Shown piece by piece: positions 1-64,000 of a stretch of 64,000 nucleotides of DNA. The notes beneath the pieces were generated by a model. It saw only the letters and a list, made by a program, of their open reading frames with translations, was not told the DNA's origin and did no database searches. Numbering within the stretch: position 1 is the first letter of the stretch; each line of letters starts with the position of its first letter. The stretch is from Crocodylus rhombifer (Eukaryota > Chordata > Crocodylia > Crocodylidae). The stretch lies in NCBI GenBank assembly GCA_038503035.1, contig JAVSML010024368.1:273448-337447 (forward strand). The letters run 5' to 3'. Made by a program: the position numbers and the translations under genes.

Positions 1-309
1 GAACTGGGGGAGGCTCTGTTCCCCGGGCACCACCCAGAGTTACTAGGAATAATGGCCACAGATTGTTAGAGAGAAGGTTCAGGCTGGACATCAGGAGATA
101 TTACTTTACATTTAGGGCTGCCAGGCTCTGGAATGGATTCCCAAGTGAGGTGGTACTCTCTCCTGCCTTGGGGGTCTTCAGGAGGAGGCTGGACAGATAT
201 TTGGCTGGGGTGATATGACTCCGTTACCCTTTCCTGCCCAGGGCAGGGAGCTGGACCTGATGATCTGTTTAGGTTCCTTCTGACCCTAAGTACTATGATA
301 CTGTGATAA
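1..309 (+). repeat. CR1 LINE, 3' end (5' truncated by window edge)
   Basis: Read on the + strand this translates, with small breaks, into the C-terminal tail of a CR1 ORF2 protein: an RNNGH-like start, then RLDIR, then an RLWNG-like block, then LGVF and a YLAGV-like end. It is followed by the CR1 3' untranslated tail (GGACCTGATGATCTG, then TTCTGACCCTAAG). The same tail recurs at 20469-21015 and 30795-31165. The copy is inactive and is cut by the window start. It lies upstream of the PDE4D5 exon in the same orientation. Confidence 0.9.
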
Positions 310-628
310 AAAGACATTATAAAACATCCACAGTCTCCTATTGTTTCTTCCAACATTTCTTCTTCCAGCAAGAGAGGTTAGAGAAGTGGAATACCCTAAG
401 AACTGCTAGAAAACCATGGGTCAAAAATATAACCTCCTTGCCCCAGCTTGGGAAAGCATTTCAATAACTGTATATACTGGGCCATTCACTTTATAATGAT
501 CAAAATTGAAGTTTTCTGAATTTTTGTTAAAATCAGAATCCTTTGTTCTGCTACTATTTGTGTTTACTGTTTGTAACATTTTTTTTAAATGTGCAGCAGG
601 TCCCCTGTATGCCCATAATATAGAATAG
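310..628. other. Unique flanking sequence
   Basis: AT-rich sequence between the CR1 tail and a hAT MITE. I see no exon, RNA gene or repeat in it. Confidence 0.5.
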
Positions 629-884
629 CAGTATTTAAACTTTTGCCTTGTGGGCCAGATGAGTGGTGCAGGGCCAATCCACAAGCCAAATCTTTTGAGG
701 TGCCTTAGCTTTGCACACCCAATCTGGCATGCAGCACCATATTCCCCATGGGTCCAGACATGCAGCAGCAGGGGAGTGGCAATTATTGCTGCCACTGCTC
801 CCCTGCCACCCAATTTTCTGGATGCATGGGGGGCCCACCAGGCCAAATGATGCAACTCTGCGGGCCATAGGTTGAACACCCCTG
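629..884. mobile_element. hAT (Charlie-like) MITE with palindromic core
   Basis: The right end reads GTTGAACACCCCTG, the inverse of the common hAT start CAGGGGTGTTCAAC. The left end CAGTATTTAAAC is an eroded partner. Subterminal GGGCC motifs flank both ends, as in Charlie-type elements. The core 753-821 is a hairpin with GCAGGGGAGTGGCA against TGCCACTGCTCCCCTGC. I cannot see a clean 8-bp target duplication. Non-autonomous, with no coding capacity. Confidence 0.75.
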
Positions 885-1470
885 GTATAATGTATCAAAA
901 TGATAATCATTGCTGATTTAGCCAATTTTAATAACTGTTTGAAACAAGCAAAATAAGATTTACTTGTATATAAACTAGTACATTTGTACAAACCTAATTT
1001 AAGAATGATTCTGTTTCCACTAAAGTCAGTGGCAATGATTGCATTAACTTCATTGATGCAAGATCTGTTCCCAGAATAGATGAGTATCTACCAGCCTTTT
1101 TTAGGCTAGCTGAGTTGTCTGAAAAGTATGTTTTCATATGACCATAAGGGGGCAGTATTTCATAGTACAAAAGCACCTAGATCTTAGCACACAAACTAGA
1201 TCATTTAGAAAAATGGCTAGTTTTATATAAAGTCGTCATCATTTTTTATATAAATAAATAAAGAGGGATTGTGAGAGTTGGTCATCCTGCCCTTCACAAA
1301 GGCTGAAAATATACTAGTTTTTTTACTTGCCTTTTTTTACTTTCCTGTAGGCAGCTTTTGATATAGTATCCAACAAGACAATAATTATTCTTCTAGCAAA
1401 GGATGACTGAATGTCTTTGTTGTTGAGTGATAAGGCATTCCTTCTCTCTTTCAACAAAGTATTGCTTTTA
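885..1470. other. Unique AT-rich sequence; possible LINE trace
   Basis: No gene is visible. Around 1349-1408 one frame reads AAFDIVSN followed by LLAKDD, which resembles the CR1/L3 reverse-transcriptase block KAFDTVSH. This could be a very old LINE fragment, but it is too short to assert. Confidence 0.35.
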
Positions 1471-1968
1471 GGCTAGGGCAGAAATTACACATAAAACAGT
1501 ATAAGTGATTGGAAACTGTTTCAAATCTGTAACACAACGTAAGTTCAGTGCACAGAAACTGCTTTCAACATGGCCAGAACTAGTTTAAGATAAACCTGGA
1601 TGGATGTAGTATCAGACTTAACTGATTTCGGTTAAATTGGTTTATTGAACTTCTGTCTCAGGTCCCCTCCAGATTCAAGTTAACTCAGTCCCCCAGCATC
1701 CCAGGATGCTTTGCACCTCCCTTGCAACCCCTTCCCTTGCAGGGTGGGTGGGCTAGCTTGGGCCCAAGCTGTCTGCTCCAGCTGAGTAGGAAGGCATGCT
1801 CTAATGTCCCCTGGCTTGTGGCCTGAGCCACTACAGGCATGGGGCTGCATTTCCAGAATCAAAAGTGAATGTCTGTTCATTTGCTTATCAGTTAAATCTA
1901 TGCAGTTTACTACCCTGCAAAGATTAAACTGATTCATCCTTGGTCTTTTTGACCATCTGTACTTAGCC
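1471..1968. mobile_element. Family A DNA transposon (PIF/Harbinger-like), 498 bp
   Basis: The terminal inverted repeat is GGCTAGGGCAGA on the left and the inverse of GGCTAAGTACAGATGG on the right. It is flanked by the 3-bp duplication TTA at 1468-1470 and 1969-1971, which points to PIF/Harbinger. The left subterminal part is rich in CAGTTTAA-type motifs; the right carries CAGTTAAATC and GATTAAACTGATTC. There is no transposase ORF. Related copies lie at 6518-6995, 12821 onward, 16020-16455, 31260-32059 and 38210-40119. Confidence 0.75.
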
Positions 1969-3064
1969 TTACATGATATTTTATGCCTTCTCCAAATTAG
2001 CAGAGAGAGCAGAATCCCAGTCTTCCACATGATTCTGCACTATTACTAAGATTTTGATCAAGACTCCCTACCATTTAGAAGGCATGGTCACCACGTGGAC
2101 CTTTAAAATTAAATGCCTTTTGCAAAGGAGAACATAACTGCAATCTTAATGAGAAAAATACTGCATTGATATAAATGTTATACAACTAATATTCTGCCAC
2201 TGAGAAAATCTCTTGTACCTTGGTGACATTTGGCATTGAGAGAGAGTTCTACAGAAGATCTAGAAAGGATTACAAAGATTTCCATTCCTGAACAAGAAAA
2301 TACTGCTAGTACCAAACTTAAATACATGAGTTCTTAATTCACTTCTATCCTTTTCTGTTATGCGTCATGTCAGTATCAAAGAAAATGAATGTGTATAAAG
2401 GGTCTCACTTCTTGAATAGCTGAAGTGGTGGAGTTTAATTTGGGAAAAAAGTCACCTCAGAATACATTGAACAGCACATGATTTGTGGAAATGGAGAAAC
2501 ATTGCAGCGACATAGTGTCATATATAGTTTTCAGAAGGAACGTTGACCCTGTGCTTGAGAATTAAAATTCAATACCAATAGTAGTTACATTCATGCAGGC
2601 ACTATATTTTTTTATTATAACTTTAAGACATATCTTTTTTAAAAAGGCTCTTCTGCCTCAGTGGGACAATTGTCCGCACCAGCTATGCAAAGGAATAGAA
2701 ATATTCCTAATAACAATTGCAGGGGTAAGACAGTATACTATGTAGTAAGAACATCTCACTAAACAGGTACTAGTAATGATTATAACCTGTATATTAGTTT
2801 TGTGTAAGTAACTTCACATTTGTTTTGTGTTTTTGAAGAATATAAATGGGAAATGATGGTCTTTCTTGAGGTTATGTTTAAGGGGGGCAGGTTAGTGTGC
2901 ATCTGTTACCTTAAAGTTGACAATCTTTTTGTGAAGCAGAGGGAGGGAGGAGACTACAAAGATAAATATTGTGGATCTTGGAAAAAAGGAAGAGGATGTT
3001 CAGTATTCTGCTCCCTGCAGAGTCAGGAATAAGTAAAAATAAGTAAACTGAAAGAATAACCAAA
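1969..3064. other. Upstream flank of the PDE4D5 exon
   Basis: AT-rich sequence without repeats I recognise. An ORF of about 70 codons near 2820-3032 has no family resemblance and is probably chance. It may contain distal promoter or enhancer sequence, but nothing specific can be supported. Confidence 0.4.
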
Positions 3065-3510
3065 CAAAATGAACAAGCATCTGATGTTTAAGCCCTCCTC
3101 CCAGCACTTTTTACGTACATAACCAGAAGTCACTCAAGCAGCTGCAGCACATTAGTTCCAATAGTTTAACAGACAGCTTTGTAGCTCTGACAAAAGCTAT
3201 GCTAATACAGTTTCTTCCCTCCATGTTCATCTGCTATGATAGCTAGTAAGTGATCTTTGGCAACACGGTTGTGAGAGGAGTGGTAATGTTTAATAGGTTG
3301 CTGTGGAGGAGTTAGCTTGCTTTTTTCTTTACAGATCATTATCTTACAGAGACGCTGAGGGCAGGCTACACCATGTTGAGAACAGAATAGGCTGAATCGG
3401 AGTTGAAGCACTGCACAGTTCCTTGGAACTGAATTAGGAAGAAAATATTTTAAACAAGCAAAACAAATATCACATTATATTAGAATTCAGTAATAAAATC
3501 TGCTGGAAAC
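3065..3510 (+). promoter_or_regulatory. PDE4D: Probable PDE4D5 promoter and 5' leader with short uORFs
   Basis: This segment precedes the PDE4D5 start codon without an intervening repeat. Visible motifs are a TACGTA palindrome (3112-3117), an E-box CAGCTG near 3139, and CCAAT (3158-3162). All are short and may be coincidental. Two minimal upstream ORFs lie here: one starting at 3223 (MFICYDS, then stop) and one at 3373-3390 (MLRTE, then stop). An in-frame TAG at 3481-3483 closes the reading frame upstream of the main ATG. The transcription start cannot be placed from sequence alone. Confidence 0.45.
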
Positions 3511-3785
3511 ATGGCTCAGCAGACGACAAGCCCAGATACTTTGACTGTACCTGAAGTAGAAAATCCACATTGTCAAAATCCATGGCTGAATGAGGATCTT
3601 GTGAAGACTTTAAAGGAAAACCTGTTGCAACATGAAAAGTCTAAGACATCCATGAAGCCTTCATCATCTGCTTCTGCCAGGTTATCTCCAGTTATTTCTC
3701 CTAGAAATTCTCCAAGACTGTTGCGCAGGATGCTTTTGAATAGCAACATACCGAAACAACGGCGTTTCACTGTGGCACATACATG
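3511..3785 (+). CDS. PDE4D: PDE4D, isoform-5 (PDE4D5) first coding exon
   Basis: This exon encodes the unique N-terminus of the long cAMP-specific phosphodiesterase PDE4D5: 91 codons plus two bases of a split codon. The protein starts MAQQTTSPDTLTVPEV. The block NPWLNEDLVKTLKENLL (residues 23-39) matches the RACK1-binding RAID1 helix known from mammalian PDE4D5; the same N-terminal region also contacts beta-arrestin. It ends with LSPVISPRNSPRLLRRM and KQRRFTVAHT, typical of PDE4D5. The ATG has A at -3 and G at +4, and an in-frame TAG lies 30 bases upstream. The exon ends ACATG before GTAAGA at 3786; the split TG would give Cys (TGT/TGC) if the next exon starts like the mammalian FDVDN exon. 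Relative to the 88-residue human segment as I remember it, it has one extra Thr near residue 6 and a serine-rich linker (SMKPSSSASAR) about three residues longer. The UCR1, UCR2 and catalytic exons are not in the window. In cells this N-terminus targets cAMP hydrolysis to receptor/arrestin and RACK1 complexes. Confidence 0.97.
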
Positions 3786-6517
3786 GTAAGAATTATACAA
3801 AATGTACAAAAGTATAAAATATCAGGTTAACTTTTGTCTTTAAAATATTTCTCACCTTTGCATGGGAGACTTTCATTTTCAATCTGTAATGTGAGAAGGA
3901 ATCTTTCGGAAAGTAAGAAAGGATTTGAGAATGACCAACCCTTTTAAGTTAACTTTAGATCTGAAGTTTATCAAAGTAAATTGTATTCCAGTTATAAAAT
4001 GGGAATACAAAGGTTTACTATCACAATTACCTTTTCTCTCTCATTTCTTATGTAGTATTCGCTCTTCTCCCTTCCCCCCCCCGAAAATCAAACAAGGATC
4101 TTGAGAAGGAAATATGCTTATCTGACTCTGTGCTTTTTAAGCCAGAGTGACTAGGCACAGATTTTTTGTGGTTTATCTTTTTAAAAAATTGATTCTGATG
4201 TGTAACCTCCTAAGGAGAAGATGGAATAGTGTGAAATTATAGTTCTTGTTGCTAAAATTATTACTACAATAGATACAAAGAGAAGAAAGACTGAAATTCT
4301 CCTTGATATATGTATCTCTGGAATTACTTTCCTGTAATAATAATAATATCAAAATATATCCATGTACATGTGATCAGATTTATGAAAACATTCATTTGCA
4401 TTGCATCCATCTACAGCAATGCACTCTTCTCTGTATTATCTGTCAGTATTATATCTATAGTATTGTTATAGCTTCAGGAACAAAGCATTTATGTTTGCTT
4501 TGAAGGTTTTGACATTTTCAATATTCTTGGCTTTTTCTTATGAGATTTCTTTATTTTATGAAGGATAGGCTTGTAGTAGAAACTGATTAAATGAAAAAAG
4601 GTGGTATGCCATAGTAAATTACTGTTGTTTTGGAGTTTCATGTTGATTTCCTAAGTGTGAATGAAATTAAGTGCAGATTATAGTTGCATACTATGTATTT
4701 ATGCAGTGGTTTGTGTGTACACATACATCTGAGTGCAAGTATATACACTGATAATAGCATCAAAGTGTATTTACATGTTCTGTTCATGTTAATAGAAATC
4801 GTAAGTAAATGGTATAAGTAAGGGCTAATTAAAATTGTTACATATTGAAATGAACACACCCAAACAGCATCCCAAACAGGAAAGGCATTTAACCAAAAGT
4901 GTTTTAAAATAGTTGCTGTGCCTATAATACTGAGAAAAAATGAAACAAAACAAAGATTTGGGTTCAATGATTCATCAAAAACTGACAGCAAAATATCAAG
5001 AGTTTTACTGTAAATCAATTCACTATTTTTAGACCTGCATTAAAGAAAGAGGCTGACTTTTCACATGAGAACATTATTGCTCCTACAAGGGAAGGTAAAA
5101 ATGTATGCCTCCAGAGTTTTATAATGTTTGTTTTGAAGCAAATGTGCTTGATAAGAAAACATTGCAGAGACAACTGAATGGAAATAAGTGGTCTCTTCTT
5201 CCTTTGATTACATATGCATAAATGCTGACTGCATCAAGGGCCTCAAACTATTCATATTTGTCCATTATACATGAATAAGCGAAAGGTAAAAACCAAATTT
5301 GGGTAGTATTGCTTCACATACAGGAGTAAATAAAAAATTAATTGCATATGAAAAGTCAACAAAGGCACTGGGGCAAATTATTTGTTTATGCAATAGAACT
5401 ATAGCTACTTTACTGGCATAGAAAAAGAAGGGGGATTGAAAGTGACACTGATAAAGTGAGCAGACAGATTAAGATAACATTAAAAGACAATGTGTGACAT
5501 GGCAACAACAAGAAAATATTAGAGTAAGCAAGTCGAGAAATCAATGACAGGAGGACAAAAAATTCAGGAATGGGGATGGAGAGGAAGGGACTACTTCTAG
5601 TATAAAAAATATTATAGAAGCAAAAACATAACATAATTTGTTTTAAGCAGTTCATAGAAAGGTTGGACTTTTGAGACCAAGCAGGAAGAGAGAGAAGATA
5701 TCCCTCCATGAATGGAATAGCATCTCATTGAGACAATGGCTTCTGGTTTCTACTTATTTGGAAACATTAGGTTTTCAACAGCCAGGGACTGGATCTATGA
5801 TTAGACTCATCCATTAGAATACTTCTGTGCTTTTTCTCAGTTCCACATACTTTGTTTTAAGTAGTTCATAGTAAGATTGGACTTTTGAGAGCCAGATAAA
5901 TTACTTCAAAATGTTGTATGGAGTAACTGCATAAAGTCTGGTACATTTTAGATTGTATCAGCAAGGTTCGATAATTTTTAGATATACCCTCACTACTTCA
6001 TTAATATCTTTAGAACTGTTTTTGAGCCTATTGACCTTTGACCTTCTGATCTCTTTTCTGACTCTGTTGTCTCCCTATCTTTTACTGTGTTTAATATGAA
6101 TAATGAAAGATGAAAGCGAAAGTATGAACCTAGAATAGGAGTATTGGTTACGATAGTTGAAAAATATCTGAATCACTTTCAACTTTATAACTAACCCTAC
6201 CCATTTGCATGGATCTAAAACTCTTATATTTCAGGGTGTAATTGCCAACTTGTCAATATGAAAACTATAACATTGGAGCAGTTAAAAAGAAATGCCTTAC
6301 TACACTATCTAATAGTCAAGATTTCAAACATATACAGGTCAAATATACATGGTAACTGCTTTCCCAGAAATATATTATGTTATCTTATTCCTCAAAGCAT
6401 GGGGTAGTTTAAATGCCCTATTTCCTGCCTGGTCAAGCTGCATCATATCTGAGAATTAGCAGGAGCATGAAGGTAAATGAACCCTTCTGGCTTGCTTCTC
6501 ACAGATTTAATCGTATG
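3786..6517. other. Intron, mostly unique sequence
   Basis: AT-rich intronic sequence without recognisable repeats, apart from a short direct repeat of about 40 bp (5639-5681 and 5849-5894). ORFs here, such as the minus-strand one near 4638-5018, show no family resemblance. Confidence 0.6.
5639..5894 (+). repeat. Local direct repeat, two copies about 210 bp apart
   Basis: The first copy reads TTTTAAGCAGTTCATAG then GGTTGGACTTTTGAGA (5639-5681). The second reads TTTTAAGTAGTTCATAG then GATTGGACTTTTGAGA (5849-5894). The blocks differ at a few positions. The sequence between them is not repeated elsewhere in the window. This is probably a local duplication, or two fragments of one old repeat. Confidence 0.7.
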
Positions 6518-6995
6518 GGCTAAGTACAGACAGCCTGAACTGGATTGATTCAATCTTTGCAAATTAATCTAAACTGCATAGATTGAATTGATAAGTAAGT
6601 GAACAGACATTTACTTTCGCTTCTGGAAATGCAGCCACATGTCTGCAGTGGCTCAGTCCAGAAGCCTGGGGGGCGCTAGAGCACACCTCCCTGCTTGGCT
6701 GGAGCAGACAGCTTGGAGCTTGGGCCCACCCACTCTGCAAGGAGGGGCAAGTGCAAAGCATCCTAGGATGCTTAGGGACTGTGAATTAAGTTGAATCTGG
6801 AGGGGATCTGGGACAGAAGTTTAATAAACTGATTTAACATAAATCAGTTGAGTCTGATACTACAGCCATCCAGGTTTATCTTAAACCAGTTTGGGCCATT
6901 TTGCAAGCAGTTTATGTACACTGAAGTTCTGTTGTTACAGATTCGAAATGGTTTCCGATCACTTATATTGGTTTGTGTAGTTTCTGTCCCTAGCC
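6518..6995. mobile_element. Family A element, inverted orientation, 478 bp
   Basis: The left end GGCTAAGTACAGACAG and right end CTGTCCCTAGCC are the family A termini, here in the opposite orientation to 1471-1968. Shared internal landmarks include AGTGAACAGACATTTAC, ATGCAGCCACATGTCTGCAG, CATCCTAGGATGCTTAGG and CAGTTGAGTCTGATACTACA. The flanking triplets (ATG left, TAA right) do not match, so the target duplication has decayed or the edges are off by a few bases. Confidence 0.75.
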
Positions 6996-8704
6996 TAAGT
7001 GGTAACTCCCATAGTTGGCTTCTTAGATCTATCCTATTCTACATTTACATTTTTCCTGTAGACATCAGTAAGTTCCATTTAAGAATATCAGGGCTTGTGG
7101 AAAGGGAATGGTGAAGAAAGAGAAGCTAACTGCAGAAGGGGAGATTTAACTATGTCCTGGCTATGTGAATAGCTCCACTCTAAATCACTGGTGCATGTAG
7201 AAATATGGATATTTTGGTAGTTCAAGTCATATGTATTTATCCCCAGATACCTTGGAAGTCAGTTTTCCTTGTTCTCTAGTAACAAGATTGAGGAAAAAAA
7301 AGATAAGCAAGAGTGGGGGAGAAAGGGACAGAAGGAGCAATGTAACATAGTAAATAAATCAGTAGTTATTTTATAGAAAGAATGAAGCCAAGATCCCTTG
7401 ACAAATCCACACAGTCTCTACAGAGACACACTTGTGCTGACTACAATTTAAAATTCTTTTTGGCATCTTTAATTTGAATATTTCCTCCTGTGAAAAAATA
7501 GTGATAGTTACTATTAAACCTTAAAATGATCTGTTTTCTGTCCATTTTCTTTGTAGTCTGTATTTTTTGACAGGACATCTTACTGCCTCTTTAGATATTG
7601 AATGTGAGCCCAAGTATGTAATTTAAGGACAGGCTCCAGGAATAAAAACGTATGCTCAATAATTCCCTTTGCATTCAACCAGATAAAGTCCCCACCCTCC
7701 ATAAATATCCTTACATTGACTTTGGCACTTGGATACCAAAATGATAGGTTCCTTTGAAGAACTTTACATGGAGAGGGGTAGGGTGTGCCCTTTTAGTATT
7801 CAGGAATGTAGCTACATAATAGCCCTGATAAGCTACGGGTTTTTATTTATTTTTACATTTCACAATATGCTTTTATGCACTTTTATTAGCTATATCTAAT
7901 AAACCAAGCTATCTCTAACAGCCCAACTGAATTATCAATCATGAACATGTCATTTGGCTATTCTATGCAGGATTCACAATGTGTTGTAGCTGACTGTATA
8001 GACTTTTCTCATCTGTATTATCTTTTACTTACCTTCAGTGTATTTGCTTCTAAGAACCTTAATGTATACCCCATTTCAGTCTCTCAGGGAGCCAAACTAA
8101 TTAAGAATCTGATTCATGTGAAGCATTTCAAGAGGAAACCCAATCAAAGCACAAAGGAGGAGAAATATTCTAATAGGTTAAAGAAGGGATAGGAATCATA
8201 AACAATGCATGCTCTGAATTGACAAGAAAGGATCTAGAGACTCATGGAGTGTATAGTGCAGGCTTCAAAGGAAAAAACCTAAACCTTAGAGAGTTATAAC
8301 TGAATATTTCAAAGAATATTTCCTGGTTTTAACTAATCACATATACTCATGAGATTAAAGGCAATGTTTTTCAGGTCACAGATGCACCACATTTAGTTAA
8401 TAATGATTTATTTTGGAACTATTAAAAATAAAATGTAAAGCACTGCAAAAGATTATTTGAGTAAGGTGAAGATATGAATTGCCCTTACGCTTCATTAGCA
8501 CAAACTAATTTGTATATCTGTTTAATCAGGAAAAAAATAGCTTTTACTTCCATCTGGAACTCGTATTTTCTTTAGGTTTCCTTTGCCACAGTCCGCCTTT
8601 TCATAACCTCTTGTATCTTGTAATCATGGTGTTATTAGGCTCAGTTTGCCAAACAGTGTTTTAATTAAAGATCTTAGCAATATCAAAGTGACAACCTATT
8701 GGCT
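6996..8704. other. Intron, unique sequence
   Basis: No gene, RNA or repeat was recognised. AT-rich throughout. Confidence 0.5.
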
Positions 8705-9128
8705 AGAGCCAGCCTTAGGGAAAATGGTGCCCTAGGCAGACTTGTATTTTGGTGCTCCACAGTGCTACCCCCTGGGATCCCCCCAGGTCACGGGCACTGT
8801 GTGTGCATGGGATGTATATATTGGGGGTAAGGGATGTAAGGGGGATGGGGGGAGTAGGTTGCAGGTGTGGGGTGGGTGTATGGGAGTATGTGAGGTACGG
8901 ATGTGAGGTATATGTCTGAGAGGGGTGTGTGAGGGGCATACATGCCTCGATGGGTGTAGGTGGCAGGGAACCTGTGGGCTATTGTGAGGCATTGTATGTT
9001 TGCTCACCTGAGATGCTGGCCTGGTGCTGGATGGTGGGGCTAGGGGTTGGGGAAGGGCTCAGCACGGGGTGGTAGGAAGGGTATCAAGCAGGCAGTAGCT
9101 GTCACCACCCACTTCTAAAGCCAGCTCT
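8705..9128. mobile_element. DNA-transposon MITE with G-rich core, 424 bp
   Basis: The termini are inverted: AGAGCCAGCCTTAGG on the left and CTAAAGCCAGCTCT on the right. Just inside the left end is GGTGCCCTAGGCAGA, a subterminal motif I associate with common reptilian hAT-like MITEs. The core is a degenerate GT/G-rich minisatellite (GGGATGTAAGGGGGATGG, GAGTATGTGAGGT). No clear target duplication and no coding capacity. Apparent ORFs on the opposite strand are products of the simple repeat. Confidence 0.6.
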
Positions 9129-10422
9129 GCTACTGGCCATGTAAGCATTATTTGAGTTAAGTTTACTGGTTCTTATAGTTCAATTAGTGCAAACCATCAT
9201 TCTAATTCCATAGCCAGAGGATTTACTGCAGTGGTATTGTGGAACCAGTGCTAGCAACTACCCTTGCAATTTCTTCCTCCGTGCTAATCTTGAATAATAT
9301 GACTATCTCTGTTATTGGAAAGTAATTCATGCTGATAGATTTCTGACTTAGCTGAACAGATCCAGAGTGGCAAATTGATGCTTAGGGCTTAGTACAATAT
9401 TTTAGAGAACAAAGTTATAAAATGTCTATTGATTTATTTGTATGTAGTGGGATGGTTCTATTTTTTTCTACATCCTGGAAAAAAGCACCATGCGATTTTC
9501 CCCTGCCTCTGTATTTTAAATATCTTAATTAGCATAAGACAGTGAATCAATGCCAGATGAAAGTTTTACTGGAGCTGTATAATAATAATAATGATAATAA
9601 TAATAATAAAGGCATTGCACAGAATTCTCACAGAAGATTGAGGTTCTGTGTTTGGCTTTGTGTGAACATATGTTCAGAATGTTCTGATCCTTAGTGTAAT
9701 TTTGCCTATGGTATTCTTGCTGAGGACCTCATAGTTTTCTTTTATTTTTAGGAATTTAACTCATACACAAAAACAATTTTTTCATTTGTAAGTTACAGGG
9801 AAGAAAGATGTACAAATTTTCTGATATCAGTGACTCTTAGCCTGGAATTATACAAGTTAGAGAGTGAAAAGAGAACCACTGCAAATGCCAGTTATTAACT
9901 CAATGCTAGATATAATCTATTTCATCTGAACTGATTTAAGTGACGGTGTATAATAATTTGTTCTTTACAAGTCAGATTATCAACAAAAAACTAATGGAGA
10001 TTCTTCCTTAGCTCAGGTGAACCTCTTCATTTTGGAAAAGAAACTGAGAATTTCCATTTCACGTTACCTTCCCCCACAGCATATTTCTTTCCTCTTGTTT
10101 CTCCATTGTTTTGTCCAGTTATTTTCAGGGTTGTAGATTCTTTCATTTTTTTCATGTGGTACCTGCCGTCTCATTTTCCCAAACATTGATTTCTGAAGAA
10201 TGTACATAAACTTACATGATTCAAGCTCATTTCCTGTTCTGGGTCTCCTTTATTTAACAAAGAAGAATCATTCAACTCAGATCAAAAGAGAGTCATTTAC
10301 AGTCATCTCAAAGCTAGGTGTTGTACCTGACCTTTTCCAAAAAGCATTCAGAACCAAGATTTCTACTCCTCTTCCCTGGAAAGCTCTTTTCTTGGCCTGG
10401 ATCTCCTCTCCCCCTTTAGATC
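9129..10422. other. Intron, unique sequence with an AAT microsatellite
   Basis: Nothing recognisable apart from the microsatellite at 9580-9609. Confidence 0.5.
9580..9609 (+). repeat. (AAT)n microsatellite
   Basis: About ten AAT/ATA units with one GAT interruption. Likely polymorphic. Confidence 0.9.
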
Positions 10423-10497
10423 AGTGGTGCTCAACCTTTTAGAGCTTGAAATGGCTATTGGGACATGCATCTGCTAGGACTTAATTTTGGAATTAAA
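10423..10497. mobile_element. hAT terminal fragment
   Basis: CAGTGGTGCTCAACCTTTTA is a standard hAT terminal sequence. No partner terminus is found downstream; it abuts a LINE fragment, so this is a truncated copy. Confidence 0.5.
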
Positions 10498-10765
10498 GGT
10501 TGAGGGAGGGATATGATAGAGCTCTATAGAATCATAAAGGGTGTAGATGAAGTGAATGGGGAATTCTTATTCAGCACGTCCTACAATACTAGAACTAGGG
10601 GGTACCCACTGAAATAATCAGGAGATAAGTTTAAAACTAATGGGAAGAAACATTTTTTTCAAAAAATCCATACTTGTGGAACTTATTACCACAGGAGGTT
10701 GTAGAAGCAGATTGTATAGCCAAGTTCAAAAAGGGACTAGATAAATTCATAAATGATAGATCCAT
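10498..10765 (+). repeat. Old CR1/L3-type LINE 3' fragment
   Basis: The + strand reads, with stops, as the C-terminal tail of a CR1-clade ORF2: an RDMIELYRIIKGVDE-like block, then GDKFKTN, then LWNLLPQEVVEADCIAKFKK and LDKFI. It is far more diverged than the CR1 tails at 20469 and 30795, so it is an older insertion. Inactive. Confidence 0.8.
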
Positions 10766-12820
10766 TAATAGCTATTAAATAGAACTGTCAGAGGTGTATC
10801 TGTGGGTGTCAGGGAGGGTAACTTGACTTCAGGAGTGTTGAATAAGGGATGAATTTAACCATATTATGCCTTGGGAGCACTGCCCAAATGTACTAAGGAA
10901 TTCAGTGTTGATTCCTTGATTTTCATCTGCACGTATCAGTTTCTTGTTTGTATATGAGAGGAATATTTTGCTTCTTTTCCAAAATGAGGAGGTTCATTTG
11001 CGCTAAGGAGGAATCTTCATCAGCTGCTTGGTAATACTCCAGATTGTAAAGAACAAGATTATTACATACTGTCACTCAAGCTGTTCCAGATTAAATAGGT
11101 TTTATCTAGCATGTAGTTTATAATTGGCACTTGCAGTGGCTTTCAAGCTTGATCTCAACAATGTATGATAAGGTATAAAATATATGAAAGGAAGGGAAGA
11201 ATAAAAAAATCACATTTTAAGAGTATAGACTATTGCCAGCTAGATTAAAATTAATAGCCTTTATTTTTGTCTTATGGAACGCATTTTTGTGCAATCACAG
11301 TCATTTCATACATTTTTATTTTGGAAACACAGTGCCTTAGCTGGGGGGAGGGAGGGAAGGCTATATTATGTTTCTACCTGTCCCATTGACTCACTCTTGT
11401 AACTGTGGGCCTTTGACTATTCTCTCCCACCTGGAAAGTAGGGCTAATACTTTCCTTGGCTATAATGTTATGAGACCTATAAGCACTTGGAACAGTGTAA
11501 GGAAAAAAAAGACATCTTGTTATAGTTGTTTATTAATTTATAGAGAAATGTTTTGTTAGAGGTAAACACAAACTGGGTAGGAGAAAATGTTTCAATTCGC
11601 AAACAAAATTTTAAAAAGCAAACAATAGAATAATTATTTCAGAACAATTGATAGAGATGTTGAAATGAGACTTATTTATGTATCCAGGATCAATACGTGT
11701 ATCTTGTGAGATGTGAAGATAATTTCTGTTTTATTATTCAGGTTTTAACTTCTAATGTAAAATATTGAGAAGTTTTCAAGTATTAACTACTGTTACCTAA
11801 GAGGTAGTTAATTGTGCAGTAGGCTTTTCTTGAATTATTAATGAATATTCCATTATGATGGTATTACTAGACAGTTCACTTAGCATGCCTTTTGCTATTA
11901 AAATATAATTTATTTTTTTCATGAATAGACTTTATAATGAGTGTAGTACTAAATTATTTAAACAAGTAAACATGAAGAGCAGATTGAGTCATGACTCACT
12001 CAGAATTGCTAGTTGACATAAAATGTGAGGTTCAAAAGTTTTATGACATTTGTTGTAAAACTTGACTATTTATGGTCACGGTGGTAAAATAGGAAATAGA
12101 AGAAAAATAGAATTCAAGTTATTTTAGGCAGAATTTTTACTACTCCTGAAAAATATAGAATGTATACTGGTGTAACACTAAATTTGGGAATAATCTTCTT
12201 TTAACTAGTCTGTCAGTTATTTGATATTCACTACAACAGGATTTCTAGTAATGCTGGCCATTCATACTTGTAGAGTTTTTACAGGTTCTGTAATCAATTA
12301 ACCTTAAGTTAGCCTGTGTCTCTAGGTGGCATCTCTACTGTTAATTTGCATTTTTGGTAAAATAAATGTTTATAACAAAGTATTGTTAAACAAAGATGTT
12401 TGAAATTCTAATCATGGGCTAATATATTGATAAAAGTGGGTTTTAGATTATGCTTTGGCTATGCAGGTTCATTTTTTTTATCAATTGGTTAGTAAAGTAT
12501 CATTTTTTCCCCATTTTCTTCAGTTGCCATGGGTACCAGGGAGATGAGTGGATTTTGTACCCAGGTTTGTATGTTCCCGTTACAGTTATTTCAATGACTT
12601 GTTATTCCCCTGCACAAAGATTTTGCGTAGCACAGAACAATAGAATATGAAGTTTTCTGATCTATATTCATAGATATGCCATGCTTCTAGATTTGTGTTA
12701 TCTGTGCATAGGGCAGTGCAGTACTAACATATCACATTTCTAATTTATAACATCTAGCATATTTTAAACTGTATTTGGTATAATGGAACATATTTATTAG
12801 GCACATATATTCAACATTGG
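10766..12820. other. Intron, unique sequence
   Basis: AT-rich. No gene, RNA or repeat recognised. Confidence 0.5.
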
Positions 12821-13560
12821 GGCAAGGGTCAGAAGTTACACATAAACTGGTTTAAGTGATCAGAGACTGGTTTATACCTGTAACAGAACAGAAGTTCAGT
12901 GCACATAAACCAGTTTCACAATGGCTGCAACTGGTTTAAGGTAAACCTGCTGAATGTAGTATCAGACTTAACTGATTGAGGTCAAACTGGTTTATGAAAC
13001 TTCTGTTCCAGACCCCTTCCTGGTTCAACTTAAATCACAGTCCCCCAGCATCCCAGATGCTTTCCAGCCCTGGGCTGGGCTGGGCTGTCTGCTCCAGAAA
13101 GCAGGGTTAACCCCGCCCCTTTACTCCTTAGCTGGAGCAGTGAGCGCTGGCTGGTGGGGGTGGGAAACCCTGCTGGGGACCACAGCCAGGTCTGCCTGGG
13201 GAGGGGGCAGCCCCTGCAAGACTTTTCCCCACTGGAGTGGAGGGGGCAGGAGGCATGAGCAGGCAGAGGGGAGGGAGGAGGGTTTAAGCCCCCTCTTTCA
13301 CTGGTACAGGGGTCTGCTTGGAAGGGGCTGGCAGGAGACCAGCAGACTCCACCCCCTCCTACCTTTGGCAGAGACTGAAGCAGGCAGTTGATAAAGGAAG
13401 GGGAAGGGGATGTAATTCCCCTCAGCTCCCCCAGGCCATGGGGGAGGGGGAAGAGGCTGGGGAACCAGGGCTGGAGGGACCATTCCCTTGCTGCCTGTGA
13501 GCACAGGGCCAAGCCTGCAGGACCAGTCTGAGAGGTGGGAGGTGTTGGAAAATCATGGCA
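12821..13560. mobile_element. Family A element, left part with GC-rich core
   Basis: It begins GGCAAGGGTCAGAAG (a mutated family A end), then the family's CAGTTTAA-type subterminal region, the AGTATCAGACTTAACTGA landmark and CCCCCAGCATCCCAGATGC. From about 13060 the core is GC-rich, with a run of GGGCT repeats near 13072-13087. The matching right end is missing here. The right half of a family A copy at 16020-16455 may be its other side, displaced by the nested insertions at 13845-15696. Confidence 0.65.
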
Positions 13561-13919
13561 CAATCATCACGTCACATGTATGTGTTGGAGACAGAGCTAA
13601 GGGAACAGGAGAGGGTCCCAGACTGCTTGGGCTGGTGTGACTGAAGAAAAAAGAGAACTGCATTTACATTATAAAGCAGAGCCTATAAAAGGTAGAAGAC
13701 TGGAATATCTAAGCAGAGACAAATGACACTGAATACATAAGCATCCTGCCAAAGGTGCTAGAGGTGACAAGCATACTAAAGTCAAGGCACCCAAGGGGGA
13801 CAAGGGGGTGCAAGTGTGCCTGTAAAAAAACAAGTAAAGATGAGCGGGCAAGGTACTTTGAGTAAATATGATATTTTTTAATAAACCAAATGAGTAGCTG
13901 GAAAAAAGTTCTTAGCCAG

Positions 13920-15447
13920 TGTGGCAGGGCACTATGTGTGCCTACCACTTTAAGGTCCTGGAGCTGGCAGCCTCCAGGTGCCTAATGAGGGCAGCCATTT
14001 TACGCTGAGGGCTGCCTGTATAAACAAGGCAGTTTAGCTGCTGAGGAGAGGCAACAACATTGCCTGGCCTGAGGGCTGCTGAGTTTCAGCTGGAGGTAAG
14101 GGAGGAGCTGTAGGGGATGGTAGGAGGCTCCTGGTTCTGGGTATGACTGGAAACTACACCCTGCCGGGAGTGGGTGGCCTGGTGGGGCTACCAGTGGTGT
14201 GGGAGCCCCTAGGAAATGTCCAGCCAGTGATCACCCTGGTGAAAGGCATGTTGGGGTGCTTTAACACCTAGTCCTCACCTTAGGGTGTGTTGCAGTACAT
14301 CAGAGGTAGTTGTGGGGTTTTGAGACCCTGAGGAGGAGAGTTGGAGGCCAGGTGTGGTCAAGGCCGCCTGAGCCCTGCGGTGGTTCAAGACCCTGAGGAG
14401 GAGAGTTGAGGCCAGGCACAGCTATGGCCACCAAAGCCCAGCTGTGGAGGGAAGCCCTGAAACCCTGAGTAAAGGGGAGGTTATGAGTAATGTGGAGCCC
14501 CTAGTGTGAGGGGGGGCAGTGTGTGGAGCCCTGTGAAGGGAGAAGGGGCTCAGCCAGAGAGAGCTGAGTCCTGACCCCAGTAAGTCCTCCAATGTGGGGA
14601 GGTAGGGTTTGGTTCGAATATAACATCTGAGCCCCAGGTGAGAGGGGGCAGTGCTGAGAAGCCCCAGGTGAGAGGGGGCCAGCACTGTGGAACCACAGCA
14701 AGAGGGGGCAGTGATCAGAAGCCCCAGAGAGAAGGCGATGTGGAGCCCTGTGATGGGAGGGGGGGCGCAGCCAGAGGGCGAGAGAGCTGAGTCCTGACCC
14801 CAATAAGTCCTCCCATGCTGTGAGACCCTGAGGCACCAGTCATGGTGTGAGGTACCCCAGCTCCGCATGTCCGTAAAGGAGGACCCAGAGAGGGGGGACC
14901 CCAGGATAAGAGTACAGGTCATACCATGAGGCCTGCCAGAGCTTCCCCTGACTGGCCCAGGTGGGGGTCAGGACCAGGAGGGTCAGAAGGGCAAGGAGGT
15001 CCATCAAGAGGGACACCCAAGAGCCAGGGGCCTGGGGTCCCAATTGGCCTGGAGGTGGGCCGGGGTTAGTGTGAGCCAAAGGTCCCAGTGAAGGGACCAC
15101 ACCCGAAAGGGACCTGGTGGCAGGGAGATATGTGGCCCAGTATGATGGTGGCAGTGTCTGCCTGAAGGGAGGACTCAGGTGGGGGTCCTACAGCAGGATT
15201 CTGGGCCCCATCATGGGGGACTCGTGCATTTGAAAACATCATGATGTCATCAGTGAGGCTTGGGCTGCAGTATAGGGGAGGAATGGAGCCACAGACAGTG
15301 CCCCCTAGCAGCGGGGCAGAAAATGGGCAGCCTCCCGCCTAATTATATCTCTTAATTAATCAATTAAGACCAAGGTGTGGCAGGCAGTTAGCCAAGAACA
15401 GGTGGGCAGGCCTCATGGAGATCGGCCCCGGTAGTCCCCCTGTTACA
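13920..15447 (+). mobile_element. Solo LTR (about 1.5 kb) with 5-bp target duplication
   Basis: It starts TGTGGCAGGGCAC and ends CCCCTGTTACA (TG...CA). It is flanked by GCCAG at 13915-13919 and 15448-15452. A TATAAA-like box lies near 14017, and a donor-like GAGGTAAGG near 14093. Internal tandem repeats include a 65-bp unit (ACCCTGAGGAGGAGAGTT at 14325 and 14390), a 30-bp unit (GCCCCAGGTGAGAGGGGGC at 14631 and 14661, with decayed copies to about 14735), and a larger 218-bp repeat (14522 and 14740). No gag or pol coding sequence and no second LTR are present, so it is a recombined solo LTR of a gypsy/ERV-type element. Superfamily not determined. Confidence 0.8.
14631..14735 (+). repeat. 30-bp tandem repeat inside the solo LTR
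   Basis: Units starting GCCCCAGGTGAGAGGGG occur at 14631 and 14661, followed by decayed units (AGCAAGAGGGGGCAGTG, GCCCCAGAGAGAAGG). Such minisatellites are common in long LTRs. Confidence 0.8.
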
Positions 15448-15452
15448 GCCAG

Positions 15453-15482
15453 CTTTCGGGTGCAGTTACCCTTCTTCAGGCT
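15453..15482 (-). ncRNA. Hammerhead-like core relic, left arm of the Penelope-like element
   Basis: On the minus strand: CTGAAGA, one extra A, then GGGT-(AACTGC)-ACCC as a perfect 4-bp stem II, then GAAA. This fits the conserved hammerhead core CUGANGA/GAAA around stem II. The cleavage side (stem III and the UH site) is not convincing in this copy. Activity is unknown. Confidence 0.4.
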
Positions 15483-15550
15483 AGGTAGTCTCTGCTCTTC
15501 TGAGACTCCAAGGAAAGAGAGAAGCTAAAAATGTGGCAGGAAGTCTCCGT

Positions 15551-15579
15551 GCCTGAAGAAGGATGACTGTGCCTGAAAA
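15551..15579 (+). ncRNA. Hammerhead-like core relic, right arm of the Penelope-like element
   Basis: On the + strand: CCTGAAGA, then AGGATGACTGTGCCT, then GAAAACG. It is the inverted partner of the minus-strand core at 15453-15482. The two core blocks survive but stem II has mismatches, so this copy is decayed. Confidence 0.35.
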
Positions 15580-15710
15580 CGTGCCAAGAACTTTTTTCCA
15601 ACTACTCAGTTGATCTAATAAAAGATATCACATCTACTCAAATACCTTGTCTGCCTATGTCCTTAGACCAATACAGTTATAACCAAAAAAACCCATCAAG
15701 TAAAGATGAG

Positions 15711-16019
15711 GCCTGTGGGTTCTCCACTCCAATACCTAAGACCACCTGCTGATTCCCCAAGATGGACTTTTTGAATACTTGGTTCTGCCCTCAAGATTAC
15801 ATAAGACTTATGCAGGGCTTTCTCTTGTTGTCTTGGTTTACATTTTAAGTTAGATTAAGTTGTGTGTGCTCTCACTGTGTTTTACTGGGCTGTTTCTTAG
15901 CTTAGGCAAAGCTTTTTGGTTGTTCTTTGCTGTGTGCTTGAGGTTGCAAATTGCTGTATTCAATACAAGTTCACTTGAGAGAGAGAGGACTATTCTTGTT
16001 CCAGCTTTTATAAATTCAG
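15711..16019. other. Intron sequence between nested elements
   Basis: No recognised element. It could be flanking DNA, or part of the family A core if 12821-16455 is one disrupted copy. Confidence 0.3.
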
Positions 16020-16455
16020 TTCCACTACTTTTTCCCCCATCCACCACCTCCTCAGCCTGGCAGGGGCTGCCCCCCCCGCCAAGTGGGGAGGAGGGTGGGA
16101 AGGGGAGCAGAAGCCTCATAAGCACTGTTTCCCACCTCCCTCATCCAGAAGCTGGGGTCCCATGTGGGCCAAGGAGGGGATTTAAAACCCCACTAGCCCT
16201 AGGTTGGGGCCTGGCCTTGCCCCCTCCACTCAAGCAGGGAGGGGGGAGCTTTGGCGCTTCAGTCCCTTCCCTTTGGCAGTGGTTGGCAGGCTGGGAGGTG
16301 TGCTCTAGCACCCCCTGGCTTCTGTCCTGAGCCACTGCAGGCATGTGGCTGCATTTTCTGAATCAAAAGTGAATGTCTGTTTACTTGTTTCTCAGTGTAA
16401 TCTGTGCGGCTTAAACTAACCTGCAAAGACTGAATTGATTCAGCCTTAAGGAGGT
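16020..16455. mobile_element. Family A element, right part
   Basis: It contains the family A right-side landmarks CTGAGCCACTGCAGGCATG, AAAAGTGAATGTCTGTTTAC and GACTGAATTGATTCAGCC, preceded by a GC-rich core. The terminal GGCTAGG-type end is lost. Orientation matches the left part at 12821, so it may be the other side of the same copy. Confidence 0.65.
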
Positions 16456-17188
16456 TTATCCAAAAAAGTGTTAATTTTAAATTGTAGCATGGACTGTATT
16501 TATTTTACAATCAAATCGAATATAGAAAATACTGATTTGCATAAATGTGAGCTGTCATGGAAGATAGGCTAGAGCCTATAATTAAACAGAGGAAATCAGG
16601 CAAGACTAGGGGAAATACATTTTCATTTTTAATCATTACTTTGAAAGCCCCTAAAGAGGGTTTAAATTGAGTTCTGCTGACCACCAAAAAGTGACCCATT
16701 GTAAAGGGAAAATAAAAATTGAGCAAAATATAGCATTTTGTCCTTACATGTATTTTTGCTGACTTTAGAAAAGTGTGTGTTTGTCAGAGGTAACCTAAGT
16801 GGCTGCAGTTGCTAAGTACCTACTTATTTGAGGACTATCAACAGCAATTGTGTAATTAGGTGTTGCTTAAATTGTGGCAGCCTAAAGGCTGGAAATTTTA
16901 TACATGTTCATCTTTATTATTTAAATATATTTGGTTGTGGTGATTTTGTGAAATATGCCTGACAGTCAGTGTAATCAATCTTATGATACCTGCTGAAGTT
17001 ATAGCACTTGTAGCAGTATAGAGTCTTTGGCTATTCTTAAAAAATCTCACAGAATGAGAATATCAAAACGCTGCACTATACCAACCACAGAAACAAGTAA
17101 CTTTTTTTTTTAAGATACAGACTATGCACACAGTATGAGGGATCTCTGAAGCAACTGTAGTAAACTATGCAACAGTCAGTAATTAAGG
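16456..17188. other. Intron, unique sequence
   Basis: No gene or repeat recognised. Confidence 0.5.
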
Positions 17189-17428
17189 CAGTGAGGGCCA
17201 ACATTTTTGGCAGGCATGTCACGAATTAGTCCTGAACACTTCCTAAGTGCAATGGTGATCCCCTTTCCTTGCTCGATCTGCTGTTTTTGTTTTCTACCTC
17301 ATGCTCCCTGCCTGATCTATTGCTCTGCTTTCTGTTTCCTGCCCCATCTGCCACTGTGCTGACTATTCCATTCCCAGTCTGATGTGTACCACACACAGGT
17401 TGTTCATGCCACAGGTTGGCCACCCCTG
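17189..17428. mobile_element. hAT (Charlie-like) MITE, 240 bp
   Basis: The left end CAGTGAGGGCCAACATTTTT and right end GGTTGGCCACCCCTG are inverted hAT termini. The subterminal TGGCAGGCATG near the left end and CATGCCACAG near the right are also inverted. The flanking 8-mers do not match, so the duplication has decayed. Confidence 0.75.
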
Positions 17429-17780
17429 CTGTTGGATAGGGATAGGAAAATTGCTACTGGATTAGAGAATGGAGCTCCTGTATACTTTCCTATCAAGATA
17501 TGTAAGGGTGTGTCCTATTTCCTTTTTACTGTCTTAATTTGGAGCATTCAGTAATGGTGTACAGCTTCCCATTCTGTGACTCTGCTGTGCTGTTCTTTGT
17601 GCTTTTATATGCTTGGGAGAGGGGCAATTAAGAGAACACTGCTTTGCATGTTGTTCATTCTCCAAGAGACTCTTAAGAAAACATAGAAGCATTCCTGAAT
17701 TTTACCTGCTGGAGAAGTCTATGCAGCCATCATCTTTCATTACTGAGACACTTGGAAAGATTAGTTTAGCCTTTGGCTGG
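17429..17780. other. Intron, unique sequence
   Basis: No gene or repeat recognised. Confidence 0.5.
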
Positions 17781-19412
17781 TGTTACAACTTACCTTTAAA
17801 CCATTCTAAAGGCACTTAACAAAGGAGGATTCATGCGCTGAAATGTGCTAACCCATTCTAACTATCCTCTAAACACTTTAAAGGTACACGGCTTGGGGTG
17901 AGGGTTATCTCTGAGCCATTCTACCTAGGTCAAGGTTAAGGTATTGTTGGTCTGGTCTGGGGAGATAAAGCAATCAGTTTGCAGTCCTCCAGTATCCCAG
18001 GATGCACAGCTCCCAGCCTCTTTACTTTTCCACCCTCCAAAGCTCTACTGGTTTTGCTGCTCAGCAGCTCTGGCTGGGAGCAGAGCTTCCATGACTTTAG
18101 ACCTTGATGAGAGCATAAATCCTGGGGAAGTTGCATCTGAAACTAGGATGGTGACCTGGGATTTGTTTACTGTAGGCAAAGTTAGCACTGTGTGGAAAAT
18201 TTGATTTTTGGCTTGACTCTTTCCAGTTCAGTTTTTTTCAGTTGCATGTTAACTCCCAGTGGCTCTGCTCCAAGCATGGAGCCACCAGGCAATGAGAGCA
18301 TACAACCCTCCTGGTGTGAAGCTGTCGGGGGTTAACTGCACGGAGAATCATGCCTCCCTGGGGCCCTCCTCCCAGCTGCCTTCACCTGAGACTGGGCTGC
18401 ACGGGGCTGAAGGGGAAGCTGCCCTCCCAGCCAATCTGCCTGGCCAGGGGAAAAAGGCCAGCTGGATGTGCGAAAATTCCAGTTAACCTTGGATAAACAC
18501 ATCTTAATTGAAATTTTTCTGTGTCTTGGAGATTAAAGGTGCAGGCAGCCCTGAGCAAGGCTTGGGGAAAGGGGCAGGGGGGCCTGAAATCCAGTTTGAC
18601 AGGGCTCACTGCAGGTGGCTGGCATGGAGCCAACCTCCTAAACTCATCAGCTTGGCACTTACCAGCCCCCTTCCCACCAGGCTAGGATGGGACTGCAGGG
18701 GACTTGGAAGGAAAACTTAAACCCTTTCACACTGGACAGGACTATGGGAGCTCAGCAGTATGTGCAAGTGGCAGTCATTTGCTAGCCCCCTCCCACCCCC
18801 TCCAGCTATTATGAGAACTTGCAGCCTTCTCATGCCTCAGCAGCCTGCCTCCCAGCCTGCACAACCCCTGCTACCTCTGACCCAGTCCTGGACCCTTGCA
18901 GCCTTCTCCATAGAGGAAAACACTGTGGGGCTCATTGGAACAGGTGGGCATGTGACCAACCAGCTGTGCCTAGCTGTGTATCACCACCCACAATTCATTA
19001 GCATATGTGAGAATTCTTATTTTTTTCCTTTCCTTTCATTTAAAATAAAAATGCTTTAAATAAGTATTCAAATAAGCTTTACATAAAAACTTTACATAAT
19101 CTTAAAGGATTTAAGGAGACCTAGGAGTCCTGCAGAGGGAAGCCCCTCCCCAGTGCTACTCCACCTCTGGTTCTGTCTCTTTATGCTGCATTGGTCCCCT
19201 CCCCAACAAACCCTCTAGCCACCCAGAGCAGAACAACCCAGGCATCCTGCTCCTAGCTGCAGCACTGATCACCATCCTTCCAGTGGCAAGTCAGAATTGC
19301 AGAGCTCAAACACTGCATAAAGCCTTAACATATGACTGCTTTGAAACTGTTCTAGCTTTAAAACTGCCTAACATTCCAGACACTTAAAATGGTTTAAAGG
19401 TAATCTGTAACA
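17781..19412. mobile_element. 1.6-kb DNA element with about 30-bp terminal inverted repeats
   Basis: The left terminus TGTTACAACTTACCTTTAAA and the inverse of the right terminus, TGTTACAGATTACCTTTAAA, agree over about 30 bases including a following CCATTYTAA. The interior is GC-rich (17990-19000 and 19100-19300) and has no transposase-like ORF. I could not define the target duplication. The superfamily is undetermined; I do not recognise the termini. Confidence 0.65.
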
Positions 19413-19802
19413 GCACCCTATGTCAGCACAGTCAAACTGTTGGTTCACCCATTTAAGAGCAGTTCCTTTTTACAGACACCACTCTTAAAAAAATCTAAAT
19501 ACTTTCAGAGAGCTGGAGGAAAGAACAACAAAGCTGGGAATGTCTGCCTAGATCACTATCCTTAAGTTGGAGTGTGAGGCTCAAAATGTGTTCCTGAGCA
19601 CATTCAACCAAGACCTACAGCTCCAAACCTCTTTCTAAAGTGCCTGCACTAAAAAGAAAACCAGGATCAATGACTCCTTTGTTAAGATTCCTTTGATAAG
19701 GACTGCATTGCCTGTGACACTATTCCTTCACCTTTGGCTTAGTGTTGCCAACTCACTGCCAGATGCTCCCAGTGTCTGGCCAGATGTCCTTAAGTCCAAC
19801 TT
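19413..19802. other. Intron, unique sequence
   Basis: No gene or repeat recognised. Confidence 0.45.
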
Positions 19803-21839
19803 CATAGATTTCATAGACATTAGGACTAGAAGGGACCTCGGAAGATCGAGTCCAGCCCCCCGCCCAAAGGGCAGGAAGTCAGATAGGGTCATAGGATCCC
19901 AGCAAGATAAGGATCCAATTTGCTCTTGAAGGTGTTCAATGTAGGTGCTTGAACCACCTACGAAGGCAGGCTGTTCCAGACCTTGGGGGCTCGGACAGTA
20001 AAGAAATTCTTCCTTATGTCCAGCCTGAAATGGTCTTGCAGTATTTATGACAGTTCAACCTCGTCATCCCTTGAGGCGCTCTGGTAAACAAATGTTCCCC
20101 CAGATACTGGTGGTCACCCCTGATAAATTTATAGGTGGCCATCAGATCACCCCTGAGCCTGTGCTTTTCCAGGCTAAAGAGCACCGTGACTCTCAGCCTG
20201 ATGTCGTAAGGTCAAGCTTCCTGACTTCTGATCATGCACATGGCTCTCCTCTGAACTCTCTCAAGCTTCTCCACATCCTTTTTGTATTGTGGAGCCCAAA
20301 ACTGGACGCAGTACTCCAGCTGCGGCCTCATCAAAGCCGAGTACAAGGGGAGAATGACATCCTGGGATTTGCTTGGGAAGCATCTATGGATGCAAGCCAG
20401 CATTTTGGTCGCTTTACTAGCTGCAGCATTGCATTGCAGGCTCACGTTCATCTTGTGGTCAATGTGGTCCCCCGTCTGTGCAGCACTGGTCAGGCCGCAG
20501 CTGGAGTACTGCATCCAGTTCTGGGCGCTGCACTTCAAGAGGGATGTGGACAACATGGAGAGGGTACAGACAAGGGCCACTCACATGATAAGGGGGCAGC
20601 AGGGCAGGCCCTGCAAGGAGAGGCTATGGGATCTGAACCTGTTCAGCCTCCACAAGAGAAGGCTGAGGGGGGATCTAGTGGCCTGTTACAAACTAGTCAG
20701 AGGGGACCAGCAGGCACTGGGGGAGTCCCTGTTTCCCCGGGCACTACCAGGAGTGTCTAGAAATAATGGTCACAAGCTGGCAGAGGGTGAATTCAGATTA
20801 GACATCAGGTGCTACTTCATTGTCAGGGTGGCTAGGATCTGGAACCAACTTCCAAGAAAAGTGGTGCTGGCTCCTACCCTGGGGGTCTTTAAGACAAGGC
20901 TAGACAATCACCTTGCTGGGGTTGTTTGACCCCAGTACTCTTTCCTGCCATGGCAGAGGTTGGACTTGATGATCTGCTCAGGTCCCTTCTGACCCTACTA
21001 ACTATGAAACTATGACCCTCAAGTCTCTCTTTCTTCCATAGCGCTAGCCAGTGTAGTGCTGCCGAGCCTATAAGGATGCTGCAGGTTTTCCTCCCAAGGT
21101 GGAGAACCTTGCATTTTTCAGTGTTGAACACCATCAGGTTCTCGTCTGTCCATTTCCTGAGCCTGTCCAGATTAGCCTGGATCACCCTCCTGTCTTCAGG
21201 TGTGGATGCTTTGCCCCAAAGTTTTGTGTCATCAGTGAACTTGGCCAGTCCACTTCTGACTCCAGTGTTCACATCATTAATGAAGATGTTGAACAATATG
21301 GGTCCAAGGACAGAGCCTTGGGAGACCCCACTGGTCACAGGGCACCATGACGATTGACTTCCGTCAATTACTACCCTCTGGGTCTGACCACGGAGCCAAT
21401 TTCCCAGCCAGCAGATTGTGGTGGACCCAGGGCCACAATTGGCCAGTTTTGCCAAGAGGTGATCATTGGATACCAGATTGAAGGCTTTTTTGAAGTCAAG
21501 ATATATGAATTCAATCTCTTCTCCCTTGTCCAGGTGATAGGTCACCTGGTCACAGAAGGAAATGAGATTGGTCAAGAAAGACCTACCCGCAACAAACCCA
21601 TGCTGGCTATCCCTCGGGATCTTGACGTCTGCCAGTCCATTAAGGAAGGCCTCTTTAAACTTTTCTAAGATCTTCCCCGGGATAGAAGTCATACTGATGG
21701 GCCAATAGTTTGCCAGATCCACTTTCCTCCCTTTCTTTAAGATAGGCACCACTTTGGCCAATACAGGGGTCTTTTCTCCCAGAACACTTGATTGTCTCTG
21801 AGCAACCACTGGCTCCAATTCTAATTCAGTACCATGCAT
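19803..21839 (-). pseudogene. CR1 LINE, minus strand, with partial reverse transcriptase
   Basis: A CR1 copy reads from right to left. Its 3' end (TTTCATAGACATTAGG, then AGGACTAGAAGG) lies at 19803. The upstream part translates into a CR1 ORF2 reverse transcriptase (about 21018-21839). Motifs in order: VVPILKKGRKVD, QHGFVAGRSFLTN, the catalytic block IYLDFKKAF, GVSQGSVLGPILFNIF, and FTDDTKL with the paired aspartates (the usual CR1 form is FADD). Part of the C-terminal region is readable at 20212-20460 (HKMNVSLQCNAAASK, RPQLEYCVQFWAPQYKKD). The endonuclease domain and 5' half are missing. A plus-strand CR1 tail interrupts it at 20469-21015. Non-functional. Confidence 0.93.
20469..21015 (+). 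repeat. CR1 LINE 3' end inserted into the minus-strand CR1
   Basis: The + strand reads as a CR1 ORF2 C-terminus: RPQLEYCIQFWALHFKRDVD, NMERVQTRATHMI, LWDLNLFSLHKRRLRGDLV, then an RIWNQLP-like block and an end near YFIVRVARIW. The CR1 3' tail follows (GTTGGACTTGATGATCTG, then ACTATGAAACTATGA). It is less diverged than its host and cleanly splits the host's C-terminal region, so it is the younger insertion. Confidence 0.92.
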
Positions 21840-22444
21840 TCTGTAGGCATTCTGTTCAAAATGGCATATTCACTGGTTTAGGACTTCTCATTTTCATGCA
21901 TTTCTCTAGGGCATACCAAGGATTCACCCCATTCTCATCCTCAGTCCCCACCCTGGTTAGTACATTGGAAATGCATCTGGGAAAACAGAGAAAACTTTGA
22001 GAAAAACCAAAGGAAAGCAAAAACTGTCAAAGAGGTTCATCATCTCCTGATGAGTAATTCTCACCATGCCTGTCTCCTTCAACTAGTTGAAACAGTTCCA
22101 TCATCATGAGGATTGCAGAGATTCTTGACATTACATTGGGGGTCACAAAGGAGGAGTAACATAATTTGCTAAATATCATCTATACAGCAGCACAAGCTAG
22201 CGTCAGGAGAAGTTCAGGCAGCAGGGCACCCTTAAGACTAGACATTTTCAAACTCAAGATTTACTCATCTGCCAGTCTCTACTATTAAAGATGCTTGAGA
22301 TGTTTCTCTTTTGAGGCAGCTTGTCTGCTGTGATGTCTTTGTGATCTTTATGAAGAAGAAGTGAAAGTCTGCATGGCTAAAAGCTAATTTACTGTTGGGA
22401 CCACTTGACAAGTTACTTTTGATGCCTCTAACATGATTGCAATG
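21840..22444. other. Intron, unique sequence
   Basis: No gene or repeat recognised. Confidence 0.45.
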
Positions 22445-22609
22445 GCTAGGACTGGATTAATGCATAGGCAAATTAGGCACATGGGGCCCTAAGTGAAGAA
22501 GGGGCCCAGTTTTGCTAATTTTACATACTATAATTATTGAGTGAAAAAAAAGTAGGGGCCCACAAATTTGTTTTCCTAGAGCTCACTGAAGGGTTAATCT
22601 GGTCCTGGC
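22445..22609. mobile_element. Small TIR MITE, 165 bp
   Basis: The left end GCTAGGACTGGATTAA and right end TTAATCTGGTCCTGGC are inverted partners. The tetramer AATG flanks both sides (22441-22444, 22610-22613). The interior contains GGGGCCCTAAG and TAGGGGCCCAC. It resembles reptilian hAT-like MITEs starting with a GGGCCGGATTAA-type end. Confidence 0.7.
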
Positions 22610-23763
22610 AATGACTATGATCTCTTCCATTTTGATGAAGTACTTATTTTGGTTCTATGAAGTACTTATTTTTGTATCTCACATTTTCTATCATCATACT
22701 CTCAAGGACACTACAGTCACTTTACATTCTCTGAGTCTGTATGTTTCTTCAGCACAAGACAATAGTAGAAACAACAGCATTCAGAAACAGACCAATTAAA
22801 AACAGTGTTCTTCTGAACCTTCATAGAAAAGACAGAGGTTCCATAAATGATATTCATCTGCCACAACCCTGGATTTTCCTCAAAAGAAAGTATTAATAGA
22901 AGAGACTCTAGCCTTCTTGATTTCTTGAAGTAGTAAGCATGGGGCAGGTGTTCACTTTCAGTGTGCTTTTATCTCGACCAGTTTTTTTTCTCATCCCTGC
23001 CTGGGAATCTTTTCCAAAAGCAGCTTTCTGAACAGGAGGTGAACTGCATTTCAGCTGTGCAAGTTCGATCTAGGGAAAAAATATTCTTTGAATTCAAAGC
23101 AAGGGGAATGTATACCCCTGTCCCCCATTTTTGCTCCAAAGAAGTAAAGAAAGGGACTGAAGACCAATCCTTGATCGGTGACATTTTAGTGTATGTGTAT
23201 CTGTCATAGTGTCTGTTTGGTTACACTAGTCTCCAAAGTGCATTCCCTCAATACCTTAGGCTGGTTCCTTGATGTTGACTTCCAAGACGCATACTTCTAT
23301 CCTTTCCTCCTCAGAAACTCAACAACGGGTATAGTATAGACACATTGGTCATGGTTTATTCATGTCTCTTGTCTTCCTTAACCTGATTGCTGGATTTGGG
23401 ATACGTGTACAGAGGAGTTCTCAAACCCTCTTTCAACTAAGATTCTAGCAACAGACAATTCATTTTTGGAATAGGAAGCTCACACCAACCATCTCGGGAA
23501 TTGTGGACACTTCCATAAGAACTCAGTGTCAGTAAGCATTATGGTGCTGAGAGCCATCTAACAATGGATCTTTTGTACTTGGTAGTCTCACAGTGCAGCT
23601 GCTTATGAACAACATTATATCCACCAAGAAGAAGATACTTCTTGGTATACAAAGGGTCAACACATTTCTGAATGAATGTCTAACCCACCATATTACACGG
23701 GTAGCCCTTTGCCTGCTGTCTCTCCAGAATACTCTGGCTGAGTATTAGAGAACTACGAACAGT
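22610..23763. other. Intron, unique sequence
   Basis: A short direct repeat near 22636-22672 (TGAAGTACTTATTTT twice). Nothing else recognised. Confidence 0.45.
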
Positions 23764-23915
23764 AGGGCTGTATGAAGCTTTGGTCCCTGATTCGATTTGG
23801 TGGCGGTTCGGCCTGATTCAGTGGCCAAATCTTTGAATCCGAATTGAATCAGAGGACCTTTTAATCATTTTGAATCAAATTGGAACCCTCTGAATTGATT
23901 TGGAGAGATTTGGAA
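23764..23915. mobile_element. hAT terminal fragment (TAGGGCTGT family)
   Basis: It begins TAGGGCTGTATGAAGCTTTG and continues with alternating TGATTCGATTTGG and GAATTGAATCAG subterminal motifs. The start matches the terminus at 44135 (TAGGGCTGTGCAAAA) for nine bases. No opposite terminus was seen, so it is truncated. Confidence 0.6.
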
Positions 23916-26900
23916 AGATTGCCAAGAACCAAGAGTGGAATCTGTATGGATAATCATTTGAAATACAAAGACTGAATGCTCACTAATGGATTTTTATTGT
24001 CAAATTGCAAAGGGAAGGTTCCAGACACCCTGCCCCTTGTTTTCTCCAGTAGAGAAATTTGGAAGATGTCAGGTATTCAGGTACATCTGCAATAGATTAC
24101 TACTAAAGAAGAACCCAAGCATGAATGTATGGGGTTCATACTCACCAAGAGTGGCATCTGGGTGGATGGTATACCTCAAACAACAACAGCCAGTGTTGGG
24201 TAGTTAACCTTTCCCTTTCCCTTTTAATGTCTAACACACTAAGATGGCCTTGTTCTATTGGCATTATTTTGGTAGCTGTATATCTTTCTGCATGAATCAT
24301 GGGACATTAACAGTCTGATTCTATCAAGTATACCTTCTGTTTTAAATTTTTATTTCTGTTAAGATATTTCTCTCTGTGGCACTATAGAACCTGATTTCAT
24401 GCTATGACAAAGACATCTTTTGTTTGTCATTTGAATTATTTACCTTGTCTAGCAGGAAAATCTTGTTTTCCTGGCATAATGCACTCCATTGAACAACATT
24501 TTCAGGCATCCTATGTCTCATAGGACTGCCTAATGTCCTTCCCCATCAGAGAACTTCCCAGTGTGAGACAGGAAGCTGATTATGACAAATTGTAAGTGTA
24601 GACCTCGTTATCTTTGGGGAAGGTGTTGCTAAGGATGATTGGTTCACAAAACAAATGACAAAAAACTAATATTCAGCATTCAATGTACTGTTATGAAAAG
24701 AAATTCATAGAGGGAAAATATTTTCAGTTTCAAGTTTAATTGTGTTATCTGTAATGGGTATTATTGAAAAGGACATTTGTTGCCCAGTTAGTGTCTGGAG
24801 TCTCTGCTGAGAATGTCATTAAAGATACCAAGTGTGTGTGATAATGTATGTGATATAGACCATGGTCCACTGAAAAAGAATTAGATTGAGGTCACAAAAT
24901 TCATTTTATATAGGTCATTGAACACCATCAAATGGTAAATTTCAGTCACAACAGACTCTCTGGGGAAAAGGCTCCATATTCCTTTGCTGATTGCCACATT
25001 TATTCCCGCAAGCCACCAAATTTCTATGTGAAAGTGATTGTATTCAGTAAACTTCGAGAGAGAACTTCAGTAATGTATATAGCGGTTTAATCTTAGTGTA
25101 GTCAGCGAAGCTCATTTAAATGCATCCTGCACAGCACTAAAATGTGTTTTGTGGCTGTGCAAACTAGAGGCAGGCTGCTACTCGCATAGCCTGAGGGCAA
25201 AGATCATCACCAGTCTGAAATAAATTAAAGAAGATAGGGCATAGAGAATCACAGTTAATACAAAACTGTGATCAAAATGGTTAAATAAATACAATACAAT
25301 ACCATTATTGAAATAAAAAGAATAAAGTCGAAGGAAGGTAAAATAATAAGGTGACTTGATTCTGTAAGATTTCTTTTCATTATCTCAGCTCACAGATGTA
25401 AGTTTATTGTTCACTAGAGCTGTTCAGTATAATTAGCTGCTATTTCCATCCACACCCTGTTTGTAATTTGACGTAACATTCTAGTTGTCATAGTATATGT
25501 TCAATATCAACAGAAAATAAACAATAGATACTTTCTAATGCGAATCCTAACATTGTAAGAGTACTACATTTTCTTTATAAACATAGTGATCATATGTTTA
25601 TCCACATAAAAGCTTTTGATTAAAAAGCCATTCCAAGAAGGTTTTTTCAGCTTAACCAATAAAAATACAATAGTTCTTTTAGTATTAAAAAGAGAATGCA
25701 TGTTCTGCAACAGCCATAGGCAACAACAAACATTTTTTGTAAGCGTGACTCTTAATTGCCACCTGATAGATGTACTTCACCAGTTATCTTTGATAGAGCC
25801 TTTATTCATGAAATATGGTTGTTACACCAATTGTAAAGTGGTTCTTCAGCTGGCATTTAGACTCTAGATAATACAGACTATCAGATTCTGTGCAGCTCAC
25901 TCCTATTAGGTGATTCACATGTAATAAATTCCATTGACATAAATGGCACTGCTGTGGAAGCACACCGATCCTCGTGAGTGTGGATTCCAGAATTTGTCCC
26001 AGAGCTAGTGCTCTATGACTGCATGAGTCAATATTAATTTATAGACAGTAAATTTAAAACAGCCTACATGACATGGAGTTCATCTCACATTGGGATCCAA
26101 ACGACACACACATTTTGAAGATCCTGGAATTCTCCACATATTATACCCTAGTTTTTCAAGACTTTCCCTTCCCTTCCCTGGTACGTTTTTCTTCACTGGT
26201 GGCATTTGAGATGGTTTACGTCACATGGTGAAGCTGTATTGCACATTTGTCAAACTGAAGTGTGTTATTTTACCTATTTAATGAGTAATAATGAGTTATG
26301 AGAAATGTTCCTTGTGGGTCTTATGGAATAAATCATGCTTCATATCAGTATGAATGTCAACTCTTCTTCCCTATACTTCCAAGGTGAGTATATATTACAA
26401 ATCCTCTTTCATGCCTGATCCATGGGGGATGTGAGTGGTTATAGTTGCCAGATATGTAAATTTGGCTCCTTATCACTGGAGACCCTTTATTTAATCTTCC
26501 ATTTTTTGTCCACCAGGACAATAACGATACTATACGATACTATATAAGTGGGAGCTTGTCTGGGTTTGAATCACAGTATGCCCCAGACCTTGGACAGAAT
26601 TTCTTTGAACAAAGGAAGTATGGCAATGCTGTGGTGAGTGTGTTAAAGTCTTTTGAGCCTTGACGTTTAGCTCTGGTGGGACCTGATTTGTCATCCTAGA
26701 TGGTGCTGCCACATTTTGTTGTGAGAATTGTTACCAACAATTTCAAAATTAAATGCAATTGCTACCGCTCATTTTATCATTTTGGTCCATACAAAAATTT
26801 CACTATATTGTAGCAGATCTGTCAAGGAGGTTGGTGGTTCCTCAGGGGTAGAGGGTTCTGTCTGGGAGTGCAAGGTTAGAAGGCTAAAAGTAACCCAGTC

Positions 26901-27410
26901 AGGGTGAGGTGGTAGGAAGACCAGAAGAGCACAGCCCTGAGGCAGGGGTGAGTGGCTGGATGTTCCCAGCCTTGGGGCTGTGCTCCAAACATGTGCAGAT
27001 GTTTGTTGGATCAAGTTAACCCATTCCTATTCAGGGGAACTAACTTAGATTGGGCCCATCAGCTTTTTCCTAATTTAAGCCCCCCTGAACAGATGGGCCT
27101 TTAGATTGATCTAACTATAGTCAGGTTGATCTAAATGTAATGTCTGCATGTACCCAGAGTGGTGAAGCCCATACTTTTCTCCCTTACTCTCTCAGACCCA
27201 AGTGCAGTTAGTGGTCATCATATAACCAACACTCTCTATAACACTTTCAGTTTGTCTCTGAAGGCTGATATTCCCAATGTATACACCAAAAAGGGATAGG
27301 TAACCTTCATATTAAACCTGCACAGGTTGTAACCTCTGTGACCCAAGTTGAGTTCTGCCAATTTGCATAATGAAAGAGCATCATTACTTCCCAAATTAGA
27401 GATTCTACAG
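23916..27410. other. Intron, mostly unique sequence
   Basis: AT-rich. It contains a 10-bp tandem duplication (CGATACTATA twice, near 26525-26544). A possible MITE end sits at 27119-27160 (CAGGTTGATCTAAATG followed by CTGCATGTACCC) without a visible partner. No gene recognised. Confidence 0.45.
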
Positions 27411-28023
27411 CAGGAGTAGGCAATTATTTTGGGTATACAGCCACTTAATGAGTTTGGGTAAGCTGTCCAGGGCTGCAGGGGTAGCCCTACTGCTTGACAG
27501 GTGCCCTGCCCCCGGTCACCATATTGCGACTGGAAGTCCCTCCCCTTGTCCCCAGAAATACTGCTTTTGGGAAGGGGGTTTAATATTTTGTAACCGGAAA
27601 AAAATTATATACTACAAATAACATTGACCATAACATATTTTAATTTAATTTTAAAAAATTGTCCTGCTTTGTGTGCGTTTGTGTGGAGTATAGAGAGGTG
27701 ATTGCGTAATGGCTCAAAATGAGGTCTTATACTTGTATATTATAGGGGAGTGTGAGGGGGTAGGGGTGTATGAAGGGATGAGTATGGGGGAGTGTGTGTA
27801 TGTGTATATGTGGAGTGTGGGGAAGGGTGTGTGTGTGTGTGTGTGTGATGTGGGTATGGGGGGTTTGTGCAGGAGAGTGTGGGGTGTATGGGTGGGTGTG
27901 TGGCGTGTAGAGGGGGAGGGTGGCTGGCTGGGTGTGCATGTGGGGGAGGGTGAGACTGGGGGGATGGGGTGTGTGTGGAGGTGTGTGGGTGCATAGCAGT
28001 GAGCAGGGCTTTCCCCAGAAGCA

Positions 28024-28028
<5 letters not shown>

Positions 28029-28060
<32 letters not shown>
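28029..28060 (+). repeat. (GT)16 microsatellite
   Basis: Sixteen uninterrupted GT units inside the hAT element. A second (GT)10 tract lies at 27827-27846. Confidence 0.95.
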
Positions 28061-28062
<2 letters not shown>

Positions 28063-28447
28063 TGGGGGGGGTACATGTGTGGGTGGGTATGATTGGGGGA
28101 TTTATGGGGGAGGGTTTGCGGGTATGATGGGGTGTGCATAGGACACCCCACATGCCCTCCTGAGCTGGTCAGCCCCCACCCCTGCCTCATAAAGGCCCAG
28201 AACCCACATGCCCTGCAGCACTTTCCCTCCACTGCCAGGAGTGTGCAGCCCCAGCATGCCGTGCATCCACTCTGAACTCACCCTGTAGGAGTGGATCAGC
28301 TGGAACCTGTGTGAAGCCCTGACCTGGCTCACGCATGCTGCCCACCTGTGGCACATTCTGCCACCCCCCGGGCATACAGTGGGGCTGGGGCAGCTCCGCA
28401 GCTAGCCTGCTTTTCTAGGCAACCCAGGTGGCAGAGGCTCCTTCCAG

Positions 28448-28468
28448 CTGCTGCTGCTGCTGCTGCTG
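28448..28468 (+). repeat. (CTG)7 trinucleotide repeat
   Basis: Seven uninterrupted CTG units in the GC-rich part of the hAT element. Confidence 0.95.
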
Positions 28469-29053
28469 CCAGCCCCATGGTACCAGCAGAGACCCATGCT
28501 GCACAGCCCCAACCCTGTGCACCCTTTCCCTGCTCTGGACTCGCCTGCCCTGGCTCAGCAGTGGTGAGGACAAAAATTGGTGCTCAGTGTTGGAGGAAAA
28601 TGTCCCCTCCCCCTCCTGGTGCCAGCAGTTCCTTGCTCTAGTCACCTGGAGCCTGCACAAGGCTGCCTTGCATCACCGCTGCTGTCACTGCCATCTCTGG
28701 GCTGCCCTGTGGGGCATCAGTGGCAGCACAGAGCAGACACAGGGCAACCCAGTGCAGGCTCTAGGCAGCTACATCAGGGAACTGCCTTTGTCCCATCTTG
28801 CTGATGATGAGCCTGGAGCAGGCACAGGGCACGCAGGGTCAGGGCTGTACAGCGTGGGTCTCCACCAGTACCATGAGGCTGGGGCTAGTGGTGGCAGCAG
28901 CAGGAAGGAGCCGCCACCACCTGCCCAGGGGGTGGCAGGACACACCATGGCTGGACTGTGCCTGGGTCAGAGGATCAAGGGACCTGCTGTGGACCAGACA
29001 AAAACCTGCAGTGAGCTGAATTCAGCCCGTGGGCCATATTTTGCCCACCCCTG

Positions 29054-30120
29054 CTCTACAGTGAAACTCACTGTTTGCAAGCCAATATTGGCCAGTCATC
29101 TGTCTGACTACTTAAGAGGTTTAATATTTTTTACCTGTCACAATTAGATAATCACAGTAGGTAGAGATTTTTCATAGTTGACTGAATGTTCTTGGGGCCT
29201 AGGTTGCTTATCCAGAAGCCTTTGCAGCCCTGCAATAATTGGACTTATTCTTATTAGAACCTCACGGTGCCAATAGGACAATGAATAAATAATAACCTGT
29301 CACTTTAACAAGAAAATGTAATGGCATTTAGAAATGTATGTAATAATGTAAAAAAATTTAAGTGACCTAGTATTGAAAAGTTAGTATTGCTAAGTAACTA
29401 ATTTCATATCTTGCTGCGACACAATAGAAATCTGTCTTTCTTTGAAAGACATGAGTGGTTTTTTTTCTAATTTCAATAATGTAGAAAGCTTGAGCTGATG
29501 CCTTGTGGTTCAGAAATATTTCCATGCATTTTTCAGTTCCTCTAACCAAAACTTTTCTGATTTTTAGACACAGCCTTTCTGTCTAGTTTGTATATTTGCT
29601 TTGTTTAAATAATTTCATTCCTGGATGTTACCCATACTCTCACTGGATTAAAACAGATTCAAAATGAAATTGTCAATAGGATGAGAGAGATCTCCACATT
29701 TTCACCAGGAATTTCAACACCTAATTTTAACAGCTATTAAAATCCTTTATTGAATGGTGAAAACAGTTCACTAAAGGTGGTATTTGAATCAGATCAAAGG
29801 ATATGTACTTTTTAAAGTCAGTCTTATATAGGTAATTTAATGAAGGTATCATTAGATAGTAACAGAAGAAAATACTCAAGCCTGATTGTGCATTTAATTT
29901 TCCATGTTAAAGCAACTGGCACATTTCGTTTCATAAGACAAATGCAACCTTCTCTGGAGAAAAAGTTAAGAGATCCTTCAGATCAAGGACAAAATAAATT
30001 AATGAGTAATAAACAACTCCAACATGGAACATTAAGAAGCAAATTAGTGCTGCAGTGAATAAGATGTACAAGCAAGTGCCAATCATGAAAAATGCTGCAG
30101 TGGACAGTAGTGTAATGATA
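29054..30120. other. Intron, unique sequence
   Basis: No gene or repeat recognised. Confidence 0.45.
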
Positions 30121-30310
30121 ACTGGCGCAAGCCTCAGGCACTGACCCTGGGGGAGGGAGGGGATAGTAAAAGAAGTAGCAGCTGTGCTGAGCAGCAGCTG
30201 TGCTGCCAGCATTGCCAAAGCTGTGTTAGCAGCTCTGCAGCCACTATTGCTGCCCCATGCACAGCTGCTGCCTAGGGTGCTCTAGTGCCTAGTTCTGCCT
30301 CTGCTGGTGG
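30121..30310. repeat. Probable MITE fragment, CAGCTG-rich
   Basis: It contains AGCAGCTGTGCTGAGCAGCA and ends TAGGGTGCTCTAGTGCCTAG followed by TTCTGCCTCTGCTG. This resembles the inverse of the end at 8705 (GGTGCCCTAGGCAGA type). The boundaries are uncertain. Confidence 0.4.
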
Positions 30311-30404
30311 ACAGAGCTTGGGATTAGGAGCCAAGATCTCCAGTGTTGTAGTTCTAGCTCTGAACTAGAATTAGTGAGTAGTAACAGAGTGAGTTACTAC
30401 CCAG

Positions 30405-30680
30405 TGGCCGTGTTTACACGAGATGCTGACTGCACAGTAGCTTGTTACTACTGTGCAGTAGCATTGCATGGCAGGAAGCGTGAAGTGACATTGCTGTACA
30501 GTGGTAACAAGCTACTGTGGAGTCAGCATCACCAAAAAGCCATCTGGTGATGCTACTGCTCAGTAACTCTGATTACTGCACTGTCATTTAGTACCTGTTT
30601 ATACAAGTACTAAATGACTGCACAGTGATGACAGCACAGCCAGCATCTTGCCCTTGTGGTGCGGAGTGCTGGGGCTGTCC
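30405..30680. mobile_element. Foldback MITE with two hairpins
   Basis: Arms 30421-30460 and about 30494-30529 are inverted: GATGCTGACTGCACAGTAGC on the left against GCTACTGTGGAGTCAGCATC on the right. A second perfect 12-bp stem, GTCATTTAGTAC (30583-30594) with GTACTAAATGAC (30607-30618), has a 12-base loop. The outer edge GTGTTTACACGAGATG resembles the start of the element at 42889 (GGGTGCATCTACATGAGATG), so it may belong to the same broad group. Confidence 0.7.
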
Positions 30681-30794
30681 CTTAATGAGGTATATTAATG
30701 AAAGCGGGGTATTAAATGTTTCTGAAAGCAACTTAAAAAAGCAAATAGGTGTGGAGTGAGGAGCGTGGCAGTCACTCCATCTGCATGTGTCGCT

Positions 30795-31165
30795 TGGAAG
30801 AGAAGGCTGAGAGATGATCTTGTAACTGCCTATAAATTAATTGGGTGGGGGGAGGGCAGCAGGGAACAGGAGATGCTCTATTTACTAGGGCACTCCTTGG
30901 AGTAACTAGGAACAATGGCCACAAATTGACAGAGAGCAGATTTAGCTGGCCATTGGAAAGAACTTCTTCACACTAAGGGTTGCCAGAATCTGGAATGGGC
31001 TTCCAAGGGAGGTGGTGCTCTCCCCTACCCTGGGGGTCTTCAAGAGACTGGACAAGCACCTAGCTGGGATTGTCAGACCCCAGTGCTCTTTCCTGCCCCG
31101 GGCAGGGGGTTGGACTTGATGACCTACTGAGGTCCCTTCTGACCCTAACATCTATGAATCTTTGA
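30795..31165 (+). repeat. CR1 LINE 3' end
   Basis: The + strand carries the CR1 C-terminal tail (frameshifted): TTGGAAGAGAAGGCTGAGAG, AATCTGGAATGGGCTTCC, CCCTGGGGGTCTTCAAG. The CR1 3' sequence follows (GGGGGTTGGACTTGATGACC, then TCCCTTCTGACCCTAACATC). Inactive. Confidence 0.9.
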
Positions 31166-31256
31166 GTTTAGCAAACTGTATCGAAGGCTTCTTTGATGTG
31201 GGACACTGAGTGGTTACCCTACCCATGGAGATTTTGGTGTATGAGCCTAGGAACTC

Positions 31257-32062
31257 TGAGGCTAGGTACAGACAGTCAAAAAGCCTGTGGCTGAATTGAT
31301 TCAGTCTTTGCAGGTTAGTCTAAAATGCACAGATTAAATTGAAACAGAAGTGAACAGACATTTGCCTTTGATTCAGGTAATGCAGCGACATGCCTGCAGT
31401 GGCTCAGGCCAGAAGCTGAAGGGCATTAGAGCATGGTTCTCTGGCGGTGTGTTCACTTCCTCCTCCTGCTGCCCCCCAGGTTTCTGGGATTTGCAGTCCG
31501 GGCTTACAACAGCTGGGCTCTGCAGGGTTGCTCATCACTTCCTCTTCCTGCTTCCAGGTGTCTGGGATTTGTAGTCCAGGGTTGCAGCCAGTAGTAAGTT
31601 TGAGCAGGGGAAGGGATGTTTAACCCCCCTCTCTGGCCCCAGACCCCAGCAGGGGTTTGCCTGGGGGGGCAGTGCCACCCCCCTTGGAGACTGGGATGCA
31701 TCCCCAGCTGGGCTTGCCCCCGCCACTCCCTTGTTAACGAGCCCTTACTGCCCCAGCTAGGGAGCAGGAGGCTTGGGTCAGCCCTCCTCTTTGGAGCAGA
31801 CCGCACAGACCAGCCCAGGGCTGCAAAATGCTGGGGGACTGTGATTTAACTTGAACCAGGAAGAAGTATGGGTCAGAAGTTTCATAAAGCAGTTTGACCT
31901 AAATCAGTTAAGTCTGATACTACATTTAACTAGGTTTATCTTAAACCAATTTCAGCCATTTTTAAACTGGTTTATGTACATTGAGATTCTGTTCTGTTAC
32001 TGGTTTAAACAAGTTTCTGATCACTTAAACTGGTTTATATGCTACTTTTGTCCCTAGCCTGA
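31257..32062. mobile_element. Family A element, 800 bp, with 3-bp target duplication
   Basis: The element spans 31260-32059. The left end GGCTAGGTACAGACAG and right end TTTGTCCCTAGCC are flanked by TGA on both sides (31257-31259 and 32060-32062). Landmarks shared with other copies are TGCCTGCAGTGGCTCAGG, ATCAGTTAAGTCTGATACTA and TTAAACCAATTTCAG. A medium-length GC-rich core lies at 31440-31800. This copy and 1471-1968 best support a PIF/Harbinger-type 3-bp duplication. Confidence 0.8.
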
Positions 32063-32737
32063 GAGACAGAAATAGAATGCAGTTCTCTACAGGAGCATTT
32101 AATTACCTTAATAAAACCATCCTTTCTGATTCTGCAGTCTCCTGCTTTGTTCACTGCACATCTTCCAACTTCTGCAACAAATGAGTCATGAGCCCCGTAG
32201 ATAATCTCCAGGATTCTGGAACCCTGATTTATCTTTAGAGCAGATCTATCCTGTATACTAAACAAAGTTGGGGTCCTGTAGGAAAGATGGTTTGTGGTCG
32301 GAATGCATCTGTACAAAGCAGGAAAATTGAAGTTTGTATGTGAAGCCTTAATTCTGGCATTTCTTGGCTTTTGGCATCTTGACTTGTAAACCTATTGTTA
32401 TTCAGTATAGGTGTTATGTATAATTCCTTTGTCCCAGTTTCCCAGACTATTAGCTCTCCAACTGAAGTGCATGTATCCCTTCCACTTCTGTACTTGTCTG
32501 TCTTTTCACATTCTTCCTAGGACTAGCTCCTTAGGCTTCTTCATTCTGATCAGGTTTTTGCTGTTCTTCCTTTTGGCTACCACATTTCCAGAAGCAGAGA
32601 TTCTGAGAGCACAAAAGAGGCAAACTTCTTTACCTTCCTGCCACCACAGTGATCCCGCAGAAACTGGGACGGACAACAGGAGGGAAAAGACCCTTCTCAG
32701 CTACTAAAAGTAACATGCAGATGGAATCTTAAGATAA
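32063..32737. other. Intron, unique sequence
   Basis: No gene or repeat recognised. Confidence 0.45.
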
Positions 32738-33089
32738 TTTAGGGTATGTCTACATTGCACAGTGCTACATGGTTTGCAATATAGCACTCTGCTGTAGATC
32801 CCCCCCAGATAGCTGTGGACCTGTTGGTTCATGTACTGCTGTGTACAGAGCACAAAACAGTACAAGGCACTATGAATAGTTATGTATGCAGTAATTCTGG
32901 AACTAAAAGCATTCTACTCCCATCAGCATAACACTGTGCCTGAGCTAACACCCCTTGTCTATGAACAGAGCAAATTTAGCCTGTGCATCTCACCAAGCAA
33001 CCATAGCAGCACTGTTTCCAAAACTAGAGTGTGTGGAGCTAAGTCGGGTATCTCTGCATGATGCTGATCTGGACTATATAGACACACCT
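32738..33089. mobile_element. TIR MITE of the GGGTRTGTCTACA type
   Basis: The left end GGGTATGTCTACATTGCACA and right end TATATAGACACACC are inverted. Flanking triplets TTA and TTT nearly match, suggesting a Harbinger-like 3-bp target. The interior has repeated GCACTCTGC and ACAGTGC-like motifs and no ORF. Confidence 0.6.
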
Positions 33090-33540
33090 TTGGTCTAGAC
33101 ACTAACAGGACTCTTGAGCAAAGGCAAGCTGTGATTTTTAGAGACTTTTAATTTGGCCGGATTTAGGTGGAGTTTTACACTTAAGGCAAAAGACATATTG
33201 TGACACCAGAGTGAGCCTCCTGCTCAATTTCTACTTCCTGCTCCCAAGCACAGAGGCACTAGAGATTTTCAACAAAATGTTTGTAAGAAGTTTCTTAAGA
33301 TGAGCAAGAAACCTTTTCCCTCAAATCTTTTGGAAAAATAACTGTTTTTTGTTTTTGACATTTTCCAGATAAAACAAAGCATGACAAGCATGTCATGGAA
33401 AATTTCATCCCAAATAGCATGGTCTGGCAAAATTATGAGCAACTGAAAATGAAAAGTGCCAGGTTATCTTAACTATAAATGTTGCTATCTGTGCGCTCAT
33501 TATATTTTGTGGTTTGGTAGTGGCACATACTAAAATGTAG
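33090..33540. other. Intron, unique sequence
   Basis: No gene or repeat recognised. Confidence 0.45.
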
Positions 33541-33716
33541 AAGGCAGAGTAGAAAGATACCCCTTATAGACTAAATGAGAAATGTGTAAACTTTCATGAA
33601 CTTGAGCTCACTTTATCAGAGGTATATCTCTCTTCACAGCATCTTAAGTTCAAGCTTACAGAAGCTTATGCATCTCTGATTTAATTAGTCTGTAAGGTGC
33701 ATCTCTGTCCTGCATG
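33541..33716. mobile_element. Penelope-like inverted-arm repeat
   Basis: The left arm on the minus strand and the right arm on the plus strand share the same modules: a GAAAG/AGAAGCTTATGC-type block, then TTAGTCTRTAAGG, then GATGC/GATACC ends. In the right arm this reads GCTTATGCATCTCTGA, TTTAATTAGTCTGTAAGGTG and CATCTCTGTCCTG. The minus-strand arm carries a hammerhead-like core (33592-33619). The same modules recur at 46945-47131. Inactive. Confidence 0.6.
33592..33619 (-). ncRNA. Hammerhead-like core relic
   Basis: On the minus strand: CTGATAA, one extra A, then GTGAGC-TCAA-GTTCAT as a 6-bp stem II (with wobbles), then GAAA. The first core block has one substitution (CTGATAA for CTGATGA). 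A complete member of this family, as I remember it, reads GAAAGCTTATGCTC after stem II; that would form stem III (AGC/GCT, loop TTAT) and a UC cleavage site. In this copy that part is decayed. Confidence 0.4.
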
Positions 33717-34130
33717 GGAAATTGGGTGATCAGAAATAATGCAAAGGCTCTCAGTTTCAGGTTGGGAGTTTTATTTTTCAAGTATTTAACTTAAGGGTAG
33801 AACATAGATTCCAATTTAAGCATTGCTTATATCTTAATAATATCTAAAGGGAAGCTGGCTGGGCCCAGTAACTACCTAAGAGCTTGTATTTAGAATCAAT
33901 GTTGTTTAATTGTACCTACCAGACACCTTGACTACTTTTTTGTGGTTAAAGTAGTTTTTTGTGCAATATGAAATGTGGTAATTCAAAATATTTACCTAAC
34001 ATTTTGAAGGTGAATATTGTTGTATTTCTTTAATGTAATGAATTTAAAAATGGACTTGGTCAAATCTTTTAAATCAACATGTATCCTTTCTTAAATATGA
34101 TCATATCCTATTTTTAATAAGATAAGATAC

Positions 34131-34212
34131 AAACCTGGTGCCTGAAAGCTTGTCCAACAGCTCTCCCAACTATACAGTTGGTCCAGTAAAACATTAAAAA
34201 ATCCTTGCCATC
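34131..34212 (+). mobile_element. Penelope-like repeat fragment
   Basis: It reads GGTGCCTGAAAGCTTGTCC, CTCCCAACTATACAGTTGG, TCCAGTAAAACATTAA. This is the downstream half of the CCTGAAGAAGGG...GCCCGAAAGCTTGTCC family also seen at 41861-42030, 5' truncated inside stem II. Confidence 0.6.
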
Positions 34213-35526
34213 TTTAAAAAAGACCATTATCACTTTATTCTAAACATTGCTTTTAAATTCGGTACTCTTGCTGCTATTATAATAAAGAAAGCCTAACTGC
34301 TGCTTTACATGTCACTTTAGTAGTGTCTCTGTTGCTGCCAAGGTAGCCATGCAGCTGAAACGTGGGGGAGCTAAATAACTCAGAATGGTATGGCAGACAT
34401 TACAGGTCTTTAGCAAGAACTATGGAGAAATGTGTATTCCATTAGCAAAGGACTGGAGGAAAAACATCCATGTTTATCAAATGAAATGGAGTCAATCAAT
34501 AAAGAAATTTTCCTTCCTGTCTTCTAGGGGCTTATTTCTGCAGCTGTCACTCAGAAAATATTGCTGTTAGATTTGAGTAGGAAATATTTCTGAAGGAAGA
34601 GTGCATATCTTCACCCAAAGAACATACTGGGGAGAATAGAGATATAAAATTGAATACCCTTTCAAAAATACTATGGCAGTGTCCTTTCACTTTTTTCTAT
34701 GCTCACTTACCATCTTTTTATTTTCTCTATCCCTTGAGTATCCCATGTAAAGCCATCTGTATATATTATATATTTTCTATATCCCCTCTATATAATTTTT
34801 CTGTTCCTTCTTTGATTTTTAATGTGGACTTCTCAGTGATGTATTGCTTTAAAAAATGTTCTGTTCAGCCACTATTACCGGAGTGCAGGCTGCTTCTACA
34901 GTTAACAGCAAGAAGGCAAAGATAAGCAAGTAGTATGCAGACCATCTTATTTTACTTACTGGAAGAGTTCTGACCTCCAGTTGCTTTGGGGTTATTCTGT
35001 ATCTTGGCTGTGTGACTGTACCGAGATAAATAAACAGCTAGGCATATGCACTGATCCTTGGACCTGTGCAAACAGACGCTTTTAGACTCAGAGAACTGAT
35101 TATTGGAATTTTAAAGGATACTAAATCATCATAAAAATATCCTGGTTCCAATGCAGGGAAATACATGTATGTATAGTAATGTGATAAAGTTGCATTAACA
35201 TTTGATAATGAAAGAAGGAGACACCACTGCATGAATATTACAGCAATGAAGTTGTTCTGGAGGTGAAATGTTAAAAAGCAATTCATTCTTAAATGAGTGT
35301 GAATGGGAAATTTTGTCAATATGCCATGTGTTTTGTGTGTCTGAGTTTTTTAAAATACTTGATATGGTATTTCTTGCATGGATTTTAGAGGCATTTATTT
35401 TCTAGAATTTAGATTTAAAGACCTAGATTAGAATTTGAAATGGTCTATAATCTAACTGTTAACAGCTGTCTGAAGAAAAGCATACAAATTAATTCAATAT
35501 TGATCATTTTTAATGTGTAGGATGTA
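34213..35526. other. Intron, unique sequence
   Basis: No gene or repeat recognised. Confidence 0.45.
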
Positions 35527-35840
35527 TACAGTGGAACCCACATAATTCATATCTATGTGGCTCCCACTTAATTTGCAGCAGGTTATTGAATTAAGGAGAA
35601 GCTATTCAGCTCTTTGCTGCTACTTGTTTTCAAAGGTCCCTGCTTCTCCACTCACCTGAAGCTCATCAGGGTCCTGCACAGCTTATTGTAGAAGTGGGAA
35701 CTTTTGAACTTAAATCTGCAAACATTTGGAACACTTCAGCCATCCTACACAGCTGTTTGCTGTAGCTCTCTAATCTCTTGCTTACTTTACAACTCCTCCT
35801 CTTGAAGGAAGTAACTCTGAAGTATTTGGGTTTTACTGTA
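35527..35840. mobile_element. Tigger/pogo-like MITE, 310 bp
   Basis: The left end CAGTGGAACCCACATAATTC and right end TATTTGGGTTTTACTG are inverted. TA dinucleotides flank both sides (35527-35528 and 35839-35840), the target of Tc1/mariner-pogo elements. There is no transposase; it is an internal-deletion derivative. Confidence 0.75.
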
Positions 35841-37246
35841 TTCAATTTATTAGTCAAAATCTTAATATAGTTTAGATATTGGCTTGGTCAAGGAAAAGGA
35901 CACCGGATCAAATTTAGCCACATGTTTTTTTCTAAAACCTGAGACCAGAAAATGTAATTTTTTAAATACTGTGAGTGTATCTTCTTTAAGCAAGCAACCA
36001 CCCCTAATTAAAATGAAAGTATAATGGGCTAGTCATTGACTATAAAAAAAACTCAAAAAACAGTCCAACTTGGTAGTCTGTTATGAAAGAGATAGAAAAA
36101 AGTATATACATATAGAAGTAAAATGTGAGAAAGGAACCTTTGTTGTGCTTTAATTAATTCTTTATAGTCAATCTAACAGAATACAAATAGTATAATTAAT
36201 AATAATATTAAAGTTAAGCCAGCATAAAATATAGCCTGTTGAGTTACTTTTAAATATACTTGTGTTTATCATAAGAATCACAAGAGTAGAAACTGACATA
36301 CAGAACTTGTTTCAGAAAAGCACCAGCTTTGTGCTTGGAAAACTGAGACTCCCAAAGCAGTTTTATAGGCTAGCTATTCATAGCAGAGCCCTGTTGTTAT
36401 GGGAATTTTGGTTTCAATTTTGGCTGGGAGAAATCTTATATATTCTTTCTATTTTTTGATGAAAACCTGAGACCTTGATACAACTGTCCTCTTAAAGTGT
36501 TGAGGATAGCAGTCCTTTGACAATAAGTACATATGCTGGAACAGAGATTCTCTTTTACTTAGATTATAGTTCATTAAACGTGCAGTTTGCTAATTCACCT
36601 TGTAGACAAAAGCAATAAGTTGTCAGGATGATTCTAGTATGACTTTAAGCTTTATCCTTTTTGTCTCTACACTTTGCAGCATCCAAATGCTCTCAAGAGT
36701 ATTTGAGACCCCAGTGTGCTGGATGCTATAAAGAACATATTAGAGAGAAAATCCCTGCCCTGAATGGCTGACAGTCTAGAGACAAAGAGACACAAGGTAG
36801 GGAATGGAGATAAAAGGCACTGGCAAATCAAACTGGTAAAGAGTTGACAGAGCTTTGTTAGTTACATGAAATTGTGTTTTAAGTGAGAGAAGAAGTGAGG
36901 AGGAAATAGAAGAGGAGAAATAATTCAAGCTTGTGACTTGCCTACCCACCATCAGCAGGTCTTGTGTACATAGGTGCATGTGTTTTTAAATAGTACTAGT
37001 GGTCAATTAAATTTCATAACAGCTGGGTACAGTCCTATTGGGCAATATATAGATTACTATGGCACCTTCCAGGTTATTGGTATGTTATGTTTTAATCCTA
37101 TTGGGATTCCAATGTTAAAAATAAGTCTAACTGTGAGTTATGTGTGACTGTGAGTACAAGATACCTGAACTAGATTTAAACTGGTTAGCTTGAGTATTGG
37201 TAGAAGTCTGGCTGCAAGAGTGTGGCATTTAGCACACGCTGCTTTT
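35841..37246. other. Intron, mostly unique, with one old repeat
   Basis: At 36690-36800, CAGTGTGCTGGATGCTATAA followed by ATCCCTGCCCTGAATGGCTG, GACAGTCTAGAGAC and AAGAGACACAAGG matches an old amniote interspersed repeat (GTGCTAGGCGCTGTACAAAC type). A short relative is at 57490. Otherwise nothing recognised. Confidence 0.45.
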
Positions 37247-37535
37247 ATTTTCATAGATTTCATAGATTTCATAGACATTAGGGCTGGAAGGGACCTTGGG
37301 AGATCGAGTCCAGCCCCCTGCCCAAAGGGCAGGAAGTCAGCTGGGGTCATAGGATCCCAGCAAGATAAGCATCCAATTTACTCTTGAAGGTGTTCAATGT
37401 AGGTGCTTGAACCACCTCCGCTGGCAGACTGTTCCAGACCTTGGGGGCTCGGACAGTAAAGAAATTCTTCCTTATGTCCAGCCTGAAACGGTCTTGCAGG
37501 AGTTTGTGACCATTTTGCGTCTTGGCTAGACTAAG
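37247..37535 (-). repeat. CR1 LINE 3' end, minus strand
   Basis: Three copies of TTTCATAGA at the left edge (37250-37277) are the CR1 3'-terminal microsatellite in reverse. The CR1 3' tail and C-terminal codons follow; on the minus strand these read LQDRFRLDIRKNFFTVRAPK, VWNSLPAEVVQAPTLNTFK and LDAYLAGIL. The sequence is very close to 19803-20040, so both belong to the same young CR1 subfamily. Confidence 0.92.
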
Positions 37536-38209
37536 GGAGTGTGCACGTAACACTTAGAACAGTTTAAATGTGTTTAAAACTGAAGCAAACAGATATGCAA
37601 GCCTGTTAGATCTTTTGAACAATTCTAAGCAGCTTTAAAAAGTGTACGTGGAAAATCAAGTAATAGTTTTGAACTGGTTCACTGTAAACCAGTACAGTAT
37701 TACAAGTGGATATCAACGTTCCGTGACAGATCTGGTTGGTCTTCCAGGCATCCCACAATACATCATTCCTCACCACTATCACTTCACTATTGCAACTTGA
37801 TACTTACATGCAGCCAGAACTCTACTGTGCCCCACTGCCTGACCTTTTTATTTTTTTCTCTCTGTTGGTACTTTTTACTCATTGATTTTTAAAAGTACCA
37901 AAAGTTCCCTTGCACTTGCACCAGCTCCATTTTCACTCCATACTCAACTGTGCCCCTTTATCATACTCCCTCCATGCACGCAGCCTCTGGGAACATAAGA
38001 GTATAGGACTTTCCTCCCCCTTAATGCTCCTCCATGAAGTCAGGCAAATACACTACAGATTTTAGTCACATGCAAACTATTACGTTTATTGAACTCATGC
38101 CTAGGAGAGAAGGAAAAGTAGAGATGTGAAAATGCCCCCAACCACAAGTCACCCATCCCCTGGGAGCCCCAAAGCACAGATACAAGCACTATACCTCATT
38201 TGTTCACTA
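37536..38209. other. Intron; possible MITE traces
   Basis: Contains GAACAGTTTAAATGTG and a short palindrome ACTGGTT/AACCAGT near 37673. Neither gives clear element ends. Confidence 0.35.
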
Positions 38210-40119
38210 GGACTAGGGATAGACATTCAAAAAGCCTGAGCCTGAATTGATTTAATCTTTATAGGCTAATGTAACCTGCCTAGATTGAACCAGTTTGCAA
38301 TAGACATTCACTGTTGATTCCAGAAATGCAGGCATATGCCTGCAGTGGCTCAGGCTAGAGCCTGGGATGGGGGGTGGGGGTGGGGTGGCACTAGAGCAGC
38401 CCTCTCTTCTCTTCTGTAGTGGCCAAGGGAAGCTAGCTGGTGGGGGCATAGCCAAGTTCTTCCCTTGACGGACAGCACTCCTTGCCAGCTGGAGCCAGAG
38501 CTGCTGCCTCAGCCTCCTCCTGGTGGCCTTTGTTCAGCCACTATGTCACATGTTCCCACAGCCCAGAACCCCCCTTGCCCTCAGCTCCTGGGCTGCCCAT
38601 GGTGCCCCGTGTGGAGCTCCCGTGGCCTGAGGGGATGTCCTGGGACCGCTGTGCCCCACCTGCCCCCCAGTGCCAGCCCGGCCCTGCCCCATGCTGCCAG
38701 CAGCAGGGAAGCAGCCTACCCAGATTCTGCCACAGCCCACCTGACCTTGGTCCTGCAATGGCACTGGGGGTAGCTCCAGGGGAAGGAGGTGAGAAGCAGA
38801 TCTGAGCACAGCTACAGCAACTGGGGGATGTATCCATGTTTGGCTCCTGGCTCAAGCAGGGTGGGATAGAGTGGGTGGACATCCCTCAGCCCAGTGCTGC
38901 TCTCTTCTGGGCCCAGCCTTGGTCCCCGCCTGCTCCCAGGCCCAGCCCAGCACTAGCCTCATAGGAGGCAAAGGCTGAAAGGGATGTCAGGGGAGACTAA
39001 TGTAGCTCCTGCCCCCCACTAGCTTCAGTGTCTCAGGAAAGGCTCTGTGTGGCCGGGCCCTGGAGCCCTGCAAGGATGCAGCTCCCAGCCTGTTGCATCA
39101 CTGTGGTCCTGGGGAGCAGGAGTTTTCTCATGTTGGGCCTCAGCCTCCCCGGTCGCAACCTGACGTGCTCATCCTGCAACTTCTGTCTGGGGCAGGTCTC
39201 CCCCCTTCAGGACTCAGCTATGGGTCCAAACAGTGAAAGGGACATGCCCTAGCTGGGGCCATGCGGGGGACAAGACTCGCCTATGCTGTGGGCTCAGTCC
39301 CAGGGCTGCAGCTGCCAGTAACCCCTGAGGTCCACCAGTAGCCCTGGCCCATACCCTTTTCCCAGCACCAGCTTGGCCTCTCCGTGCTTGCTTGTGGCCA
39401 AGTGTCCCCTCTTTCCCAACACCTGGCCTCAGTCAATGCATGGGGTGCCTGCTAGCCACTCCCTGGTACTCAGTGGTTCTGTCTTGGGCCTTGCAGTCTG
39501 CCGCGCTGAGCTGTCTGGGCATGCATGTTGCCTCCCACAATTTGTCAGAGCACCCGTCATGTTCCTTCACAGCTTCATTGTGATCCCTCCCCTGTCCCAT
39601 GTCAAGTTAATCTCCCCCTTCCTCATGCTACTGTGTCAGGCCACATCCCCCACTTCCTCCACTGGAGCAGCAAGGGGGGGGGGCAGGGAAGCCTAGCAAG
39701 GCTTGGTGCCTCTTGCCAGGCAGACCCAGCTGCACTCCTGAGCAAGGTTTCCCACCCCCAGCCTCTTCTCAGCTGTTGGCAGCAGTGATAGTGCTCTGGC
39801 TAGGGAAGAGATGGGTAGGGCCAACCCTTCTCTGCTGGAGTAGATGGCCCAGCCCAGCCCCATCTAGGGCTGAAAAGCATGCTGGGATGCTGGGGGACTC
39901 TGATTTAACTTAAATCAGGAAGGGGTCTGGGACAGAAGTTCCATAAACTGGTTTGACCCAAATCAGTTAAGTCTGATAACTACATTCAACCAAGTTTATT
40001 TTAAACAAGGTTGGGTGATTTTGAAACTGGTTTATGTATACTGACCTTATGTTCTGTTGCAGGTTTAAGCTGGTTTCTGGTCACTTAGACCGGTTTATGT
40101 GTAACTTCTGTCCCTAGCC
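38210..40119. mobile_element. Family A element, longest copy, 1.9 kb
   Basis: The left end GGACTAGGGATAGACATTC and right end TAACTTCTGTCCCTAGCC carry the family A termini, with landmarks TGCCTGCAGTGGCTCAGG and CAGTTAAGTCTGATAACTAC. The core (about 38380-39880) is GC-rich and far longer than in the 480-500 bp copies. It contains no recognisable transposase despite several ORFs of about 100 codons. The flanking triplets CTA and TAC do not match. Confidence 0.75.
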
Positions 40120-40273
40120 TACAAGGCAAGCTCAGCTGAGTGCTCCTTCCCACTCCTTGGTGTCAGAGTTACAACACCACACTCAGTTGTGAACCAGTTC
40201 CCAATTAGTGACATTTGGGAACAATTCAGTTGTTATATGTATTTGCACCCTGATGTAGCTAATTATTTTAAAT

Positions 40274-40561
40274 CAGGGGTTTTCAGCCTTTTTTGGTCAG
40301 AGTACCCCCAGCGGCTGGTCTAGAAGCAGAGATACCCCTGGCAGCTGGTCATAAGTCAGGTCCCCCAGTTGTCTGTCGACAAGCGGGGGTGGGGTGGGAG
40401 GAGGCGGGGGAGGTATTCCCCTGCACAGCATGTGGCAGCAAAACTAGAAGTACCGCTGGCAAAACTGAAAGTGCCAGCAGCTTCTCCACACCACTGCCGC
40501 ATATGCTCTGGGTCCTTCCAAAGTACCCCTAGGGGTACATGTACCCCCAGTTGAAAACCTG
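40274..40561. mobile_element. hAT MITE, 288 bp
   Basis: The left end CAGGGGTTTTCAGCC and right end AGTTGAAAACCTG are inverted hAT termini. The next blocks GTACCCCCAGCGGC and GGGGTACATGTACCCCC are also related. Flanking octamers ATTTTAAA and GTTTTGAA, offset by one base, match at 6 of 8. Confidence 0.8.
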
Positions 40562-41860
40562 TGTTTTGAACCTATCTCAGGCATTCTGACACTATTCATT
40601 CAGATGAGTGCAATAGTTTACATAGTGTTAGACTCTTGGGGATAGATTATATCCTTATTTTCTATGCTCAGGTGACTCTGATGCAAATGAGAGCTATGGG
40701 TACTATAGATCTATTTCAGCTTCTATGGGTTGCTGTGGAATTTGCAGCAGTCCTTATGGCTAACTCACAACCTGTATTGGATATACTCATCTTGGGTTGG
40801 TTCTGACAACCAGCAAGTTGTGACAAATGATTAAAGATGCAACTGACTCCAATTTCTCATGGGACATTGGCAGCTTGTATTCCCTTCAAGTTCCTGTTCT
40901 TTATCTTTTAAGTTATAAATGGCTAGGGGCTAACTGTCAGAGAGGCAGATTCTTGTAGTTCATTGCACTCTGCTACCTGGAGCAAATACGGGTTTTGAGG
41001 ATGACAGACAGCAAGTCTGAACATGCAGGATTGTGGGTGTGGATAAGGCTTTGTCAGAGAAAGGCCCTTGGCTGTGGAATTCAGCATTGCTGCATATCCA
41101 GTCATGGTTAAGCCTTACTATCTTTAGGGTGTGCAACAAGAATCCTTACTTTCAGCAAGTCTTCTTTTGAGACCTATGTTTTGAAATCTGCATGCTTGAG
41201 GGAATAAGTCACCTAGATACAGTTAGATCTGTATATTTGGTTGGGAGGCAGAAGAGAGCTCTGTTTCTAAAAATAAATTCAGAATTTTTATACATTTATG
41301 TTATGCTACTGAAGTCTGATGATAGGTAGATATGGTAGATACAAGTCTCCTACTACCATTACTAATAATACAATTACAATTACAGATGACCTGCCTAGAA
41401 GTATATTTGATACAGCTCCTTCAAAAATCTGGTTACTTGTGTCAGTGGGATAGCTCCAGAATTTTGTGCACAAATCAATTGGCTATTACAGAACTTCCTA
41501 AATATTGTGTACCATTTGGTACCAGAAGCAGATATCAAGAAGCAAGCTGAATCAAACTGGGGTTCACATACTGAGCCAGATGGGTTACCAGAAGCAGATG
41601 CCAGGAAGTGAGCCAAGGTAAAAGCAGGATTCTAACCAGGGTTTGGAGACTGGATATGTGGACAGAGATACTGGAGTTGAGATCTACTCACAGACTTAGA
41701 CAGAGGCCAGGTCCTGCAAGAGCTCCTTAAAATCAGGCCTGAAACCAATCAGTGGGCTGAGACTCAACTGGCTCTGCATAGGGAGATGAGTCTTGCTGAC
41801 TTAGTTGTCCAGCTACAGTACAGAGGCCTTACACCTTCTACGCATGGTCAGAATTTGGTA
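40562..41860. other. Intron, unique sequence
   Basis: No gene or repeat recognised. Confidence 0.45.
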
Positions 41861-42030
41861 AAGCAGGAGAATTGGGAGAGCTGTTGAACAAGCTTTTGGG
41901 CATCAGGTTCCCTTCTTCAGGTCTGAAGGTCTGGTTTCAGACCTGAAAAGGGGACCTGATACCCAACAGCACTCCCAACTATACAGTTGTTCCAATAAAA
42001 GGTACATAAAAAGAATCCTTACCTCAGACA
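41861..42030. mobile_element. Penelope-like inverted-arm repeat
   Basis: Inverted arms: CATCAGGTTCCCTTCTTCAG on the left and CTGAAAAGGGGACCTGATAC on the right. The right arm continues CTCCCAACTATACAGTTG and TTCCAATAAAAGG. The minus-strand left arm keeps CTGAAGA (41914-41920), with AAAA in place of GAAA, so the hammerhead-like core is damaged on one side. Same family as 13845-15696 and 34131. Confidence 0.6.
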
Positions 42031-42888
42031 CTTCCATGGCTACTTCAACCATGATACTACAATGCATTGTTTTTGTGACTTGTCAGTTGTTACCGAAGGA
42101 ATTTGAAACATTAAAAAAAAAATCTGTTTCATGGATGTGTTTTAAATCCTCAAAAAGAATAAAAAGAGTGTATTTTATGTACAGGCTTTTGCTCATCTAT
42201 AATAGAAACAGATTTTTTTGTATAAGGCAATATTTTATATCATCTGAGTTAGTAGATACTGTTTAAATATGTTATTTTTTGAGGAAACAATTTTGTACTC
42301 AAATCTAAAGTTAATTTCTTTTTAACGTATTTGTGTGAATATATGTCTACTGAAAGTAGGATCTTGTTTGGGTGTTTGATATATAGTTATATTTCATAAC
42401 TCATCAAAAGGATGAGTATAAATGTATCATGGTACATTAATGGGTCGATAAGCATGTTCATAATACACATTTGAAAGTGTATAGAGACCATTGTAAAGAA
42501 ATATATTACTTTATAATATGCAGTGCAATAAGCCTTTGAAATGTTTCTGTTTAAGGCTTACATTTTGGCTTTATAGCAGGGCTACATTGTTATGTACATT
42601 GTACCTTGGTATTCTATCCAAGTCAGATTTAGTTATTTCTTGGGGGTGTGCATATTGGACTAAAGGGAAAAGAGTAGAATTTACAGCAATGTTAATTTGA
42701 TGATGCCTGGGAGTTTTGGACTATGGTTTATAAACTGTTTCGTTTTCTGTTTTGGCAGTTGCTCAGGCATATATTGTGATTCTATTGAAGAGTTCTATTG
42801 CTTGCCATTTTTAACATATAGATGAGGCCAAAAAAGAGTTTCAGTGGATGCTTTCATTAAGCACATACAAGTCTACTCATCAGTTTCT
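42031..42888. other. Intron, unique sequence
   Basis: No gene or repeat recognised. Confidence 0.45.
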
Positions 42889-43365
42889 GGGTGCATCTAC
42901 ATGAGATGTTTACTGCAGAGTTGCCTAATTACCTCTGCAGTGCATATCTTGGTGGCTGCATGTGTGGCCCTGTTAGACCACAGGAAATGCATAAACTCTG
43001 TAGCAAGTTAGTACTTGTAAATGGAAGTCCTATCCTGCTGCATACTTTTTTAATGAGGAGTATGCATGTATATGCTGATGGGGCTGGCTGGGACACACAA
43101 AGGTGCTTCAGTGTGGGGGGCTGCCTGCCACCTAGCCCACACTGAAGCACCCTAGTACCCCAGCCAGCCCCTCCGCAGGACACTGAGACTGGTTGGAGCA
43201 GCGTCAGGCTGGTAAGTTGATCCCCCCAGGCTCCCTGCCATGTGGCCTGCTCCAGCCCTGCTCAGCATGCTGCAGTCCCAGACTTGGTGCCTCGGAGCAA
43301 TAAACTCCAGTGTGATTAGTGCCAGAGTTTTATGCTTGCATTAATATGCATATGTAGATGCACCC
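42889..43365. mobile_element. Harbinger-like MITE with a long hairpin, 477 bp
   Basis: The left end GGGTGCATCTACATGAGATG and right end CATATGTAGATGCACCC are inverted, with TCT on both flanks (42886-42888 and 43366-43368). The interior contains a hairpin with arms 43080-43117 and 43136-43171 of about 36 bp and few mismatches. Both arms read GGGGCTGGCTGGG at the base and GGTGCTTCAGTGTGGG at the tip, with an 18-base loop. No coding capacity. Confidence 0.75.
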
Positions 43366-43672
43366 TCTGTCTAGACGCATACTGTTTTTGTGGTGCCTAA
43401 TTATGATAGGTGTGTGGGTGAGAATTCATTGGCTTACTACTGCTGATAGTTTGAGGAATTCAGCTGAAACAAATTGCAGTTTACTTTGGCTGGAAGAATT
43501 TTCTGCTTTTGTTTAGGTTTGCAGAGTAGAAGTTTTTGGATCCTGGGTTGGTTAATAGTGCATCTTTCCATCTGTGTTCAGTAAGAAGGTATTTCAGATA
43601 CAATCTATTAAAGTTGTTAACATCTTTGTCACTTTCATATTTGATATTTCTGTCTGTTATATGTTCCTGAAG

Positions 43673-44126
43673 AGAGTGGAGGCAAGTTGGCTGGAGTTAC
43701 AGACACTCCAGAGGGTAAGACTACCCAGAATGACTAAGTTAGATTGGAAAAATGATCCAAAATCAACCAGATAAGATTCAATAAGGAAAAGTGCAAAGTC
43801 CTGCACATATTTGCATATACAGATACAGACTGAGGAATGACTGGCTGTGCTGCAGTACTGCAGGGAAGGAGCTGGCGGTTACAGTAGACCATAAGCTGAA
43901 TATAAGCCAACAGTGCTCTTATTGTAGCAAAAGCTGACAGCATACTGGGTTGTATTAACAGGAATCAAGGAAAGCGATTCTTTTGCTTTATTCAGGACCA
44001 GTGAAGCCTCACCTGGAACACTGTCCTCACCTGGAACACTGTGTCCAGTTTTGGTCCCCACACGTCAAGAGGGACTTGGACAGATTGGAAAAAGTCTGGT
44101 GCAGGGCAACAAAAATGATTAGGGGC
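43673..44126 (+). repeat. CR1 LINE, 5' part of a split copy
   Basis: The + strand reads, with breaks, as CR1 ORF2 C-terminal sequence (MFLKRVEASWLELQTLQRV, later KPHLEHCVQFWSP-like and LDRLEKVWCRATKMIRG). A perfect 18-bp tandem duplication, CCTCACCTGGAACACTGT, sits at 44007-44042. A hAT insertion splits the copy at 44127; the CR1 resumes at 45608. Confidence 0.85.
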
Positions 44127-44329
44127 GTAGGAAGTAGGGCTGTGCAAAATTTCACTGTTTCATTTTGAAGCTGTTTTGATGCATTTTGAGACAGTGAAAT
44201 CGGAATGAAATAAAAAGCATTGAAGCAGCTTTGAAGAAAAATGAGGGCACCTGAAACATTTTGAAAGTTTCGAAGCAGCCCAGCGGTGGGAGGCAGGGGA
44301 GAGCCAGGGCTATGTTCTTAGTGGCTCCT

Positions 44330-44930
44330 CAGCCCCATGCACTTCAGCCTGGTGGGGAGGTCAGCCGTGGCTCTCCCCACCTCCCACCGCCAGGCTGTGC
44401 TCTGTGGGGCTGGCAAAGCCAAAGAGCACACTGCCAGCTCAGCCCACCTCCAGCCGCTGGGCTGTGCTCCAATCGGCTCTGCCAGCCCTGTAGAGCTCAG
44501 CTTGGCAGCAGGAAGTGGAGCGCAGCCCCAGCTCTGCCCATCTCCCACTGCCAGGCTGTGCTCTGATCCGCTCCATCAGCACGATGGAGCTCAGCCGGGT
44601 GGCAGGAGGACGGCAGAGCCAAGGCTGCACTCCGCCTCCCACCACCATGCTGAGCTCTGAGCGGCTGCACAGTGCCATGGAGCTCAGCCCAGTGGCGGGA
44701 GGCAGAGCACAGCCCTGGCTCTGCCCATCTCCCACCACTGGGCTGCACTGCAGTCGGCTCCGCCAGCCCCATGGAGCTCAGCCCAGCAGTGGGAGGTGGG
44801 GTGCAGCCCGGCTCTGCCTGCATCCTGCCACCAGGCTGAGCTCTGAGCTGCTCTGCAGCCCCATGGAGCTCAGCCCAGTGACAGGAGGCAGAGCGCAGTC
44901 CTGGCTCTGCCCACCTCCAGTCACCAGACT
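44330..44930 (+). repeat. 93-bp tandem repeat (about five clear units)
   Basis: The landmark ATGGAGCTCAGCCC recurs at 44584, 44677, 44771 and 44863, with a variant near 44490: spacing 92-94 bp. Each unit continues with GGCAGAGC, CTGGCTCTGCCCA and CTCCCAC. Earlier sequence to 44330 holds more diverged units. Confidence 0.9.
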
Positions 44931-44970
44931 CAGCTCCATGGGGCTGCCCAGAGCCAGTCCCAGGGCCAGT

Positions 44971-45271
44971 CTGTCATCTGGCACAGATCTGGAGGCCTGC
45001 AGCTGCAGCACAGCCCCGCAGAGCTCCTGGGGGTGTGGGCCCCTGGATCTGTGTCTGGATGACAGGACGCTGCTGCTGCTGCCTGCGGCCAGTGGCAACA
45101 TCTGTCTTGCCTGGTGCTGGGTGCGGGTCATGCTCAGCGCCGGTCCCAGGTGGCAGTGGCAGCTTCCTGTCATTCGGCACAGATCTGGGGGCCTGCATCC
45201 CCAGAAGGAGTCTGGCACAGCCCTCCTGGGGGTGCAAGCCCCCAGGTCTGTGCGCCGGATGACAGGAGGCT
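44971..45271 (+). repeat. Tandem pair of related hairpins
   Basis: Hairpin 1 has arms 44971-44997 and about 45040-45066 (CTGTCATCTGGCACAGATCT against its inverse ATCTGTGTCTGGATGACAG). Hairpin 2 has arms 45166-45206 and about 45230-45272 (CCTGTCATTCGGCACAGATC against TGTGCGCCGGATGACAGG), longer and better matched. The two are direct copies separated by about 100 bp. Confidence 0.85.
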
Positions 45272-45607
45272 GCTGCTGCCGGCAAATTTTGCTTTCAAGA
45301 TTCTGAAGTGCAGTTTCTGAGAAACCTCTGCATCTATCTCCTTGAAATATGGCAGGCTTCATGCTCTCAGAAGGGGCTGCCATTCCTGCAGGTTGCACCT
45401 GAATCGGGCAAGAAATGACAATGTTTTAGGAATTTTCATGGTTCCCCATTATAGCCTATGGGCAAAACATCAAATTGAATTGAAACAGTGAAACAATTTC
45501 GACAAGATGAAATGGGACAGTGCTTTGAAATGAAACACTGTCCCTTTGAAATGGTGAAATGGATGTTGAAACGAAATGATGGTGTTTCGCACAGCCCTAC
45601 TAGGAAG

Positions 45608-46010
45608 CAATTATTTATGAGGGAAGTCTGAAAGAACTAGTCTTATTTACGGTGTGGAAGAGGAGAGTGAGCGGGGATTTGACAACAGTCTTCAGCTACC
45701 TGACGGGTGATTATAGAGAGAAAAGAGATTGGACACAGAGAAAATCCTTAGGGAATAGAACTAGAAGCAGTGGCTTCAAGCTTCAGCAGGGAAAATTTGG
45801 GTTGGATTTTAGGAGGAACTTTATGACTCTGAGGGTATTCAAGCATTTGAAGAGGCTATGCAGAGAATCTGTGGAATCTCCATCCTTGGAAATTTTCAGA
45901 GCAGGTTAGCTAGGATGACTTAGTTGGGGATGATCCTACCTTGAGCTCGGTGCTGGACTAGATGACCCTGTGAGGTCTCTTCCAACCCTAATTTCCTGTG
46001 ATATAGCCAA
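45608..46010 (+). repeat. CR1 LINE, 3' part of the split copy
   Basis: It continues from 44126: VWKRRVSGDLTTVFSYLTGD, then FKLQQGKFGLDFRRNFMTLR, ending with the CR1 3' tail GCTGGACTAGATGACC and CTCTTCCAACCCTAATTTCC. An older CR1 subfamily than 19803 or 37247. Confidence 0.88.
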
Positions 46011-46423
46011 GGCTTTTAAATTGTGCATAATTGTACCCAGTCATCCAGGTGATTCAGGTTGTTTTTTGTTTTTTTCTTTTTAGAAATGCCTTGTATTCAC
46101 AGCTAGAGAATAGGATAAACCATTTAAATGGTAAATGAAATACGTGTTTGTAAGTGAAATAGCATTCTAGTTTACTCTAAGAAGGACTATGTTCTCACAT
46201 AAATCTCAGCATTAGTCTCTTAAGACTTGCACAGTTTAATTTAAAAAATGTCTGATGCTGTAAGAAGAAGCCTGTGATAGTACTAGAATGGTCAGGGAGC
46301 TTAACATACTCTAACCTCAGACTAGCTATTCAAGGCAAGAAAACTTTAAAAACTGACTTAAAGGTAAACTTGCAGAACATGAAATCATCCACAGACTAGA
46401 TTGTGTTTAAGTACAGTGTAAAT
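46011..46423. other. Intron, unique sequence
   Basis: No gene or repeat recognised. Confidence 0.45.
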
Positions 46424-46745
46424 AAGTGGTGCTTAACTGTTTAGCTCAGCTGTTCCATGAGTCAGATCCTGCATAGGGTCACCACATGGGTTTCCCTTGC
46501 ATGCCTAGATCCTGCCTCATGCTGCCCAGATCAGTCCCTGCAGCAGCCTGGCCCCAGGCACCTGATCTAGTCCACAGGGCTGTGCTGCCTGCACACAAGG
46601 CTCTCCACAGGTCCAGAAATATAGCAACTGGGCAGTGGCAATTAATGTTACCATCACTTCCCTACTGCAAAGTGCCCCCAGCCCATTGGGTGCTCCAGCT
46701 TCACAAGCAGAATTTGGTCCACAGGCTGGGGGTTGAGCACCTCTG
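46424..46745. mobile_element. hAT (Charlie-like) MITE, about 322 bp
   Basis: The left end AAGTGGTGCTTAACTGTTTA is eroded from the CAGTGGTGCTCAAC type. The right end GGGGGTTGAGCACCTCTG is its inverted partner. The core GGTCCAGAAATATAGCAAC, GGGCAGTGGCAATTAATG and TTACCATCACTTCC resembles the hairpin cores at 753-821 and 53241-53347. The target duplication is unclear (5 of 8). Confidence 0.7.
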
Positions 46746-46944
46746 ATTTAAACAGGCTATGTCTTATCCCATTATGTGGGCTATCTTCTAAATCCCCATG
46801 GCCCTATGGTTTTACTGCTCTTCTTACCACTTCTGCCTTTCTCAGAAGTGCTCTTTCCTCTCCCTTTCCCTATCCTTTGTATTTAAATTACTGCTTTCAG
46901 TTTAGAACTCCCACTCATTCTAACAAAATAAGCTATTGCTTACA

Positions 46945-47131
46945 AAAGTTTATGCCTCTCTAAATTAGTTAGCCTACAAAGTACCATTCTGTCCTGTCTT
47001 CTGCCTTAGGCTAGTAGGATGCATTCATGTGCTCAACAGGTTTTCAAAGTAACCCCAACAAAATTTAATTGTGATAGTTCCATTGGAAGTAGAAGGCAGG
47101 AGAGATTTGCACCTTATAGGCTAACAATCAG
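46945..47131. mobile_element. Penelope-like inverted-arm repeat, diverged
   Basis: The plus-strand arm reads CTTACAAAAGTTTATGCC, CTCTAAATTAGTTAGCCT and ACAAAGTACCATTCTGTCC (46945-47001). The opposing arm reads AGAAGGCAGGAGAGATTTGC followed by ACCTTATAGGCTAACAA (47090-47131). Same modules as 33541-33716, arranged tail to tail. Heavily mutated. Confidence 0.5.
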
Positions 47132-49136
47132 GTTTTTCATTCCATTGCATGCAGGAATAAACAAACTGACTGTAGTAAACACTACTAAGAGGGACTTTCT
47201 GAAATATTAATATGTAGTTAATTTATTGGATTTATATGGCACCTTCCTCCCAAAACGAGCACCCACTGGAATCCATCAGAGGATAGATTAGAAACCTTCC
47301 TCTAATTTCCAGCCTAACATTATCCATATTTTTCATGTGCCAGCATTATTCATTAGCTTAAACAGCTTTCTCCATCCTTCCCCCCTCCCAGTGTTTAGTC
47401 CTGATATATGTATAGGCAGTAATCATATTCCATTTTAATCTAGTAAAACAAAGGCTAAACTAACCAAATGGCTTTTAGTTTCTTTCAGTAAGATAAGATA
47501 GCTCTCTGTTTCCCTAATCATCCTATTCAACTTTATTTAGACCTTAATGGAGATTTTAATCCATGAGTTAAAAGATCTTAATGGAGGTTTGTGCAATGGT
47601 ATTAATATTTACCGGAACCTATTCAAAATACCTCTGCTAGTCCATTTAGAACAACATTTTTTTTAATTGTACTGATGGTTCATTGACATGCTGTCATTAA
47701 CTAGTACACCCAATTTATCCTCTTCCTTGGTTGTACCTGATAGGTGAATCCCCAGCAATAGCAAACTTTTTTTGTTATGATTATCTAAGTACATGTCCTT
47801 ATGTTTTCATACTATTGAATTCCAATCCATTTCTTCTACTCCAGAGCTCAAGGTTATCCAGTTCCTTCTATATAAGATCACTGTTTTTGTATGTATTGAT
47901 GATACTTCTTAATTTTCTTTCCTCAGTAAATTTTATGTGAAATTTCCTTACTTGTGTGTCAGATAACCTGGGGATCACGTCTTGCCCTCTGATGAGGAAA
48001 ACAAAAGCAAATTGCTGGCTAAGGCTGCGGGCAGATGTTAAGACAATGGCATGGTTTTGGTTTGAGAAATTTTATGCTCCATCTCCAAAACTGTTCTCCT
48101 TGCCATGCTACATGTGCTGTGGAACAAGGCAGTTTGAAGCTATACATGCAGCTGGAGACTGAGGAGCTCCCTGTTCCCCAGCTGCTGCTTCCCTGAGAAC
48201 TTCCATGGGAAAGTGGGCATGTAGTTGGGGTTTCAGCTCCATGCCCACTTTTTAAAGGTGCAAGGTGCTCAGAAGGCTGGATCCTGGATCTTAAGGCTGC
48301 CCTGTGCTGCATCGAATGCTCAGCTGAGCATCAGGATCTGTCATTGATAGGACTGGATACACCACATTGAATTAAAAATGTTATGCATGAGCTAAAATGA
48401 TGTTACACATTATATGGGCCCTAAGTGGCAGGGACCTTAGTTGGGGGTGGGGATTATGAAGTGCATCTAGTGGGGAGATGGTATGTCCCCCAAAGATATC
48501 ATGTAAATCCCATGAAACCCTGAAAAGTCTGAGAAGCACCATATGCCTCCTCAACTGCTTTTGTCAGCAAATACCAGCAATATGGAAAAACAATTAAACT
48601 CCTGACCAATTAGGTTACTCTGGAAGAAAACCGCAGTTCAGCATGAATAGGCAAACACCCTGATGAAGGAATTTCCGGATGTGTTTACAACCTGACCAGG
48701 GAAGACCACTCTGGTTAATCAGAGGATCATCCAGAAAACAGGATGTCCCATCCAAAAGGGTTCTCCTAAATAACCAAGCAGTAAAGAAGGAAGTGCACAG
48801 CAGTCTGGGAATGGGAGTGACTGAGGAGTGATTGATCTTTGTAAGCTTAACACAGTGTTGATGTTTCATGGCTACCTGATGCCTCAGGTTGCTGAATTTA
48901 TTACAATGGCTGGGGAAGGCCAAATATACATTAACCTTGGATTTCATGAAGGGATACTGGAAAAACTCTCTTGCTGTGGAGTCCTCAAAGCTGATAGCAT
49001 TCATAGTGCCTTGGGAGCTGTAGCAGTTTAAAATCCTCCCCTTTGGTCTTCATCCCGCTAATCCCACTGACTGGCTGATGAGATGACTGAGCTTCTTAGG
49101 GAACAAAACCTGCCTGCAGAAACTGATAGGCTAGGC
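47132..49136. other. Intron, mostly unique; one perfect hairpin
   Basis: At 48210-48251, AAAGTGGGCATG pairs perfectly with CATGCCCACTTT (12 bp, 18-base loop). It sits in a GC-richer patch (48010-48330) that may be an unrecognised MITE. No gene recognised. Confidence 0.5.
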
Positions 49137-49430
49137 CAGGGGTTCCTAAATCCTGGGCCGTGGCTCGTTCCTGGACCATGAAGGGTTGGCTGCTAGTCCA
49201 CAGGAGAGCTGGCTGCCAGACCAGAAGTAAACGTGGACCGGCAAACCATGGGGCTGGAAGTGACTGGCATACTGTGGACCAGCAGCCGACCCTTTTTTAT
49301 ACTGAGTATAAAAAAGTGTTGGCTACCTGCCTCCAATATGCTGGTCACTGCTAGTCCGCAGTTTGCTGGTCTGCAGTTGCTTCTGGTCTGTGGTTTGCCA
49401 GTCTTCAGCATAAAAAGGTTGAAACCCTTG
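49137..49430. mobile_element. hAT MITE, 294 bp, with 8-bp target duplication
   Basis: The left end CAGGGGTTCCTAAATCC and right end AAAGGTTGAAACCCTTG are inverted. The flanks GGCTAGGC (49129-49136) and GGCTAAGC (49431-49438) match at 7 of 8. The interior contains a repeated TGGTCTGCAG/TAGTCCGCAG motif and two GAGTATAAAAAA-type patches. Confidence 0.82.
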
Positions 49431-49699
49431 GGCTAAGCAACCTGTTTACAGGCTTCATATCAGATATTCAGCTCTTAGATAAGTATGTAGAGCCCCTAGC
49501 AAACATTCATTTAAAGATGACATAGGATCTGATCCCCTATCCCAACAATTGTGCTTCCTGCCATGCCACGTGCGTAATAGGAGGCACAATTTTGGCGTGA
49601 GGAATGAGACCCTAATCATGCTCTTTCTATTTGCCAGTGCAGGAGGAAGCCTCTCCTTGCACTGGCAGGTTGAAGCCTGAGGGCAAATCAGCACTTTTG

Positions 49700-49850
49700 T
49701 TTTAATACCCATTAGCCTATTTTAATGCACACTAAAACATCACAGAAAAATGCGCTTTAGCTAATGCACATTAAAATAGTCCAATACGCCTTTTTCTAGT
49801 ACCTCACAATGGAGGTACTAGATTTAACATGCATTACTTAAATGTGTTGG
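49700..49850. repeat. Foldback repeat with two hairpins
   Basis: CTATTTTAATGCACA (49712 onward) pairs with TGCACATTAAAATAG (ending 49779). A second, perfect 9-bp stem, TAGTACCTC (49797-49805) with GAGGTACTA (49812-49820), has a six-base loop. Probably a foldback MITE; ends not determined. Confidence 0.55.
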
Positions 49851-51030
49851 CGGATCCTGAATGCCCACAGCCCTGTGTGGTGGTGGCTATGCTGGGCCAG
49901 GGCCACAGGCAGGAAGTATTGTGCTTAATGGGCACTATCGTTATGTTCTGGGCATGTGGGATGTGGCTACAGAGGCAGAAGCTCCAGGGCAAGGTGGAGC
50001 TCTCCTGGAAAAAATTGTAAGCCTCCAGTCAGTGGTTGGCTCCAGTTGCAGCAGCATTAGTTGTATAGTTAGTCTCGATCCCTCGCAGTTTAGCATGAGT
50101 TCCATGATATCTGATAACTTTTTCCTCACAAACTAGCCTTTTAAGGCAAGTGATTAGGTGAGAAATTCAGCTTTAATTTTTAAATGCTAGTCCTCACAGA
50201 GAAAAATTAGAAAACCTAAAGGCTCAAAAACTAGAAACCAAACAAAAGAACCTCTGAATTATTAATAAAGCCAATTTCATAATTTCTGGGTGGCAGTGAT
50301 TCCTTGCTTTTTGGCAGATTGGGTTGGTATACTGTTAAAATAAAAACAATTGTGGTGGGTGAAAGATCTTTTCTTTACTTTAATAAAAATAAACCATGTG
50401 TGATGGCAAGGAGGAAATTATTGTGTCTTTTTTTAAATTCCTGCTATTTGCTTCTTCTATGGTGTATCTACAGAGGGGCACTCAGAAAAGTTAATCCTAA
50501 CAACTGAAGACATTAAATCAAAGTAGATTATGGAAACTTAATTACATTCCTCTGAGGACATTATCTAGAATTATAGTGGCTTTAATTCTATTTATCTTAA
50601 TTTACCTTAGAAGTGATTTGAGATTAATTGAATTTTAATTCTGAATGGGAGTGTCTATATAATGAATTCATGTATGTTAACTAAAACACTTTAAATCACA
50701 CCTTTAGTTAGTTTAGAAGAAATTTGCTAAGTATCTCTGCATAGACGATCCTTTAGCCAATTGTACGGATCTGGTCTTCTAAATGCAGAGGCTAATTCCT
50801 CTCTAACTGGAGTGATTCAGCAGAATTGAAATAGCATACATAAGACCCATCATAAACAGGATACCAGTCCAACTTCTTCCATTTTGTAGATGATTTTTGA
50901 CGAGCAACATCCTACAGTGAATCCATAGACTGGTTATTCAAGGGGATGATAAATTAGAATAGTGAAGTGCTCCATATACAACATACAGGGGGGAAAAAAA
51001 CAGTTATTATATGGCCTACAGCTCTCAAAG
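49851..51030. other. Intron, unique sequence
   Basis: No gene or repeat recognised. Confidence 0.45.
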
Positions 51031-51147
51031 CAGTGGTGTAACAAGCAACTTTTGCACCCTTGACGATGGTGGCCTCCATTTTTGTGTCCTCTCTAAATTA
51101 ACACCTGGAAATAATGCACTCCTTTCTTACCTCTGGTTATGCCACTG
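51031..51147. mobile_element. Small hAT MITE, 117 bp
   Basis: The left end CAGTGGTGTAACAAG and right end CTGGTTATGCCACTG are inverted (12 of 15). This terminus type is a common hAT MITE end. The flanking octamers do not match. Confidence 0.7.
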
Positions 51148-52854
51148 ACTGAATGAAAACCCAGTGAAATGTAATTGTATGGATTGGGTTTATGCCAAAA
51201 AGTGGGAACTGGATGTTGCTGAGTGGTCACCTCAGAAAAAGAATGGAAATCACTAGATTAGAAATGGAAAAAACCCAAAACAAACCAAACCAAAACAGAA
51301 GGAATAGAAATTGATCAATTAATAAAGAGCAACAATGTTAACACCTGGTGAAACAATGAACAAAGTATTACGCATTTCTCTGCTGCCTGGCAACCTTGTG
51401 AAATTAAATCTTTCTTTCGCAACTAACAGCATTGTACCAGGTCCCCCACCACTGTAACATATTTTTGGAACACCAGTACAATATGTATGCTCAGGTGAAT
51501 AAAACTCATGAGGGACATGTTATTGAAATCACGGTCTATTGAACTGCATAATTTTCTCTGAATTATTATCAGTGTTACTTCATTTAACTATAGTTCCTGG
51601 TTGTAGAAAACCTATGGCCAGAACTTGCAATATACTTGGTGGCATTCCTGTTCTAATAATGAGAGACTGATTTTCAACATATCAAAAGGAACATTATTCC
51701 AATGCGTAAATAGAGTGATAGTATCAATGCAGTTTATACCATGCATATCTTGCATTATAATAAATGATATATTATAATAACATTTACTTAATTTTTTGGA
51801 AAATATAGTGACTTCGGCTGTTTAAATTTTCATTGTATATACAGAGCTATAATATATGAATATATGTCAATGACAGGAGAATCAACAGCTTAAAGGGTGG
51901 CTGTATGTTGAGACTGTATGATAGAGTACATTAAAATACGATGCACTGACATTATAAGTGATAAATATGAAGTTTATGCTATCTGCTTACTGATTTTTGT
52001 ATCAATGGGTAACCTCATCTGTTTAAACAACAGTAAAGCAATTATGATATGTGTGTTTGACTTGCAGTGTAAAATGTGATACCATTACAGTTCTTTAAGA
52101 AAGTCTAATGATTGCCCTGATCTAAGGTTTTCAGGATATTAGCTTTTCTGGCTGAATGGACTATTTTCCACAAGTGTTGCATTTCCAATTCAGAGAAGTT
52201 AGCGAGGTATAGTATATTTATATGCAATGGCCTGCATAAAACAGTCTCCTTAGGGAAAGAAAATCTGGATTATCCCATGAGACTATAATATCTGATAAAT
52301 CTCACCATAGTGCAGCATATGTTTGATACACTTATTATTAAATGTTAGAGATGTAAAGTTGATTGTAGGTATAACAAATTGTGTTGCGTATTATGTTTTG
52401 GACAGAAGAAGTGTTCTTTTGCGTAAGGGCCATGGTAGCAGTTAACACATTTCACTTGTACAAAACTAGCTTAAGGTTTTGGGCTCATATGAATTACTCA
52501 GTGTTTTTTTCCACCCCCTTCCTCCCCACAATCTAGTTTAGTAACTGCTTTAGGTAGATATCATATTTTTTGCATACAGCATATCCCCACATATAGTATG
52601 TATATTGTTTTGGAAGGATAGCCTGAAGAAAAAAAAGATACTTTCTTGGTAATTGAGGGCCTTATGACATGTTCACTTGCAACAGTTGCAAATCATTGGA
52701 ATGTAGTGTCCTATTAAAATGGGTAGGTGTTAGGAGATAACCCTCCCCTAAAAGGGAACAACTTTGCAACACCAAGGGGACTTTTAAGATGTGCTAAACT
52801 GCTTGAAAGTTTCATTTTAACTGCACTTAGAAACTGTAGGTTGAATATGTGACA
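51148..52854. other. Intron, unique sequence
   Basis: A stretch at 52665-52850 (GACATGTTCACTTGCAAC, later CTGCACTTAGAAACTG) may be MITE-derived. No gene recognised. Confidence 0.4.
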
Positions 52855-53440
52855 CCACAGCAGCTTGTTCCCAAGACTGCTGCCAGCTCAGCTTGCCAAA
52901 TGGGGCCTGCAGACTGACCTGGCATGTTGTGGCTGGAGCTGTATGTCAACTTCAGCCCCACATGCTAGCTCCAGTACTCTGAGCCCAGGACTGCACACTG
53001 GCTCTGGGGCCATGTGCTGGATCAGATCTGGCACACTGAATCCAGGACTGCATACCAGGTTCAGGGCCTTATGCTGGCCACATCACAGTTCAGACCTGAT
53101 GTGCTGGCTCTGGATCCAGGTGTTGGGTCAAACCCTGTGCATTAGCTCCAAGGCCAACCCTGTGCATTGATTCTGGGGCCGCAGACTACCCAATCCAGTG
53201 CACAGGGCCAAGTCATCCAGCTGGTGGGCTCCCTAGGGGCCTGGAAATTTGGCAGTGTGGGAGCAGTGGCAACATTTATTGCCATGGCTCCCACCCAGAG
53301 CCATGACAGTTAATGTTGCCACCATTCCTACATTACCAAATTTCTGGTCTTGTGGGGATCTGTTTTCCCTGCTTATAATGCATCTCCTCCTGTCAGAGGC
53401 AGGAACTCAGACCAGACCCCCTGCTTCAAATCAGTAACTG
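52855..53440. mobile_element. hAT-like element with tandem body and double hairpin
   Basis: The body 52980-53210 contains degenerate tandem units of about 57 bp (CCCAGGACTGCACACTGG at 52984 and CCAGGACTGCATACCAGG at 53042). It is followed by a hairpin with 36-base arms at 53241-53276 and 53312-53347 (CTGGAAATTTGGCAGTG against CATTACCAAATTTCTGG). Inside that loop sits a second perfect 8-bp hairpin, CATGGCTC/GAGCCATG (53283-53305). The core matches those at 753-821 and 46611. The termini are not clear. Confidence 0.6.
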
Positions 53441-54095
53441 AATTTTAACAGGAGTCTTTTTCTTGGGAGTCCTCTGAGAAGACAGATTCCCTTCTAGGTC
53501 ATGACTTGCCCCAGTGTGTTAACTGAGGTAGCTTATACCTGTTTGGATATTTTCTTTGCATCCGTTTTGTCTGAAGGCTCAGACAGCATTGCATCAGAAT
53601 CAAATTCTGTTGAAAGTAAGTGTTGCTTAACCAAGGGACACATTGGCTATTTCCCCCCCCTTTTACATTGGTCCACTGAAATCAGTGAGGGTTTACCATT
53701 GACTTCAGTGGGAGAAGAATCAAACCATATGCCTTTTTGAAATTTAATAACTTTAATTGGATAGAAAATAGGAATCTGGTGGTAATGTTTTGTTGAATAG
53801 CAGAGCAATTCCAATATTCAAGTCTCTTGCAACTGAGAAACTCTATTTACATATTGATCTAAAATACTATCTTTACAAAAAAGGTTAAACTAATAAGGGG
53901 TGTTAGGTTTTGTTTAAAAGATTTTGTTCTTTTTGTATTTGGTTGAATGTCAAAATTTGGAATTAGTCTTCATCTGCCCACTCCAATCAGTTGTCTTTCA
54001 TTCTTAGCTTTCACTTTCCTTGCTGAATAAATCAGCACATGATTTTTCTGGATTCCGTTGTGTGTTTTAAGGTAAAGGGATATTTGGATATGTTA
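53441..54095. other. Intron, mostly unique
   Basis: At 53672-53712, CCACTGAAATCAGTGAGG and TTGACTTCAGTGGGAG form a short hairpin typical of an old amniote repeat. Otherwise nothing recognised. Confidence 0.4.
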
Positions 54096-55735
54096 AGGCC
54101 GGGTGGGCAAAATACGGTGGGATCTGGCCCGCAAGGTACTTTCATCTGGCCTGTGGCACCCACCAATTAAATGTGGGCAGAGGGCTAGATGGGGTACAAG
54201 GGTGAGAGTGAAGCACCCACATATACAGCCTCCTAGTAACATACCCTATTGTGCCTCACTCCCACCCTTGTGGGTAGAAGGGCCCAGCCGAGCCAGCACA
54301 CATCTTCCAGGGAGGGCTGCTGCAGCCATGGGGGGAACTGCTCAGTTTCCCTAGCATCTTGCTCGCTCTGGGCAGCAGACAGGGAAGTGGCAAGTGTGGG
54401 AGCTGCAGTTGGGTGGGAGTGCAGAGCATGGGGATGGGGCTGGTGGCAATGTGGTGCCTGCACCTAGGGGGGGGAGTGTGGAACTTGGGTGGGAAGTGTG
54501 TGGGTGAGGGGTGGGGTGGGGTGGGGACCCCAAACACTCCCCTCGTTGTGCATATCATGGCTAGTGCAGCCCAGCTGGGCCACCTCTATCACCAACACTC
54601 CTCACTATTTACACACAGTCCTCACATTTATGGGGCACCAAGGGAAGCTCCACATGCTGAAGTCAGCTGCCTTCCCTGCCCCCTGCCCCACAGGTCCTGC
54701 GACTATGCCATAAGTGGAGGGGAGCCCTTGCCCCTGTTTCCCCATGGAGTCTCAGGACTTGTTCAGCAGGGAATGGTGCAGACAGCCAGTTCCAGCACAT
54801 AGAGCTTTCCTCTGGTGCCACACAAGTGTTGGGGCTACACATGCATGTCAGGGAGCACTAGCAATAGAGGTGCAACTGCACCCCTCACTGCAATGTGCAG
54901 TGCTGTCTGGAGCCACATGCCACTGGGTGGCAGTACCTGTGCTAAGCATGAGTGCCCTGAGTGCTCACACCTGCTGCTGCTGCATCATGGGTGGAGTGTG
55001 TGTGTGGGGGCGGGGGGGAGAGGGGTGGGTTGGAGCCCTGGGAAGGAGGGTCCCTGCATGCCCTGGCAGGATGTGGGGTACTGTGGGTTAGGAGTGAGAG
55101 GCAGCAGCAGAGCTGGGGTTGCTGTGGCTTGGGTGTGAGGAGGAGATGCACAGAGGAAAGGCTGGGGTGAATGGGGCCCTGGAGCCAGGGCAGGTTGTCC
55201 AGAGGTGTGGGGAAGGAGTGTGGCTCCCTGCTGTAGAATGCACCCTTGGGGGAAGTATGGGGGGCATGTTCCCCCACAAGACAGAGGCAGGCTGGGGGAT
55301 GGGGCTCTGCTCCCTGCTGCCTTTGCCCCAGGAGCTCAACTGTGTGATGCTGTTGCCACCCACTAGGTGAGCAGGGGACAAGGGGTGCACTGGCCGCATG
55401 GTGCATCCCCTGCCTGCCCAGCAGCAGGAAGCACACTGGTGTTGTGTGGCTGAGCTCCCAGGGCAAAGGCAATGTGGCACAGTGCCCTAGCCCACAATGG
55501 GCAGCCTGCCTCTGTCCCACAGGGGACATGTGCTCCCCATGCCTCCCCTGGAGTGTGTGCTACAGTGGGGAGCAGGGCCCCTGTCCACCCATGCCTCTGG
55601 ATGTCTTGTTTTGGCCCCAGGGCCCCATTCACCCCAGCTCCTGCTCCTGCCCCACTCCCTCCCTCACCGTGGGGCCTCGATCTGCCCCCCGGCCCCTTCC
55701 CCTCCACAGACTTACCAGCTGGGAAAATCCGGAGG
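54096..55735. mobile_element. hAT (Charlie-like) element with palindromic GC-rich core
   Basis: The left end AAGGCCGGGTGGGCAAAATA followed by GGATCTGGCCCGC matches the CAGGGGTGGGCAAAC type. No matching right end was found, so the right boundary (about 55735) marks the end of the GC-rich tract only. The core 55164-55650 is a large imperfect inverted repeat: GCTGGGGTGAATGGGGCC against GGGCCCCATTCACCCCAGC, and CCCAGGAGCTCA against TGAGCTCCCAGGG. Several ORFs of 100-195 codons on both strands are products of this core. Confidence 0.65.
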
Positions 55736-57052
55736 CCTGAGGATTCACTCAGGAGATCTTGAGTTGGAGTTGTTTTGATTTAGAAATCCTGAATCTCGCC
55801 ATGGTTTGTGACAGTTGGAATTACTGGTAGAAGTTGTCATATTATTTATGTTCTATAAGCGGAAGCATTTTTGTTTGATTTATGAGAAAATAAATTAAGC
55901 CATATGTTCAGTCCTTTGTCCTAGATTCATATTTCTTTGTTGTATGTTATAATATGTCAAACCAGAGATTTTTACACGGATATTCATTTTTAATCAGTGC
56001 TAATTGTAGGATATGGCAGGATGAAAATGCATTTTATTGTCCTTATACACTGTCTGCTGTTTGTCATCCAAATAGATTCTGACTAACGATGTTCTGTAAA
56101 TACAGTCAAGCAGAAATGGAATTTTATGGGTAGGGAGAAGAATATAGCACTTCGTGCTGCATCCCCACCCCCTTAGGCAGTATTTTTATGACCAAAATGT
56201 AAGGTTTTCTGCAGCTTGTGCTAGTGCTTTATCTCAGTATGTGTGTGAATTGCATCAGAAAAAGGGAAGGCAGAGAGCAGGCTTTTAATTCTAAAGACCA
56301 GCAAGCAGTGAGATAGTGGCAGGTTGTCGGGTACAAATTCCATTCCCAGGAATTTCTGAAACTATGTAAACAGATTGAAGACGAATGGAGACTTCCTGTG
56401 ATCAACTTTATTTGTTTTTAATATGTCTTTTATTGAAAAGATGTTTTTATTATATATTTTCTCCCTTTTGAAAGCCATGTTTGAGGTATTCAGTCTATTG
56501 TATTGAAACACAAAAAAGAATCAGGATACTGATTTAGATTTCAGGTACTCAGTATATTTATTCTTCAGAGGTATTCTGCAAACTTATTAATTGTGTAATG
56601 TTATATCAACTTTCATCCTGAAGGATATCCAAAGTGTCTTACAGATCTTATAAAATAGTCTACTTTAACATATAGTAGGGATCACTCAGTCATCACTGAA
56701 ATGCAACCTTTCCTGCTGTTTTGTAACTCCCTTTTTTCAGTAAGGGACCTAAAGAATAACTCAGGAGAAGCTATGAGAATAGATAACTAGAAAGCAGTAG
56801 GAAAAAGACATTACCCTTCTTCTGTGATAAGGTACTAGGTGTATTTTGCATTGCCTGAGAGATTCACATGACAGTTATTTCCAACATTACTATAATTGGT
56901 AACAATTGCATTTGCAGCCTTTCTGAAGCAGAAAGCATTTACTTCCTCTTTTCATATTTAGCAAGTACTTCAAGTGTAACTGTATATCAAGTGCATATAG
57001 TACCAGTATATTGTTGTTTTTATCTAGCCAGTAGTATCTTTTTGTGCATGTG
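55736..57052. other. Intron; one old repeat trace
   Basis: At 56640-56720, GTGTCTTACAGATCTTA and TCATCACTGAAATGCAACC resemble an old amniote interspersed repeat. No gene recognised. Confidence 0.4.
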
Positions 57053-57360
57053 GCTTATAGTAGTAGTTCTCAGTTATCTTAGACTTAAGGAACCCCTCCA
57101 TAACTTCTGTGTATTTGGAGGCACCTAGCATTAGATTTGTAACCTAAGGGAGGAAGGAGTGCCTGATCCTGCTGCAGCCACTTCCCAGTACGGCTCTGCA
57201 GGCACCTCTTGGAAACAGAGGCTTTCAGGGCAGTTTCATCTGGTCATAGCACTGGCAGCAGCAGCAGCAGCAGTGGTGCCAGTAGCAGCACCAATACCAC
57301 AGCACCCTTGAAAAGGTCTCAGGTGCCTTGGCACCCAAATTGAGAAACTTCAGCTTATAG
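57053..57360. mobile_element. hAT MITE, 292 bp, perfect 8-bp target duplication
   Basis: The element (57061-57352) starts TAGTAGTTCTCAGTTATC and ends AAATTGAGAAACTTCA, eroded inverted hAT ends. GCTTATAG flanks both sides exactly (57053-57060 and 57353-57360). The subterminal AAGGAACCCCT near the left and GGTGCCTTGGCACCC near the right are typical. It contains (CAG)6 at 57256-57273. Confidence 0.88.
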
Positions 57361-58310
57361 TATAGATGAGATGTGTCATGATATAACTTGAAATAGGAAG
57401 AAATATGATTAGATAATCAGGAGGGAAGGAAGAACATAAATATTATTTATAATTTGTACTTTACATGGAGACTCCAACTAAGTTAAGCCCCCATTATGTT
57501 AGGTACTGTACAAGTACATAGTAGTTATTTTCACCACAGTTTAGCTCGAGTTAATACATTAAATTGAGCTATCCTATTTCAAGAGAGAAAAACCACACTG
57601 CAAAATAGGAGAGGATTAGTGGAGTGATAGGTTTAGCAGTTGATGGGCTGTTATCTTTCCAGGTGCTTTCCAGGTGAACCTCTCTGCATTACTAGTTTGA
57701 GCAGTTATGATTCAATCATACACCAGTTACCTTGATCTTAAAACACCATTTAATTGAAACTAGAGATTCTTGTGTCTAGACAGGAGTCAAGTTAGGAGCA
57801 AAACTCAAACTATAGTTTGAGCTATCAATGCAGTGGAGACAAACCCCGAGTCTAACGATCTTTGACCCAAAGAACTTTTAACATGGGGTGATTGAAACAA
57901 AAGTGGGAGAATAGGACTGGCTAACAATGGTAGAACTATGTTTTATACAGGAAGAATAGATTTTTTTAGGGGAGAGGGCAGGTCTTTGGTAGTGGCCATT
58001 CTTGGTATTGTTTTGTGTTGGTTTTTTGTTTGTTTGTTTTATAACTACCCTGCTGCCTGCAGACTGCTACAGCAATGTTATGTAGTTACCGCAATAGAAA
58101 TGAGTGCTTATGTGGGATTTGAAGCAGAATACGAGTGGCTTTGGAGATGTTGTCAGTAAGTAAATTCTTATGGGACAGTCCGGTTTTCTTTAGTATGTTC
58201 CATTTTTACTTCCCCTGCCAATGTTCTAATAAACTTTGTAGAATGACTTAATATAACAAATGAAAAATAAAATTGTCAGATAGGTTCAGCCCCATTATGT
58301 GTTGCATAAA
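57361..58310. other. Intron, mostly unique
   Basis: A short old-repeat trace at 57488-57520 (CCCCATTATGTTAGGTACTG then TACAAGTACATAGTAG), related to 36713. No gene recognised. Confidence 0.4.
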
Positions 58311-58830
58311 TAGGGTGACCATATGTCCCAGATTTTATAGGCCATTCCAGTGTCACACCTGGTTGGTGTAAATTGAAGCAAAAGTCCCAGCTTTGGCTGC
58401 TGCAGGCACAGACAGAGGCTGCTGCCACTGGCAGTAGCCAGCTCGGTTCCTGCTGAGCAGTGGGTGAAGGAGAGGAGCCAGTTGGCCTGGGCACTGCTCC
58501 TTCTGCCTGGGGAGGATGGGCCAGGGAAGGTGGTCTGGGTTCAAGCACCTGTGTGGGGTGAGCCAGGGTGGATGCCTGCCACCAGCAGCCTCATGCCTTG
58601 GTGCTATGGCTGCTGCCAAGCCCCAGGCTGTGCATGGTGCCCCATGTGGCTGTCAGTGGCGAGGAGGAGAGGCTGCTTCCAGCTAGGTTCAACCTCTGTG
58701 TGCAGGGGATGGAGCTCAGTCATGGTGCTCTACCCTATCCTTTCCTGTCCTCAGGGCTCCTGGGAGCTGCGGGTTCTGGGGAGGGGTGCGTATGTATGTG
58801 TGTGTACCTGTGCATGTGTGTGCACATCCT
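58311..58830. mobile_element. hAT-like element start with GC-rich body (3' end unclear)
   Basis: TAGGGTGACCATATGTCCCA followed by GATTTTATAGG is a common reptilian hAT-like terminus. The body is GC-rich to about 58770 and then GT-rich (58790-58830). No inverse end was found nearby. A related inverse end, AATATGGTAATCCT, lies at 60115-60128, inside another element. Confidence 0.5.
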
Positions 58831-59687
58831 GGATTACCTTAACAATAATATATGCATAAGGAATCCTGCCTTTCCCAGAGGGAATTTGCTATACTTTTTC
58901 CTCAGAGTTGATGCAAGAAGGACAGAAAATGGAGCTCAAGAGGTGTTCCTGGATCATTGGGAGCCATATAGTGTCCTGTTACCTTATCACAGAAAGTGAG
59001 AACACTGAGAGTCATAAAACTGTTCCTAATTTTAGTCTTTACTGTAAGCTTAATTGTGACTTTCACTTATTCTGCAATAAGTTAAATAGTTCCTTTTATT
59101 AGTTGAACAAAGGCTTGAATCACATATCTCTATACTGAATTGTAATAATTAAAAGTAATTACAGAATAATATTGAAGAATTGCTTGGATCATTTGTTGTA
59201 CTTGTATTATTCATTTACTTCAAGATGCATTCACTTCAGTTGAGTATGCATGAAAATAAGCCTCATGAGAACATAGGAATTACAATACTAAAGCATCCTG
59301 TTGGTCCATTTATTTATTTTGGACAACGTCTGAGACAGGATGCCTATGCCAAGTATTACAAGGGAAGCCATAAATCCCATAATACGTATTAGTTGTATGA
59401 CATGGGGAGAAGTGACAGCCTCAGCCTGACCCATATGGTAAACAGCAGGTCCTAAACTAGTGCTCACTGAAGTCAAAGGAGGCTTTAGCATGCCTGCTCT
59501 GAATGAACAGGATAGATGCCTCCTGTAAATATTTGTAGACTATTATAATGGCATTGTTGCTGCTAATATGAATGTCTAATATATATTTGAATAGTTACCA
59601 CAATACTTTTGTGTCAGTTATTTCTCTGTTGATTATATATGTATATTATATATTTCCTTCTGTTCACCTGAATGTCATGCTTTTTAA
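58831..59687. other. Intron, unique sequence
   Basis: No gene or repeat recognised. Confidence 0.45.
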
Positions 59688-60947
59688 TAGGGCTGTCAAA
59701 TGATTAAAAACATTGATTGTGATTAGTTGCATAATTAGAAGAATTAGTTGCAATTAATTGTGATTTTAATGGCACAGCTAAAAACTCAAAATAATGCACA
59801 GAAAAACTCAAAACTGTGCAAAATTATGTAGGTACCTTGTATGGTTGGAGGGTGTGTAGGTGTGGGGGGCTGTGTGTGTGGTTTGGAACCTGGCGAGGGG
59901 AGGTCCCTGCAGGGGGGACCCGCACACACCTTGGCAGGATGCAGGTTACTGTGAGCCAGGAGTGAGGTACAGCAGCAGGGCTGGGGGAGGGGGGAACTGT
60001 GGCTTGGGAGTGAGGGGCAAGGTATGGGCATATCACTGCCCCCCACACAATCATATTACCCACCTCCCTCCCACATACACATGCAACACAGGTGTCCTCT
60101 TTTTTGAAAATGGAAATATGGTAATCCTACAGGAATGTAGCCTGGTGGTGTGTAGAGCAGCGCCCAGTAAATAAATCTGTGGAGAGGAAGGGGGAGAGGT
60201 AAGAGGTAGGAGCACAGATTGAGTGAGGGAGAGAGTGGGACAGGGGCAGGAGCTGGGGTGAATGGGACCTTAGGGCCAGGGTTGGTCATGGGATGGAGCT
60301 GTGGAAGCCTTGTGCAGGGGTATGGGTGGGTTGGTTCCCAGCTGCTGCACAGACCCCCCCAGGGAGTCATGGGGAGCATGTGCCCCCCAGATTTGTGTGG
60401 GGGGCAGAAGCAGGCTGTCCACTGTGGACTTGGGCTCTGCACCATGCTGCCTTTGCCCCAGGAGTCGTATGCTGGCCATGTGTTCCTTGCCTGCCTGGTG
60501 GCAGGAGGCACAACATGTCATCACACAGCTCCGGAAGCAAAGGCAGCAGGGCACAGAGCCCCAGCCTGCAGCAGACAGTCTGCCTCTGCCCCACACACAG
60601 AATAGCATTGTGATAACTATTCAAATGTATATGCATGCTGTGGCTGTGTGCCTGCATGTGGCATCCTGATATGACACCAATATATTGGTGCACCTCTAGC
60701 ATGTGTGTGCCATCCATCCCCACCCTATCCTGCTGCAGCAGCCCAGAGCCTGCACTGTCCTGTGGCTCCTCTACACTGCCACTGCTGCCCTGCTGGGTGG
60801 CCCAGATGTGGCAGTGATGGCGGTGGACAGGAGCCTGGGCACAGGCTCTAAAACCATGTGTGTGATTAACACGTTAAAAAAATTAATGTGGTAATTGGTT
60901 GTTGTGTTAATCGCACACATGAACTGTGATTAATTGACTACTTTTTA
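59688..60947. mobile_element. hAT element, about 1.26 kb (TAGGGCTGTCAA type)
   Basis: The left end TAGGGCTGTCAAATGATTAA, with GATTGTGATTAG and GCAATTAATTGTGATTTTAA inside it, is a well-known reptilian hAT terminus. The right end has inverse motifs (TTAATCGCACACATG, GTGATTAATTGACTAC) but is eroded. The core 59870-60600 is GC-rich and shares modules with the core at 55000-55650 and with 62240-62560. No clear target duplication. Confidence 0.7.
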
Positions 60948-62092
60948 GTTTAATTAAATATTCTCTTTTATTGTCAGAAAGAATGAATAGGAACAGTTGA
61001 TGAATTCTCTATTAGTAACAGGATACTTTAGTGGATGCTGATGTGCTTTCCTTCTCTCGGTTCCCCCCACCATTGGTTCCTTTTTGGGGTACACATTCGG
61101 TAGTTTCAGTAAATTTAGTAGATATGCTTGTTTCCCTACCTAGTTTATACATATTACTATATTAGCATTTCTTTTCAGATGCTGTAGGAGGTTTATTTGG
61201 CTTTATTATAGTAACTAGCAATTCTGGCACCTGGGGCAGAGATGTTGTTGACTGCCAGGGAGGGCATGGGTGAAATTAACCAGCTGAGAACAGAGGTATG
61301 GAGTGCTGCAGGACTGCAGGATGCTGTGGGCACCCCTTCTAAATTGGAGCCCTACTAGCCACACTCAAGCTAGTTATGTTAGTATAGTCATGTGTTCTTT
61401 TCTAAACCCATAAGTTGAATGCTTGAGCAGTATCTTGTATTTAAATTTGCATAAATGCTGTATTTTCTTAGATTCCACATGCATCTTTCCACCCAAAATT
61501 GACGTGTGTGTGTGTTAAGGAGGAAAGCTGGTTTTCTAACCAAGAGATAAGTACTCTGCTTTGATTGCCAGTCCACAGTACAGTCTATTGATTTAATGGT
61601 TCATTATTATTTACTCCACAGGTCTTAACAATCATCTTTCCTTTGTTAATGGTCTTGATAGTCTTCTAATCAAGCTAACCTTTCTTGAAGCATTTTTGCT
61701 GTCTGCTGGCTTCTCCTGGTCTTTTTCCTCCTATTTCATAGGTCTGGAGACTACTTAGCTCTTTTCAAAATCATCATTTTAAAACACAAATGTGGTGTCA
61801 TTTTATTCTATGCTTTTGCGCATTGAAATATCACAACACAGTTTATCACAAATGCAAGGTTTAGGATTAAGGCTGTGGAGACCCTGTTGGACTTTATTGC
61901 CTTGCCAGAGCTATGTAGACAACCTTATATAATACTTTTGTGTTTTATGATTTAAAATGTTTTCTGCCAGTCTCATGTTTATATGGGAATTAATTTAATC
62001 TCACCTTTTTCTATGAAAATGGAGACAAGAAAAGTGGGAATCTAAAGAAATGATGGAACTTTTAAGTTAACAATTTATTTTTGGAGTTGTAT
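60948..62092. other. Intron, unique sequence
   Basis: A GC-richer patch at 61215-61370 may be MITE-derived. No gene recognised. Confidence 0.4.
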
Positions 62093-63414
62093 CTTATTAG
62101 CAGCGATCCTGGTTTTCCCCGATTAAAAAATCAACATTTATCTGGTAAAAAAAAAAATCACATTCTCTGTTAAAACCCCCAAAATCCATGATTAAAATTA
62201 AAACTGCCCCCCACAGCCTTGCGGGTGCCCCCAGCTGCCAGAGGTGTGGACCCGGGCCCTCTTCCCCCTGCTCCCCCCCAGCTGCGGGCTTGGGTGGGGC
62301 AGTTCCCCATTGCTGAATGCACTCCCAGGGGGCAGGGGGGACCCATGCCCCCCAGATATGTACCAGGGGCAGGTGCAGGCTGAGGCCTCAATGTGGCCTA
62401 GGGCCTCAATGCGAGGCTGTAGGGGCCCAGCGGGGAGCAGGGCCATGGGTGGCTCGCCTGGGGGAGAGGGAGGGCCAGTTCCCCACTGCTGTGTGCACTC
62501 CTGGGGAGCAGGGGAGACCCACAACCTCAGATCTGTCCCCAGGGCAGGCACAGGCTGTGGGCTTGAGCTTCCACCCTGCTGCCAGAGCTGGTGGGTGCAA
62601 CCTGGCGCAGCTGGGGAAAGTGAGACCATGCTGGGATTCCTCACTGGTGCAAGTTTCCTTCCTGGTGCCCTGGTGACACACCTTCTGTGCCTGTCGCTGC
62701 TTTGAGGGGTACATCCTTGCACCACTGACCTTGCTGCAGCCCCACGTGCAGGAGACACATCGCCAGGGCAGCGGAGGGATGAGAAACAGTGAGGAGGTTA
62801 TCCATGTGACTCCTCCACTCTCTGCCACTCTGGGCCATGGTGGGGGTGGGGGTGGATGGGAAGCAGGGCAACAGGGAACAGCAGTGAGCAGGAGGCACAG
62901 ATCTGGGGCAGATCTGGGGGACGCAGTTCCCCTCTTCCCCCCAAGAGGGCACATGGCCCTGAAGAACAGGCCCTCCTTCTCCCCCTCCCCCTGACAAACC
63001 ACCATGGCCCCCTCCTTCTTGCTGTGGCCCTGCAGCCACGCATTGTGACCCTGGGGCCCAAGCCTCACCCAACTGGGTAGGAGCCCCAGCTTTGCTCAGC
63101 TCCCTCTCTCCCTAAAGGGGTCTCAGTCCTTTTCTCTTCCCCCCCCTTAACTGTTGGAGCTGCTTTGCTGGCTGCCTGGACCAAATGCATATGTATGCAT
63201 GTGGCACCCCTGTCTTTCTGCCTTCCTCCTGCTCCCTCCCAGCTCCCTGAAGGCTGGAACTGTGCCAGCCTTCAGGGAGCTATTGCAAAAAGGCAAAATC
63301 CGCAGGTTTCACTGGTAAAATGAGAAATCCATGTTTGCCTCTGGTAAAAAGCAAAATCTGCGGTTTACTCAGTTTTTCTATGCAAAATGGAAAACCCAGA
63401 TCCCTGCTTATTAG
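62093..63414. mobile_element. hAT element, 1306 bp, perfect 8-bp target duplication
   Basis: The element (62101-63406) starts CAGCGATCCTGGTTTTCC and ends GGAAAACCCAGATCCCTG: near-perfect inverted ends. CTTATTAG flanks both sides exactly (62093-62100 and 63407-63414). AT-rich subterminal regions contain repeated TCTGGTAAAA and AAAATCTGCGG motifs. The GC-rich core holds a direct duplication of about 85 bp (62297-62383 and 62480-62560) that is also present in two other hATs. ORFs of up to 220 codons in the core show no transposase motif. Confidence 0.92.
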
Positions 63415-64000
63415 TTACCTTAATGAAAGCCATCTTGATGTTTTTGCCTACCACAGTTTAGAAAAAAATGACTTGAACGTTGTGTGTGTCGCTGACAAGT
63501 ACAATTGTATGCAGTTAAACTCAGATTGGCAAAGGTGTTTAGATGATTTAGATGCTTCTGTTCCTATTGAAATAAATTCAAGGTCCCTAAGGGATGGGAA
63601 TTAGGTGCCTAAATATATGAATTGGGTGCAAAGATCTAGTTCCAAAAAGGGATTTGGATAAGGTAATGCCTAAATTTAATATATTTAGCTCTGGTTTTAA
63701 GAGTTGGGTGCCTAAATTTCATAGAGAGGAAATGGGGTGAATTAGGCACTTCAGTAGGGGATTCACTACAGCCAATACATTGACCAGGGGAGAGTCTAAA
63801 CCAGCCAATAGAAAATACTAAATGCAAGGGTGTGCCTGAAGTTGTGTTTGTTTTCTGGACTTAGGTACTTGTGTGAAACTGAGAACTATTTCCTGGATTC
63901 TGGTGCCAAAAATATTTCTTTGTGGCCATGGGACTGTCTTAGTGTTTTGTTTTAAAGCATGTTCAGAAATGGAGGCTGCCACTGTGATGCTGCCAACCTT
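63415..64000. other. Intron, with an old repeat near the window end
   Basis: GTGCCTAAAT-type motifs recur (AATTAGGTGCCTAAATATA at 63600, TTGGGTGCCTAAATTTCA at 63705, and an ATGCCTAAATTTA variant at 63667). They resemble an old amniote repeat rich in TTAGGCGCCTAA motifs. No gene recognised. Confidence 0.4.

Follow-up and report, generated by a model that had tools for sequence, protein, structure and literature searches.

A palindromic Penelope-like insertion with putative minimal hammerhead relics on both strands

The locus and the architecture of the insertion

The window, meaning the whole 64-kb stretch of DNA that was analysed, carries on its plus strand at 3511-3783 a segment matching the N-terminus of human PDE4D5 at 85% over 91 residues (E 1.4e-45). 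This segment presumably marks a PDE4D5-type first coding exon, while queries for the PDE4D core exons produced no significant match in the window. The preliminary description of this DNA had spoken of a PDE4D intron: the gene assignment is reasonable in view of the exon, and the insertion described below may lie in the intron that follows it, as read from the sequence. Elsewhere in the window, a 326-aa open frame resembling a CR1-type LINE reverse transcriptase was noted by eye at 20892-21869 (minus strand), as was a long CA/CAC-type simple repeat at 27717-28277, the source of spurious open frames.

A single insertion occupies 13845-15696, bounded by a 14-bp target duplication (CAAGTAAAGATGAG) at 13831-13844 and 15697-15710. 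Its arms are inverted (13857-13916 and 15583-15642; 60 nt, 85% complementary), and both the arms and the duplication confirm the arrangement originally described. Once the LTR-like insert at 13920-15447 is taken out, about 320 bp remain, arranged head to head as a palindrome. This insert measures 1,528 bp and is flanked by a 5-bp duplication, GCCAG, at 13915-13919 and 15448-15452; its TG...CA ends and the duplication suggest that it is a solo LTR. It is later than the palindrome that it splits and is unrelated to the Penelope-like element. The insert is also GC-rich and contains internal direct repeats of 45-, 38- and 33-nt units.

Read outward, each arm presents first CTGAAGAAGG, then AATAAAA (decayed in the left arm), and finally the end ...CCTTG, beyond which the right arm alone extends into an AC-rich tail of about 47 bp. 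The features of the insertion, and of two further copies in the window, are as follows (pLTR, pseudo-LTR).

13831-13844, no strand: left copy of the target-site duplication, 14 bp, direct repeat
13845-13919, minus: outer part of the tailless pLTR arm, to the ...CCTTGCC homologue; 13915-13919 is one copy of the LTR 5-bp duplication
13920-15447, no strand: LTR-like insert with GCCAG flanks, splitting the minus-arm ribozyme relic inside the 3' strand of stem I
15448-15486, minus: inner part of the minus-strand arm, with putative hammerhead relic
15487-15544, no strand: spacer between the two arms, where they meet head to head (by reading)
15545-15590, plus: putative hammerhead relic of the plus-strand arm
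15591-15649, plus: remainder of the plus-strand pLTR arm, with AATAAAA at 15617-15623, to the tailless-end homologue
15650-15696, plus: AC-rich tail, on the plus-strand arm alone
15697-15710, no strand: right copy of the target-site duplication, 14 bp, direct repeat
34128-34215, plus: third copy, a single arm without the CTGAAGA half
41882-41928, minus: core of the other palindromic copy in the window, from a different subfamily with GAC/GUU as stem I

By reading, the second palindromic copy spans about 41882-42060, its other arm, on the plus strand, stopping close to 42060.

Endonuclease linkage and the one-tail rule

All genome searches were made in the window's own genome (2.2 Gb). At one locus, L001, a GIY-YIG endonuclease (Pfam PF01541; E 9.4e-8, 32.7 bits against a cut-off of 22.6) is followed 393 bp downstream by the same arm; this endonuclease is the sole Pfam GIY-YIG match at E up to 0.001 among 135 scored genome candidates. 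The endonuclease protein of L001 has at least 150 relatives (150 scored of 6,841 candidates, all matching). Four further endonuclease copies, picked for spread and open frames while their flanks were unseen, all have the arm 306-338 bp downstream; among endonuclease copies not chosen for the arm, it therefore lies 306-393 bp downstream in five of five. Three more endonuclease-bearing loci had been fetched through the arm: the distance is 323 bp in L017 and about 700 bp in L024, and L023 has only a partial arm that lacks the core. The window copy gave no endonuclease match, and a PDB search with the endonuclease piece returned nothing relevant. From its position downstream of the endonuclease, the arm is identified as the 3' pseudo-LTR of a Penelope-like element that encodes such an enzyme.

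When the right part of the element was used as query, at least 85 genome matches were found (40 scored of 3,418 candidates). Of the 30 loci extracted, the window's own was one, and 22 of the 29 relatives had both arms readable, 22-149 bp apart. Exactly one arm is tailed in all 22 paired loci, never both and never none, although locus selection favoured one tailed arm and it is the partner's lack of a tail that was unselected; the window makes 23, and wider margins agree. The tail is about 40-47 bp long, and the remaining seven relatives carry it on their single readable arm; Penelope-like elements have a tail of 30-40 bp on one of their pLTRs, which are often inverted. The tail pattern itself is loose, with 21 matches on the two strands of 400,000 unselected bases, of which some are probably genuine tails. 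The proposal made at the outset, that the repeat descends from Penelope-like elements, is upheld by the endonuclease linkage (5/5) and the one-tail architecture (22/22).

The interpretation that we prefer, with a probability of about 0.86, is that the window holds a 5'-truncated, non-coding Penelope-like insertion of two pLTRs head to head, each with a minimal type I hammerhead lacking helix III; dual-strand priming is its most likely mechanism. Within this interpretation the architecture, the one-tail rule, the endonuclease linkage and the paired stems with compensatory changes (next section) are direct observations.

Target duplications differ in length between loci. The longest exact end repeats reach at least 8 bp in 12 of the 22 loci, against 7.8% of 423 mismatched flank pairs, and at least 10 bp in seven, against 0.24% of the same pairs; a duplication of 8 bp is absent in 10 of the 22. 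The two arms of one locus are 0.881 alike, as compared with 0.849 for tailless and tailed arms of different loci (0/2000 permutations), while tailed arms of different loci, which had been selected for query similarity, are 0.872 alike. An arm's own partner ranks first in just 6 of 23 loci. By eye, inner extensions, long or short, occur on the tailed or the tailless arm alike, and junctions vary from locus to locus. The arm similarity, combined with these free inner extensions, favours palindromes formed anew at insertion, or arms later converted, over the copying of one fixed palindrome.

Under dual-strand priming, the element's enzyme would cut both strands of the target DNA, and each cut end would prime cDNA on one shared region of the RNA, with one inner and one outer internal start site. 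The outcome would be a palindrome that has a tail at one end and none at the other, enclosed by a short duplication of the target, which in the window is 14 bp long. Of the mechanisms considered, this is the simplest explanation of the one-tail rule. A possible, though less probable, route is snap-back self-priming, in which a single cDNA or antisense RNA would prime itself at the inverted repeat GGAGTCTC...GAGACTCC near the junction. Indeed, the arm consensus has, by eye, an 8-bp inverted repeat at its junction side, the within-locus arm similarity is equally compatible with such a route, and the rotifer study prefers it for Penelope palindromes (PMC3846280). The one-tail rule, however, requires two distinct end points, which arise naturally under two primings, and the anole enzyme extends both strands in vitro (PMC11167929).

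The hammerhead motif in the window and across the family

Each window core contains CTGAAGA, a stem-II-sized segment and GAAA, as had been noticed from the sequence. In the minus arm, CTGAAGA (15479-15473) is followed by an extra A, a stem II (GGGT/ACCC) that is indeed perfect in all four pairs, and GAAA (15457-15454); U16.1 lies at 15451, position 17 is G (15450), and a 4-bp stem I, UAGC/GCUA, appears once the LTR flanks are joined. The plus arm has CTGAAGA at 15553-15559, the extra A at 15560, a stem II with one mismatch (15561-15565/15570-15574), GAAA at 15575-15578, only two pairs in stem I, and G at position 16.1 (15581). Hammerhead cleavage requires an NUH site, and both window cores lack one, since G occupies position 17 in the minus core and position 16.1 in the plus core. 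Because this rule is broken, both cores are predicted to be dead: neither should cleave, and the minus core is in addition split by the LTR-like insert.

The pattern CTGANGA, stem II (at least 3 pairs) and GAAA, with 0-1 inserted nt, occurs three times in the 64-kb window, against a mean of 0.93 and a maximum of 3 in 40 random Markov-2 windows. Since the bare core pattern is not beyond chance, the hammerhead case rests on the relatives. A scan demanding helix III recovered its positive control but none of the three window copies; a helix III requirement is the wrong model for the Penelope class, and hence this null result is not counter-evidence.

The relatives were drawn from 76 profile matches, from which 11 late starts and two without a readable core were dropped, and in which window matches internal to the insert were replaced by the joined copy. 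This left 62 arms, a total that counts the hand-added second window copy and in which three arms come from the window. Alignment A2 (19 rows) consists of 18 of these arms plus one window row, hand-picked to span subfamilies. Alignment A1 included four strings derived from a pattern that fixes stem I, together with two window arms, and is consequently not stem I evidence; the four strings were removed from the 62-arm stem I figures below.

An arm can be read as (stem I) CUGANGA - one nt - stem II - GAA - A GC U - U, followed by the cut and the other strand of stem I, which places the predicted cut 22 nt from stem II. Some 100 nt separate the core from the tailless end, which lies downstream, and the endonuclease-bearing copies have it at the same position. 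Alignment and folding of family copies, suggested in the preliminary description, succeeded in that RNAalifold, unaided, recovered stems I and II from 19 aligned copies, plus one pair across the core. In A2, 92.7% of cells are paired, against 85.7% in shuffles (reached by 0/500) and 16-56% in slid versions, and the covariation score is 0.352 against 0.221 (0/500). Doubly changed pairs number 3 against 1.6 in shuffles (reached by 35/500), and further pair types 9 against 7.3 (reached by 40/500). For stem I alone the control is weaker, as the version slid by +1 still reaches a score of 0.251, compared with 0.292 for the proposed register, and the doubly changed pairs are reached in 157/500 shuffles.

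The first and second pairs of stem I form in 57 arms each out of 62 and the third in only 23, because TGC in the window's subfamily mostly faces GCC (17 rows) or GCT (15); in this subfamily stem I effectively has two pairs. Genome-wide, matched stem I patterns (TGC/GCA 1001, GAC/GTC 86) outnumber swapped ones (TGC/GTC 8, GAC/GCA 6) by 1087 to 14, these being counts of copies, not of independent events, and slightly inflated by near-duplicate contigs that hold some of the matches; reversed-pattern controls gave 0. In stem II, 83-91% of 66 rows are paired at each of the five pairs when the extra nucleotide is skipped. The alternative register without the extra nucleotide pairs 50%, 92% and 85% of the rows at positions 1-3, and 9% and 14% at the next two. 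This register thus pairs three positions only. All 53 aligned arms have the extra nucleotide, A in 52 and T in one, and it therefore belongs to the family; the extra A singled out in the preliminary description is real, but it is no peculiarity of the window copy.

CUGANGA is intact in 40 of 62 arms and GAAA in 31, the G of GAAA varying as expected for a decayed CpG. U stands at position 16.1 in 57 of the 62 arms, and position 17 is other than G in 61, so that of the cleavage site and stem III that had been looked for in the copies, a UH site is found in most arms, and stem III is absent, as in the Penelope class. Every essential position together with a 3-bp stem I is retained in just 3 of 62 arms.

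The Rfam hammerhead models, a check proposed at the start for the window repeat, left the window insert, 20 loci, the second window copy and the best-looking copy without a match at E up to 10. A genome search with RF00163 also gave none (73 scored of 238,316 candidates), and neither did its control. That the Rfam models are blind to this hammerhead form is favoured over a form too degenerate to match, because of the covariation. A covariance model built from 19 rows returned nine matches in 264 kb, six being its own rows. The plus-arm core (15545-15590, E 6.6e-10) and the minus-arm core (15441-15486, minus strand, E 2.1e-7) both matched, their subfamily being included in the model, and the second window copy scored E 1.4e-10 as a row used in building it. 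The ninth match, at L039 (E 0.0095), is a separate family with stem I GCAU/AUGC and canonical CUGAUGA; the L041 copy of that family was not reported by the model in the same 264 kb. Ribozyme relics on both strands, as initially proposed, are thus supported as homology by the family stems and the covariance-model matches.

Could the hammerhead likeness of a Penelope-like element be accidental conservation without RNA structure? The missing Rfam match, a bare core expected about once per 64 kb by chance and the weak stem I of the window's own subfamily would fit such a reading, which we nevertheless consider improbable. Both stems were found unaided and with double-sided changes, matched stem I patterns far exceed swapped ones (again as copies rather than independent events), and the L039/L041 family, outside the model rows, has its own stem I and CUGAUGA. 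In addition, a review reports hammerhead motifs in all available Penelope sequences (PMC6155905). The chance-motif reading was rejected on the unaided stems, the double-sided changes and the matched stem I counts.

A generic descriptor that contained no family sequence recovered five minimal hammerheads in 360,693 bases, each with exactly one inserted nucleotide; in the same bases it found none with zero or two inserted nucleotides, and none in the reversed sequence. L012 and L019 among these five had been fetched for arm similarity, whereas L039, L041 and L045 are stretches of the PDE4D contig chosen regardless of repeats. The matches at L039:5461-5508 (minus strand) and at L041 from 1853 (plus strand) represent a second Penelope-like family, with CUGAUGA, a 4-bp stem I (GCAU/AUGC) and a 6-bp stem II; judged on these elements, this family has departed less from an intact minimal hammerhead than have the copies in the window. 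The match at L045:8002-8047 (plus strand) shows CUGAUGA, a 5-bp stem I (UCUGC/GCAGA), a 5-bp stem II and an intact UU/G site (the slash marking the cut), and has no Rfam hammerhead match. A pattern search of viral contigs for a fish-type core gave 0 matches.

Comparison with known Penelope systems

Minimal type I hammerheads of Penelope-like elements were reportedly described by Cervera and de la Pena (2014) and by Lunse, Weinberg and Breaker (2017). The motifs described here resemble them in pLTR location, in the absence of helix III and in the conserved core, and may differ in that the family arms carry one extra nucleotide between A9 and stem II (53/53). Fish and frog Penelope hammerheads also have one extra nucleotide at this place, and De la Pena and Flores (2001) are said to provide a viroid precedent for an additional nucleotide in the hammerhead core.

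Two publications describe Penelope hammerheads as minimal type I motifs without helix III (PMC6155905, PMC7761336), and one of them describes thousands of minimal hammerheads in many metazoan genomes, arranged in tandem and possibly cleaving as dimers (PMC7761336). In the family arms, a self-complementary AGCU after GAA would suit dimers. The insertion is a well-documented case of an already known kind.

Another comparison is with PAc, a Poseidon-type element of Anolis carolinensis. In that element both strands are cut and extended, and reverse transcription starts internally at two sites whose interval equals the tail (PMC11167929). Our family shares with PAc the hammerhead upstream of an internal AC-rich start region of reverse transcription and the two-start tail; in PAc, the ORF starts at stem II and the cut falls 26 bp into the ORF (PMC11167929), whereas the cut predicted here lies 22 nt from stem II. 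The PAc ribozyme requires protein (PMC11167929). The ancestral ribozyme of our family may once have cleaved, probably as dimers or with protein, its activity having been lost in the window copy.

With the Penelope elements of Adineta vaga the family shares inverted pLTRs, short target duplications (8-10 bp in the rotifer), a tail on one of the inverted pLTRs, which is optional there, and a palindrome at the pLTR 5' end (PMC3846280). In the rotifer, coding or captured sequence lies between the pLTRs (PMC3846280), while just 22-149 bp separate the arms of our 22 paired loci.

Inverted arms inside a target duplication, a non-coding body and many copies would also describe a foldback or MITE-type DNA transposon, with CTGAAGA and GAAA in its inverted ends by coincidence, and we regard this as very unlikely. 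The ends are asymmetric, with one tail per copy, the duplication length is variable and the junctions differ by eye between loci, and the arm downstream of GIY-YIG contradicts it directly; this candidate was rejected on the single tail (22/22) and the endonuclease linkage (5/5). That the cores are retained for a PDE4D function, as domesticated intronic ribozymes like that of RECK, has a precedent in the conserved amniote intronic hammerheads on record (PMC6155905) and is nonetheless hardly credible, given the broken NUH rule in both cores, the split minus core and the scatter of such copies across the genome. The amniote RECK and DTNB hammerheads are, according to the same review, also intronic and thought to be retroelement-derived, but they are conserved across species, whereas the copies described here are decaying repeats (PMC6155905).

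The importance of the case is that a high-copy repeat of a large vertebrate genome, to which the Rfam hammerhead models are blank, turns out to be a family of Penelope-like elements whose minimal hammerheads are nearly intact in a few copies. Should the one-tail rule extend past the 22 loci, the short palindromes of this genome would record the way in which two cDNA ends are joined by Penelope enzymes; the anole study calls these steps yet to be validated (PMC11167929). We offer a stronger version only tentatively: all palindromic insertions of the family might be one-tailed through obligate priming of two strands at two internal sites, in which case palindromes all over the genome would be its fossils, and the hammerhead might be a distinct variant, with an obligate one-nt insertion next to A9 across subfamilies with different stems, that needs dimerization or the protein of the element in order to work.

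Finally, 41884-41980 and the palindromic loci score below cut-off against several microRNA precursor families, scores that probably reflect the long hairpin of the palindromes.
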